DNA of 64,000 bases from Norana najaformis (Eukaryota; Annelida; Clitellata; Crassiclitellata; Hormogastridae), in assembly GCA_964023275.1 (NCBI GenBank), contig OZ029916.1, positions 18,796,686 through 18,860,685 on the forward strand, given 5' to 3'. The notes under the pieces were generated by a model. It was not told where the DNA came from. It saw nothing but the letters and a program-made list of their open reading frames with translations, and searched no databases. Shown piece by piece: positions 1 to 64,000 of the stretch (positions are counted from its first letter, which is position 1; each line of letters begins with the position of its first letter). Both the position numbers and the translations under genes were made by a program.

Positions 1-1
1 A

Positions 2-80
<79 letters not shown>

Positions 81-110
81 GAGCAGCAGCATCAACAGCA
101 GCAGTAATAT
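1..110. repeat. (TAA)n/(TAG)n microsatellite
   Basis: A run of TAA triplets changes to TAG triplets and then decays into GCAGCAACAG-like triplets. The window edge cuts it, so its full length is unknown. Confidence 0.95.
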
Positions 111-1214
111 TACAACTGTTATTAGCCCATTCGTCTTTGGAAGCTTTCACTAGACAGGAAATCTCCTAATAGGAAAATTAGTAATTAATCCAGAACAAAC
201 AAAGAACTGCAAAAAGCTTTATATGAAGCTTAATTACGTGGTATCACTGGCCAATACTTAATTGAATAAATTGACTGGTTTGGAAGGGACTGAACCAAAA
301 TTTAATTCCTTATTACGCAAGGCTGCAGTCGCCACCAGTTACCAAATGGTAATTTTTTGATTTGTCAAAGGCAATGCTGTTAGACACCTTAAAAAAGATT
401 AGGTCTTTGTTTAACGCTCAAATGTCACCAATACGTTCAATGGTTGTCTAACAAAACTAACCAGCTGCAAAGGTGAGGTAAAGCCAGCAATCCTGGCAGC
501 CACAAGATGTCTTTAAACACTGAATACTTCTAATGATTATTTAAATCCATAATTGCGGCGCACACGCACGCACACACACACACACAATCGTCAAAACTGC
601 ACTGTTAAAATGCATTTGGAAGGTTTCTATCTGGCAAAATGTAGGCTATTCATAACTTCTGTTTAATTGCTGGATGTGTTCTGGAACTCAGAAATTCATC
701 AGATTTTGTAATGGTAATGTTTAGGAACTTCAAGAAGAAACGTTTAAATTAAAGTAGGCTAATTTGAAACTAAAGAGCACTTTGTTAGGTTAAATGCGCT
801 GAGGAACTTAATTGCACTGGCAGTCATGAGATGTCGTAAAACAATGGAAACTAACAGAGCGTAATTTATAGAGTTAAACTAAGTTTATGATGACCTTAAT
901 GATATTTTCGTTATAACATTGATGATTTTGTGCTGTAAATTTCGCGCAGTTCGTAATGCTAACGACAAATGGTTTGTGTTGAACAAAAGGTCTAGCACAC
1001 CGTACAAAAGCTCAAGAAGATGAAAGTGAAACAAAATGTTGGAGAAGGAATTGTAATCAAATATTAATATGGCAGAATTCTGCATGACTCTGTCGGTGTC
1101 AGCAGCCACTGGAAAGACTACGTGGAAAATTTATAGATGAGTAAAAACGCAGGCATGATGGCCTTGACGAGTACCCCATGATACCATGGAATATATGGGA
1201 CCGGATATAGTGAA
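111..1214. other. Non-coding stretch without a recognisable gene
   Basis: AT-rich unique-looking sequence. The only structure I see is a short CA dinucleotide run at about 557-586. The two minus-strand open frames here have no recognisable domain and no exon-like edges. Confidence 0.5.
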
Positions 1215-1925
1215 GGAGAAGGTGTTGGCAGTTATAAATGAATGAAACAGAACAAAGCTGAAGGAATTGACGATAGACTGGCTGAGATGCCTGAGAATCT
1301 GTCAGAAAAGCCAATGGCGGATTTAGTAAGGCTGTGCCAGGAAATTCACAGAAACAGGAGTATTGTAGGAAGACTGTCCATAATGTCAGGTATATTAGGT
1401 CCATAGACTCCATAGCTAGCCCACGTTGCGACACTTGTTGCAACTGAACTCCAGCTATGGACGAAATGTGGGCCAAGAAAAGTGGCTGTCATGGAAGCCT
1501 ATCATGGAAGACTCTGACTGCTGGCTATCTGGATTTAAGTAAGAAAAGAGGCTAAATGCAGCAGCTTGCAAGAACCATCTTACTATCAGCCTTCCCTCTC
1601 ACGATTGTACTATGAATCTTTGGAAAGACGATAAAGGCCAAGGCAGAAGCAGTTGAGCTTTAAGGTGATAACGAATCTGTATCCAGGAAATTAAGAAAGA
1701 TGAACCGATGATGCCACTGGACAATAGAGGCTGATGAAAGAGAGATGCATGGCCAAGACATTTATCTATGTTTTATAAACTAAGAGAAGGCATTTGACAG
1801 AGCGGACTGGAGAAAGCTGATGCATGCGCTCAGACGGCTGGGAGTGGATTGGAAGGATAGAGGGCTCTAATACATGTGATTGTGAGGCTGGAGAATTCAG
1901 ACATCAGCCTTCGGGATGAACAAAA
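1215..1925 (+). mobile_element. Degenerate LINE reverse-transcriptase remnant
   Basis: Fragments of a non-LTR retrotransposon reverse transcriptase can be read on the plus strand in shifting frames. Around 1235-1275 the translation resembles the pre-catalytic 'lysine-rich, KAEGID' block. Around 1300-1345 there is a 'DLVRLCQEIH' block. Around 1767-1860 there is 'EKAFDRADWRKLMHALRR' followed by LGVDWKDR, the fingers/palm region of endonuclease-type LINEs. A frameshift lies near 1246 and in-frame stops near 1777 and 1867, so it cannot make protein. The order of the blocks is that of an intact element, but sequence between them is lost. It is not the same LINE type as the L2-like copies farther right. 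Confidence 0.7.
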
Positions 1926-2364
1926 ACAAACTAGCTAGCGGCCGATTTCGTTTATGAATAGCATAAGTGACGTAAAGACGAGACTACAGAGGACGACCGA
2001 GAACTCAACTGTTGGACTTATGGATGATGGTAACGAAGCTGGATTGGGCTACAGAGAACAAAAGGACAATCACCATAGAACTTAGACGCATGGGTTCTGG
2101 ACCTGCCTAAGGACAGAGAACCCAATAAACCCTCATAATTTAAGCCTATTAGTTATAAATCCAGTGCTATCTCTGACAGACTCGTGGATTGGGCTCTCGT
2201 TGGGCCCATAGCTATCCATCAGTTGCCCTCAATGGCATATTGTACGTTAGCTACAGGCCCAATAAGCGTAGCTCTCTGGAATAAATTCAACGTTATGATT
2301 TGGTTTGTAGGTTAAGCCTTCGGCGCAAAAATGGCAAGAGAAGAAGACTTTTATGCGCATATAG

Positions 2365-2527
2365 CCAATGGCGGATTTAGCTATAGGCGTGGGGATTAGC
2401 CCCCGTACCCCTCTTGGTTATATGCCGGCGCCCATCAGACCAGACCCCTTCCTGATGGACTGCCAGAATGTGGCGCTCCTCTGGAACTGCTCTTGCCCCC
2501 ACGCAAACATTCTTGGAACCGTCACTG
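2365..2527. mobile_element. hAT-type MITE, copy 1 (diverged)
   Basis: This 163-bp segment aligns along its length with the copy at 27079-27244; both contain GGATTTAGCTAT, CTTGGTTATATGCCG and a GACTGCCA-AAT-TGGCGC block. Its ends (CAATGGCGGAT and CCGTCACTG) are mutated versions of the CAGTGGCGGAT...ATCCGCCACTG inverted ends of copy 2. Flanking octamers at 2357-2364 and 2528-2535 match at six of eight bases, which fits an old hAT 8-bp target duplication. It encodes no transposase. Confidence 0.65.
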
Positions 2528-2535
2528 CACATAGT

Positions 2536-5439
2536 GGGTCTACATTTATTCAAACGATAATTTAAGGTAAAGACATACATGTTAATTTAAGCTTGTTATC
2601 CTGATTAAGCTCTTTTATCATTAAAATATATTGAGTTTTACATTATATTACTGATTTGGACAGGTTTTCGTTCTTTAGTGAGCATAACCAACTTTGATTC
2701 CCCAGATGGCAGCAGCATTCCTACACTAGCATGCATAAACAACTGCGTGCGATAACGAGAACGCGCAATAATACATGATGCACAAGGGCGGGTGTACACT
2801 GGTCACATAAGGTTACCGGCACGTCATGTAATCATTGACTTTTCCTCACGACAAATTTGAATACAGTAATTTTATATGTACATTTGACATAGAACTGTAC
2901 GAAAACAAAACTGGTTCGAGGTAGTTTTTTTGTTAATCTTGCAGCTTTTCTGGAGACTGAGGTGAAAGGACTTCCCGGTTTTGCGAAGGGACCATAATCG
3001 GTCAGCGCTGGTAAAGGATCTCTAATTAATTGTGGTCGTGCACGTCTCACTTACTAGTGTCCTCTATAGTCCTTTAAATTCAGTCAAGGATCTCACACCA
3101 AAATAAATCATTGAATAATATGAGCAGTGATGATGCCATGCACAACCGCTGTAGAAAACGTTGATACTCGTATGCTATATATATATACACACGCCTACAT
3201 GCACACATACATTAAAACACTCGTGCTATCGTATTTAGTTATAACACTCAGTTTGAGGTTATCTTGAATCATAAGATTACGTCCATTGATCTATATTTAG
3301 GTACTATGGAAGAGATCAATGATTGCATCGATGCTCACTTCTGGATGATGCGTAGTTGATTCGCATGCATTATACGGAGCATATCCGGTAATTTTAGATA
3401 AATGCTTTACAATACGTAATTCAAAAACTTTGTATTTATCTTTAATTTTAAAACAAACTTCTTAAATGTAGTTGCAAGAGAAAGATAGAGATAAACGTGC
3501 ATGCTTTAAGGAACTAAATTTCGTGTCGGAGCGATTTCTTCTAGGCATGCGCTGTTCTACAGGCGACTGATGTAAAAGCAGATGGCGTGTGCATAGTTTT
3601 GTAATTGATTGGTAATGAAATTAGCAGAATTGTTCTGATTATTATTTTTAATTTCTTAATGGCTATTGTCGTAAATGACTTGTCCGTCCACGGCACATTG
3701 CGCTATCTTCACAGGCGACTGACTGGTTTGCTTCTGATGTCGCAACGAGCAACTGCAAATGACGATGTTAAATCGACGATGATGACAAGCGATTTGGTGA
3801 CAACGATGATGATGATGACGACAACGATAATAATAATAATAATAAATTGGTGACAGTGGTGACTGGAACGATGCCGTAATACCGATGTTATATCTTGATA
3901 TAATTTGCTTTACGCATGAACTAAAGTTAAATCTGTGATGATGCTGATTGATAATGGTCGTGGTAGTGATGATGGGTAGCACTGGGTCGTTTTGACCGAT
4001 AGCAGAAAAAACTGAGAAAAAACTGAACACCGATACTGACTTAAAACCGATAGCTACCCAGCTCTAGTGGTTATGATGGATTCATTATTGTCGTTATTGT
4101 AGCTGCTGTTGATTTTGCCTCTACTATAGTTATTGTTATTACAAAAGTGCCTGCATAAATTTTAATTGACTGTGTAATCTGGAAGAATTATAGTGATGAT
4201 GATAATGATGATGATGATGACAAGTCTGTTACTGTAATATGTGTGATGCAGAAGTCACACTGTCACTTAGGACTTATTAATCATATCAGATTACAATTTA
4301 CATAAAGTCACTTGCTACTTGCAAGAATTCAGATGCACAATCCCAAGACAGCCATGTGCTATGGGCCAATAATGCACTCGCATTGTGCAACTGGTGAAAA
4401 CTATTGGCCAACTATAGGCCCAGCTTGGGCCAACAAAATGGTTGTCAGGATTCACTTTTTCAGCAACTTCTGTGGAAAGAAGTTCAGCCAAACGGAGAAA
4501 TTGTGATGTAGTGTGTATTTTTGTGGGCCAAATCCAGAAACAGGTCACTGCTTTTACCTTGTTGGTGGTCAAAGTAAAAGGATGTATCTGCTATAAGGAT
4601 CTTGACTTCACAAGAGATTGCTATAAACATCATTTGGTCTGAAACTATGTGGCATTGTATTATCAACTACAGGAGAAATATGGAAAAGGAGATGGCTGTT
4701 TATTCAGGCAGAAACTTTATTTCTGTGATAGGCCAAGATCACTGAAGTTCGACACATACCTGGAGCCACTGAGGTGACTGCTTTGTGAATGTGAAAGATG
4801 ACGTCTTCTTTACCATTTTGTTACTTATTCTTATGAACATCTCTGAAGAGAAGAGAGTTTTTCTTTTGCAAATATGTTTGACCGAAAAAAGACAAGGTCA
4901 CAGGGCCAAGAAGGTCACTGCTCCTATCTTGTTGGCGGCCGAAGTAAAGGGTGTAAGTTTCTGCTATAATACTGTCAATAGTATAATACTTCCTTTAAAA
5001 AGTATAATAACAAGAGCAACAACTACACAAGCAATTGCAGCTGATGTTATTGGTCTCCATAATATTTTTTTCTTTAGGATCTACATTTATCTTGGCACAA
5101 GACAGTTATATAAGCTATAGCTAAAACAAATATCGGTTGACTTTATAACTGTTGTCCAAGTTTCCTGAAATGGTTTTCAAGTAGTTCCAGTTCAGGGTCT
5201 TCCAAAGTGAAACTGGCTTCTGTACTCTGCTTGTGATGGAAACATTGATTTTATTCTGTCCCACAGAGTTGCTTATAATAAATATGGTAATTCTGATAAT
5301 GCAACTTACAATGATGAATAATAACAAATGGTGTAAAAGTTATAACTAACTGTTGATGCTTGTATTTTCTTCTTATTTAAGGATCTTAACTGGGAGATGA
5401 TTTTATGGTCATTTTTAAAAACTTTGTTTTTATTTTTAG
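2536..5439. other. stx7-like: Upstream flank or first intron of the syntaxin gene; no exon identified
   Basis: No recognisable protein-coding segment. It holds GAT/AAT-type triplet runs (about 3775-3846 and 4194-4222) and two diverged direct repeats, about 4515-4610 and 4885-4970, that share a GGTCACTGCT...CTTGTTGG block some 365 bp apart. The start-codon exon of the syntaxin gene should lie here or left of the window, and must end after the first base of a codon. I searched for an ATG segment with a good donor in that phase and found none I trust. Confidence 0.5.
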
Positions 5440-8400
5440 CAAATGATGTGTCATACGAATTCACAAAATTATCTCAGGCCGTTGAGACTAATATTCACAA
5501 GATTAGCGAAAATGGTAAAGAGCTGGTGTATGTTTTGACTGAAAGTACAGTTCTAAGTTGTTTCTGTAAATTCTCAACACATGTATGAATTTTATCCCAT
5601 AATTCTATAAATAAAGTCTTCTACTGTATGTTATATGCCAGCAGTTGCTAAGTTGGTGGCAAGGTTTCAAGACTTCCATACAAATATTACAATACAATAC
5701 AACTATAATTTAATAATGCCTTCCTTACAAAGTTCAGAAGTGCACATTGAAGCTGGGAAACAGGAAGCATTAAAAGCATAAACAGGCTGGAAGAAGTAAG
5801 TTTTCAGCTTGGAGCAGAAATAAGTGTGGTTCCTTCTTTGAAACAATTATTTGGTTTTTGCTTTAGTGTACTGTAAGTGACTAATCAATTAAATTAATTT
5901 TCTTACGTTTGTTTTAGTACTGCAAATGAATCGAGTGATTGATGAAATCAGTCAGTCATCAGATGATCCAGAACGAAGAGACCAACTGTGAGTTGAACTC
6001 AGATTGCTTAGAACAGCTGCTGTCACGTGTGGTGTGAAAATTCTTCATTGGCTTTTTTGATTGGTAGCTTTGTGCGTTTGGTATGATGCTGGCAGACACG
6101 GTGAAGCAACGTGGAGTGCCGGTGACTGTCTACGCAGGGCTAGACCATATTGGCCAGATCACTTGCCATACATTTGGGTTATTGTGTGAGTGTCCTGTTG
6201 TGGAATTGCTGTAGTCAGGTTTGTACTTCAGCCAGAGGAATTTGGGACTATATGTGCTTTGCAATGCCTCTAAGGAGTTCTGTGTAGCCATGCATCCAAG
6301 TGTGTTATATTATTACCTTTAAAATGTACAGGTAATAGTTAGTCCTTGCGATTTGGACCATTTGGAAGCAGGGCTAAATTTCTTGCATCATGAGCTGGTC
6401 ATGATTTATAAGGGAAAGAAGGGAAATTTTCCCTTCACTGGTTCAGGCGATTCCCCTCTGAGATAAAATCTTTTCACTTGCAATTGTTAGTCTCCTGCCC
6501 AGAAGTCTTCCACTTACAGCTGCCAACCACAAACGAGGTGCTGATTACTTATTAGCCAGGAGGCAGTACTACAACCATGTGTTAACTCGCATAGAATTAA
6601 GGTTAGCAAGTGTGGTACATGAATTAGTTCTAATTGTGAACACACTTCTTTGTCATCTTTTTGTTGTTTACTGGTATTGGGTGTATCACATACTCGCAGA
6701 AGGAAACGGACAATAGATGGCACTTTGGCTTGTACACACTGAACAAACTTACTGTAAGTTGCACTTTTTTAGATCAGTTAGACATATGTCAAAACCTTTG
6801 AGTGGTTCTTAAAAGGTGCTATACAGGTAACAGATACATAAATGCACACATACTTACTTATGTGCATACATAAATACATATACAGAGATAGTCTTCAAAA
6901 ACATTTAAGGTGATGAATGTAACAAGATCAATCTGAAGCTGAACAACCAGTTTTTTCTTTGTTCATTCTTTTATTTGTACCTTTCTTCCTGGTTTTTTCT
7001 TTTTCTTGTTTCTTTACTGCTCCTTTTCCTGCATATCGTCTTGTAATTGTGCATTGGTGATGTGTATGTGCCACATTCTTAGTTTGCAGTGTTCTGTAGG
7101 CACAAGTTGCAACACTTTACAAATCAGCTGGCAAAGGACACGAGCAGTCTGCTGAAAGGCTTGGCCGATCTCCCACCTTCCCTGTCAAAGTCTGATCAGG
7201 TCAGTGAGATATGTTGTCTCTGTGCTAAACATGCTGCAGCATCTGTGACTTTGGAGTGGAAAATTGAAGAAAAATGTTGTATAAATGATGCATTTATGCA
7301 GCACATTTTAAAGAAACTCTTTGAGATGCAAAAACATAACTAGCTGTTGCTTAAGGTAGGCTGAAAATGTTTCTTGATCTCTTTCTTGTGGCTTAGTCTG
7401 TGTTTTCAGTGGATGATTGTGCCAGAAAGATGGTCACAGGAAGGCAGGATGTATGGTACTTGCGTGATGCATGACTAGCAAGTTCCCACTGCATGCAGAA
7501 CACATCTGAAGTAGCTTCATCAACATATTTAACAATATCTTGTTGATATTTTGTCTCTTTGTTATTGCCTTAATCAGTTTTGTGATACTGTCATGGTTCT
7601 TGTCATGATTAATGTATGTATATAACTAAATATATTTGTGGCCCCTTGTAAGAATCTTTATCCTAAATGTTGTAGTTTGTTGTGAACAACAATAGTCTCG
7701 TCCACATGTGAAAGGTAATCAAATAGTTGCAAAAGTCACCGTTGGCACAGAACTTAACCAACCATCCCTTCCAGGAAAGCCAGTTGACATGATGCTTAGA
7801 GTTATTGTTCTGTGCTTAGTTCAGGATGGAGAACTGTGAGATGGAATGAAACTGTTGCAGCAGACTTGTTGACTAATGCTTTAGTACAATAATTAGTTAT
7901 AATGACTGTATCGAAGGCTTTTAGTAGATCGTGATGCATTTGGAGATCCCTCATGCCGCCATGTCTCTGCTGAATGGGGATTTGTCACCAAGCAGTGAAG
8001 ACCCCTCTGTATGTGATGATGTTGATGCCACTGCAGACTTACAAAGACCATGACTTACCAATGTTACCATTACATTACTAAATCCATGATATCCTGGTCG
8101 CAGGTTGCATATGTAGTCAAGGCTCTTCTTCGTTCAAACTGAAACAAGTCAGCCTAGTTGCAGCATAGGTATCAGAATCTATGTCATAGGACGGCTTTTG
8201 CTGTCCCACTTTTCAGTCCAATTTGTTAAAAAAAATTCATAGTCACGTGTGACTAAACGAAGCAACTAGGTCTATTCAGTATCATGGTTATTGCCATGAT
8301 CAGTGTCATGTTAATTGGATATTGTGTTTATAGGAATGATTATTTTGTTTATTTGTGCAATTGTCATTGTTGCAATTGACATTGTCGTCATGTTCAATGT

Positions 8401-11400
8401 GATGGTTATTGACATTACGGGTTTTGAAATGGCTCTTGCCAGTATCATTACCGTGACTGCCACCATGACAATGAAATCCTATATGTTACTCAAACTGTCT
8501 TTTTTGTTGTTTTTTTATGTATTGCTGCTTTGAGGTGTTTTATGAAATTTCCTATTATTAAGAACAGAGGCTGTTTCATGAGGCACTGTATAAAGTGTTT
8601 ACTTATGTGCATATAAAGAACTGTTCTATATTTGATCTTTTACAAAGTATGTCCAGCTAGTTTAAAAAGTGCAGTATGTCAAGCGTTACAACAGGCTGTC
8701 TTCTAAGTTCAGCAATGGTTCTTTCTGTTCTGTTTTAGCGTCACTGTAAACTCCACCGTGAGCGTCTTATGAATGAGTTTGCCTCAGCATTGAACAATTT
8801 CCAGCTGGCACAGCGCAGACAGAAGGACATGGAACATGAAAGCATCTTCAAAGCACGATCACATTTGGCAGTATGTTTTTCTACAAGAAATTATTCGAAT
8901 TATGTCAGTTTTTAGTTACTTGTTACAGAAAATTCTGGAAGTATTTCCAGCTCCATTTGCAAAAGTTTAGGAGTTTCTTTAGCAGAATTAAAGCAGTCTT
9001 CACTGTGAAATCCTTCAGATAATTAAGGAAAACCCTTAACTTTCACAGCTTCATTTGTTTGTTTTCAGGATCCGTTTATAGATGATGGGGAGGAAGGCCA
9101 ACTGGTTGTCCTCGACAGGTCGATATGATCTTTAAGATTTACATCTGTACTTTACAACTGAGACCCTGAATCTGTTTGACAGTCATTTAAAATTCATTAA
9201 GTAGCAATCAGAGTGTTGCCCCATGAAGCTGTTTCATTGGGCTTACAATTTGGCCCATTTTTCTGGTAGACATTTATTTTAGTCCTGGTGAAAAGGTGGA
9301 AGCTGAGTTACATGTGGTGTTTCTGAAATTATTAATTGCTTGATTAAATAAATAAATTACTGCAGTATTTTGTTAATTGATAGGCTTGTTGGTCTAGGTG
9401 GCTGTTGATAACACTTTAAACATAGCATTAGCTTTCACGATATGAATGGTATTGATGAAAGTGTCTTATCTTGATTTGATTCTGTTGATTGCACTGTTGA
9501 TTGCACTGTTGACTTTTGATTGTTGTTTTCTTCTAGTCCTCTGGATCAGAAGGTGCTTTTAGAAGATGAAGGAGATGTAGAACTGCTGAAGGAATATGAA
9601 CAAGCCATCAATCAGTTGGAGGTCTCAAAACTGTTCTGATTTTCATTTGCATACAGGGCTCATTACTTGATTTTCTTTATTATAGCCTACATAATGTTAA
9701 AGTCATTAATAAAAAATTTCATTAGTAAGCAAACAGTGCTGAGATAACAAGAAGAGTCGTCACTGGTGGTCTTCTGCAGACACTGAGAACCCAACTGATG
9801 GATTCTCATTTATAGTTGACAGTTGACATCATGTTCAGAGTCCCTGGTCTGCGTTATGTTGACGGTAGATGATGGTAGATGAAGTCCACAACATTGCATG
9901 GATTCTGTACTATAAGTTTATTAAGAGTTTTTGATATTTTTTATTATGTAAATTGTTCATAATTTCTAATCTCCTAGTTCCTAACTTTTTAAAAGAAGTT
10001 TGCTATATCTGCTTTTTGATAGATGCTGTAAATTCTGCTATTTAAAGATGTTCCTCATTCCTGATTTTTAGTCAGACATTATGGACGTCAATGAAATCTT
10101 CAAAGACTTGGGTCGAATGGTGCATGAACAGAGTGAGCTAATAGGTATGGCATGATCATAAGGTGAACAGACAATTCAGATGAAAACATTTCTTTGAGCT
10201 GATAGGTAAGATTGTAAGTAGAAAGACTTAAATTGTAATCACAGATTTGTTTAGTGCCTCTTGAAGAGAGACGTATGAGAGGTGCATCCAACATAACAAC
10301 ACAATACTAAGGTCAAGGAAAATGGTTTTCAAGTGATTACGGAAGAGGCCAAGAATATATTAAGGAGCTCCTGGTGTAGGTTGCTAGGCATGTGTTCCAG
10401 AAAGTTGTATTCCAGACAGGAATCAGACGAATCACAGTGACATTTCTATGCTGAACTGAAAGATGATTTTCAAAAAGCACTTTTGTAAGCTTGAGTTTTC
10501 TTTGGTCTTTGTTATAAGTATTGGCAGATCTGACAACACACTTAGTCCAAGCCGTAGTTTTGTAGAATGTTTTAAAATATTGTGTTGCTAATGATTCAGT
10601 CATTATGGTGCCAGAATCACTTTAGCTCTCTAGTTGCCAGAGTAACATAATGTGCAGCTGATCATTGTAGGTATAATTGGGACCTTTGTAAGCTTGAGTT
10701 TTCTTTGGTCTTTGTTATAAGTATTGGCAGATCTGACAACACACTTAGTCCAAGCCGTAGTTTTGTAGAATGTTTTAAAATATTGTGTTGCTAATGATTC
10801 AGTCATTATGGTGCCAGAATCACTTTAGCTCTCTAGTTGCCAGAGTAACATAATGTGCAGCTGATCATTGTAGGTATAATTGGGACCTGAGAAATGCAGT
10901 TTATACTGATATCTTTGCTTTGGTGATTAATATCACTGTAGGTTATTTGATTTAGAGAAGTTTCAGGTGGTTATTACTGCTTTTGACTGTCCTTGTAGCT
11001 GTTGAGATCTGCAGGGTATTTGATTTGATGACTATTGCATTTGGAAATAACAGTGTGCAGCTTTTGTTTAAGAAGTGAAGATTAGTTCAATTTATGTATG
11101 CATAGGGACCATGGTTTCTGTTGTAGGTGTTCTGCTCTTGCTAAACAAAGCCTATTATATGCAGTTGTTTATTGTTTTTGTTGATGTGTAGCTCTGCTAT
11201 GGAATTAGCACACAGAACTCGTTAACAAGCAGTAGACAGAATTGCAGTGTTCTGCTAAAGATGTTCTCGCTCAGTTGCGTTAATTTGTCCATAAAGGTTG
11301 TCCACAGAAAATTACCAATTTTGGAGGCCTTAACACCTTCCGTGGTTTCTGTAGTGGTCTGTGTTCTGCGTTTGTTAAACAAAGTCTGTTATATGCAGTT

Positions 11401-12521
11401 CTTATTTTATTTTTATAGCACCTGTGTAAGAGAAACTAATCAGAGCCGCTCTCTTTGCTAGCCTAAAAGATGTTAAAGTTCACTAAGAACAAAGAGTTCA
11501 TCAGTAAGCAGGCAGTGCTCAAATTGTTGTTCTGTCTATGTACTGCAGACAGCATAGAGGCAAACATTGAGGCTTCATCTGTTGATGTTGCATATGCCAC
11601 AGACCACTTGCAGCAGGCACACAGACATCAGGTAAGATGTGATATGATTCTAACCTTGGCTGTTATTTGTGATAGAATTGAAATTTGGTCAGTGTCGAAG
11701 CTTTTGTGTCTTCCTCCGTCATAGAGCTTTGTGACAACTGGATTTGAGTTGTTTCTTTATGTGTGCAAGAGCCTGCTGTTGGAAGCTCTTACTGCTATTG
11801 GAGCATTATTAACTTGAAAATGAACTTTTATTCTTAGTATCTTTCAGGTCAGTGAGGAGTGCCTTTGAGAGGTTCTTAAAAGGTGCTTTGTAAATATCCA
11901 AATATATACTGTATATATACATGCATGCATGCAATGAACATTAATGGATTTGAGTTTATCTCAGAATTGAGTTGTTGTCCCAGTGTATTTCTAGTGACCC
12001 ACACGATACAATCTGTCCTTTTCAGCTCCTTTCAGTTTGTTTGCAGCGTTACAATGCATGTGTTCAGGGGCACATTTTCAAACCTACTGTGGGACAAGGA
12101 AAGGTAGTTGATATATGTGCTAATTTCTTATTCCTGAGAACCATGTGCCTTGGATAGAAATAATAATATTAATAGCCGTACCAGACGTCATTATTACTAA
12201 TCTCTGGAAAAAAAATTTTCACTCCTGAGGGATCTTATATACAGCGTTACAGAATGCAGCATTGCACTGCTGTTGCTTTCTGCTGTTGCTTTCACCATTT
12301 GCCAGACTTTGATGAGAAAGAGGCAGTTCTGATGACATATATTCATCTCTGAACGTTTTTTAATTCTGAAGGAAACTTGGGTAAAAAAATTAGAATAATG
12401 TCGGATGTTTGGTTGTTTGTTTCAGTCTCATTCACGAAGGCGGTTGTGCATGATGGTCTTTGTGTTGCTGGTAGTTGCTGCATTCCTGATTCTGATAATT
12501 TTTCTGGCAATAAAACAGTAA
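5440..12521 (+). CDS. stx7-like: Syntaxin-7/12-like endosomal Qa-SNARE, nine exons, 5' partial
   Basis: Qa-SNARE, expected to drive fusion of endosomes and lysosomes, anchored by a C-terminal membrane helix. Exons: 5440-5514, 5918-5987, 7100-7199, 8739-8870, 9069-9118, 9537-9621, 10072-10144, 11549-11631, 12426-12521. All introns are GT-AG and all phases agree, giving 253 residues plus a missing N-terminus; vertebrate syntaxin-7 and -12 have about 260-275. The first four exons encode the three-helix Habc domain (FTKLSQAVETNIHKI near the start, FTNQLAKDTSSLLKG in exon 3). Exons 6-8 encode the SNARE motif, with SDIMDVNEIFKDLGRMVHEQ in exon 7; the HEQ glutamine is the zero-layer residue. The last exon encodes a basic SHSRRR stretch, a membrane helix of about 22 residues and a short tail ending AIKQ before TAA. 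Several donors are weak (9119 GTCGAT, 9622 GTCTCA). The exact paralogue (7, 12 or an invertebrate pre-duplication form) is inferred. Confidence 0.93.
6740..6840 (+). repeat. Dispersed repeat in syntaxin intron 2
   Basis: The blocks TTTAGATCAGTTAGACA and GGTTCTTAAAAGGTGCT recur in related form at about 20780-20850, and the second block alone at about 11868-11887. A run of short CATA-like units follows, as it does at the 20.8-kb copy. This looks like the 3' end of one retroposon family with a simple-repeat tail. Confidence 0.5.
10482..10888 (+). repeat. Perfect 203-bp tandem duplication in syntaxin intron 7
   Basis: Two adjacent copies, about 10482-10684 and 10685-10887, have a period of 203 bp (GTAAGCTTGAG begins at 10485 and again at 10688). 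Read base by base, I find no difference between them. Both lie within the intron between the two main SNARE-motif exons and leave the splice sites untouched. The identity means a very recent duplication or an assembly artefact. Confidence 0.92.
11110..11425 (+). repeat. Diverged tandem repeat containing a dispersed element, syntaxin intron 7
   Basis: A block with CTAAACAAAGCC and TTATATGCAGTT at about 11112-11175 returns at about 11340-11405. Between them, 11205-11335 contains TTAGCACACAGAACTCGTTAA, cut here to its key words, and GATGTTCTCGCTCAGTTG, which also occur at 16015-16150. The middle part is therefore a dispersed repeat. Confidence 0.65.
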
Positions 12522-13390
12522 AAGTTTCTATGGTCTGCTAAGAGAGAAGAACATTTTCATGGTATCGTGATTATCTTCTTTTATAATAACCTCAGAATGG
12601 AGTTGTTCTTGGTGATAAAGAATGTGGTTTTGTAAAGTGTCGGTTAGTGTTTCATTTAGAAAATTTAAATGCTGTGCATTTATTGTATTTTAGTATTTTA
12701 TTATTGCATTTGATTTTTTCATTCACTACTCTTGCTTTTTAAAATGAAACTGGACGTTGTGTTTGCGATTCCTGTTTCAGTATTACATCACTGTGCATTT
12801 AATGAATGTCATGTGTAAAGGGATCAGTCATTTATCAAGAAAATGTACTCCGACAACCACATTCATTGGACCAGTAGCTGGAAACCATTCTTCTGCCACC
12901 GACACATGTGGGCCATTGGTGGGCCCAGTGAACATGGCTGCCTGGGTGGATGGTTGTCAGATTAAAGAAGTGTGATTGTAGGAACCGTGAGTTCTGTGAT
13001 CACAGCTGTTAGAAGCACCTTTGCTTCTATGCAGCTGATGTGTAAAAGCAGTAATGCGTTCATGTAAAGAGGATAATTACTAACAGTTCGCCAAAATTAT
13101 GGACCAAATCTGCAATATCAATATGACTGCTGCTAATTTTAGATGTGTTCTGATAATTTATTATACATATTTATACTACTTTTATGCTTTTTTGCTGTAT
13201 TTGAACATTTACTATTTGGCAGTTGCTTATTAACCAATGTGAAACATGTGAAAAATCCCTCTCTGGCCTCAATTTCAACCCAGTTCTTTCACGGGAGACA
13301 TAAGCGATGGCCTGCTTTTGTGTTACTTCTTTTGCTTTATGAGTATGCTTTGCCAATATTTAAAGAATAAAGTTCAGCACAATATGCAAT
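12522..13390 (+). other. Probable 3' untranslated region of the syntaxin gene
   Basis: The sequence after the TAA stop has no recognised domain. An AATAAA hexamer sits at 13366-13371, which would give a 3' UTR of about 860 bases. A strong acceptor-like CCTGTTTCAG at about 12771-12780 opens a 66-codon frame in a phase compatible with exon 8. I do not accept it as coding, since part of it resembles repeat sequence near 4.4 kb. Confidence 0.5.
13366..13371 (+). terminator. Candidate polyadenylation signal AATAAA
   Basis: A canonical AATAAA about 850 bases after the syntaxin stop codon, in AT-rich sequence. Its use is inferred from position only. Confidence 0.4.
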
Positions 13391-13609
13391 GTGAACATTC
13401 TCTTGCCAGTATAATTTGTGATAATCAAGAAATACCATTGTGTTAATTACTGTTGGCAATCAAAAGATGGCTCTCTTCTGTAGCAATAGTATGTCATTAC
13501 TACCATTTTAAATTGTGTATGTTAGAACTGCTACTGCTGTAATGACTTGTTACATGACAAGTGTTTAGTAGTATTGCTATTTTGAATCTCCTTTTCGTTG
13601 TTTAGGTAA

Positions 13610-13720
13610 CACTGGTCAACATAGAAATCGTTACTGACTGGAAAAGGCCCTAATGTGTAGCATCTTGGTGTGCTGAACACGAATATAACCATAAAAATTT
13701 TTATTGGCTCTCGTTTTGAA
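13610..13720 (+). repeat. Left terminal inverted repeat of the 2.35-kb transposon
   Basis: Contains the terminal CACTGGTCAACA, the GTGCTGAACAC block and the ATTGGCTCT block, in mirror order to the right end at 15843-15961. Confidence 0.75.
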
Positions 13721-13904
13721 AATATTTCATATAATTCATTTTTTATGTTTCACCATGTAAATTTATGCAGTAGGACTGCGACAATATCCTAAATAAGTCT
13801 AGAATGATGTAATATTCCACCTCATTGCATAATCCCATCATGGACACATCATGCACAGTTGATTACGTCATTTTCTGATGCAATGTAAAACTACAGCCAG
13901 TCGG

Positions 13905-13944
13905 CTGCTGACGTAAGATGACGTCAGCAGTGTACTATATAAAG
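13905..13944 (+). promoter_or_regulatory. CRE-like palindrome plus TATA box of the transposon gene
   Basis: CTGCTGACGT (13905-13914) and ACGTCAGCAG (13921-13930) form a perfect 10-bp inverted repeat with a six-base spacer. The second arm overlaps a consensus CRE, TGACGTCA, at 13919-13926. TATATAAAG follows at 13936-13944. Transcription would start near 13965, about 95 bases ahead of the ATG at 14059. All sites are visible; activity is inferred. Confidence 0.6.
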
Positions 13945-14058
13945 CGAGTCGGAACGGTTGAGCATTTACAATATTACAGACTTTGTGCGAGACAGTTTAA
14001 GTTACTGTTTTATAAAACTATTATTACTTTATCCATTTAGATACAATACAGAACAGTA

Positions 14059-15657
14059 ATGCCTCGGAAGTGCGTAAATACTGTGGACAACTTTTGTTAC
14101 ATTTGTGGGGAAGTGACATTTGCCAACCAGAAGAAAAGTATCACTTATCAAGTCAAGAAGGCATATCATGCTTACTTCGAATGCAAGGTTGGTGACCAAG
14201 ACAAGCCATGGGCCCCGCATATATGCTGTGCTACATGTACAACACAGCTTTCACAGTGGTTGAATGGCAAAAGACCATCAATGCCGTTTGCAGTTCCCAT
14301 GGTGTGGAGAGAGCAAAGCAACCACGTAGATGACTGTTACTTCTGCTTGGTTCCTCCTCTTTCCGGTGGAATAACGAAGCAAAAGAAGTCGACAATAGTC
14401 TACCCAAACATTCCGTCAGCATTGAGACCAGTTCCACATGGTGATGGACTTCCTATTCCAGAACCTCCAGCAGAATATATTTTCCTTGATTCATCTGATG
14501 AGGACAAGGGTGAGCCGACATGTTCTTCTCCTGGTCCGTCAGCGTGCAGTGATCCCGATTTTCACTGTGGTGCATCATCAACCCCACACAGAATAACACA
14601 GGAAGAACTAAATGACCTTGTTCGTGATTTGGACTTATCCAAAAACAAGGCAGAATTGCTAGGATCAAGACTCCAACAATGGAATCTTCTAGAAGAAGAT
14701 GTCACAATTACTTCATATAGAAAGCGCCATCAGCAGTTGGAACGTTTCTTCATGAAGGAAGGTAATCTGGTATTCTGTTCCAATATTGACGACCTCATGA
14801 ATGCCTTACAGATCACTCATGACCCACAAGAATGGAGACTCTTTGTAGACTCTTCAACACTGAGTCTTAAGGCTGTGCTTTTGCACAATGGAAACCGTCT
14901 TCCATCTATTCCATTAGCGCATGCTGTCCACATGAAAGAGACATACGATAACCTAAAACAGCTACTGCATTCCATTGACTATAACAGGTACAAATGGCAC
15001 CTGTGTGGTGATTTGAAGGTAGTTGCCATTTTAATGGGACTGCAGCAAGGATATACAAAATATATGTGTTTCTTGTGTGAGTGGGATAGCCGAGCAAGAG
15101 AGTTGCACTACGTGCGGAAGGAATGGACTCCCAGACAAAACATGGCAGTTGGACAGAAGAATATCCAGCACCCAGCTCTGGTCGAGGCTCACAAAATCCT
15201 ACTACCACCCCTTCACATCAAACTAGGTTTGGTGAAGAACTTCGTGAAAGCCATGGACCGCACTTCGCCAGCTTTCCGATACCTGCATGAAAAATTCCCT
15301 CGACTCAGCGAAGCAAAGATTAAAGAGGGAGTTTTTGTGGGTCCTCAGATTAGAGAACTCTTCAAAGATGACCGCTGCAACAACTTGCTGGAGGGTGATG
15401 CGAAACAAGCATGGAATGCTTTTCGTCTAGTGTCTACAGACTTTCTGGGGAATGTTAGGGCAGAAAACTACAAGGAACTAGTAGAAGACATGCTCAAGCA
15501 GTACCAGAAATTTCGCTGCAATATGTCTCTGAAGATGCATTTCCTTCATTCCCATCTGGATTTCTTCCCTGACAACTGTGGTATGGTTAGTGACGAACAT
15601 GGCGAACGTTTTCATCAAGATATCGCAACAATGGAGCAAAGGTACCAGGGAAAATGA
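14059..15657 (+). CDS. Transposon-encoded cysteine-rich protein of an uncharacterised invertebrate family, truncated by TGA
   Basis: An intronless 532-codon frame that I recognise as a protein present in many copies in arthropod, hydrozoan and other invertebrate genomes, without known function. Visible features are an N-terminal CYICGE...HICCATC pair that could bind zinc (residues about 13-58), a CYFC pair near residue 94, an acidic/serine linker (about 140-175), a CFLCEW motif near residue 338, and SDEHGERFHQDIATME near the C-terminus. Spaced Asp/Glu/His residues hint at a nuclease core, but I cannot name the catalytic set. The frame stops at TGA (15655-15657). The next 30 codons stay open to TAG at 15748-15750 and read like the family's usual C-terminus (MLADYCWTLRRDAPEQ), with the TGA where tryptophan TGG is expected. 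The copy has probably just lost function. It lies inside the inverted repeats, so it is likely the element's transposase. Confidence 0.85.
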   Translation: MPRKCVNTVDNFCYICGEVTFANQKKSITYQVKKAYHAYFECKVGDQDKPWAPHICCATCTTQLSQWLNGKRPSMPFAVPMVWREQSNHVDDCYFCLVPPLSGGITKQKKSTIVYPNIPSALRPVPHGDGLPIPEPPAEYIFLDSSDEDKGEPTCSSPGPSACSDPDFHCGASSTPHRITQEELNDLVRDLDLSKNKAELLGSRLQQWNLLEEDVTITSYRKRHQQLERFFMKEGNLVFCSNIDDLMNALQITHDPQEWRLFVDSSTLSLKAVLLHNGNRLPSIPLAHAVHMKETYDNLKQLLHSIDYNRYKWHLCGDLKVVAILMGLQQGYTKYMCFLCEWDSRARELHYVRKEWTPRQNMAVGQKNIQHPALVEAHKILLPPLHIKLGLVKNFVKAMDRTSPAFRYLHEKFPRLSEAKIKEGVFVGPQIRELFKDDRCNNLLEGDAKQAWNAFRLVSTDFLGNVRAENYKELVEDMLKQYQKFRCNMSLKMHFLHSHLDFFPDNCGMVSDEHGERFHQDIATMEQRYQGK

Positions 15658-15750
15658 TCCACTACAATGTTGGCTGACTACTGCTGGACACTCCGCAGAG
15701 ATGCTCCCGAACAGCTGTACAAGAGACAGGCAAAAAAATCTAAGAACTAG
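15655..15750 (+). pseudogene. Detached C-terminal end of the transposon protein after a premature TGA
   Basis: After the TGA the same frame stays open for 30 codons, up to TAG at 15748-15750. The text contains MLADYCWTLRRDAPEQ and a lysine-rich tail, as expected for the family's C-terminus. One substitution (TGG to TGA) explains the truncation. Confidence 0.75.
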
Positions 15751-15842
15751 TCTATGACCTGGTTTTTACAAATATTAACTGTAAGTGTATCACTATTGGC
15801 ATGCATTGTGCGATATAAAATTACTTCATTTCAGATTACAAA

Positions 15843-15961
15843 AAAACTAGAGCCAATTCGGCATTTTCACTGTCATATCCGTGTTCAGCACATACAAATT
15901 GATAAGAACTGACTAATTTCATTTCAGTAACATGACTTTTGTAAAAATTTGTTGTCCAGTG
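15843..15961 (-). repeat. Right terminal inverted repeat of the 2.35-kb transposon
   Basis: Mirror image of 13610-13720: read on the minus strand it starts CACTGGACAACA and contains GTGCTGAACAC and ATTGGCTCT in the same order as the left end. Confidence 0.75.
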
Positions 15962-16011
15962 TAATATGCATATGGGCCCACTTAACTCATTGTGGTGTTT
16001 TGCTCTGGTGT

Positions 16012-16150
16012 GTACTTAGCACACAGAACTCGTTAACACGCGGTAGATAGAATTGCAATGTACCGCTAAGGATGTTCTCGCTCAGTTGAATTAACAGTTC
16101 ATAAAGGACGTCCGCAAAAAATACCCATTTTGAACGCCTTAATACATCCC
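16012..16150 (+). repeat. Dispersed repeat, second copy
   Basis: Shares AGCACACAGAACTCGTTAAC and GATGTTCTCGCTCAGTTG, plus the intervening text with scattered changes, with 11205-11335 inside the syntaxin intron. No coding content and no clear ends. Confidence 0.75.
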
Positions 16151-16904
16151 CTTGTCCGCATTTGGCATTTCCCTTTCCCTACCCTTCGTCAACCGCATTC
16201 CCGGGCAAACTGTGCTGTGGGGTGGGATACTTTGATACTGTCGTGTCGAGCAAAGGACTTAATATTACCATAACATACAACGGTGCCTGTCCGCTGGTAT
16301 CTTGCTCAAGTATTACGGCTGCAGTCTGCCTCGAATACGCATTCGACTGTTGAAGCTCAGTAGCCAGTGACACGAATACATAGCAGAGTACAGCTTCCAG
16401 ATGTTGGGCTGCTTCCAGCAAGGTTTACTAAAATATGATATATCCAATTCAGTATAGGCTACTACTGTCTGACTGAAGTTTGTGTTTAAGGTACAGGCTG
16501 TACTAAAATGACTACAGTACCTAATGTTGATGCGTTCGTCCTAATTGGGTATGTCCTGTTTCCTTTGTTTGCATTCGGATGACCCCTCCCTCCCCTCTGC
16601 GGACGTGGTTAACGGACGACCCCTTGCAAAGTCCTAGAGAAGTTTATGAACAGCAGTGAAGGTCGTTTAATACGCCATCCCGAAAGCGTGCCTCCCGAGG
16701 TCAGTTGTTGCCGAGGCTGCGCTATATATTTACACATGTATAGGCCTATCATTAAGTCTGTCAGCTGCGGCCGGAGCGTTCATTTGAATCAACGCCGTCT
16801 ATTATCCAGTAACGGTTAAAATTTTCTGTTTACTGTCTAACTCTAGTGCCAGCATCTGATTTTGTACATCTTCCATTGATGCCTATTGTTCATGGTTGGG
16901 CTTT

Positions 16905-17000
16905 TGAGCACGACGGCATTTGAGATTGTGAAGAACAACTGAAGTAGCTTGCTACTGATGATGCTGTATATAAATTGTCATTACAATTACAATTAAAACG
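16905..17000 (+). repeat. Retroposon 3' end with ACAATT tail
   Basis: GAAGTAGCTTGCTACTGATG then GTATATAAATTGTCATTACA recurs in diverged form at about 59415-59480. Both end in short ACAATT/TAAAATT runs, as expected for the 3' end of a LINE or SINE. Confidence 0.55.
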
Positions 17001-17044
17001 GCGTCTATGCATACATCTATGCATAGCCTACACTTAATCTAATC

Positions 17045-17280
17045 TTCGCATGTGGCCAGTCATCTTTCTTTGTCTTCTTCCATCCTTATCTAGTCCTATG
17101 TCTTTCTGTCTCTCTCTGTATTTCAGTCTCTTCCTGTCTCTTCCCCTCTCTTTCCGTCCTTCCTCTCTCCCATGCACTCCCTCTGTCTTTCTGATTTCCA
17201 TTTGTTCTGTCTCTCTGTTGGCCTGTCTACCTCTCACACATTCTGTCTAAGTCTGTCTTTCACTTCCGTCTGCTGTGTTT
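17045..17280 (+). repeat. Pyrimidine-rich CTGTCT/CTTTC tract
   Basis: Low-complexity CT-rich sequence; the open frames on both strands follow from the composition. Confidence 0.8.
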
Positions 17281-18300
17281 CCAGGTTTGACGAACAGGCC
17301 TAAATGTAATCTTATTTTAATGGTTCCAAAGCTATACACATCATCACCTAATTCAACAGGTGAAGGTTTTTATAATTTGATAAGTCCAAACATTTACTGC
17401 CATTGAAAAGTACAGAGTTGTAAACCGTCTCGAACTTATTATAATTATTGAGAGATGAATTTATTTTCTTTGGATGTCGGACCACTTTTAGGGCTCTTGC
17501 GAAACTAGGAGGACGCTCCAAATCACGTTGGGCTATTTGTCGGGAACAATGGAGACACTTCCCCTCAGGTTTACGCTATAGTACAGCCCCCACTGGAAGG
17601 CAGGTTTGCTCTCCATTTCACTGCATCTGATGACTGCTCCCGCTTGCCTTCCATTGATAAATCGCCGACCAGTTTTTCCTATGAATTTGATTTTAACGTC
17701 AAAAAGCATTGGCGATGGTAATCAAAAACAATACTGGAGCAAAACGGTCGGTGCTTTCAGTTTTATGAAACAATAAACGGAGAAAAGTAAGCTGGAACAG
17801 GAATGGTTATAATTTCTAAGAAATGCACAAGCAGTGGACAGGGCACACGGCTGTCAGTCAAAACAATCAGCAAATCGATTGTTCTTTTCACTAGCAGGAA
17901 ATTACAAAGGAAACCACGTTATAATCGGACAACATAATCTACTGTAGACATAATATGCGTTAGCTCCAGAAACAGTCTTTGTTTTCTGAATATATGCAGA
18001 GTTCGTTCAATTGGCGATTCTAGGCTTATATGTTTCTCTCGATAGCTGTAGTTGATGGATTTACAGAATGTCCTTTCGGTAGATTTACAGAATGTCCCTT
18101 CGGTAGAATATTCTGTCGCTTTAAATATTCTTTTACAAGAAGATCTATAAATATTCCTATGAATATTCATTATTTTGCTTGAATAGGAACCTATTAGTCT
18201 TTTTAGAACTGATGCAGTCCATAAGGTCTACCGTATAAATCTGCAGGTCTATAAATGCGTCACAACATGCGTTAATTTGTTTGTTTCATGATTTGATTAC
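17281..18300. other. Non-coding stretch, downstream flank of the minus-strand membrane-protein gene
   Basis: No recognisable protein. A short tandem duplication around TTACAGAATGTCC and TTCGGTAGA lies at about 18061-18107. Confidence 0.45.
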
Positions 18301-18304
18301 GATT

Positions 18305-18400
18305 TCACTTGAAGCAACCATCGATTGATGTCTGGGACATTATGATAACGGCGCTATAGAAGTTAGATTAGATTAGACTGCATCAAACTATTTGGTTCTT
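18305..18400 (+). mobile_element. LINE 3' end with GATTA tail
   Basis: ACTTGAAGCAACCATCGATTG, shown in part, then GATAACGGCGCTATAGAAGT and repeated GATTA units. The same block occurs on the minus strand at 30425-30510, where it forms the 3' end of a longer LINE copy, so this is a heavily 5'-truncated insertion. Confidence 0.75.
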
Positions 18401-18512
18401 CCGGTGTTGTTTTAAAAACGGTGAGCAGGGCGTAACACTGGCTTCCACGTAGTTCTTTCTCCGGTCAGTCCTTACCCGCTTCCAGTGCTGCTGAGGGAGC
18501 GGATGGTCCGCG

Positions 18513-18638
18513 TTAAGGGCGAAGTCGATTCCTGTCTCGGTTGTTATTCTCCCTTTCTGCCCTCTGCTCTTCCGATTGGGTGGATGCCGTAGTTAGGGCT
18601 GTGTATGGAGGGAAGATGGTGTCCTGTTCCACCTTTTC
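18513..18638 (-). CDS. Candidate last exon of the STMC6-like gene
   Basis: On the minus strand GAATCTGCCTCAG at about 18651-18639 is a good acceptor. It is followed by 41 codons and TAA. The peptide starts EKVEQDTIFPPYTALTT and ends in a charged Asn/Arg-rich tail. The FPPY motif is close to, but is not, the PPxY motif common in the cytoplasmic tails of Shisa/CYYR1/VOPP1-type proteins. Against the model, this exon opens in phase 0, while the donors I see in the transmembrane exon end in phase 1 or 2, so an extra exon would be needed. Treat as a hypothesis. Confidence 0.3.
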   Translation of the reverse strand, partial: EKVEQDTIFPPYTALTTASTQSEEQRAERENNNRDRNRLRP

Positions 18639-18755
18639 CTGAGGCAGATTCACCCGACTTTGGCAGACAACGAAAAATAAAGCATTGACCTAGATTATTG
18701 AGACATTAATTAGTGATCCACTGGAGGATTCAGGTGAAACAAGAGTAGGAAGAGT

Positions 18756-18937
18756 AGGAGGAAGAGGAGAAGTAGGAGAATGGAGAATGAGGATGAGAAG
18801 GAAAAAATTCAGGATGATGACTACGACAAAGACAACGATAATGATGATGTGATGATGATGATGATGACTACGACGACGACAACGATAATAATGATGTGAT
18901 GATGATGACGACGATGAGGAGGAGGAAGAGGAGGAGA

Positions 18938-19028
<91 letters not shown>
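18756..19028. repeat. Compound (GAT)n/(GAC)n/(GAG)n microsatellite
   Basis: Purine-rich triplets end in a pure GAT run of about 29 units (18940-19028). Poly-His, poly-Ser, poly-Ile and poly-Met frames on both strands arise from it. It abuts the 3' side of the transmembrane exon of the minus-strand gene. Confidence 0.95.
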
Positions 19029-19030
<2 letters not shown>

Positions 19031-19048
19031 GTCCTGCGTTGTTCTGAC

Positions 19049-22000
19049 CAGCATGTAGCACAGCAGCGGTTGAGGATAGGTTGTCCTTCACAGATGTGAC
19101 TGTCCTTTCGAAAGCAAATCCAGATGACGACCGCTGTGATGATCACTCCAAACACAACACTCCAGATGATGATCTGCTGTATCCTGCCTCAGCAGCCACA
19201 CACACGGGCAGCAACAGATTAGATGGGCTCTGGTGGTTGAGCCAGGAGTTTGAGTTAGTAGGGGCCTGACCAATCAATTCTGGAAAGACTTAACTGGGTG
19301 AAGGTTAATAGTTAGGCCTTCCTTGATACTTCGATAAGATTGAATACGGATGAGAATAGATTTGGTGAGATGCGAAGGGATTAGCTAAGGATATAACACT
19401 ACCTCTGTGCAGGTTGTACCCCGTCTTATCTTAGGGAGCTATGTATTTCGGTCTCATCCGTACCTGCCCACAGATCCATTCGCTCTTCTGTGCAAGGTGA
19501 CCTGGTTGTCCCTCCGACCCAAACATCAACAGTCCATCATAAAGCTTTGCTGTGGTTGGTCCATCTTTCTGGAATAGTTTGCCTAGTAACCTACGACATG
19601 AGCTCATTGGCTTTTCTCTGCCTCTTTCCGTAAGGCATTCGGTTTCCTCTTGGTCTTGTGATAACAGGTCGAGAACGTCCCTGCGAAGTTTCTGCTGAAG
19701 CAACGCTATACAGATTTGTGATTAGACATACAGCTACGCCTACAATTACCTCAGATGTTAGAAGGGACAATTTCACTTCCATTTTCTCAGTACTAATTGC
19801 GTTCGTAATCCGTTCTCTTCCCTTGAGCCCCTCATGCCCTCTATCGTCTCCTTTCTCCCTCCCTTTCCGGGCTATAGAAGGACAGCGTCCGGTTCACATA
19901 CTAATTTTATAGTTGTATCAGCAGGTGGTTATAAGAGAACGGCGTGTTGTCCTGGGAAGTTGTTACTACTAATCATGGTATTGATTAGAAGCACGCAGTA
20001 TATTAATTTTAGCTTCTACTAGAAATAAGAAAATGTTAAAATATACGAATATTTATAAGCCTTTAGAATGGGGTCTAAATAAACGCCGCCTAATTTAAAA
20101 TGAAATTACTGAAAGTCGTCTAGGCCTATAGCCTAGTTGCTCAATGTATGGAATTGCTCCTGTGGATCAGGTGAGAGGAGCAGGCTGCTGAACTAGAGAC
20201 GAGAATTGATGGAGAGGTCTATGATAGAATATTACAATGCTTGTTTGCGAAATAATGCTATTCGAAGACTGGTGCACTGGTGGATCCAGAATTTGAGAAC
20301 GAATTTACCTTGGTCGATGTTTACTAAGGTGGAAAATTTCCTTTGACCCTTTCATTAGTCCTTGCACACTTTTGGAGTCGAGTACAAGGTGGTTTTGCCA
20401 AAATTTCTGGCTTTTTGAGTAATACCGCTATTTCCTTAACTTCTCGCTCTCTGCAACTCATTTACACGCTTTCTAATTTATCATTTCTGTGGGCAACCTT
20501 CGCCGAAACCGGTTTTGTAGGTGGAGGCAACTCAATGACGCGTGCTGCCCAAGTCAAATGGAAGCGCGATGGCCCAGATTCGCCTTTGATCAGGTGAGCC
20601 GAAGGATAAGCTCTGCAGCCCCTGAAGATCTGCAGGCGCCTCGCCACCGCACTTCAACCTTGAGCCCATCATGTCTTCTCCTGTGTTTTTGGATCGTCCT
20701 CATGGAACAGTCTGCCTTTGCATTACATACTGCTGCATTTGATTCTCTGCTCGGCTGACTTTTTCAATCGGTCTTATATCACACTTGTTTAGATCAGTTA
20801 GACAGTCACGTGTGCAGCGCTTTTGTGAGGTACTTGAATGCGCTACATGAAGTATTCTGATACATACATGCATACATACATTCATACATACATATAAACA
20901 TACATACATACATACATATAAACATACATACATACATACATACATTCATACATACATACATACATACATACATACATACATACATACATACATTCATACA
21001 TACATACATACATACATACATACATACATACTTGCATAAGAGAAGCCACAAGACGAGGCAGAGCAAGACTGGAGGAAGAGACGAATAAAGAAAATCTAAA
21101 GAGTAGCTGCTCACAGCGTCTGTGACGATGCATTCTCGCAGCAGGTGAACTGGTTGTCCTGTGTGCAGCATCTCGGTCGCCAGGTGTCGTTACAGTAGTA
21201 AACGTTGACCGGATATTCGGGGACCGTGGCGTCCCTCAAGCACTTCGTCGATCCTTAATTAAGCAAGTCATTATACAAGCCTTAGCAAAATCAGTTATTA
21301 CTAGGTGTAAGGCAGTGCAAGTACAGGGTTGTCGGCACGGGGGGGGGGGGGTGCCACATGGGCCATGACACCCGTTTGGAGCCAATCTATGGGGGCTTCC
21401 TAAAATGACATCTGCTCCAAGGGTACGGAAGTCTTTTCTGCCCATAGGTTTCTATTCAATTTCAATTTTGATTCACACAAATTGTAAAAGCATCGAGGAA
21501 CCAAAGGGCCATATGGTCTCAACCGGCGAGAGTCCTTTTGGCTCGAGATAATACATTCAGCCTAAAGGTCTTAGATTTTTAATTTAAATTGTAAAAATAA
21601 TGATAGAACCTTAAGGTTTCTGGGCACGATTTGCTAGCAACTTAATCATCGAGAGAGTCAGAATTCCTGCCATATTTGAGCAGCTTTTGCGCTTTTGGTC
21701 CTCACTTCTGACCGTAAATGTAAAATTATTTGATAGTTACATACCGGTTGAGCTAAAAGAGCCTAAGAGGTCTCAGAAGGAAAATCAGAAAAGCCACTCA
21801 AGCAAACGAAGAGGTAAACACTCAATAAAACACGAAAACGGCGAAGACTAAAAAAGGTAATTTGAAATTTTAGAGACTTGGAAAAGGTGCACGTAGAAAT
21901 TTTTGGCGATATAAAGTAGGTCAACAATCGTCCTTATTAGCCCCCTTCTGGCTGATGGCGCCAATGTCCTCATCTCAAAGCCATGTCAATGTTCTCATCT

Positions 22001-24344
22001 CAAAGCCATGTCAATGTTCTCATCTCAAAGCCATGTCAATGTTCTCATCTCAAAGCCATGTCAATGTTCTCATCTCAAAGCCATGTCAATGTTCTCATCT
22101 CAAAGCCATGTCAATGTTCTCATCTCAAAGCTATGTCAATGTTCTCATCTCAAAGCCATGTCAATGTTCTCATCTCAAAGCTATGTCAATGTTCTCATCT
22201 CAAAGCCATGCCGTTGACCTCATCTCAAAGCCATGCCGATGACCTCATCTCATAGCCATGTCAATGTTCTCATCTCAAAGCCATGTCAATGTTCTCATCT
22301 CAAAGCCATGTCAATGTTCTCATCTCAAAGCCATGTCAATGTTCTCATCTCAAAGCTATGTCAATGTTCTCATCTCAAAGCCATGTCAATGTTCTCATCT
22401 CAAAGCTATGTCAATGTTCTCATCTCAACGCCATGCCAATGTCCTCATCTCAAAGCCATGCCAATGTTCTCATCTCAAAGCCATGCCAATGTCCTCATCT
22501 CAAAGTCATGTCGATGTTCTCATCTCATAGCCATGCCAATGTCCTCATCTCAAAGTCATGTCAATGTTCTCATCTCATAGCCATGCCAATGTCCTCATCT
22601 CACAGCCATGCCGATGTCCTTCACCCCGAAAAAGGGCGCATATCGGATTTCATGCCAACCTCATTTCTCGACGCTTAACATGACATGGCATAACATCACT
22701 GGGTTTTGAAGAAGTTCAGAAGATATAATTATTATCTGTGTTAGAACCACATCAAATGGGTGCGTAACTAACAATTTCCACATGCGAATACTGCGACGTC
22801 CATGCAACATGTATGACATGTATGCAAAGCTGGAAACGCGCCCAATGTCCAGAAGATCCATCTACAAACGTTCTAGCAACATCATTGTTAAAGATTTTCA
22901 GAAATTTGTCAGTATTTGTCGCAATAGGAAACTTCCGAATTTATGGACCGCCTTAGACTTGTTTTTGAGGAAGCGACAATCGATCAATACCCATAACTTG
23001 ATACCACGAGTATTTGTGTTCTGCAGAAGAATTAGGCAAACATAAAAATAGTTCCGGAAGAATCCACGGACGAAAATATCTGAAATGACAAACATTTATG
23101 CGCAGGTGAAAGAGAGCGGTAGGCTTGCTTACAATGCGTAGCTGGAACAAAGGAATAAGTTCTTACAAAGGGCCTAGGGCTATTGACTATGTATCGTATG
23201 AAACCTACACGTTCGTTGTGTATGCAAGGCGCTTTGTTCGACATTATACAAAGGGAGGCCTCAAGTTCCAGGCAAATAACAGGCGATCGATGTTGCCGAC
23301 AATAAAACTCTAGTTACATAATGACATTCTCCAAGAACACACAAAAATGTGCTGCCGATGAAAGCCCTGTGCTGTATAAATCGTCACTGAAGAGATGCTT
23401 GACGGCGTTTCGTGCAGCAATCAATCTATCTCTTCCACTGCGACTGTCAACAAACTATGCACCTGACATGAATTAATAAGCCTATATTTATCGACCTGTA
23501 TTCTAATGATGATTTGTATGTAGCCTACAATAACATTGAATTAGGGCCTAAATAATTAACTCATACCCGTATAGAGACTCTTCAACATATCTAGCGCATT
23601 CTATTTACAGAATCCTATACGACTTGGACCTGTATTTGCACGTCAAAGGTGCTGCGTGGATTGTTTAGTTGTTTCAGTGCAGGAATTAACTGCAAGTTGC
23701 AAATATGACTCAGTCACGTAGGAAATTTAACTCACCTTAAAATTAATTTATGTATGAATGACCAGTATAGTATATAAAAGAGATATACATGTTCCTTTCT
23801 TTGTTTCTTTGTTTTCTTTCTCTCTTAGTCTCTGGATCTTTTCTCTTATCCTAGCTTATCATATTATTTCTAGGGGCTACATACGTCGTCATCGTCATAT
23901 CCAGATAGCAGGGAGCCATGTAGATGAAACTTTGGCAAGGGTCTCAGCGACTAAAGGATCTAATATTTTTAATGTAGCTTTAAGCTTTGAGAAGGCGTTC
24001 GATTTGCTTCGACATGCTCCTGCATATAACCACGCCCATGCAGAAGCCTCAAAATCAATGAACAAGTATTATACCCGTTGGAACATCACAATATCATGCA
24101 ACTATATTTTAGGGCCGACTGAGAGCTGACTGCGTCACAGCATGAAGAAAACAATCTGCGATCATCGATTGTAGTTTTGCGTCAGACATGTTCGGTGTAC
24201 ACGTGTAGTCTTCGACAGTGAGACAACTGGTCGCTCTTTGAAACGTCTCCTTCTAAGAAATAGCCTATATGATGCAGTTTTATCGATCAGAAAACGCGCC
24301 GCATTCAACCTCTGCTGCCGTTGCTACTGTTGTTGTTGTTGTTG

Positions 24345-24384
<40 letters not shown>

Positions 24385-27300
24385 AAGGAAACCACCTATC
24401 CATCATCACTCACATCATAAATCTTCAAAGCACGCAAGCGGCATTGTTTGAGACCAAAACCTCGTGGCTTACGTTCGTTTCAGAACAGTTCTCTGCAAAA
24501 AAATTGGATCGATAGGACAGTAACCTATTCGCAGTTATAGCGAATCAGTAATGTTCCGGAAATTAGTCTGAGGCGTGACCGTGTGATTGAAGTGTTTGTC
24601 ACCGAAGCGGATACACAGCAACAAATAATGCAATGGGCCCCATGGCGTCAAGACGTTTCGTCAGTTCCGCATGAGGCGTAGTGATTTCAGGCAGAGCAAA
24701 TGCCAACGCATTAACACAACACTGCCAAAAATGTTCCCATTTGCTTAAGACTTTTTCTTAAAGTAGACAAATTGGCGAACGAACAGCCCTCGAGTTTTTA
24801 GATTTCCCAAGTAAACCACACAGCTTCCTTAAAACAAAGATTAGGCTATACATTGTATCAGGCCCGGCCCTAAAGTAGCCTATGCGGGGCCCGAGGCAGC
24901 AAGCGATGAGCGGGACCCATGCAAAAAATTGCATTTCGACATATATTAAAATAATGCGAAATCCAAAATAAATTGGTTAATGAATACATTTTACAAAATG
25001 TAAATCAGCCTCAAAAGTCAAAATACTAAAATTTTTACTATGAGAGCAACAATTAACAGTTTTATTCATTTAATTGAATATATGAAAACTCAAAAAAGAT
25101 CTTAATAATTAAAATATTTTGGTATGCTAATTCAAAGTTTGTTTATCAATATACTGCACAGACACTAGCGTGGGTTGTATCTTCTACTTAAAATGTTTTT
25201 ACTACTCACAAGCAAATCTTGCGAGCATTGATGGATGCAAAATCCGCAATGAGTTCATTATAGTCAAGATCGTTAGCAACATCATTCTCAATTGACAAAA
25301 TAGCCAAGGTAGTGAGCCTTTCTTGAAGCACCGTTGGTCGCATGTAGGTTTTGATAAGTTTTAGCTTCGAAAAGCTTCTTTCTCCAGAAGCCACGGTGAC
25401 ATGAACAGTCAAAAGTATTCGAAGTGCAATGTGTGTGTTAGGAAAGTCACTGTATCTCTTGTTTATTGAAAGAAACTGCAAAATCTTAACGGGATCGTTG
25501 TAGGTGTCTGCAGGAATTATGGAACTCAATGATTGCAACTTCTCGGCAAGCATGAAACCATCAAGATCCTTAATTAATAGGTGTCAGTTTAAAATAGAAG
25601 GATAAAATGTTTAATGTCACAGACATAGTAATATAGTATCCAAATATAATACACGTGCACTTTGTATTGGAAGAAATTCCTATACACCATACAGGGTTGA
25701 AAATTTAAAAAATGGTTTCACAGGAATTAACAGTGCAGACTGTGCAGTTCTCGCTATACTAAGCCTATTTCAGTTAAATCTTCATTGATACTACAAGCGG
25801 TTTTAATAATAATTGTAATTTAATTAGGCCTGCTTTTCAATGATAAACAGAAAAGAATACTGAATACAAGCAGGGATGGATTCGTTCCAAACTATGAATA
25901 TGAATGACACAATAAAACAAATTTAACATTGCAATATTTTATCTATTCCATATTTTAAAAGATATCTTGTTTACCTCGCCTGAATTAAAAGCAAGCTGCA
26001 TGCAGACAGCAGACCATGAAAATGATGTATTAAAACAACGTTGTCTTCCTGCTGTTCTATGACAGTGTACATTTATATCGCGTATTCTTAATGATAACAG
26101 TTTTAAATCTATGGTATTGGCAGGTAATTTATTATTACGCTATTTTTTATCCTGCAATATAAACAGATTCCCAAAAATAAATAATTCATTTATTATAAAG
26201 TTTTCTTAATACTGTTGATAAAAAACAAAAAAATAGTAAAAATATTTAATCAGAAGCGCGGGGCCCCTGAAAGCGCGGGGCCCAAGGCGGTTGCCTCGTT
26301 CGCCTTGCCCTAAGGCCGGGCCTGCATTGTATTGCGAATAGAAAAGAGATATGTGGTGTTCTAACTAACCCATACAGTTTGCAGGGCCATTTGTCATACC
26401 CTTACCTTACCTAAAAACTTGAGAGGCGCAAGTGAAAGGGTTGCTCGCGGATACGTATGCATATAGCTTGTATTGTACAATTTAAGAAGCCATCCTTTTA
26501 TCGTTGGAATGCAGTGGTAATTTCTGCTCTTCAGTTTAATGGTCCTCATCATCTCTATAATAATATAATATATAATAATATGTGTGATAATATAACATAC
26601 ATAATTTGTTGGAGAGAAATGAGGCAAGAACTCATTTAGGGTCGATGCCTCCCCGGCCTTCCATGTAGAGGTGTCACTGTTTCAGCCAACAGAAAATCGA
26701 ACTAATAACAACACCTATATATATTATATAAAAGATTATAGCCAATCACAATTCCTGCTCAGTTCCAATTCAGTCAGTTTCGTTTCCCCTCCACTGTTTG
26801 CGCCAATGGAGGTCTCACAAGATAAGAAACTGTTATGGGGTCAGTTGCTGGTCCTAGATTCTGCACACAGTTGCTCATCCGACAGGAGATATAGGGTTTT
26901 TATGCCCCCTGTCCAAATTAAAAGGGTTTGGTTAATTCCTGCTTGAGGTTTACCAGTATTTGGTCGGCCTTGTGTTCGACTCAATACTCAGCTGATGTGT
27001 ATGTGAGTTAAATTTAGCTCTTGTTTTGCTCAAACAAAATTATAGACTCATTTGTTTTATCTTCGCTTAATATTTAAACAGTGGCGGATTTAGCTATGGG
27101 CGTGGGGAGGGGCGGTTCGCCTCGCGCCCTTCTTGGTTATATGCCGGGTCCCTCATACCAGACCCATGCATGGTGGACTGCCATAATATGGCGCCCCTCT
27201 GGAATGCCCTTGCCCCAAGGCAAGCACTCCTGGATCCGCCACTGTATTTAAGTATATATTGGCTGAACCGTTTGGTGTTATTTCTTTGTGCTCCGTCGTT

Positions 27301-27511
27301 CGTCTATTTTTCTTATTTATTTGGTTATTTACAATGGATCTATAAAATATTTTACTTATGGGTTTCTGTTAGAATTGCGATTATTATTCTCCAGGTAGCT
27401 ATCTATCTTTTTTAATAAAACGGAAGTAAAATACTTACGCGACACGTGACCCCAAATCAAGAGGAGACTGGAAACAGTCATAAAAGTTTTCGTTGTTGAT
27501 TTCATGATCAT
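19049..27511 (-). CDS. STMC6 (Shisa/CYYR1/VOPP1-like) single-pass membrane protein, three exons, 3' end unresolved
   Basis: Exon 1 (27511-27439) starts at ATG with an in-frame TAG 15 bases upstream and encodes a 24-residue signal peptide: KSTTK, then a hydrophobic FMTVSSLLLIWGHVS. It ends after one base of a codon at a strong donor, C|GTAAGT. Exon 2 (21253-21115) takes two bases, encodes six cysteines as C-x15-C-x7-CC-x7-CC (residues 29, 45, 53, 54, 62, 63) and two N-glycosylation sequons (N46, N65), and ends at CT|GTGAGC. Exon 3 starts at 19183 after GAGGCAG in the matching phase and encodes a membrane helix (IIIWSVVFGVIITAVVIW, about residues 75-92) then CFRKDSHICEG. Signal peptide, six cysteines with CC pairs, one helix and a short tail are the STMC6 layout; such proteins act as transmembrane adaptors in receptor or endosomal trafficking. 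The end of exon 3 is uncertain: a donor GTCAGA at 19048, or GTGAAG earlier. Family assignment rests on layout, not on a search. Confidence 0.62.
19480..19690 (+). mobile_element. LINE ORF2 C-terminal remnant
   Basis: The plus strand reads SFWNSLPSNLRHEL near 19568-19610, resembling the 'W-N-x-L-P' motif near the C-terminus of L2/CR1-type ORF2. Frames are broken on both sides. It lies in intron 2 of the minus-strand gene. Confidence 0.4.
20620..20850 (+). mobile_element. Retroposon 3' end ahead of the CATA microsatellite
   Basis: Contains TTTAGATCAGTTAGACA and a GAGGTACTTGAATGCGCTAC variant of the block seen at 6.8 kb, then runs straight into the CATA repeat, which may have grown from its tail. 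Confidence 0.45.
20861..21030. repeat. (CATA)n microsatellite
   Basis: About 170 bp of CATA tetranucleotides with few interruptions (CATT, TATAAA). It lies 85 bp beyond the donor of the six-cysteine exon. The Met-Tyr-Val-Cys frames on the minus strand are artefacts. Confidence 0.95.
21254..21960. other. Intron 1 of the STMC6-like gene, minisatellite-proximal part
   Basis: No coding segment seen. A run of 13 or so G lies at about 21340-21351. The acceptor for exon 2 (minus strand TTAATTAAG, 21262-21254) has a weak pyrimidine tract. Confidence 0.5.
21961..22620. repeat. 25-bp minisatellite, about 26 copies
   Basis: The unit is CTCATCTCAAAGCCATG followed by TCAATGTT. Inner copies are nearly identical, apart from CCATG/CTATG variants. 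Copies near 22201-22250 and after 22430 carry TGCCAATGTCC or TGCCGATGACC variants. Because 25 is not a multiple of three and the unit has no stop in any forward phase, all three plus frames stay open; these frames are not genes. It lies within intron 1 of the minus-strand gene. Confidence 0.97.
22621..24320. other. Intron 1 of the STMC6-like gene, no recognised feature
   Basis: Several short open frames on both strands have no recognisable domain. I see no mobile-element ends here. Confidence 0.45.
24322..24384. repeat. (TGT)n then (CTG)n triplet repeat
   Basis: About six TGT units are followed by about twelve pure CTG units (24348-24384). Within intron 1 of the minus-strand gene, where the transcript would carry CAG. 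Confidence 0.95.
24859..26324 (-). mobile_element. hAT transposon, internally decayed, with intact 8-bp target duplication
   Basis: The left end begins CAGGCCCGGCCC and the right end, on the other strand, CAGGCCCGGCCT; GC-rich GGGGCCC-type blocks follow at both ends. CATTGTAT flanks both sides exactly (24851-24858 and 26325-26332), the 8-bp duplication expected of hAT elements. The 1466-bp body keeps only the end of the transposase on the minus strand. It sits in intron 1 of the STMC6-like gene, in the same orientation. Confidence 0.93.
25206..25553 (-). pseudogene. hAT transposase C-terminal dimerisation domain fragment
   Basis: An open frame of 115 codons holds the typical hAT C-terminal dimerisation signature: an ALRILLT block, then VASGERSFSKLKLIKTYMR, then LAILSIENDVANDLDY. 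This resembles the end of ZMYM1-like hAT transposases. Coding sense extends a few codons upstream (KDLDGF) to an AG at about 25572, perhaps an old exon border. The BED finger and RNase-H-like catalytic core are absent from the element, so it cannot be autonomous. Confidence 0.88.
27079..27244. mobile_element. hAT-type MITE, copy 2
   Basis: The 166-bp element has inverted ends CAGTGGCGGAT and ATCCGCCACTG. Flanking octamers TATTTAAA (27071-27078) and TATTTAAG (27245-27252) match at seven of eight bases. It is a better preserved copy of the element at 2365-2527 and carries no gene. Inside intron 1 of the minus-strand gene, about 195 bp from its signal-peptide exon. Confidence 0.85.
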
Positions 27512-28800
27512 TTTCCTTTCAATCTACAAATAGCTGTATAGAAAAGATATAGTTAGAGTCCGAAAACACTTCTTAAAATCCGGGTTTAGCGAAGCGTGGT
27601 CAAGTTCCCAACAAATATGCCAACGAACGACTTGGACGATTCGGTCCAATGCATCGACGCGCGTAAGCTATTATAAGCATGCGGCTGTTGCAGTAAGCAA
27701 AGCCTAAACATGACGTGGCTCCCTCTGTCTCTCTGTCCGTCTGTCTGTCTGTCTATAGGCCTATATCTATCTGTCATTAGGTAGTCTTTCCTAGGCTAGT
27801 CGTTCAAATGGCACTGCAGTAATATCATCGCATTGATTGCGCTTGGGCTTGGACGAGTTCAATCACCGCTCGCAGAAATCGGTTTGTATTTCTCAGAGGT
27901 TACAGCAAGGACTACAGAGGCGTGGCACTACATGCAGAAATAACAATCCGAGTATTTAGGCGTATAAGCTTACACGAAAGACAAATTATGTATTGTATGC
28001 CAACTACTTCTGTTGCCTGAAAATGACTTCAAACTGATGTAGTAAATAAACGTGAAGGCGATCGATCAACTGGAGTCCTGGAGAAAGTTTGCAGATGCAT
28101 GTCATGTAAGAGGTTGCTGAAGAAACTATGTCTGGGCAACGAACCAACGAGCCCTTGCTGTGGAACTACGTTAGCAAATTAGAGTGAATAAGTATGATCT
28201 CTTGTCTCCATGCGGACACAGATGTTTGTAGTAGGTTTATATATTCAGTTAATCATGTCGTGATTTTTCACATATTCATTGAATTCCCAAGTCACACAGT
28301 GAAGGCCAGCATCAACGTTGGTGAGCGGTCCATTGTTATGACAAGACAGTTCTTCTTATATATTATACATAATACAAATGTTATTGGGTTTGTTTTATAA
28401 TGACACCAAATCTGGTGTAGCGGTTTGCTGCTCTTAAATGCAAAACGGGTGTGTCCTAATAAAAGAAAATAGGTTTCTGTTATGAGGACGACAAAAGCGG
28501 AATGGTGTGGCATAATTTTAAGTTCTTGGTCAAAACCTTGTCAGAAATCTGATTACATAACCACATAAACCCAGTTCTTACACCCCCTTCCGACTACTTG
28601 TGCCTTGATGTTCTTTGCACAGCAGAGGATCACATATATATTATTTCAACATTTTTATGCTTTTGAGCCTATAATTAAATTCTGGAATAATTACACCGAA
28701 AAAATTCACAAAAACTTAATTAGAATTTTGTTCTTTTGCTGTGTAAATGCTCAGCTTCTGAATCCCACTGGGGACTTCACCCCAGACCATGTTGTAGCTT
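27512..28800. other. Upstream flank of the STMC6-like gene
   Basis: On the minus strand the ATG at 27511 follows GGAAA, a reasonable initiation context. The region beyond holds a short GTCT run (27724-27760), an ACGCGCG patch near 27657 and a CTTATAATAG element near 27680-27670. No exon or certain promoter can be named. Confidence 0.35.
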
Positions 28801-30410
28801 CCCGTGTATTTCTCCGGGTCCGCCACTGAATACTATGTTATGTACAACATGCATTATGTATATTATAGTTATAAGTTTACAGGCTGTTAGGGTCTAAATG
28901 TAAATGTACATGTTTTTCTAAAGCGACCGTAAGGCGTTGACCCTGCTCATTTCTCAATGCCAAATATGAATGTCTAACTTTAATTCTAATTAGCAGGACA
29001 AACTTACATTATACAAAGGTAATTCTTTCTAAAACATTATATAGCGCCATTTACATCATTACTCCATTTATGCAGAAACATTAAAGAGCCATTACCACCG
29101 TAAGGGCTGTAAACCTCTGTTGATTTCATACGAGCGAAGGTCCTACGAACACGCAAACAGTGAGACGAGTCGACATCTGGCGAACAAATTTTAAAATCCA
29201 ACCGATGGCTGTGCCATCTGGTGAATGTGACAAGCAGCACTTCATAATACACCGTTTCACCAAATGATAATCGTCGATACGTTACGAGTTCTATTGATCT
29301 TCTGCTTTGTCAGAGGTTCGTTGATCACTAGAAACGAAGTAGCGTCGACCATTTTGCATTTGAAACATCTCTAGGCTAAATTGACCATCGCACTCTAAGC
29401 ATCCATGAAGAGCAGGCTTGTTAGCTTACTGCCATATGACTTATGACCTGAGAAGGTCATAAGCCAAACGTGGCTGAGCAACAGCGTTTCTGGATGGATC
29501 GTGGGTTTTGTGGTGCTATGCTGAGTTCCCTTAGAATGACGCCACATAAAAATTTAAGTTTACACCTACTTAACAGCCACATAGAAGAAACCAGCGATCT
29601 GTTTCGTTATTTTGTAATAAATAATTTATTATTTAAATAATAATAATAATAATAATAATAATTTATTATTAAAAAACAGAAAGGTGTAATGCTATAACTT
29701 TGCCTTGATGTTAATCTACGTTGTTTGAACTGAATAAACAGCGCAATCAGATGATACTGCAGTGGGTTTATGCAAATCCACATTTTCACATATGGTCCTT
29801 TGTTCTTAACACCAAAACAGTATATTCTTACTCTGGTCTACACATCTATCCATTTCTTCGATATATGCACTTTTAAATCCACGTGGGAACATTTACTTTC
29901 ATATTCTGAGATAAATCCTGTTTTGTTTATTAAATATTCATATGATAATCCACTTGGTCTTTATGTTTAATCCACATTCTTTGAATACTAAGAAAGGTTC
30001 AACCAGAAGTCTATTAACAAACACCATTTTAGCGGTGTACAACTTTTTACTAAACTTCACTCGATCTAATTACACTAAACTAAGATATTAATTTGAAGTT
30101 TTATGTATGTATGACTGATGCAAAGTTTGCTTCTCTGTACTAATAACGCACTCATTCAACCCTTGCCACATGGCCTACAAACGTAATGAGGTCACAGTTC
30201 AACGGTTGACTGACTCTCCAGTCTATATTTAGGTCTCCATGTCTGACTTTGTCTACCTGGTTGTGTCGGATACAGCCTAATATAGGTCTATTTAATATAG
30301 TGCTACTACCCGGCTTGCATTTGGCTTCACCGCTGGATTTTTCCCTACGAGACTGTCCATCATTTTGCCTCCTATCCACGGCTGCAGTCTACTAATAATA
30401 ACTTCTGCAC
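28801..30410. other. Non-coding stretch
   Basis: GGTCCGCCACTG at about 28818-28829 resembles the right end of the hAT MITE, but no left end is seen. A perfect 10-bp hairpin with loop GAGA lies at 29440-29463 (CTTATGACCT). An AAT run lies at 29636-29664. No gene recognised. Confidence 0.45.
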
Positions 30411-30414
30411 TTCT

Positions 30415-31590
30415 CTGTGGATCTTCTAATCTAATCTGATGACTTCTATAGCGCCGTTATCATAATGCTAAAGGCATCAATCGATGGTCGCTTCAAGTGA
30501 ATTCTTTATCAAAATCATAATCCATCGGAGAAGCCAGGTCGAATTCAAATAGGTCAGAGAAACCAGAAGTTAGTCTACGGTAGTTAAGCAAGTTGAAACG
30601 GATGAGTCTTAAGTTTAGATCTGAATGCCATCACAGAACTGACAGAACGAATCGAACTTGACAGCGAATTTCTAAGCCGTGGACCATCAACTAAGAAAGT
30701 TCCAGGAACCAAATATAGTCAGGTTACGAGGCAGAACAAGAAACGCTTAGAGTTCATTGATCGAGAACAAAATCTGTTGGCACGATGGTTGAGTATGGAA
30801 CAGAGGTCGATTTAAATGTACAGTAGTACTTCGTGAATTATAAGATAGATTTTAAACTGGACTCTTTTCTCGATGGGCAACCAGTGGAACGAATGCAATA
30901 TTGGGGTAATATGCAAAAAATTCAGAGGTGTTTTTATGGCTCTATGGCACAGAGAGTTTAGAACCATTTGTAGCTGCCTTAGTGATGCCAATAAGAAAAG
31001 TTACAGTAGTCAAGCCTGCTGGAAACCAATGTATTATCAAGTGGGGCTGAGACAGTAACCCGTATGGAAATTGAGCTAATTTGCATATGGTGGAAACATG
31101 ATTAGAAAATGACATAGTTAAGTCAAATATTATGCTTATATAGACTGCGTGCACATTCAGAACAATTAGCAAGCAAGCAACCCAACCGAGGCAATTAAAT
31201 TTACGAAGTTTAGACCTGTGCCTAGAAGAAGGAGTTCAGTTTTTAAAGGATTCAGAGGAAGTTTATTACTAACCATCCAAGACGAAGCATCACCAGAAAC
31301 TGAAGCAAGTAGTTGGAGAGCAGGATTAGACGTGCAGCTGTCGAATGAAAGGAATAGCTGGGTATCATCAGCATACAAGTGGTCGTCAAGATAGCGATCA
31401 GTAAGTAGTAAACCGAATGGAGTCGTCTACATCGTGAACAGGAGAAGGTCCAGTATACAGAATGTTGAGGAACGCCATAATTTGAGACAGTAGGCTTAGA
31501 AGAGAGTCGGTTGATACCGACTGACTGAGTAACGAGGGTGCTGCTAAAATGCAAACCAACGGAGAGCGGCACCGGAAAGATCAAACCAAT
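30415..31590 (-). mobile_element. L2/CR1-type LINE, 3' half of ORF2 and 3' end
   Basis: On the minus strand the order is: GVPQ motif near 31490, MYADDTQLFLSF (the YADD catalytic box of reverse transcriptase, 31378-31343), SWMVSNKLPLNPLKTELLLL, then 'FDLTMSFSNHVSTICK' near 31140-31080. The 3' end reads GATAACGGCGCTATAGAAGT then GATTA units (about 30465-30425). At least two frameshifts separate these parts. It is the longest copy of the GATTA-tailed family; other 3' ends lie at 18305-18400, 35290-35480, 35980-36030 and 48120-48265. Confidence 0.85.
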
Positions 31591-32250
31591 GTCTTTTTGT
31601 CTGTGTCTGTCTGTCTGTCTGTCTCTGAGTCCTGACCTGCCTGTTGCTACATATCCTTTTCCGCGTCACCCTCATCCATTCGGCATGCTTAATCCTCCGA
31701 GACAGGATGATCCCCTCCGTCGCCTACACTTATGCCTACATCAGCATTCTAAGATCAGATTCCCTCTGAGGAGCGCGTCAAGTGCTTGCTTGCAGTGCGC
31801 CGGCGTTTTCCTCTCATCCCTCGGGTTCTCCGATCGCCCTTCTCTTCCTCCTCCCCTAACTACCAGTCTGTCTGCCTGTCTACCTGCCTTAGTGTCCGTC
31901 CGTCTGTCTGTCCGTTGACCATCCTCCGCTTCTCCCGACTTTACGCAGATAAATCGCCCCATCTAGAGAAAGCGTCGCAAATTAAATCAAACGTTCTAGC
32001 CTCCGCAGCAGTAGCAGATGCAGCAGCAGCCTCAGCAGCCCAAGTCTCCGGAAGTGCGAGTCGTAAGTCACGCCGTCTGTCGGTCGGTCGGTCGGTCAAA
32101 GGCGGTCCGCCATTTTCCGTAATTTAATTAAGGAAAAATATCTTTTAAAGCCGCCAGCACGGTCAGAGATTACTGCGATGTGATCAGTGCGTCGTGCAGG
32201 GCAGCCGACGACGCCAAGTGCCCCAAGTCACGACCTACCATCACCAAACA
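31590..32250. other. CT-rich and GCAGCA-rich sequence, no gene called
   Basis: Contains CTGTCTGTCTGT runs (31598-31625, 31868-31915), a GCAGCAGCC patch near 32010-32040 and GTCGGTCGGTCGGTC (32080-32097). A strong donor-like AGTC|GTAAGT lies at about 32070. A short cysteine-bearing peptide (DYCDVISASCRAADDAKC) can be read at 32172-32225, but has no convincing acceptor. I leave both uncalled. Confidence 0.4.
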
Positions 32251-32470
32251 ACCCATACATACGTAAACACATACATACATACATACATAAATACATACAT
32301 ATATATATACATACATACATGCATACATACATACATAATATACATACATACATACATAATATACATACATACATACATATATGCATACATGCATGCATAC
32401 ATACATGCATACATACATACATACATACGTGCATACATACATACATACATACATGCATACCTACATACGT
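32251..32470. repeat. (CATA)n microsatellite with ATGCATAC interruptions
   Basis: About 220 bp of imperfect CATA units. The His-Thr-Tyr-Ile and Tyr-Val-Cys-Met frames on the two strands are by-products. Confidence 0.95.
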
Positions 32471-32739
32471 AATCACACATATGCCGGCATACGTTGCAAT
32501 GTTCATGAGATGTTTTTTAAATAAATACAACCCTATATGTCCGTGATCTCAACGACCGTGAGAACATATAATATGTCACATATGTATATACATGCATGTA
32601 TATACTTAATACATATGCATGCATATATATGTAAGTCCCTGTGGTAGCATGATGCTAGAGGAGCCATTAGGCTATTATTTGCGAAACAATATCTGCTGAT
32701 GTGTGGTGGGGGGGGGGGGTAACCGTCGGAGATCAGACA

Positions 32740-33300
32740 GCAGGTCATGCGGCGTTCCCTGCCTCCCTCCCCGCCTCTCTGTCTGCCCCTCTGCCTTTCT
32801 CATCTGGTTCCTGCGTGGCAGAGAGTACCTACGACGCGGGGTTCGATACCGAGTGGCTTGGTCGTGCGCGATCATTGAACGCACGAAACGCTAACTTATT
32901 GACTCTGCGACGCGGGAATAAGCGCTCAAAAATTCATGAGCAGACGACACGACTCGGCCATTTCATTAAGTTTATTGCCGCCTGCGCCAAAGCCAAGGGC
33001 TGTCGTCGTCTGCTCGGCGACCGAATCACAACCAACGAATCGCTCCGCTGCCGCGTTCTCCGCCGCTTTGTGTGTCTCCACCTCGTCTCGAGATTCGATT
33101 GGTTGGTGGGTACGCCCTACTTTTGTTGCGCATGTGAAAGGAGATCGTTTAAACGTGGACTAATTGCTTTTGCGGATTTACACGCAACGCTGGAACTGAG
33201 AACTGTCCGAGGTGTGAAGTCTGCTGGAGAGATTCATATAGATCTAGATCTAAGGCCGTTCATTGGTCAACCAATCCGCGTCCTTCTGTGGTAATGATAT
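32740..33300. promoter_or_regulatory. CpG-dense patch, possible promoter
   Basis: Unlike its AT-rich surroundings, this stretch has many CpG dinucleotides (for example CGCTCCGCTGCCGCGTTCTC, 33042-33061) and an inverted CCAAT motif (GATTGG, 33096-33101). A 197-codon frame runs through it, but its text is low-complexity at the start and matches nothing I know. Most likely a promoter or an ancient exon of a gene I cannot resolve. Confidence 0.3.
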
Positions 33301-33601
33301 GCTGCCATAGTAACGATCTTTTGCATTTGAACATTTCATTTAGCAAATTTTCGTTTTTGCAAGTTAATAAAACGAGAATCTACGCATAACTATATAACTA
33401 AATAACACAACACAATATAATAGATCATGACATCAGATAATATGTAAAAAATTGTCGCATAGGATGCCACAAATAGGGTCATAACTGAAATGCCATGAAA
33501 TTATTTGCTATGATCTAGAATAGCGTCTATAGAACAGTATAGGCTTACAACAACGTACAGCTTATTCGAATTTCAAATAGCATACCGTTGCTACTGAAAC
33601 T

Positions 33602-33683
33602 AAATTATGCTAAACTTCGTTAAATAATGATTTAAAGGAAATAAATTATGCTAAACTTCGTTAAATATTGATTTAAAGGAAAT
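33602..33683. repeat. 41-bp tandem duplication
   Basis: Two adjacent copies containing AAATTATGCTAAACTTCGTT and GATTTAAAGGAAAT differ by one base (TAATG/TATTG). Confidence 0.9.
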
Positions 33684-33699
33684 CTTAGACGACAAAAGC

Positions 33700-35285
33700 A
33701 CTTTGGCAAAGGCGGTGATGGCGACAACTTACCAGAGTTACCTGCATTATACCTGTATCATCTGCGCACGTAATCTGCTGGCCATGGCTGGTGACTGGGT
33801 GTATAAATAAAGCAGGCTGTTCAATCGAATGGTTATGCAGAAAGCGCCTTCTTTGTTTCGTCTGATTGAGCAACTGTTGCAATTTGGCCTCAAAAAGCAA
33901 TAGGCCCACGTACGCGTGTTAGATTATATGTATCTGGATATTTCTTTAGCAACAACTTTCAACAACCCGTCAAAGCGCTAAACCTGGCTGAATGACCGAC
34001 CTTAAACTGTAGTAGAAGATAATTTTTGAGTTAAAAGTTGAAGTCCAACTGAAAGACGGCCCAATGCACGAGGAAACACTGTACCCGAGTCGCAAGACTG
34101 GACCACTGTACGTATCTGCATGGGCTGCAGAGCTTAGTTATCAAAGACCAGGTTGACTCCAGACAGACACAGAGCTCCCTGGTGTATTTCGTATTTTATA
34201 AACTGTTAGGGTCTTTTAAAGTATACGTACAACTGTTCATGCATGTAGTTGTGAATCTGGACGTTTCTGGTCGGCCATTTAAGAGCATTTCACAGGTGCC
34301 TAAAAACAAATCTAGAGATGTACTCTAACCGAGCTGAACATGTTTGTTGCTGAACAGTTCGGATTTTCGGTATAAGATTCCTCCAAATGGACGATCCAGT
34401 GCATGAAAAAGCACAGTTCCCGAGACGCCACAGAAGGCAGTGTTTGACGACCCGGTCGAGACAACAACACAGAATTTCTTAACGTATTACGGATCCGCAT
34501 ATGCTTTTAAGGTCCAACCAGAGTATGGTCTTGAATGAAATTGAGTTCAGTCAGTTGTCAGCGCAGTTTGGTCCCAAAATCAGGTGAGAATTCTGACAGG
34601 TTAATTGGCCACGATTCAGCAGCGTGTGTAGGGCGCCTGAAGCTGACGTGGGCCTCTAATCCAAAACTTCCGCAGGCTGGCAAGTAGTCGAAGGGGGTAC
34701 AGATAAAACACGAGATAGGGTCAGGGTGGCATACAATGACGAATTACACCTCTTGACCGTGATCTAATGCATTGGTAAAAACGAGGCTTTCCAGGGAATG
34801 CAGACGGTAATTCTCCGCTCAGAACACCATGGCTTTGTACATCCTTGTAATCACTCCGTATACATCTGCCCAAGACTGTCGCGTGCCCAACAGTGTGAAC
34901 AGGCTGCTCCAATCTGATGAAACTATTTGATGAATCCAATGCACTTCCATTATTTTTGGCCTCTTCCTTGAAGTTGGGCGATGAGTACGGTGGTACTTTC
35001 GGTATCGCGCTTGCTCTGTGATCTGACGATTGCAGATTCGGTTCTGTTGAGCGGTTTCCGAGTAACGATCCTGCGCAAATTGTTCGCTAATTGTTCACCA
35101 AGCGATATAATTTGGTACCGGCGTAAGTTGGTAAGTAGAAGTCAAGTCCGGCTTCGTGTTCAGGACCTTTGAATTTGTCCACTGGCGGCTCAAGGGCCGA
35201 AGAGCGGGATATGAGCGCCTCCCCTTCGTTCCACTGGGGACATGGCAGCTTTATTTTCTACTTTGCTTAGCTAATCTGCTCATAT
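33700..35285. other. Non-coding stretch
   Basis: No gene. Weakly similar blocks (CACAGTTCCCGAGACGCCAC at 34409-34428 and CACTGTACCCGAGTCGCAAG at 34077-34096) suggest an old local duplication. Confidence 0.4.
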
Positions 35286-35289
35286 CTGG

Positions 35290-35480
35290 AGAGTTTTACA
35301 GCGCCGTTATAATATAACGCAAGGTATTAATTGTTAGTCCCTTAATTCCATGGAGGTGAACCCCGAGCAAGAAATCATAATTTATTAAAAGCCCAATCGA
35401 AATCGTTACTTCTGGACTCTCGAAGTTGGACTGCGCTGCATAAGCAAGCCGGAAAAGATGAATCTCGTCACGAATGACAT
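35290..35480 (-). mobile_element. LINE 3' end, GATTA-family
   Basis: On the minus strand it ends AACGGCGCTGTAAAACTC at about 35310-35293. The upstream text (CATAATTTATT, GCAAGCCGGAAAAGATGA on plus) lines up with the 3' part of the copy at 30430-30600. Confidence 0.6.
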
Positions 35481-35974
35481 CCACTTAAAACACTTGCTGG
35501 TCGTCGGAAGAATACAATGTGTCAGCTACGTACAGCTAAACGATCAATGTATCTTTACGTTTGTTATATTCATCTGAGTTTTATATCCTTAGCTTCGCTG
35601 ATTTATTATTATTATTATTATTGCATTTTCAAATTAGTTGATATAAAGGTCAAAGGTTGTTTCATCGGCAAAGCTATGATTGTATTTCTACGTGAACATA
35701 ATTCGCGATTTGAGGATCTTCCCGATTGAGTTTAACTTCAGCTAAGATCACTTGCAGCCTGCGTTCTACTTCTTCAGCCTATGCTCCACTTGCATTTGAA
35801 TATTGCTGTTAGTAATATTCTGTCGACAATCCAGTTACTCAGGCAGGCAGCTCCACTCATTTAAAGTACAAAACTCAATATATGTGCTACACAATGAATA
35901 ACAAGTTGCCAAGACCGTTTCTGCAGTTTTATTCTACAGCGGTTGCTCTTTGAGGTAATCTACTCAAACAAACC

Positions 35975-36040
35975 TAATGTCTTCATAGCACAGTTATTAT
36001 CATGCACAAGGCATCAGTCGATGGTCGCTTAGTTAATCAG
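35975..36040 (-). mobile_element. Short LINE 3' end fragment, GATTA-family
   Basis: Plus-strand ATAGCACAGTTATTATCATG and GGCATCAGTCGATGGTCGCT match the 3' end block at 30455-30500. Confidence 0.6.
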
Positions 36041-37490
36041 GATTAATTGGCTTAACACACCTACGAAAGATGAATAACAAAAGAGATCAGTAAGGTGGTG
36101 CTGGGAAGTACGACAGAACAAACAAAGGAAGACTTTCGAGAGATGACAAACGTCCACATCTTGACTCTGGTAGAGAAATGTGGGGGGGGGGGCAACATTG
36201 TAGGCCTAACGTGCAGTCGACACCTAAGAGCTTTCAGCCTCTGCACCGAAATGTTGATGATCCTTCAGTCGGATAGTTCGCTGCTGTCCAGCGGCAGAAC
36301 AGCAGGTGTTGACGTGGAAACAGTCGGTGGCGGGAGACAAGTGCCGGATTCTTTGCGCGCCGACTGCGGATAGTGCACGCGTGCGGGGCAGGCGGTCATG
36401 TAGGCAGCATAGGCGTGCAGCGAACGCACGACTTTGGTTGGATTTGTCTTTGACAGTGGTCAGGCAGTGTCGGACAGACGGACGGACGGACTGACCACTG
36501 ACCAGCTACCGTCCTATTGCTACTCCTCTGCGCAGTTGTCCGTCTTTAGGACAGAAATATGTTTTACGTCATAAATCAGCGCTATAGAAGTTCATGATCA
36601 GATTTTAAGTTCTTTAGGGAAAATTTTGAATCGGCCGAGTTTTCCTGACGTGAGAAAATGGCCCTCTGTTGTTTCCGAAAGACAAGTCTGCGTTCAAGAA
36701 CGACCAAAAACCTCACTGACCTGGTCACTCGATTTCGCTGAACAGGCGGTAAAGACAGCCACCTAGCGACAAGAAAGGCTCGACGACCGAAGAGATCTCC
36801 CGCTAAATGGCGTTCTTTTACCTGCAGAGGGTCAAAAGGGTTCTTGGCGATGTTTGGAAAAGGTGAGGTATACCCTTTATATATACCTGTCATGCCTCAA
36901 TGCAGTACAGTTCGTCACATTTTTAATCACAAAACTTGCTAAATTACATACTTTCTAAGTACTTATTATTTGAATCGAGACTGTTGAGTCATGTAGCTAT
37001 ATGAGTAATTGTAAAGGTTACTGCGGCCGTTGAAATAGCTTGCTAATGTCGTGTCTTGCTTGAGCTGATAGATCCTTCGAAACCGCGCTTTGAAAGTTTC
37101 ATCTGTTGGAACGAATAATAAATTACTTTACGCTGCTATTCTTTCCAGCAGCTCATTAATAAACTACACGCGAAACAGATAAGTTTTAGATCATAGGCCC
37201 ACAGTAACTCTAGGCATCTGATGCATGTAAATATTAATATTAAACATGAGAGACCTAATTATGGCAAGATACAGTACAAAATTGGCTAATTGGTAGACTT
37301 CTCTTTAAGGGGCTCTTAGCCACTTCAGCTTTTATTTACACTAAAAACATCGAAAGTACTTTTCATAAAAATCACCTTCGAGAGGTAAATAGCAGGCGCT
37401 ATAAAATGTCTAGTAACATTGCATTAAGTTACACCGTAATGTAAATGACCGAAATTTATAAGCGCCGCACAAGTTGTTCATCGACGATTA
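36041..37490. other. Non-coding stretch with a G run and a LINE 3' end
   Basis: A run of ten G lies at 36182-36191 and a GACGGACGGACGG run at about 36476-36492. A plus-strand LINE-type 3' end (CAGCGCTATAGAAGTTCATG then ATCAGATT) lies at 36579-36605. No coding exon is recognised. Confidence 0.45.
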
Positions 37491-37494
37491 GTCG

Positions 37495-37640
37495 AAGGAA
37501 ATACGTGAGTGGTAAGTAAGCAAGCAAGTAAGTAAATAAGTAAGTAAATAACTGAATAAACAATGCATTTGTTAACGCGCCATATGTCCATCGGCTGGGC
37601 TAGGAATCGTAGGTTTGGACAAACACACAAGCAGATTCTT
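37495..37640 (-). mobile_element. Retroposon 3' end with TTAC tail
   Basis: On the minus strand CCGATGGACATATGGCGCG and CAAATG are followed by repeated TTAC units. The same end with a TTACC tail occurs at 44747-44830, so these are two independent insertions of one family. Confidence 0.6.
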
Positions 37641-38865
37641 GTGGTTGGGTTGGTTTCAATGCCAGGTCCAAGTCCAAGTCTTTTCAGCTACACAAATCGC
37701 CCAACGGAAGCTACTTTGCGGGAACCACTGCAGCTTATTCACGTGGAAAAGATAAGCTTAGGTTCGGTTCTATAGGTCAACAACCAAAGTTAAAGCAGGT
37801 AGATAAGGTGGATGTTGTATAGATTTAGAGCGGCCAAAAAGACAAGGAGCAGAGGATGAACCAGTCGTGGGAGTCAGCTTATTCGCAGGCACTTAATCAA
37901 AAACGAAATCGGTGAGAGAGGTATGGTTAGATTCGGTTGCAGCTGCAGATCCAAAGGTTGTGCACCTAGACAGGCTGATGGTGGATGATGTTGGGATTTT
38001 GAGCGGTAAGACAGATAAAGATATCTCCGTAGCTTGTCTTCTAATCTCAGGCCCCAAATGGATCTCTACTGCTTCTGTACAGTACAATGGATTATTCTTG
38101 TAGGATGCGGTTTCGCTAAGAAGCTTAATGTCCATAATGATATCTGCGTTATAGAAGTTTCCAGATAACAATAGATCAGATTAGGAGAGGAATCAGGATA
38201 GGATTTCAAAGTAGGTCTACTGTTTTCAATTCTGATTGAAAATCCTGCGTGGAAATTGCAAGAGAGAGCGCGGAAGCTTAGCTTCACGAAACTTCACGAT
38301 TGCTGCCGTTTAGGCTAAACGCGTGAAAATTTGTGAATTTAAAGTTTAAAAAAATAACGTTTTTGGCTATGGAAACGTTCCAGATTTTGCATTAATAAAA
38401 ATTCATTTAAGAATAAATATCTTAAATGTTGTAGTTTTGGATTGTGTTTGGGCTATTAGTGTTGTTTTGGTGCCAGATCCTGGTCTTATTTACTGTTGGC
38501 TGCCGCTATTAAAGTGGTTGATTTTTCGTTATATATTTATGTTGTTACCGGCCCATCGTCAGTGAAGAATAATTGTTACAACCTGTTAGTAGTTTCTTCT
38601 TTGGACTGCGGTTGCTAAGCGATATGAGGTTATGGAATCCCCACGTCATTAGCATCAACTCTAGTTTAGTTTCTGTGTCATTTTTGTACGGCCTTCCTTT
38701 GCCGAAATGTCATGAGAGTGACGATGCACAGTGGCCAGTTCCTGATGAAATTTGGTTCTGAAATCTCTGGAAGCGGTGGGGGAGAATCAGTGGAGAGAAG
38801 CGCAGTGACTGGGAAACTGCATAAAGTCTGTGGGATTACATGAATTAGTGAGGAGAAAGATATAG
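37641..38865. other. Retroposon scraps, no gene
   Basis: GTCAGCTTATTCGCAGGCAC at about 37873 matches repeats at 42.2 and 61.9 kb. A plus-strand GCGTTATAGAAGTTTCCAGA then GATCAGATTAG near 38148-38185 is a GATTA-family LINE 3' end. Confidence 0.45.
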
Positions 38866-38869
38866 AGCA

Positions 38870-40460
38870 GTAGAGCGCACACCAAAGCCTTGAATTAGTT
38901 ATTACGTAGAGAGAAGTTAAATTTATCCTTTGCTGTGTATTCGACTATCCATGAGCTTGCTAATGAATACTTCACCTTCTTTGTAGATAAAATTTCTGGT
39001 ATAAAGCTGAAATATTTTGATTACTTGGTATAATGATAAATTTCCTCATCTTAATTTTTCATCTCCTGTCTTGCCATGGAGAATCATTCCTACGTCTCTT
39101 CTGAAAGAGTGATTTGATGTCCTAGGTCCAACCATCACATCAGTTATCATTTTCTCATTGCATTTCTTCCCATCTGCTCTTACTTATGTCATGGTTCATC
39201 CTCTGTTAAAGAATTCGTCTCTCGACCTCGAATTTTGTATTTAAACCTCTAGAACGGGTAGTTATGAATCGCATGTAAACTAACCTATCTTTTAACTCCT
39301 AATATACTCCGTTCAATGGTGCATACCGTAAGATTCATTTAGCAGAAACTCCCCATCTTGCTTTTCGTAATGATATTATGTATTCTATTGACAAGGGTAG
39401 AATGACAGCACTTGTTCTTCTTGATTTGTCTACTGCTTTTGATACTGTGGACCGTTCTCTTCTTTTGAATCACCTCCAGCACTGGTTTGGGGTTTCTGGT
39501 TTCGCCCTACATTGTTTTGCTACTTATCTCAGTCCAGGCACTCAATCTGTAGTTTTAAATGGTAATCATTCGTCTAGTGCTTTTGTTGACATGTGGCGTC
39601 CCACGGGGTTTTGTGCTTCGTCCTCTTTTGGTACACTATACATCACACCATTATGTACATTTCTTGACAATCAGTCACTAGAATATCGTTAACTTTCTAT
39701 GTTGATGATACTTTTCATTTGCTAGTTTGTCTTGTAACTTGTCTGTGCAGTTGTTGTCCACTGCCTCTATAACCCTTCGAAAACTGAATTTCTACTCATG
39801 GGCACTTAAGAAGCTAGATTGGTGACTTACTGGTTGAATTGGCTGGTTCTGCACGTGACCTAGGCGTTGGTTTTGATTCTACTATCTCTCCCTGTCTACG
39901 TTATTTGTGGTAATCGTAATCGTAATCGTAATCGACTACTGTAGTGCGATCTATGCGGGCTTACCTTTGGGGCGTATTGGGCATCTACGGCGCGTGATTC
40001 GTGCGGTTACAAGGTTTGTTGGTGGCATCTCCAAGTCCAAGTGTGACTATGTTTTTGCATTATGCGTGATATACTTCATTGGCTTCGCAGTTCATCGAAT
40101 TTAAGATTTCGGTGTGGGTCTGACGATGTCAGTTGGGGGATGCTCCTTCATTCTTGTGTGAGCTTTGTTGCCCTGTTTCCGTTTTGGCTGGACGCGGAAG
40201 TCTTCGTACGGCGACCCGAGGCGAAATTGTTGTTGCTTTTACACACACTAGGATAATGCAACGTCGTGCCTTCTCGGTGGTTGGACTCTCGACGTGGAAT
40301 GACCTCCCTCTTCATCTGCATGTCCTTCTAGCGAGAGATGCTAGAGACACTTTTCACCAGCAGTTAAAAACTGTTCTCTTTCGCCGAAGCTGGCTGAGAG
40401 CGCCTCTGAGTATACTATTTGAAGGGGCGCTATATAAATGCTCTGAATGAATGAATGAAT
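38870..40460 (+). mobile_element. L2/CR1-type LINE, most of ORF2 with its 3' end
   Basis: Read across several frames, the plus strand holds in order: ANEYFTFFVDKIS (38960-39000), the LPCWRIIPTSLLKE block (39070-39105), FFPSALTYVMVHPLLKNSSL (39165-39220), VLLDLSTAFDTVDRSLLLNH (palm, 39412-39470), a YVDD catalytic box (39699-39710), DYCSAIYAGLPLGRIGHLRR (39937-39990), a 'NDLPLHLHV' C-terminal motif near 40300, and a 3' end GGGGCGCTATATAAATGC with GAATGAATG tail (40424-40460). The fourth TAATCG run at 39907-39937 stands where about 40 codons seem lost. Frameshifts and stops disable it. Confidence 0.88.
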
Positions 40461-40469
40461 TGTAAGTAG

Positions 40470-41090
40470 TCACATACTGGTGACATAGGCAGAAGTAGCC
40501 CCCGTGTTTTCAATTATATTTCTGGCATACGCATTAGTCTCTAGTCGCCTTGATTACTATACTGCTATCGCAAAGTCAAACATGCAAAACTCAAAAGAAT
40601 TCAGAACTTATTGGCTAGAGCTATAATTAATACGCTAAAATATGAGCACTTAACCACTGTACATAAATCTTTACATTGGCCTTTTGTTCATACATGAGTT
40701 TGTTTCAGATTGATTCTTATAGTTTATAAAACGTTGAACTCTGGCCAACCACAATACTTCTAATTCCCTAGACTTAGCATTATTCAACCTATTCATCTCA
40801 ATGCCTTTCTCTGGACATACTCAAGACTAGAACTGTTCTTGATGAACGTGCTTTTTCGGTTGTTGGACCTAAACTCTTGAGCTCTCTTCTTTTATCTATT
40901 CGTCCTGCTCAGTAATTCGTGTCATTTTCATTCTCAACTGAATACTTAACTTGTTTCAAATTGCTTATCCACCGTAGGCTGCCTCTCTGTCTTAGTCGAC
41001 TGGTCAGCTGGAAATTGTCCTGTTTACGACTTGGTTTCGGTGCACTAAACACCGGCGCGATAGAAGTTATTAATTTACTAACTAAGGTCA
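40470..41090 (+). mobile_element. Second L2-type LINE fragment, ORF2 C-terminus
   Basis: Immediately right of the previous copy. The text includes LHWPF-like and 'DERAFSVVGPKLLSSL' segments (about 40840-40885) typical of the ORF2 C-terminus, then the 3' end GGCGCGATAGAAGTTATTAA (41052-41071). Broken by stops. The two copies lie head to tail. Confidence 0.7.
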
Positions 41091-41099
41091 TAAGATACC

Positions 41100-42180
41100 T
41101 ACATTACCGTAATTAAGGCTGGAGATTGTTCGGAAAGTGAAAGGAAAAGTTTCAGCAGGGTGGAGTAATGTTTGGGAAGAAGAGGAGCGGTTTGACCTGG
41201 GAGCCAAGAGTATTTTAAACATCTTTATTATGCGCAACTTCTTTAAAATAAGCAAAGTAGCAGATTACAAGAGTTGAACCCTATCTTAAGGCTTCATGAA
41301 GTCTAATCTTATCTGATGTGGAAACCAAATCTTCCTAGTATATTTGATCCAATCTTGGAACTGAAACTTCCTAATCTTCTTAATCTATTATAATCTAATC
41401 TATTCCATTCCAGTTAATTCCAATCGGATCCAGTCTAATCTAATATGAAAGTTAGATCTTCTAAAATTATTGCATGCAAGCCAAAATCTTCATTTAATTT
41501 TGAAGGCATTGTTTGAAAATAATGCATTTCAAACTTATTTTGTGTTCATGTTAAATTATGATCTTAATATTTTGCTGCCTTTTCTCGCAAGTGAATTGGC
41601 CCAAAAAAGACTAAACCGCAGTTGTACGATTACAGATAAGCTTAAGCACATTTATCACGAGGTGAATATTCATGTGCAAGGTGTAGGCCTGTTCATATAT
41701 AGTCAACTGACTAAACAATTGTTACCGTCTTTACCAACGACAACAATTGCGTGTCACGGAAGCAGTGGTCCTCTCTCTGGTAGGAAGATGAATAGGTCGA
41801 GCAAGAAGAGCAACTATGGAACAATTCAAGTGGAAACCTCATTTCCAATTGTCGAAAAACCAGAAAACCATTCCTTTTGACTGCAATAGATTGTCGTCCA
41901 TATTTTGCATTTGCAACAAAAAGTTCCTGTTCTCCTGACTCCTCGCATAATCGACGCTGTTACAACCCAATTGCTATGAGACGCAGCGTCAGAATTTGCT
42001 AGTCCGACGCAGCTTCTCTTCCAGTGTCCAGTACAGTACGTAAATACGTAAGCAAAGCGGTTTTTGTCAGTAGTCTTCCCCTAACGTTAGGCCAGTTAGG
42101 ACAACATGTGTGACGCACAGCAGACGTCAAAGCGTATTTCAACAGCTAAACAATGGCCACGTACTGTTGCGTCAGTTTAA
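41100..42180. other. Non-coding stretch
   Basis: A run of CTAATCTATT-type units at 41360-41450 looks like an old pentamer tail. A 136-codon open frame at 41470-41880 has no recognised domain and no exon-like edges, so I do not call it. Confidence 0.4.
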
Positions 42181-42300
42181 CACAATCGTAATCGTAATCG
42201 TAATCTCGAGATTTCTACAGCGCTCAACGAAAGCTAAGTCGCGGGAACCAGCTTATTCACAGGCGCTCAGTCAAAACTGTTCTCTTTCGCCCTTGGCGAG
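42181..42300 (-). mobile_element. Retroposon 3' end with (ATTACG)n tail
   Basis: Plus strand CAATCGTAATCGTAATC, then TCGAGATTTCTACAGCGC and ACAGGCGCTCAGTCAAAAC. The same order recurs at 61850-61930 with a shorter hexamer run; the hexamer is the 3' tail when read on the minus strand. Confidence 0.65.
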
Positions 42301-42682
42301 CCATTGGCGAGCCATGTATGTATGGCGAGCCATACATCAGCCAACAAAACAATGCATCTGGATCCTTCGAAGTCGCAGTTTGTAGGCCTACCATTCGCAA
42401 TTAGGTCTAAAAGTTGAAACTGGCAGTCAGGGTAAGCTAAGAAAGACACATGAAGCAGCTTTACATATCACGTGACTACAAACGCATCCTCTTATCTGAA
42501 CATCTGTGACAAGTTTGAAAACGATGCATTTCAGTGCGAAATCTTACTGAAAAAGAAGGTGGAAAGGCTTACCTTAAAAGTTAGATGTAATTCTGATACG
42601 ATACTAATCACGACGACAATTTGTTGCAGTTTTTATAGTTGCCATTGATGCTGATTTTTAATTACTACTGCAACTACAACAA

Positions 42683-42732
42683 AAACAACAACAACAACAA
42701 CAACTACTACTACTAATAATAATAATAATAAC
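42683..42732. repeat. (ACA)n/(ACT)n/(AAT)n triplet runs
   Basis: Consecutive short triplet tracts. Confidence 0.9.
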
Positions 42733-42997
42733 CCCATTGCCATAAATCATACATGCGCACGGGCTTTCACAGTTATTTGACTGGTGATGACATGTTCTCC
42801 AGAGACGAATAAAGGCGTTGGATAAACTACATCCGGTTTCCGATTTCAGTGGCAGTCTAACTTATATTACACTCGGGGGCCTCGCTCTAATTTATATCAT
42901 ATCTCGTGGGCCAACCGGCGGCGAATACGGATAGGGACCAAGGGAGAAGAGACGCGTAAATAACGATAGGAGGATCGTAGGCAAGTCACACCCTGGC

Positions 42998-43062
42998 CAG
43001 TGGTGCATGCGATCGTCCGACCCATGGGCGAGGCAGCCTTTCCAATTTATAATGCGCCACTG
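42998..43062. other. 65-bp segment with CAGTGG(T/C)GCAT inverted ends
   Basis: CAGTGGTGCAT at 42998-43008 and ATGCGCCACTG at 43052-43062 form an 11-bp inverted repeat with one mismatch, resembling hAT ends. No clean 8-bp duplication flanks it. It could be a tiny MITE relic or chance. Confidence 0.3.
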
Positions 43063-43674
43063 GTCTGGCTTGGCCAAAGTGGCAAATTTCCGGTGGGTAA
43101 AATCAAACTTGTAACTCGTGGCGTTGGAATTGACGTCTGGATCGAGTTGCAGATGGGCGACCGCGTGCAAGGACTTTGCTATTTGTTCGGGAAGTAAGGA
43201 AGATTATATGAATGCTGTTCTTCTCAGTGACTCCATTTGTACGAACTTTAACATACAGAATGTGTATGCTAATGTTGAAGAATACTGACATTAGAATATA
43301 ATTATAGTATGAGGTCAGCCTATATATTATCGTTAGCATAGTTACAGGGTAAGATTTACAATAGCAGCCTATACACACAGGCTTAACTATATGAAGAACT
43401 ACAAACTACAGAAGTAGTTTAAATAAAATTGCAGCCGTTTTTCTATTTTGTATTTTCTACGTGTTCATGCTATTTTGTTCTTTTGGCAAATAAAGAATTC
43501 TTATACATTGGATACTTGAAGTTCATAGCCTAACTCTTGGTCATATTAATGGTCAACATCAGCCAACATAATATATACATATATAATATATACGTATACA
43601 TATACGAGCAGGAGTTGAGTAAATCGCGATAATGTTATCTTGTTACATCATCTGCATGCAGCAGTGTAGGGCAC

Positions 43675-44250
43675 TTTAGGCCTAGTAGACCTATATTCTC
43701 TTGAATCCATCAATATACATACGTATATGATGGTTGGAAATTACTTTAGGTCTAGTAGACCTATATTCTCTTGAATCCATCAATATGCATTCATATATGA
43801 TGCATGGTTGGAAATTACTTTAGGTCTAGTAGACCTATATTCTCTTGAATCCATCAATATGCATTCATATATGATGCATGGTTGGAAATTACTTTAGGTC
43901 TAGTAGACCTATATTCTCGTGAATCCATCAATATGCATACGTGTATGATTGTTGGAAATTACTTTAGGTCTAGTAGACCTATATTCTCTTGAATCCATCA
44001 ATATGCATTCATATATGATGCATGGTTGGAAATTACTTTAGGTCTAGTAGACTTATATTCTCTTGAATCCATCAATATGCATACGTGTATGATTGTTGGA
44101 AATTACTTTAGGTCTAGTAGACCTATATTCTCGTGAATCCATCAGTATGCATATACGTATATGATGGTTGGAAATTACTTTAGGTCTATAGTAGACCTAT
44201 ATTCTCTTGAATCCATCAATATGCATACGTATATGATGGTTGGAAATTAC
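43675..44250. repeat. 70/74-bp satellite, eight copies, each with a palindrome
   Basis: Copies start at 43675, 43745, 43819, 43893, 43963, 44037, 44107 and 44179. The spacing alternates between 70 and 74 bp (72 at the end) because of a GCAT insertion before GGTTGG. Nearly every copy contains AGGTCTA-G-TAGACCT, a 7-bp perfect inverted repeat with one central base, and an AT-rich TGCATACGTATATGA or TGCATTCATATATGATGCAT part that is also self-complementary. The CTCGTGAATCC variant marks copies 4 and 7, which points to copying of blocks larger than one unit. Confidence 0.95.
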
Positions 44251-44456
44251 TGTAGGACTTTCTTTATAAGAATCACACGAAAGCGTTACTCGCTAACCTA
44301 CCTGATGTTAGTGTTTTAAAAGAACGACAGTTTCGTCTGCATACGAAAGATGCAGCTGGAAAAAGTCTCCCGAAGGCACGTAGAGCTCAACCAACAGTTC
44401 CTCATCCACGGCTGGCAGTTGACGCATACTCATAGTCCGTGGTCCTGTATTTGCCG

Positions 44457-44648
44457 AATTATTATAATTGTTTCTGCATTTATTAAGCGCCATTATCTAA
44501 TGACTAAACGTCTGTCGATGGCGCTGGGAAACTGTGAGTGAAAGACTTGCTCGAGGTCCCCATACAGTAACCGTCTCAGGGGAGGAGGCTCGAACCCGTA
44601 CTCTCCGTGTTACAAGCCGAGTGCTCTATCCAATCGGCTACCGGCCCC
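44457..44648 (-). mobile_element. tRNA-Thr-like headed SINE
   Basis: On the minus strand the head (44648 to about 44575) begins GGGGCCGGTAGCCGATTGG, carries a box A-like TAGCCGATTGG, an anticodon-loop-like CTTGTAA (TGT, threonine) and box B GGTTCGAGCC. The acceptor and T stems do not pair properly, so it is not a working tRNA gene. A body of about 85 bp follows, and then the 3' end ATGGCGCTTAATAAATGC with an ATTATAATAATT tail. The GGCGCTTAATAAATGC core resembles the LINE 3' end at 40427-40441, as expected when a SINE borrows a LINE's 3' end for its mobilisation. Confidence 0.75.
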
Positions 44649-44746
44649 GAAGTTGAAGAATATAGCAGTGAGTGGACTGAAGAGTCAGCAGCACACGGTT
44701 GAGCTCACCGACCTCTCATTACAAGGTTAACTGTTGAGCGCAAAGC

Positions 44747-44830
44747 TATGAAGGTAAGGTAAGGTAAGGTAAGACATTTGTTTACACACCATGTGTCCAT
44801 CGGCTAAGCGAAGCATCGTAGGCGAACTAT
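44747..44830 (-). mobile_element. Retroposon 3' end with (TTACC)n tail
   Basis: Plus strand AAGGT repeated five times, then CATTTGTTTACACACCATGT and GTCCATCGGCTAAGCGAAGC. It pairs with the copy at 37495-37640. Confidence 0.65.
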
Positions 44831-45224
44831 GAAGGACCCCACGTTCGTTCCGAGGTCTGTGATGCCTAGCGAATTCGCTGAGAGGCCACGACGAGAATCT
44901 CTAAGAAAAGACAGTCGATGCCGACCCGAAGACCTTGGCTCGCCAGAGCAGAACCAAATCCACGATGCAGGTGACACTAATCGGCAGCATACGGTTCTGA
45001 TCGCTTTTAAGAGGCCTCGGGCCAGAGTTTTGTCGTGTTTCTCTGTCGTATACAGGATTTTAATCTTACAAGTAATAAACAGGTTACTGCTGTCTTCAAT
45101 CACAAGGTCAGACCGTATACACGTATAACCCTATAAGACACTTTAAAATCGGACCTCCACCGCAGACTTGCCCAAACGGGTCTTTATCGGGCTCTGAGTG
45201 GGTCCCTCTTTTGAAAATTCCCAC

Positions 45225-45720
45225 CCTCATAATTGCATACCGTGTTTTAGGATGCACCTGAAACGGCGCTATATAACTCACCGATAACTTCATATCATAT
45301 GTTCATAGAAAATACAAAATATTCGCTGCTTTAAAGTGGAAATAACTGAATTTATATTGCATAGAATTCATGGTACACTAATCAAATACAGTTCAAAGAC
45401 AGCCTTGCTCTTCCTCCTTCTCCACTTCCTCCTCCTCCTCCTCATATTCCTTCTCCTCCTTTTCCTCCTAGATTTCCCCTTCTCTTCATCTTCCTTCTAC
45501 TTCCTCCTCCCCTCCCCGCACCCGGTCAGATTTGATGTGTCCGCCCCAGTAACGTAATTAGCTCGAAGCTTTCAATGCATTAGTTGCTGAAGCTCAGGTG
45601 CGGTGGACAACTGCGTCTCGCCCAACTGTAGCCCAAAGACCAGAATACACATCTACTGCCACGCATGCTTATATTATTATAGCGCCATATATAGTCACAG
45701 ATATCCACATGAATATATAT
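45225..45720. repeat. Retroposon 3' end plus CTC/CTT-rich tract
   Basis: AACGGCGCTATATAACTCACC at 45261-45281, quoted in part, is another LINE/SINE-type 3' end on the plus strand. 45405-45525 is a strand-asymmetric CTCCTC/CTTCC tract. TATAGCGCCATATATAG at 45678-45694 is a further end on the minus strand. Confidence 0.65.
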
Positions 45721-45770
45721 ATATATATATATGTACATAATACATATATATATATGTACATAATACATAG
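45714..45770. repeat. TA-rich repeat with duplicated TGTACATAATACATA
   Basis: Two units of TATATATATGTACATAATAC in tandem. Confidence 0.85.
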
Positions 45771-46191
45771 GGCACACGCAACCGACAAAGACTGTAGGAC
45801 GACTAGGGCGATTTAGACTTAACGATGATTAGTGTGACTGTGATGCATCCATGGGCTTTGTATATAAAATATACAATATTTGTACTTAAATTCAGAATTA
45901 GACAAAGGACGGTGGCTTTTATAATTATACATGTACGCGGTTTTTGTGCTTTATCTTCGCCGTGGGTGGGATGTGCACAAGGCAACTTTTCAATCAGGCT
46001 TTTCACAAATGGATTGCAAAGAACCATTGTTCCGAATGCAACCTCCAGCCTGCATATGTATACAAAAGTAGCTGCATATTTCAAAAAAGATTATGCAGGT
46101 TATGTATGCGCAGATATAAACACACGAAAATGCAAATATGAGATATACCTTTCAGATGAAAGATGCAGTTTCGCATATGGGCTTTAATCAC

Positions 46192-46339
<148 letters not shown>

Positions 46340-47189
46340 AACCAAAATGTTTCCGATGTTGTACGGTCTGTCCATGTTCATCTTTCTGCAGGCTGCAGTA
46401 GAAAGTCGTAGAGTTTGAAGTTCAACAACAGTCTAATCTATTTTCTTTTCTATATAACTGACAGTCAAAATATGTCCTGTCAGGACGCCTATAAAAACCT
46501 CAATAGTCGTAACTATTTAATCATTTAATTTAAGTATTAAATATTTAACCACATCTATAGTGGCTGCCGGGGACAATGACATCGATCTCATATTGTTAAC
46601 TGTATACCTGTTCGATTAATTATTCGAACTCAGCTACACACACTATTGTGCGACCGACTATTATATTTAAGGACCCTCGTCTATTATTCGAACTCAGTTC
46701 AGCCAGTTACTGCTGGTTGCAAACAAAGCTAACCGGAAGTTAATTGAATTTCTTTCACTTGTATTTATAGTAATAAATTACAATATTTCATTTACATTCC
46801 ATGCTTCCTTACTAATTCGTGCAAATTCTGAGAATGAAGTCCGCTGGTAAAAGCCTTTTTACGAGTTTTTGCGAATAGAACAAAGTTCAATGATTCCCTG
46901 AAGTGCGACTCTTTTGGCCCTCTGGCGAACGACAGACAAGCGAAAGAAGCAACACTTCGATTGCCAACAGTAAAACCCAGTACCTAAATAAATAAATATT
47001 TACTTACAAAATAGCTTTAAAATATTGGAAGACACACAGCTCGAGTGAGTAAATAATGAAAATTAGGCAGGTGTGACTTGCATTAAGTTTTATTTATACC
47101 TTAAGTCCGTAGAATAGTGCAGTCATATTTAGCACACACACATATATATAACTAAATATATGATATTAAAACGTGTATATATATATGCT
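46340..47189. other. Non-coding AT-rich stretch
   Basis: No recognised gene. A direct repeat of TATTCGAACTCAG occurs at 46622-46634 and 46684-46696. Confidence 0.45.
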
Positions 47190-47490
47190 TATATGTGTGT
47201 GCGTGGTGAGCGTGTGCAAGCGTAAGTCTTTCCTAGTCTCCTGGCGGTTAACCTCATCTGCAATCGGCGGAGTGATTTTAGCACCGGAAATGAACGCCTC
47301 TCGCGCAACTCTGCGCCGGAAGTGGTTACTTTGTAGGGACCGACGCCAATAGAGCGACTTCCGTTGCTTATGAAAAACGCCATCTATCGTCTTAAGCGAG
47401 AGAAAAGCGCCTGCATAGAAGCACGGACTGACGGAAGGACGGACGGACGGTGGGGAGCCATTGAGGGAGTATTGAAGGGAGTCCGTGTTT
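47190..47490. promoter_or_regulatory. CpG-richer patch with ETS-like sites
   Basis: Contains GCGCCGGAAGTGG (47310-47322) and CGACTTCCGTTGC (47355-47367), both ETS-type GGAAG cores, next to an AACGCCATCT element and a GGACGGACGGACGG run (47438-47450). It could be a promoter, but no attached exon is visible. Confidence 0.25.
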
Positions 47491-48119
47491 GGATCAGCCG
47501 ACGAAGGCATATAGACTCAAATGGACCAAGATTTCATTAGTTTCATCTAATGAATTTTCAGCTTCATATATGCGCCTTTATCTATATATACACAGCATAT
47601 ATATCTATACATAATATAATGTATATAGATGATTGTGAAAAACGCCTTGTATGCGTAATACTAAGAGTGAAAGAGATTTCATGGTGGTTGCATCACATGA
47701 TTTCAAGCGATCTGTGAAAGAGACCACAGGAGTTTAAATCAGAGGTTACGCTGTTGCGTGCAGAGGCGTATATATATATACCTGGCCAGAATTCGTTTGT
47801 TTCCGGGGCTTCGTGCCGGACCCCGCTCGGGAAGTTTATGGCACTCCTCAGACTCCTCTCTCGTTAGAGGTTTTGCGCCATCGCCCCTCAATTTTTGATC
47901 ATTTAGGTGCCTGATCCCTCTGGCTAAAAATGTCGTATTACGGCACTAGTTGAGTGCATAAGCAACGGAATAAAGTTACCATTTCGCGCCAAAGACAATC
48001 GTGTTTTTTTCATTTCATCCTCAACTGTTTAAAATGATTATCGCAAATCAATCACTGGAAATTTCAGAATCATTTTGGATTCTGCACCTACATATGTATA
48101 TATACATCTTATCTTATTA

Positions 48120-48265
48120 CTTTCTTCTACAGCCCCTTTACTCTAATGCATAAAGCACCAGCGAATGGTCGCTTCAAGTGAACTCACAGTCAAAGTCATA
48201 ATCTGTTATAGAGAAGCCAGCAGGTCGAAATGCAATAAGTCAGAGAAACCAGAAGACACAATCGG
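48120..48265 (-). mobile_element. LINE 3' end, GATTA-family
   Basis: Plus-strand AATGGTCGCTTCAAGTGAA, CATAATCTGTTATAGAGAAG and GTCAGAGAAACCAGAAG match 30483-30572 in order and spacing. The terminal GCGCTATA part is changed to AGGGGCTGTAG. Confidence 0.75.
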
Positions 48266-49415
48266 ATTCTATTTTAATTCAAATGTTCAATTAGACATTC
48301 AAATACTTTTAAAATCGTAAAGTTGTTACCGATCATCAAAATAGAATTCTATGTAAGTAATTTGGATTCTATATACGGGACAAATAGTCTCTTCTGAGTT
48401 CCACCATTAGACCTAACTATCTACCTTGACTCTAAATATCGAACAAAAGTGTCTTGCACTGATCAGCATATATATAGATATATATGGGCCTATATGTTCT
48501 TTAAAAGTTGTTTGAATTTGAGTCTGAGTGTGTGTTGCAGTTAAACATGTTCTGATCTATTCTTTAATCTCCTACAGGGTCTATAGTTTAGGGTTTACAC
48601 TCGAAGAAACTCGCCTTTCATTGATATTTTAAATTAGGCAAACCCCCTTGTCATGTACCTTTGGTTTCACCTTTGACCCATGCATATATCAACACACTCT
48701 AAACGAAGGAACTGTATGCAGAGACTAACTTGACTGTTGTACCATTTTCAGTAAAGGCTTCAAAAATAAAAATGGCTCTGCAGTCGCTTTTACAAATATT
48801 TATTCGTATATAACAATTTATTTCCTTTTGTTCTTGTTCTCATGGTCTTAACGGGTTTAGTCTGTGTATTCGTGTATATAACCGTTAGCGTATTGACTGA
48901 CCAAAATCCCCAGGCTATAAATGCACTTGAGTCAAGGATTATAGTGCATGCTAGTAATCGTTATTAAAGCATATGAATGGTTATAATGTCGTTTTACGCA
49001 CAAACTTATACAATCAGTTAAAAATCTTGATGTTAAACAATACTTGATTATAACTGTGGAAAGCCGTTTGGCATGCACGGGAAAGGTAATCTTTGACCTT
49101 TCTCTTCGGTACATTTCGATAAAGAAGCCGCAAATACTGTAGGAATCGAATAAATTACAGTGGAAGAAAGAGACAAGAAACGTGAACCAGTCACATGGAT
49201 TTACAGATTGGCTAAACACAAGACAGGACTTTTAAACATACAATTGACGGACGCTGCACTGCAGGGACAGATGGACTGAAGGAAAGATGAATGAATGGCC
49301 AAATGTTTTGCCTCCAATTACACCCTTTATTAAGACGAAAATCCTGGTCAAAATAAAACGAATATTGGCTTCATATATATCAGTCACTCGACAGTAATAC
49401 TGTATAACAAAGACT
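48266..49415. other. Non-coding stretch
   Basis: AT-rich. No recognised gene or element. Confidence 0.45.
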
Positions 49416-49419
49416 CACA

Positions 49420-50083
49420 TCAAAGAGCAGCATATATATATACATATACATATATATATGGCCTACTGTACATATATATACTATATATATGGCCTACATA
49501 TATATAGCATATATATATATTCATTGTAACAGCTTATATATTCAAATATATACATGTACATGTGTACGCTTATACATAATGGCATATTCAGGCGAATATG
49601 AAAGCCAGCGTCAACTAATGGCGATATATCTTAATCATAATGAAAGCCATCAAAACTGTGCCCAGTTTTGCAGGCCTTGTGTTGTAACGAGGTCCAGAAA
49701 CATTTGGCGTCGTTGCACGGATCGGGTTCGATGCATAGATAAACGGAAGTCGGCTATAAACACAGCCTGAATAGCAGTTCATGTGTCGACTAGCATTAAG
49801 ATTAATAGGAAGATATAGCAGTGCATGCACGGACGAACATTTTATTCCCACAAGTCTTGTGTAACCTATATAATACCATACATGCGCTCATAATACCATA
49901 GGGCATGCATACGTAGATATATATATATATATATGCATATACTCTATATTTACACTGTATATCTATATGTATATTTTTGGACCCTGTGGTAATTGACATA
50001 TATGGCAATATTCCGCCAACACCGGTTATGAGTGCAAACCTAATTCATTACCAATCCGCACATGCTGCCTATATAGGTATATA

Positions 50084-50120
<37 letters not shown>

Positions 50121-50180
50121 GTATATATATGTATCAGTATATTCGATATATATACGCAGAAGTATACAATGTGGATATAT
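49420..50180. repeat. TA/TATG-rich tracts
   Basis: Repeated ATATATGGCCTAC units at 49455-49500 and pure TA runs at about 49916-49934 and 50088-50114, with degenerate ATAT sequence around them. Confidence 0.85.
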
Positions 50181-50279
50181 AAGTATATATAATGAATTGA
50201 TAAGGCGTAATGGAATTAGGGGTTTTGAGGTCGGCCCAATCGCTACACTTTGCGCCATCTACTGAGTCGACCTGTCCAC

Positions 50280-50710
50280 TGGGTGAATGTGTGAATGCGT
50301 GCGTGCGTGCGTGCGCCTGTCCGTCCGAGTGAGCGCAGTGCATGCATTCAGCGTCTGCGATCGGGACGACGACGACGACGACGATGATGTGTGTTTCAGC
50401 ACTGCGTATGCAAATATTAACGGACGTCGTTTGCGGAGGGGAGAGGACGAAAGGGGAGGACAATCGGAAGAGCCCCCCTCCCTCAACGGTATCCATGTGA
50501 CCGAGTGTTTTTTCCTGCACCACGCGAGGTGCATGGGGCAGAGGGCGGAGGTTCAGATGCAGGGACACTTACAACTTCAAATAGGGCTTGAGTTGATTCG
50601 CGCCTGTCGGACTGTACACGCGCGCGTGAAGGCGGATTGTGCGCTGGCAGACGTGAAACATACACGCGTAGGCAATGCACGTGCACAGCTGCACGCAGAC
50701 ACTGTTAGGG
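50280..50710. promoter_or_regulatory. CpG-rich patch
   Basis: GCGTGCGTGCGTGCGTGCGCC-type and (GAC)n runs, shown in part, followed by CGCG-rich sequence. A 194-codon plus frame crosses it, including poly-Asp from the GAC run, but no domain is recognisable. Confidence 0.25.
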
Positions 50711-51950
50711 GTGTTAAGGGTATTATGATAATTCAACGTACGAGAGAACACATACATGTGTTCTGGTTAAAGACCTATGCAGTATACGCTTGCTTTGAAG
50801 TTGTAAGACTTACACGGGACAGTTCATGCGATTTGGGACTAAATCTGTATGCTTTGCACTGGACTAAGTAGATGCAATTTAGGACTATAGTTAGGCATGT
50901 GTTGTGTAACTTTTACTACGCATACACTTTTTTTTAGCAAGCAGCGATGTTTATGTGAGAAGCTGATAAGATTCCGATGGCATCAGTCATGAGCGTCGTT
51001 TCGACTGCTGCCCTGCACAGTCATTCACTAAGACTCTTAGATTTTCAAGGTTTAACGTTTAGCAAACGCAGTTTAGAAAATGCGAATCCTTATAACTGCT
51101 ACCATGCTACCAATAGACTATTCTATTTTCAGGACAACTATTATACATACCATGGACTCTCAGTGCAATTTGTGTAGACGGGTGGTTAATTTTCTGTTAG
51201 ATGAGTTTTATTCTATACAGGCCTACAATAGTAATTGTTATCAGAGTTTGTATAGGGTCTCTCCAGGAGAAACCAATCAGAGGCGCGACCAAGTTTTATA
51301 GGGACCCCAATTGGCCAGCCTTGAAATGGAGAGGTCGTCTGATATCACAACCTTCTTTATGCAACCATGCGAGATGTTATCAGATGCCGGACTGAATAAG
51401 AAGGAAAAGAGAAGTACGGAGAGGAAAGGAGGAAGGAGATACGGGACAACTCTGGACCCGCTCTCATACAATGTGCTTTCTAACTGTGTGAAAGTGAGGC
51501 CAGTGTGGTCTAATGTCTCCCTGGAACAACCCACCGAACGATCAGCACACAACCAACCAACCAGCCAGTCGACAACTGCGAATATAAAAATCAACGTGGA
51601 AATATATAAAAGAATTCTAGAAGTAACGACAGATGGAATATTAGAAACAATTGAGAACTGGAAAAGCAGGCGACGCTCTAGTTTTTATTTCAGGAAACTG
51701 AAAAAAATAAATTGAGGAACTGAGACATTGAAAAACAAGGGAAATTGCAGTAGGAAAACACAGACAACTGAGAAATGTGTCTGTTAGGACTTGTGCATTT
51801 TATCACATTGTGGTCTCTAATAAGGGGACCTAGCTCTACCTCGCTGAGGGTCTTTCCCCGTCAGTTCGCTCATGCCAGAGTTAAAAAGCCATCTCTCTCC
51901 ATCTTTCATCTCTCCTCTCAATTCATTTCCAAAAACCTAAAATAAGTAGC
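50711..51950. other. No gene recognised
   Basis: A 134-codon frame at 51311-51715 is lysine/arginine/serine-rich and carries no motif I know. I see no splice-site support and leave it uncalled. Confidence 0.4.
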
Positions 51951-51959
51951 TGCTAATCG

Positions 51960-52440
51960 TCTGAGCTGTCGCCTCTCGTTCTACCGCACAACCTGCAGTA
52001 TACAGTGCTTTCTAATCTGGCTTCCGCAAATACTATTCCACTGAAACGGTACTATTTGCCATTCACAATCACATTCATGAGTTTCAGGGACAAAGGAAAA
52101 GTGACCGCTCTAATTCTCCTTGACCTGTCTGCCGCTTTTGATACCATTGATCATGGCATACTCCTTTACCGCCTCGAATATTGGTTCGGTCTTTCTGGTC
52201 TGTCACTCTTCGTTGGTTAGCATCTTACTTGAAGCCTCGTTCTCAATTAGTTCGTATTAATCAACTCACTTCAGCGCGTCTAATCCTGCCTCCAACTACT
52301 TGCTTCTGTTTTGATGATGTTCATTCTTGGATGGCTAATGCTAACCTTCTTCTGAATCTTTCTAAAACCGAATTTCTTCTAGCGCCCACTGTCTTGAATT
52401 ACGGCGTTGAATTACTCCACTAGGTTCAATACTCACTGAT
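51960..52440 (+). mobile_element. L2/CR1-type LINE reverse-transcriptase fragment
   Basis: In one frame a segment near 52015-52085 reads GFRKYYSTETVLFAIHNHIH. After a frameshift the text reads KVTALILLDLSAAFDTIDHG (palm, about 52098-52157), then YWFGLSG and ASYLKPRSQLV. A deletion removes the YADD box, and SWMANANLLLNLSKTEFLL follows at 52327-52383. Same family type as the copy at 38.9-40.5 kb. Confidence 0.85.
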
Positions 52441-54090
52441 AGCTCTCTTGACTAGCAGTTGTATATTTAACGATACCCAACTGTTTCTTTCATTTGAAAA
52501 TTCATTTGAATTAAGACCAACGTGAAGATATTTTTCAGAGACATCGAAAAGGTTAAACAAAAGGTCCAGGCGAATGATCATTCCAAGATATTAAATATTC
52601 TGCAGCTCAGAAGCGCATACATCTATTGCCCACAGTGAACAAGAGATAGTCGTGCTTGGTTTTGTTATCCATCTAATTTTCTAAGTGCAAATGTTCAACT
52701 TTGGCAGTCAATTAATTAAGCTTTTAATCTGTAACAATTTCATCTGAACACCAATCTAAAGTAGGTTATATGAGGTCAAACAAAATAATATATTCAGTTA
52801 GTGTTCCGCCAGCAATCTAATATACTAGCTCTACAGCACTTATGCCACCTATCTAACAGTAAGGATGATAGAGACTTTCCAATATTATGCGTAGACCTTA
52901 CTTACAGCAAGCAAACCCGGCTATTTACACAGTCTTCTAAGAACGAATGATTAGAGAGTAAAGCCATTACGAGATCAGCACACTCGTAGATGCATGTCTA
53001 GTAGAAAGCACGCGCAGTTACTTTGAGTGTCAGCCAATTGCCTGCCGAACATAAAGAGCCACATTAAACTGTCTACTCACACCCGATGTCATAACTCGTG
53101 TGGTTGTTCATAAAACTAGACATTGTCTAATTTAGCACTTTTAATTAGCTTTACTAAGTCAGCTAGATATAAAGTCAAACATTGGCTACAACTACGAGAT
53201 TATTCAGTTTTCTGTAACGATCGCTAGTGCAAAACTCAAGTGTCCAGTGCGCATGCGTATTAACGTCAAAGTTGTATAGCGCATTAATCCATGGCAGGCG
53301 GTGCACTTTATCAACTAACACTGGGGGCTCAAGGTTTTCTGACAAGGGCCAAAGACGGATGAAGGTTTCAAGGGACCACAATAATCTCCAGTCCATGACC
53401 AATAATGCTACACCGTTTATTGACGAATTCCATCACAAACAAAAATATCTGATGACATTTTGTGTCGAAGAAAATGTGCCGACGTTTCAATTATCAGAGG
53501 TTTTAGGACCATTTATGTGGCTAAGATTTTACAACTTTCTTAGTAGTTTTTTGGTCGTCACTGTGCTTCGACTGCTTTTTACTATGGCGGAATTTTTATG
53601 ATCTTTTTCACTTCCCAGTTTGTTAATAAACTATTTCTCGCTACGTCCCACCTTGAAATGTTAAAAAGTGACTTAGAATTTCTCGGGAAATTGGGGGCCA
53701 ATGGCTCAATTAAAGGTCGTGGTCTCCTGCATTGTCTCTCCTGGAGTACGGCCGCCACTGCAGACAACGCATGTCTGCGTTAGTGTTTGCTGTTACAATA
53801 AATTACTCTGAATACCAACTTGCGACACAATAGGGTCTACTTACACTCTCTAAACAATCTTTAATTTTCTATAAAAATCAATCCAAATTACCACGCGGTT
53901 TCGACCGGTTCAACCCAAACCCATCTCAATCCGACATGGTTACGACCTAATAATATACATATATTTATATACAAATGAGTAGAAGGACCCGCTGTGATAT
54001 GTGTGCATATATATTTATAAGGAAAATTGTGAGCGGCAAGTGCTGATGGTGGAAGCGTGAGATGTGGGAGCTCTTGATGTCAGACACAAT
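52441..54090. other. Non-coding stretch
   Basis: No gene recognised. GTATAGCGCATTAATCCATGG at 53274-53294, quoted in part, is a minus-strand retroposon-type 3' end. Confidence 0.45.
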
Positions 54091-54095
54091 ATGGC

Positions 54096-54182
54096 GGTCG
54101 GTCGGTTGGAGTCGGTCGAGAGTCAATTTACAGTCGAGGTCCTTGAATGAGAATTATCCGACGACCGACCGGCCGACCGACC
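54096..54182. repeat. Inverted repeat of GGTCGGTCGG arms
   Basis: GGTCGGTCGGTTGGAGTCGG (54096-54115, continuing to 54118) is complementary to the CGACCGACCGGCCGACCGAC run (54162-54182), with a 43-base spacer. Confidence 0.8.
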
Positions 54183-54239
54183 AGACGACTACGATTGCAC
54201 CGAACAGCCTCTGCATCAGCCATTGTCACGTGCAACAGA

Positions 54240-54720
54240 AGGCCGAATGGGAAGGAAAGAGGAGGAAAAGCAGGAGGAGGAGGAAGAAGAAGACGCGAGG
54301 ATTAAGAAAGAATATGAGGAGGAACGAATGGAAGAACAAATAGAAGAAGAAGACGTGAGATGACTTAAGGAAAGGCGGGATAATAGAACTGTGAAGATGT
54401 AGGGAGAAATAGGTACACGCACGTGAGAAGAAAATGGAGAACCGTAAGAGGACAGAGAGGAAAAGCGGGGCACAATATAAATGTACACAGAAGAAGGACG
54501 AAGACGGCCGAGTAACCACTGAAATATGCTATAGAACATGAAGATAACAAAGAGAAAGACCAGGATGAAGAGAAGGCAGAAGAGGGCGGTATGAAGACCA
54601 GCGAAGGGAGAGATAGAAGAATGAAAGAAGTAAGAACAATAATGTGTCGTGTAACAGGAATAGAAAAAATAAGAGAAAAAAATTGGAGCAGAAGTAGAAG
54701 AAGAGGAAATAGGAGAAGCC
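54240..54720. repeat. GA-rich strand-asymmetric tract
   Basis: GAAGGA, AGGAGG and AAGAAG units over about 480 bp on the plus strand. The hydrophobic Leu/Phe/Ser frames on the minus strand come from this composition. Confidence 0.85.
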
Positions 54721-54899
54721 GCTGGTCCCCATGGCAACACTCACACGTACCAGTCATGGTTTTGATGCTGGGACGAAGATGGGTTGCTGCGCCTCTACGA
54801 GAAAACCACCTGCAGCGGCTCTACCCAAGTATTTGAAGTTCCGCTGGAAATGAATTGGAAAATTAGGGCCGACAAGGGGAAATGAGAAAGACAGAGAGC

Positions 54900-55800
54900 G
54901 AGACAGGCATGTGGACAGACAGTCAGACAGACAGACAAGCAGGCAGACGCCCTTGATTTACATAAGACTGAAACACACATTAAGTGAACAGAAAATTCAA
55001 AGAAAACTGTATTTCAGAGATATCTCGACATCCATGGTTTTGAAAAACTATGCATGTCAAGATATCACTGAAACTGGTTCACATTGTTTGGGCTCTGGAT
55101 GTTGCTTATGGGTGCTTATATTGAACACTGGTTCAATATACGGTCAAACGAACGTTATACGGTCAAAAGAACGTTATTAATACACAAATTGCCAAAGGAC
55201 TTAAATTAATTCATTGACTTTAGTTCAATACAAGGCTAAACGTCTGCAGTTAAAGGATTTATATGTTTCAACGTGTTGCTCATTTAAACATCTACAGTTT
55301 ACACGCTAAACAAAGACATCTTGATTTAAAAGAATTGAGTTCATGACCCTGTTTGCGTGGAATTTTCCGTCAACCTTACCATACCTCAAAAATATATGAC
55401 CAGACTACAATAGTTCCGTAGACAGAAATGACACGTTTTCTCCCTGGTGACAATTGAAAGATCTGTCACAACCAAACAATAGCGTTGCATTAAGATATTG
55501 TTCTTGTGTCATATTTGTGCATTTGTGCGCAAAAACTTGAAGTTACTAGGATCACACGAGGTTAAAAGCGAATTCAGCACTGAGCAGAATTCTGGTAATT
55601 TAGGATTTTATGAGACACGCAATATTATTCTTATTATTATGGAACTTGGATATATTTTAATTATGACAACATTCTTTCTGCACATTTCTCATGTCGGTGA
55701 CTCATGTCGTTAATATAGGCCTGAAGTCTATGGTATGCTACATTTACTTTTATTAAGATGTACGAATTCTGGATAAAAGCATGATTTACTGAATAATGCA
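54900..55800. other. Non-coding stretch
   Basis: A CAGACAGACAGAC run lies at 54917-54945. No gene recognised. Confidence 0.45.
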
Positions 55801-55837
55801 AATGTGCGTTATTGGTATCTAAGGACAAAGGTGGTAA

Positions 55838-56260
55838 TGTCGGCCGGAAGTGATTCTATTTCCGGTCGTCCATTCTTCCGGAGTCGACGCGGAATGTGCA
55901 ATTATATTCAGTTTCCGTTCCCGGTCCGATTTTACTCGATTAGCGTCTGTCGGTGGAAAGCGCCAACTGTGCACCACCCCTCCCTCTCTCTCCGGGGTGG
56001 GAAGCGTCGCAGGGAAAGGTGTAATAAGAGATCTTTCCTCCCTCCTTCTTAGCTTATGAATTTCACGAAATCCTCGAAGTCTCGCATGACCACCTGCCGT
56101 CGCCTCGTTTCCGATCATTTTCCGGAAACACTTTCGCCCAGTATTAAAAAATGCAACGTTGTTGTCGCTTACTTATGAAGAAATACTCGCCATTTTTATG
56201 GCGCCCCCGAAGAACGACTTCGCCCATTGGCTTTTCCATACCCCTGCCATTGGTCGGTGG
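55838..56260. promoter_or_regulatory. GC-rich patch with repeated GGAAG cores
   Basis: GCCGGAAGTG (55842-55851), ATTTCCGGTC and CTTCCGGAG occur within 45 bp, a clustering seen at ETS-driven TATA-less promoters. CCCATTGGC at 56223-56231 is an inverted CCAAT box. No exon attached. Confidence 0.3.
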
Positions 56261-56819
56261 CAGAATCTAATAGTGATATGGTTCTTAATGTCTTAGATTC
56301 ATCTGACGGCGAGATAAGCGCCGGTGGATGGAACGAGGGATTAGTCGCCCAAGGCTCTTGCGCAGATTAAGGATTAAGGCAAAGATCCTGGATATGGCAA
56401 AGACACGAACAAATCTGGCAATGGCACAAAGCAATCAGATAACTACCTCGTTGTCCGTCTGCATGTTTGTATGTCTATCTGTGTGCGTTTCATTCCGTCT
56501 GTCTTTCCGATATGTGGCGTGACCGTATTCATAAAGACATGCGAAGCTGTAATATATAAATTGGACTTTCTGTATGTGCAATACATATGTTGTTTCGTGT
56601 TCAACTCAAAGGCTTTTTCTATTGTTCTGCTCTAGGTCCTTCTCACGAGTATATTATTCTACGAATAATGGTTACTTAATGCATAATCAGAGCTCGATTT
56701 GTATAGGGGGGAGCAAAGGTCAACCCTGCATGCATCGAACGGGACCTCCCCTGAGACGTGACGCACCTCTCAATGGTTCAGACCATTCCCCCAGTTGACT
56801 GATGTTCAGCATTACAAGA

Positions 56820-56915
56820 AGGATTATAATAAAAATAATAATAATAATATTATTAATAAGACGATTCATATAGCGCCGTAGCACGGCCGATGCCGAAAGG
56901 GGGCGCTGTGTATGA
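56820..56915 (-). mobile_element. Retroposon 3' end with ATTATT tail
   Basis: On the minus strand GGCGCTATATGAATCGTC is followed by TTATTAATAATATTATTATT. The same GCGCTATA signature as the LINE and SINE ends elsewhere. Confidence 0.65.
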
Positions 56916-58000
56916 GTTTAAAAATCATTGACAGTCATATGATATTTTTGAAAGGATGCACTCTCTTGTATTACCGTGGATTCGTGACTAAAATAATGTA
57001 TCGGCTCTACCGTGTGTCTTCGACATGGGCGTAGGAACAGCTTGTGCCGTTCCAGATTGAAAGTGGGTCAGCAAGAACAGGATTTGTTGCCTCGCTTTCA
57101 ATCCAGATTATTAAAACCTTCCAGAGTAAAGGAGGCTAAACGAGGCAAAGCACGAGCAAAGCCTTGATCGTAATTCGCACTCCTGACAGTAGACGTCTAT
57201 TGCAATATTTCAATTTTCGATTTTTGCACTTCCACTCTTATTACAGTTCCAGTTTCTAAACCACTGCGTCTCAATTCGTCGCCTTTTGGCTGAAGAGTGA
57301 TCCTTCCCACTTTAAAACCCGTTCCGGCTCTCATGATCCTCTGAGATCCCCAAACTCAACTACATTTCCACCCGTGCACTAAACGTTGACCCACGGCTGC
57401 CCAAAACACCCAGCTATAATTATATGTGGTCGTCTAAATTTCTGTGTATGCCCATATATCATGAAGTAGAATCAACTAACGTTGGCTCAAAATGATTTAA
57501 GATGAAATCGACCAAATTCTCCGATAAGCAAGATTTTCACTTTTCAAGTTCACTGCGTTGTCTTCATCTATTTTTGCGTCATGGTTTTGATTGAATTCGC
57601 CTCAAGAACTTACTCTAACTGACAGAATCTCTTAAACTGACTTTTTCCCTTATGGGGATTTGAACCTATTCGCTTCAAACAGATGCATTATCGTATATGG
57701 GCGTACCTGAGCACGTCTGAATACAATAAAATGTGTAACAGGCAGAAGACGTGCATGTATATATACTTAGTTGGCGAAAACATTATCCGCCCTTACTTAT
57801 GCGCTCAGCTTATCGGCCAAAAGGCGCGGAGCTTCATCCTGGTCGGGAGCGGCTTAACTTCGGATCAGTCTAAGAATCGCGTGCGTCTTAATTACTCGTC
57901 GACAGGCGGCAGCACAGGCGCCTATGAAAGCGTAAAAGAATTATTGGTCCCGTCATAATATGTAGTCTGTCTTTCTCTTGCAGACTGTCTGTCTGTCTGT
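56916..58000. other. Non-coding stretch
   Basis: No gene recognised. The 91-codon frame at 57683-57958 has no known domain. Confidence 0.4.
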
Positions 58001-58007
58001 CTATCTG

Positions 58008-58165
58008 TTTGCATGTATGTATGTATGTGTGTATGCATGTATGTATTAATGTATGTATCTATGTGTGTCTATGTAGGCATACATGCATGTATACGTTTGT
58101 ACGTGTGCATGTGTGTATGTGTATATATGCATGTGTATGTGTATGTATGTATGAATGGATGTATG
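58008..58165. repeat. (GTAT)n/(GTGT)n microsatellite
   Basis: Imperfect GTAT tetranucleotides, preceded by a GTCT run (57984-58002). Confidence 0.93.
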
Positions 58166-58429
58166 CATGCATACATGTACGCGGCTTTCTGTAGCAATCG
58201 TATTGCAAGCTGTAATATGACAGAAACTGAGGGAAGGACAAACACAGTCCGTGTATGATCCATCTACACAAAGAGACTTACGTCCTGGCAAATGCACGGA
58301 CGGGGATGGGGACAGGAACACAGTAGTCGTTTTAGGCGCTGGTTGTCTTAGTTGTATGTCCTGCTTCATCATTTCGTCGTCGTTGCTGTCGTCCCTCGGC
58401 GCCCGTTAAGCCGATTGACTTTGCGTGTC

Positions 58430-58860
58430 ACAGCCACACTTTGCGCCACTACAACTTAACCCCTTCCCATCTACACCACCCTCCTCTTCTTCTCTTGCTC
58501 CTTCTGCCTGTCCATCTGTCCTTGGTCCACCTCCCCGCTGCCCAGCTCGGTTGAGTGACCGACGACCATAATCCACGGCGGCGCCGACGATCAACGTGTG
58601 TGGTCAGATGCAAATGATGCCCCCGGAAATAGCCGATGATGACGTCTTGAATAATCCTCAATCCTCTCTTCGCCTGTGGGTTCGTCTGTCCGCCTGCCTC
58701 CTTCCGTGTCTCTCTGCCTACCCTCCTCTCTGTCACCCCTACTGTTGTGTTCTGTCTGCTTGCTTCCCTCTGACTAATTCTTCATGTTTCGTTCTGTTGC
58801 TGTCTTGGGTCCTTCGAATTGTCTCCTTCGGTGTGGTTCTGTTTTAAAAGTTTCTTCTTC
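58430..58860. repeat. CT-rich tract
   Basis: CTTCTTCTC, CTGCCTGTC and similar units. The surrounding frames are compositional. Confidence 0.7.
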
Positions 58861-59384
58861 TGCTACCGTGCAGAGACAAGAAATAGAGAGATGGATGTTG
58901 GCAAAAGTGGGAGGAAAAAGATTCATCAGCAGGAGCGAAATGATTGGGGAAATGGGGAAATGGGAAATAGTCTGAATCAGCGGGGGGAGTTCCCTATTTT
59001 ATTCTACACATCGCATCATAGCCACTTGAAGAGCGAATGTCTGAGGAGAGTGAACAAAACACTAGATGCTTTGACACTTGGCTTCTGTTCACGACTCTTT
59101 ACCTGGCACTCAAAATATACTAAGAAATCTCACATTTAGTTAATCCGCCTACCACCTAGTCCATCCGTCTGCTGCCCTGCCCTGCCTGTTTGTCTGTCGG
59201 TCCACCGGTCTGTCTGCCTCTCAAACTGATTATACATTTTGCATGTGTGTACCTAAATACACTTCTGTAACTATTCACAGGCAGCTCAAGCGCCTTTTAA
59301 ATCAACGATTTCAGTGGACAAAGAACTATTTCTATAGATAGTACTTTAAAAACAATTGAAATTCTATCCATTATGTATCTCTTA

Positions 59385-59485
59385 GTACTTGCGTTTACAA
59401 ATGATCTTGTCTAGAACTCCAGAAGTAGCTCACTTCTGATGATGTCATATAAATTGCCATAATTGCATAAAATTAAATTACAGTA
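59385..59485 (+). repeat. Retroposon 3' end, partner of 16905-17000
   Basis: GAAGTAGCTCACTTCTGATG then CATATAAATTGCCATAATTG, matching the 16.9-kb copy with scattered changes. Confidence 0.55.
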
Positions 59486-59633
59486 CCCGTTTCACCATAG
59501 CATACTGTTTAAATTTCCCTGAATGCGGAACAGAAAACATTCAAGAGAAGCATAGTGCTACATAAAAGCAGAGCACGTGAGGCCTCGTATTGAGCATACA
59601 CGTGTCTCCATTAGGCCTGCTGTTTGTGACGGG

Positions 59634-59880
59634 ATGCTTCTGCTGCTTCTACTGTTGCTGCTGCTTCTGCTGTTGCTTCTGCTGTTGCTGCTGCTGTGCT
59701 TGCTCTACTTGCCCGTCGTCTGTCCATCGCTGCCACGATTTCAGTCCTCCTCCATCATCTCCTCTCACTTCTCCTCTTCCTCTTTCTTCCACTCTTCTTA
59801 CTCGTCCTCGACTAATTCACTCCGCTTTTTCTACGCAATTCTACGCATCTCATTCTCTTCCTCCTCGCACTATTTCATCT
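59634..59880. repeat. (TGC)n/(TTC)n run followed by a TCCTC-rich tract
   Basis: GCTGCTTCTGCTGTTGCTTC-type triplets to about 59700, then CTCCTC/TTCC sequence. Poly-Leu and poly-Cys frames are artefacts. Confidence 0.9.
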
Positions 59881-60208
59881 CCAGTTGCCTCTGAAAGAGT
59901 GGTTGCTACAGAGTTGACAGTAAGCGAGATGTAACAGCAACTGTAGCCTATTGAAGCTTCAGGATTATGTAGAAGTTGAAGGAAAATATCGGTTACCTTA
60001 CCAATGTATCAGTGATCAATAATGAAGAAGTGAAAAAGTGCAAATGGTCATAAATTCTACGTCTTAAACGTTTTGTTCACGGCCTCTTAACAGGTCAACC
60101 GCCTCAGATTCGCATTTAAGTGTGACTCTGTGCGATTTAAAATCTTCCTAATAAAATAATCTTCGCAAGAATGCCGGATATATGTCAAGGCTCAGTCTAT
60201 GAGACTGA

Positions 60209-60357
60209 AATACGGACTGAGAGCGAGTGAGTGAGCGTGTGAGCGAGTGGGTGAGTGAGTGAGCTGCTGCGTGGGTGGTTGGGTGAGTGGGTATGGGTGG
60301 ATTGGTGAACGAATGAGCTAGTGAGTGGGTGAGTGGCGAGTGAGTGAGTGAGAGAGG
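60209..60357. repeat. (GAGT)n microsatellite, imperfect
   Basis: GAGTGAGTGAGCG-type units with GGTGAGTGGGT variants. Confidence 0.92.
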
Positions 60358-60899
60358 CGAAGAAATTGGCAAAACCTCATATTAAACGATACAGAACCTT
60401 CATTTGTTTGTTCGATCAAAGCATTTATATGGCTCCTTTTCAAGACACGCTAAACGGCACACAGCCAGATCTGGAGAAGGCCATTCCAGGCATATGACCT
60501 AACCCCTGAAGAGGCACAATGTAACATTGTTAGGGTGCGTGAGAATCAGGTTGTTCTGAGTCACGAGATAAAGAGGTCAAGGGGCCAATCAGATCTGAAA
60601 CAGGGCGAACAGATCCTTCAAACATACCCTTCCTCTGACCCCGACAGAACTCATGGAAATCGTCAATTCAACCACAAGTCATTAAATTACATCACGCATA
60701 TACTGAGAAGCGTGACAAAAATGGGAGACGCCGCCAATAAGTCTAACCGAACACAACCGCAGAACAGAATCACATATTGTATGGAACATAGAAAAGACAC
60801 AAGTCTAAGCATACAGCTAATCAGACATCTAAAAAGACGCCTAGGTACGAACAAGACCGAGACGCAGACAGACAATAACTGGGAGAGGCAGCGAATGAG

Positions 60900-61205
60900 A
60901 GACAGTGAGACAGAGAGAGAAAGAGAGAAAGAGAGAAAGAGTGACAGTAAATGAGTATTTGAGAGAATGGGTAACTGTGAGAGTGAGAAAAGCCAGAAAG
61001 TGAGACAGTGATAATATGAGTGAGTGACTAAATTATTATTTTAGAGACTGAGTAAGTGTGAGAATGTAAATGAGTGAGAGCGTGAAAGACATTGACAAAG
61101 TGTGAGTGTCTGAAAAATTGTCTAAATGTGAGATTGAGAGAAAGAGTTGAGGAGAGTGTAAGATAGTGGGACAGAAAGTGAAAAGAGTGAGCAAGAGTGA
61201 GAAAG
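60900..61205. repeat. GAGA/GAGTGA-rich low-complexity tract
   Basis: AGAGAGAAAGAGAGAAAGAG (60916-60940) then scattered GTGAGAGTGAG motifs, leading into the 24-bp minisatellite. Confidence 0.85.
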
Positions 61206-61210
61206 AGTGA

Positions 61211-61320
61211 CAGAACGTGAGAGTGAGAGAGAGACAGAACGTGAGAGTGAGAGAGAGACAGAACGTGAGAGTGAGAGAGAGACAGAACGTGAGAGTGAGA
61301 GAGGGAGAGACAGAACGTGA
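61211..61320. repeat. 24-bp minisatellite, about 4.5 copies
   Basis: CAGAACGTGAGAGTGAGAG with an AGAGA extension starts at 61211, 61235, 61259 and 61283; a last copy follows 28 bp later at 61311. Confidence 0.93.
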
Positions 61321-61840
61321 TAGTTGATATTTTTCAGTCGAAGGTGTAAGTTGTCTTTAATTAAACATCTGATATTCTGAGATATGAATCCGCCATCCTG
61401 CCTCGTTGGCCTCCGCTGGCCTCTTTCATTCGCGGCCACTCAGAAGAGGACACCAGTCAGGCCTCTTCCGTCAACTTATTAGCAACACGACGCCGATCAA
61501 AGAACGAACCGGAAGAGGTTCCCTGGATCGAGCGCTGACCTTGTGTGACCCTCGAAGATCCATGCCAAGAAACCGGATAAGATAGCTAGAGACAAATTCA
61601 ATGCAGCTTTCCATCATTCCGTTGCCTTTGCTCAATCTATTGTGAACACCGAAATGATATTATATATGAGCTACAACGATTATCATCAACCAATTTGATT
61701 CAGTTAATTAGATAATATAGCGCCAGCATCTTGAATTGTATCAATAGATGAAATAGTTGTAATGTCACATAGCCGGTCATTTATTTAGCACCTTTTGAAT
61801 AGCTGATAAAAAGAACAATTCCTTGCAAATTAGAAACTCG
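61321..61840. other. Non-coding stretch
   Basis: A minus-strand retroposon-type end, AATATAGCGCCAGCATCTTG, lies at about 61714-61733. No gene recognised. Confidence 0.45.
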
Positions 61841-61849
61841 TCATATAAC

Positions 61850-62010
61850 CCAATCGTAATCGTAATAGTAAATTCGAGATTTTCACAGCGTCCGACGAAA
61901 GTTTATTTACAGGCTCTCAGTCAAAACAAAGTCGATAGGCAGGAAAGGTCAGAATCGGTTCCAGATCAAAATTCAAGTGTGATGCAGGAAGACAGTCAGG
62001 CTACTGTGGA
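61850..62010 (-). mobile_element. Retroposon 3' end with (ATTACG)n tail, second copy
   Basis: CAATCGTAATCGTAATAG, TCGAGATTTTCACAGCG and ACAGGCTCTCAGTCAAAAC occur in the same order as at 42181-42300. Confidence 0.65.
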
Positions 62011-62574
62011 CGGTGTTTGGAACTGGATAGGCAAGATAGACAAGGAAAGACGAATAATCAGGATAGGATCTGCAGAAGGAGTGTTTTCAGTTTTTAGTGA
62101 AAGATCTGCGCAGAGGAATTGCAAGGAGTGAAGGACCAATGAGTGAGCTCAGGGTTCTTCTAAACTCTCGTTTGCACCTAAGGGTTTTGCATTTGCATTG
62201 AAATGAGTTGCACTTCATATTGTTTATCGTGGAAACGGAAGAGATTTACTGTCGTCAGAGCTAGCAGTTGGTTAACAATTTAAATGGGTTTGGATCATAT
62301 AGTCTGCATGCAGCTCTGTCTTCTACAGGTTGCTAGTTCTGATTCAGGTTGTTAGCAGTTGGCTCTTAATGAGGTGGATGCACTATCGGCCCTGCGCATG
62401 AATCGAATGGGTTGTTGTTGTCAAACGTTCGTTTTCGCTTTGGCATCATCGTCGTAGTTAAACTAATGCGAACTGGAATTCAAAAGCTCTCGCCCGCAGC
62501 CTCAGCAACAGTGACGGAATAACAAAAGCATCCGAACAATCGAGGCCCCGCCTAATTCATCTCAATACTTTACC

Positions 62575-63240
62575 CCTCCTGTTCTGCCTTCCATCCTGCA
62601 TTCTCCTCCCTTTATTGTCCTTTCTTCTTCTCTCCTTCTTTCTCCTCCTTCTGCTCCTCCTCCTGCCCTTCCTCCTCCTTTCCTTCTCCTCTTCCTTCTC
62701 CTTGTTTGTCCTGCCTGCTCATCTTTCATACTCGGCAGCTCCGTTGAATAAATATTGTTCGTGCGACTGGGTTCGTAATTAGACCCTGTAGCCTATTGTT
62801 ATGCTCGCAGGTAAACTGTGACCACAGATGACGACGTATGTGATATTAGGTCTCCCTCTCTAGCTCTCTCTGTCTCTGTCTCTGTCTGTCTCTATCTCTC
62901 CTGTCTATTCGAATATGGATCTCCTCTACCAATGTCTGGCTCTGTCACCTTCCTGTGTCGCTCTACATTTCTGTCTGTCTGTGTCTTTCTCTGTCTCTCT
63001 GCCTCTCTCTCCTCTGATCTTCTTTGGCAGTCTGTCTGTGTTTCAGGTCACATCAGTCTGTGTGTTTCTTAATCTTTCTTAATCTAAGCCCCAAGTTGTT
63101 TGTCTCGGTTCGCTTGAATCTCTTCCCTCCTTCTCTTGCTCTTCCTATGTTGAACTCTTCTGTAACTCCCTCTTCTCTCCTTCCTTCTATCCATCATCAG
63201 CCTGCTCCTTCTATCTTTCTTCCCCATCTCCCTCCCAATT
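62575..63240. repeat. CT-rich strand-asymmetric tract
   Basis: CCTCCTTCTGCTCC units, then CTCTGTCTCTGTCTGTCTC units (62855-63010) and TTCCTTC units. The open frames on both strands are compositional. Confidence 0.85.
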
Positions 63241-63429
63241 CTTAGAATGCCTTCCTCCTTCCATTTTTTCCAGCCTTCCGGTGCTTGGCAGGTGGACCAA
63301 CCGCAACCCTCCCTCGCTTCCTCCCCATAGAAGGCCGGACTGGACCACTCACCCATTCGTCCTTTGATTTCCCAATCCCATCTAATGTCTTCTCGGTTTA
63401 ACGATGGCTATTCAGACACCACCAAAGAC

Positions 63430-64000
63430 AGTCTTAAGTAAGCGAGTAAGTTTAATTTATGGAGCGCGCTATGTGGTGGGATATTCGTAAGCCAGGAAGT
63501 GGGAAGGATATACTAAGACTAGCGGATCAATCGAAGTGCCGAGGCTAATGCTGCCCCTAATACCTCTCGGTTTCTGCGCTCAGATGTGCAACAGCAGACG
63601 CGTGTTGCACGCCGGAGCAACCGGTTGCTATATAGTAAGTAAGTAAATGAGTAACCTTTATATGAATCTGACAAGCCACGTGCATTCTATTGCACAGAAC
63701 GATAATACACATATTTAAACTATGTCATAACCTGAGAACATTTAACCGACGAACATGCGCAAGTAAATATAACCAAAGATACATCGATTCACAAAACTAC
63801 TTTCAGAGGGTTTTGATCCAATAATAGGTAGCGTAAAAGGATGTCCTTTCTTGCAAATAGAGACCTTGTTTTCACAATAGGGTGATGCAAGGCGAATAAT
63901 CTGAGCGGCAGAAGACAGGGCTAAGAGCAACCACTCATCTTTTCATACAGGTTACACGTTTAAAAGAGACTGGTTGGTTCGAAGACACGGTTCATCTGTT
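63430..64000. other. Retroposon scraps at the window edge
   Basis: GTAAGCGAGTAAG followed by GGAGCGCGCTATGTGG at 63437-63475, and AGTAAGTAAGTAAATGAGTAA at 63633-63653, quoted in part, look like TTAC-tailed 3' ends. No gene recognised. Confidence 0.4.

Follow-up and report, generated by a model that had tools for sequence, protein, structure and literature searches.

The 64,000-nucleotide stretch of DNA analyzed here (the window) carries a genuine, if fragmented, animal gene encoding a small membrane protein rich in cysteines. The gene probably has four exons, and its product would be a single-pass type I membrane protein ~163 residues long; the explanation that we lean toward, with reserve, is a four-exon gene for a divergent Shisa-like trafficking adaptor, a function that we infer. 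Genes for small cysteine-rich membrane adaptors that consist of tiny exons and long introns are easily missed by gene predictors; this gene was proposed from a reading of the raw sequence and is borne out by another locus in the genome. The features of the gene, in order of transcription, are as follows.

27439..27511, minus strand: predicted exon 1, with a start codon and the signal-like peptide MIMKSTTKTFMTVSSLLLIWGHVS; window only
21115..21253, minus strand: exon 2, lumenal domain with six cysteines, entered in phase 1 and left in phase 2; paralogue on contig C6
21138..21242, minus strand: C-x15-C-x7-CC-x7-CC core, residues 29-63
19049..19183, minus strand: exon 3, with the membrane helix, CFRKDSHICE juxtamembrane stretch and cysteine cluster; paralogue on contig C6
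19117..19173, minus strand: membrane helix, residues 75-93; top 19-residue hydropathy of 2.81, at residue 75
18513..18657, minus strand: predicted exon 4, cytoplasmic tail to TAA, acceptor CTTTATTTTTCGTTGTCTGCCAAAG^T; window only
18594..18614, minus strand: FPPYTAL, a near-PY motif (xPxY, not [LP]PxY) overlapping the YxxPhi sorting-type motif YTAL

The sequence-only reading had described three exons joined in phases 1 and 2, the C-x15-C-x7-CC-x7-CC arrangement, two sequons and one helix, and we found each of these where it had been placed. When the window is translated, exons 1 to 3 join into one open frame, with splice phases 1 and then 2. Exon 1 (73 nt) ends in phase 1 at the donor CGC^GTAAGT and has a stop in frame upstream, both as claimed. 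Exon 2 (139 nt) has the donor GCT^GTGAGC, and the sequons are N46-D-T and N65-A-S. Exon 3 has the acceptor GGCAG^G, with 11 pyrimidines of 22, and a predicted phase 2 donor, CTG^GTCAGA, and CFRKD directly follows its helix. The three frames fit as proposed, but the three-exon gene is incomplete, with a likely fourth exon (18657-18513) that carries the FPPYTAL tail. The GC content of exons 2, 3, and 4 is 0.56, 0.48, and 0.52, compared to 0.40, 0.44, and 0.42 in their flanks, and that of exon 1 does not differ from its flanks (0.41 and 0.42, respectively). A simple repeat starts ~20 nt into intron 3, the nearest AATAAA-type signal downstream lies 1047 nt past the stop, and the window gave no matches to Rfam and no tRNAs.

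When the assembly (608 Mb, 17 contigs) was searched for copies, we found a paralogue of exon 2 on contig C6 (E 5.5e-12, 56% identity) and, 899 nt downstream of this cysteine exon, a paralogue of exon 3 (E 7e-14, 50% identity). The C6 exons have the same order, strand, and phases as those in the window, with the junctions of the membrane exon in phase 2 on both sides. The C6 head keeps the six-cysteine order, with x16 in place of x15, the membrane helix is also kept, and the juxtamembrane C[FY]RK[DE][ST]HICE stretch and the cysteines behind the helix are conserved between the two loci. The alignment spans 88 codons and has 46 identical residues, compared to a mean of 27.7 and a maximum of 38 in 2000 trials in which the same number of differences was placed at random, and there are 27, 28, and 49 changes at codon positions 1, 2, and 3, respectively (NG86: dN 0.42, dS 1.83, dN/dS ~0.23). 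The coding frame scores 288, compared to 46 to 108 for the other five frames, all of which are interrupted by stops in one or both sequences. This codon-level comparison shows exons 2 and 3 to be kept at a second locus under purifying selection, and the claim of a real spliced gene is upheld by it and by the repetition of the proposed phases on C6.

The same paralogue bears on the possibility that unrelated open stretches were assembled by chance, which we consider highly improbable. Chance draws some support from the cysteine pattern, since a strict C*C*CC*CC pattern, loosely spaced, has one match in the window, compared to a mean of 0.075 per random 64-kb sequence (3 matches, in 2 of 40 such sequences), and from the upstream signal-like exons, which are not unique. 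Taken by itself, the pattern is of moderate rarity only, and thus weaker evidence than had been claimed. However, exons 2 and 3 are beyond chance because the C6 paralogue repeats both exons, in order and strand, together with their phases; chance is already refuted for these two exons and may still apply to exons 1 and 4 alone.

A pseudogene reading, in which the locus in the window retains an old coding frame but has decayed or is not expressed, is also improbable, if less so. The splice signals of exon 2 are weak (pyrimidines at 13 of 22 acceptor positions, with a donor that matches the consensus at 5 of 9), a simple repeat lies ~20 nt into intron 3, and a third copy, on contig C2, is broken. 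Yet the window exons are all open, with intact phases and an excess of third-position changes relative to C6, whereas the C2 copy, a broken duplicate of C6, has an insertion, stops, a lost helix, and similar exon and intron divergence. The assembly also gave a weak match on C1 (E 0.18); another, on C10 (E 0.014), interrupted by stops and lacking the cysteine pattern, was discarded as chance.

Support for exons 1 and 4 comes from the window alone, and exon 1 is less secure than exons 2 and 3. Its putative signal peptide was judged from hydropathy, donor, and position only. When the 20 kb upstream were passed through a crude filter for signal-like exons, 16 rows were obtained, of which 12 lie within one low-complexity MYVC-type repeat; the predicted exon 1 (27511-27439, with two in-frame ATGs) accounts for two rows and an alternative start near 25285 for the other two. 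No secure signal exon was found upstream of the C6 paralogue, for which the candidates lie at -531 (with a weaker donor and absent from the filtered list) and -7455. The sole match to exon 4 in the assembly was itself, and in a search of ~19 kb downstream of the C6 paralogue for a tail exon, the top phase-2 frame had a score of 29, within the range given by 30 shuffled tails (28 to 50). A canonical PPxY tail in exon 4 was considered and dropped, as a pattern test of all 163 residues found no strict [LP]PxY motif and, in the tail, just FPPY; P-x-Y arises in 8% of shuffled tails.

The sequence-only reading had called the protein STMC6-type, and this assignment holds for the layout and the C*C*CC*CC order but finds little echo in profile searches. 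No Pfam family matched above threshold. A 74-residue cut gave CYYR1 (PF10873) at E 0.035, far below its 31-bit cut-off, alongside Collectrin (E 0.075) and holin matches that were just as weak; the CYYR1 match drops to E 4 when the entire protein is used and did not appear among the matches for a 91-residue cut, for the corrected full-length protein, or for the C6 paralogue. Alignment by hhalign to family members gave 2% probability, from shallow profiles of two and three rows. NCBIfam gave no matches, and Shisa_N (PF13908) gave none at E values up to 10, whereas Shisa5 reaches 37 bits with this model. Among five PDB matches by sequence, none was convincing (the best, at E 0.065, was an aminotransferase), a PDB search by fold returned none, and the best predicted structure had a mean pLDDT of 72 over 45 residues (46 to 58 for the other four). 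Bacterial and viral origins were rejected, as none of the pattern stretches in genome_contigs (36) or viral_contigs (106) was confirmed as a relative.

These searches bear on an alternative that we regard as unlikely, though well short of negligible: a separate, unrelated type I family could have converged on C*C*CC*CC, in which case the protein would be a receptor or cell-surface ligand and not a sorting adaptor. The lack of a Pfam match above threshold or a profile match to STMC6 families, and the missing strict PY motif, are in line with convergence. Against it, the order of parts and the single short six-cysteine head agree with the published family description, and the known members are barely related themselves (WBP-1 model against VOPP1, E 0.0096, and CYYR1, E 0.0028).

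If the protein is the Shisa-like adaptor that we favor, its signal peptide would send a short disulphide-bonded head into the lumen and its helix would anchor it in the membrane, with the cysteines beneath possibly palmitoylated. The FPPYTAL tail would couple it to sorting machinery via the YTAL signal and might also contact WW-domain proteins, weakly. By analogy with Shisa-like adaptors, the protein may sort or turn over a partner receptor.

The lineage-specific branch that had been suggested is compatible with a single paralogue, a broken copy, and the lack of a match to any named family. As a reading less likely than not, we put forward an unnamed, lineage-restricted branch of six-cysteine adaptors (unnamed by literature family names only), marked by RK[DE][ST]HICE and a cysteine cluster, in which the usual WW-binding PY motif would have been traded for the tyrosine sorting signal FPPYTAL. 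A literature search by family name returned nothing resembling an RK[DE][ST]HICE-type six-cysteine branch. If real, this branch would add to the kinds of tail that six-cysteine adaptors could act through.

The family description reportedly goes back to Pei and Grishin (2012). Shisa-like or STMC6 proteins are described by the C*C*CC*CC head order (PMC5578492, PMC6991692). The window protein has six lumenal cysteines in this order and a single membrane helix after the head. WBP1L and CYYR1 act via NEDD4-family ligases (PMC5578492, PMC6991692, PMC11399591). CYYR1 has a signal peptide, as predicted for the window protein, and likewise a short cysteine-rich head, one helix, and a short tail; it is the best sub-threshold Pfam match for the 74-residue core, one that fades or vanishes with longer input. 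Its cysteine spacing is presumably shorter, and it has three PPxY motifs, whereas the window protein has none in strict form. VOPP1, WBP1, and WBP1L share the C*C*CC*CC head and one helix, but gave no profile match, and their tails have the PY-type motifs whose strict forms the window protein lacks; we take their cysteine spacing to differ as well. For the WBP1-VOPP1 subgroup, a four-aromatic motif in the membrane helix is named, without its form (PMC5578492). In the window helix, IIIWSVVFGVIITAVVIWICF, the aromatics are spread out. Those of the VOPP1 and WBP1 helices are, we assume, clustered. Zebrafish Shisa proteins have eight cysteines, in the order C*C*CC*C*CC*C (PMC10531659), compared to six lumenal cysteines in the window protein, and Shisa proper was ruled out by this number and by the absence of a Shisa_N match. 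Shisa proper (PF13908) nonetheless has a cysteine-rich head, a helix, and near-membrane cysteines like those of the window protein, whose CC-x7-CC spacing we take to be that of Shisa5.

On re-reading the window sequence, we recovered all three exons that the sequence-only reading had assigned to a minus-strand gene for a small cysteine-rich membrane protein, at the coordinates it had given them.

Exons of the gene model (window coordinates)
27511-27439, minus strand: predicted exon 1, donor CGC^GTAAGT
21253-21115, minus strand: exon 2, donor GCT^GTGAGC
19183-19049, minus strand: exon 3, acceptor GGCAG, predicted donor CTG^GTCAGA at 19049 in phase 2
From 18657, stop at 18515-18513, minus strand: predicted exon 4, phase-2 frame

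The six-cysteine spacing (C-x15-C-x7-CC-x7-CC), two sequons (N46 and N65 of the predicted protein), helix (about residues 75 to 93), and following CFRKD described in that reading are all present in the joined frame of exons 1 to 3, behind a signal-like start. Its three-exon count was incomplete at the end: without splicing at 19049, exon 3 reads into a GAT repeat, and we added a predicted fourth exon (18657-18513), whose acceptor is pyrimidine at 17 of 22 bases and whose stop coincides with the lower limit, 18513, of the gene as first proposed. The four-exon model has introns of 6185, 1931, and 391 bases and a product of 163 residues. Exon 1 has the same GC content as the sequence on either side of it. 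Beyond the stop codon, an AATAAA-type signal first appears after 1047 bases.

Intron 1 holds a minus-strand hAT transposase dimerisation fragment (25206-25583; PF05699, E 4e-11), and a 25-base tandem repeat (21962-22617; 26 copies, 92% matches) lies within 1 kb of exon 2 on its upstream side. On the plus strand, an open frame of 538 codons (14041-15657), cysteine-rich at its start, has no Pfam match above threshold and is probably a mobile-element gene, and a weak reverse transcriptase fragment (39303-39692; PF00078, E 0.014) falls below the cut-off.

When loose spacing is allowed, the window has a single occurrence of the strict C*C*CC*CC pattern, compared to a mean of 0.075 in 40 random sequences of window length drawn from a second-order model; this rarity is insufficient by itself to carry the gene claim. 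Candidates for a signal-like first exon are not limited to exon 1 in the 20 kb upstream, where a crude filter returned 16 rows, 12 within one simple repeat, 2 representing exon 1, and 2 representing another start near 25285.

A search of the assembly holding the window (608,420,607 bases, 17 contigs) with the core of the protein gave three matches at E <= 0.001, two of them window exons 2 and 3 and the other on contig C6. The latter (C6:31348035-31348166; E 5.5e-12, 56% identity) matches the cysteine exon and is bounded by an acceptor in phase 1 and a phase-2 GTAAGT donor. A membrane exon lies 899 bases further on, on the same strand (50% identity, E 7e-14), with acceptor and donor both in phase 2, and extends several codons beyond window exon 3. 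Therefore, both splice phases originally named for the window gene (1 then 2) recur at this paralogue, as does the proposed phase-2 end of window exon 3. No second copy of exon 4 was found in the assembly, and none of exon 1 in the part of it that was searched.

We compared the window and C6 over 88 codons from exons 2 and 3, after excluding a single residue present only in the paralogue and the ends that did not align. The 104 base differences are distributed 27, 28, and 49 over codon positions 1, 2, and 3, and the estimates of dN and dS, the latter near saturation, were 0.42 and 1.83 by NG86 (ratio 0.23) and 0.38 and 1.45 by LWL85. Identical residues are encoded at 46 codons, compared to a mean of 27.7 and a maximum of 38 when an equal number of differences was placed at random 2000 times. 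These values suggest that the reading frame of the two exons is under purifying selection.

With the C6 sequence as query, the assembly gave eight matches at E <= 10: two each on C6 itself, the window contig (C4), and C2, and single matches on C10 (E 0.014) and C1 (E 0.18). The C2 locus, near 34131534-34132400, is a duplicate of the C6 locus, introns included, in which the cysteine exon carries an insertion, stops interrupt the frame, and the helix is lost. When C2 and C6 are aligned with gaps, the identity is 0.90 and 0.88 for the exons and 0.88, 0.87, and 0.785 for stretches of intron; BLAST aligned the region in pieces of 71-86% identity. Divergence is similar in exons and introns, the pattern expected of a copy decaying without selection. 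Judged by sequence, the C2 locus is the picture of a dead copy in this genome, and the window copy is unlike it.

The predicted order of parts, a putative signal peptide followed by a C*C*CC*CC head, a single helix, and a short tail, agrees with the layout described for the Shisa-like (STMC6) group (PMC5578492, PMC6991692). Homology to the family was not shown by Pfam or profile comparison. The Pfam CYYR1 model matched a 74-residue cut at E 0.035 and the whole protein, in the first version of its sequence, at E 4; it was absent from the matches of a 91-residue cut, the C6 paralogue, and the corrected whole protein. Hits just as weak came from Collectrin (E 0.075-0.23), DUF6534, POLO_box, and a holin model. 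Profile comparison with VOPP1, WBP1, and CYYR1 gave 2% probability, using very shallow profiles. The WBP-1 model scores VOPP1 and CYYR1 sequences at E 0.0096 and 0.0028, respectively, so the relationship among accepted members of this loose group is hardly any closer. Of five structure predictions for the head, the best (mean pLDDT of 72, compared to 46-58 for the rest) forms a small unit rich in strands, for which no PDB match was found. Zebrafish proteins of Shisa proper are described with eight cysteines (PMC10531659), whereas the window protein head has six. Invertebrate Shisa genes are reported to be few in one survey, at 1 or 2 per protostome species having them (PMC7653359).

A pattern test of the predicted sequence found no strict PY motif. 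The FPPYTAL of predicted exon 4 fits xPxY and also a YxxPhi sorting signal; of shuffled tails, 8% contain a P-x-Y. Beneath the membrane, RK[DE][ST]HICE is kept between the window protein and the C6 paralogue, as are the cysteines behind it (CCATCC in the window, CFARCCPCCDCC on C6). By analogy with WBP1L (PMC6991692) and with the cysteine clusters of Shisa-1 to -5 (PMC10531659), this arrangement suggests palmitoylation. PY motifs of WBP1L and CYYR1 are reported to bind NEDD4-family ligases, and these proteins to target either a receptor or the ligase itself for degradation (PMC6991692, PMC11399591). From its layout, we infer that the window protein is probably an adaptor.
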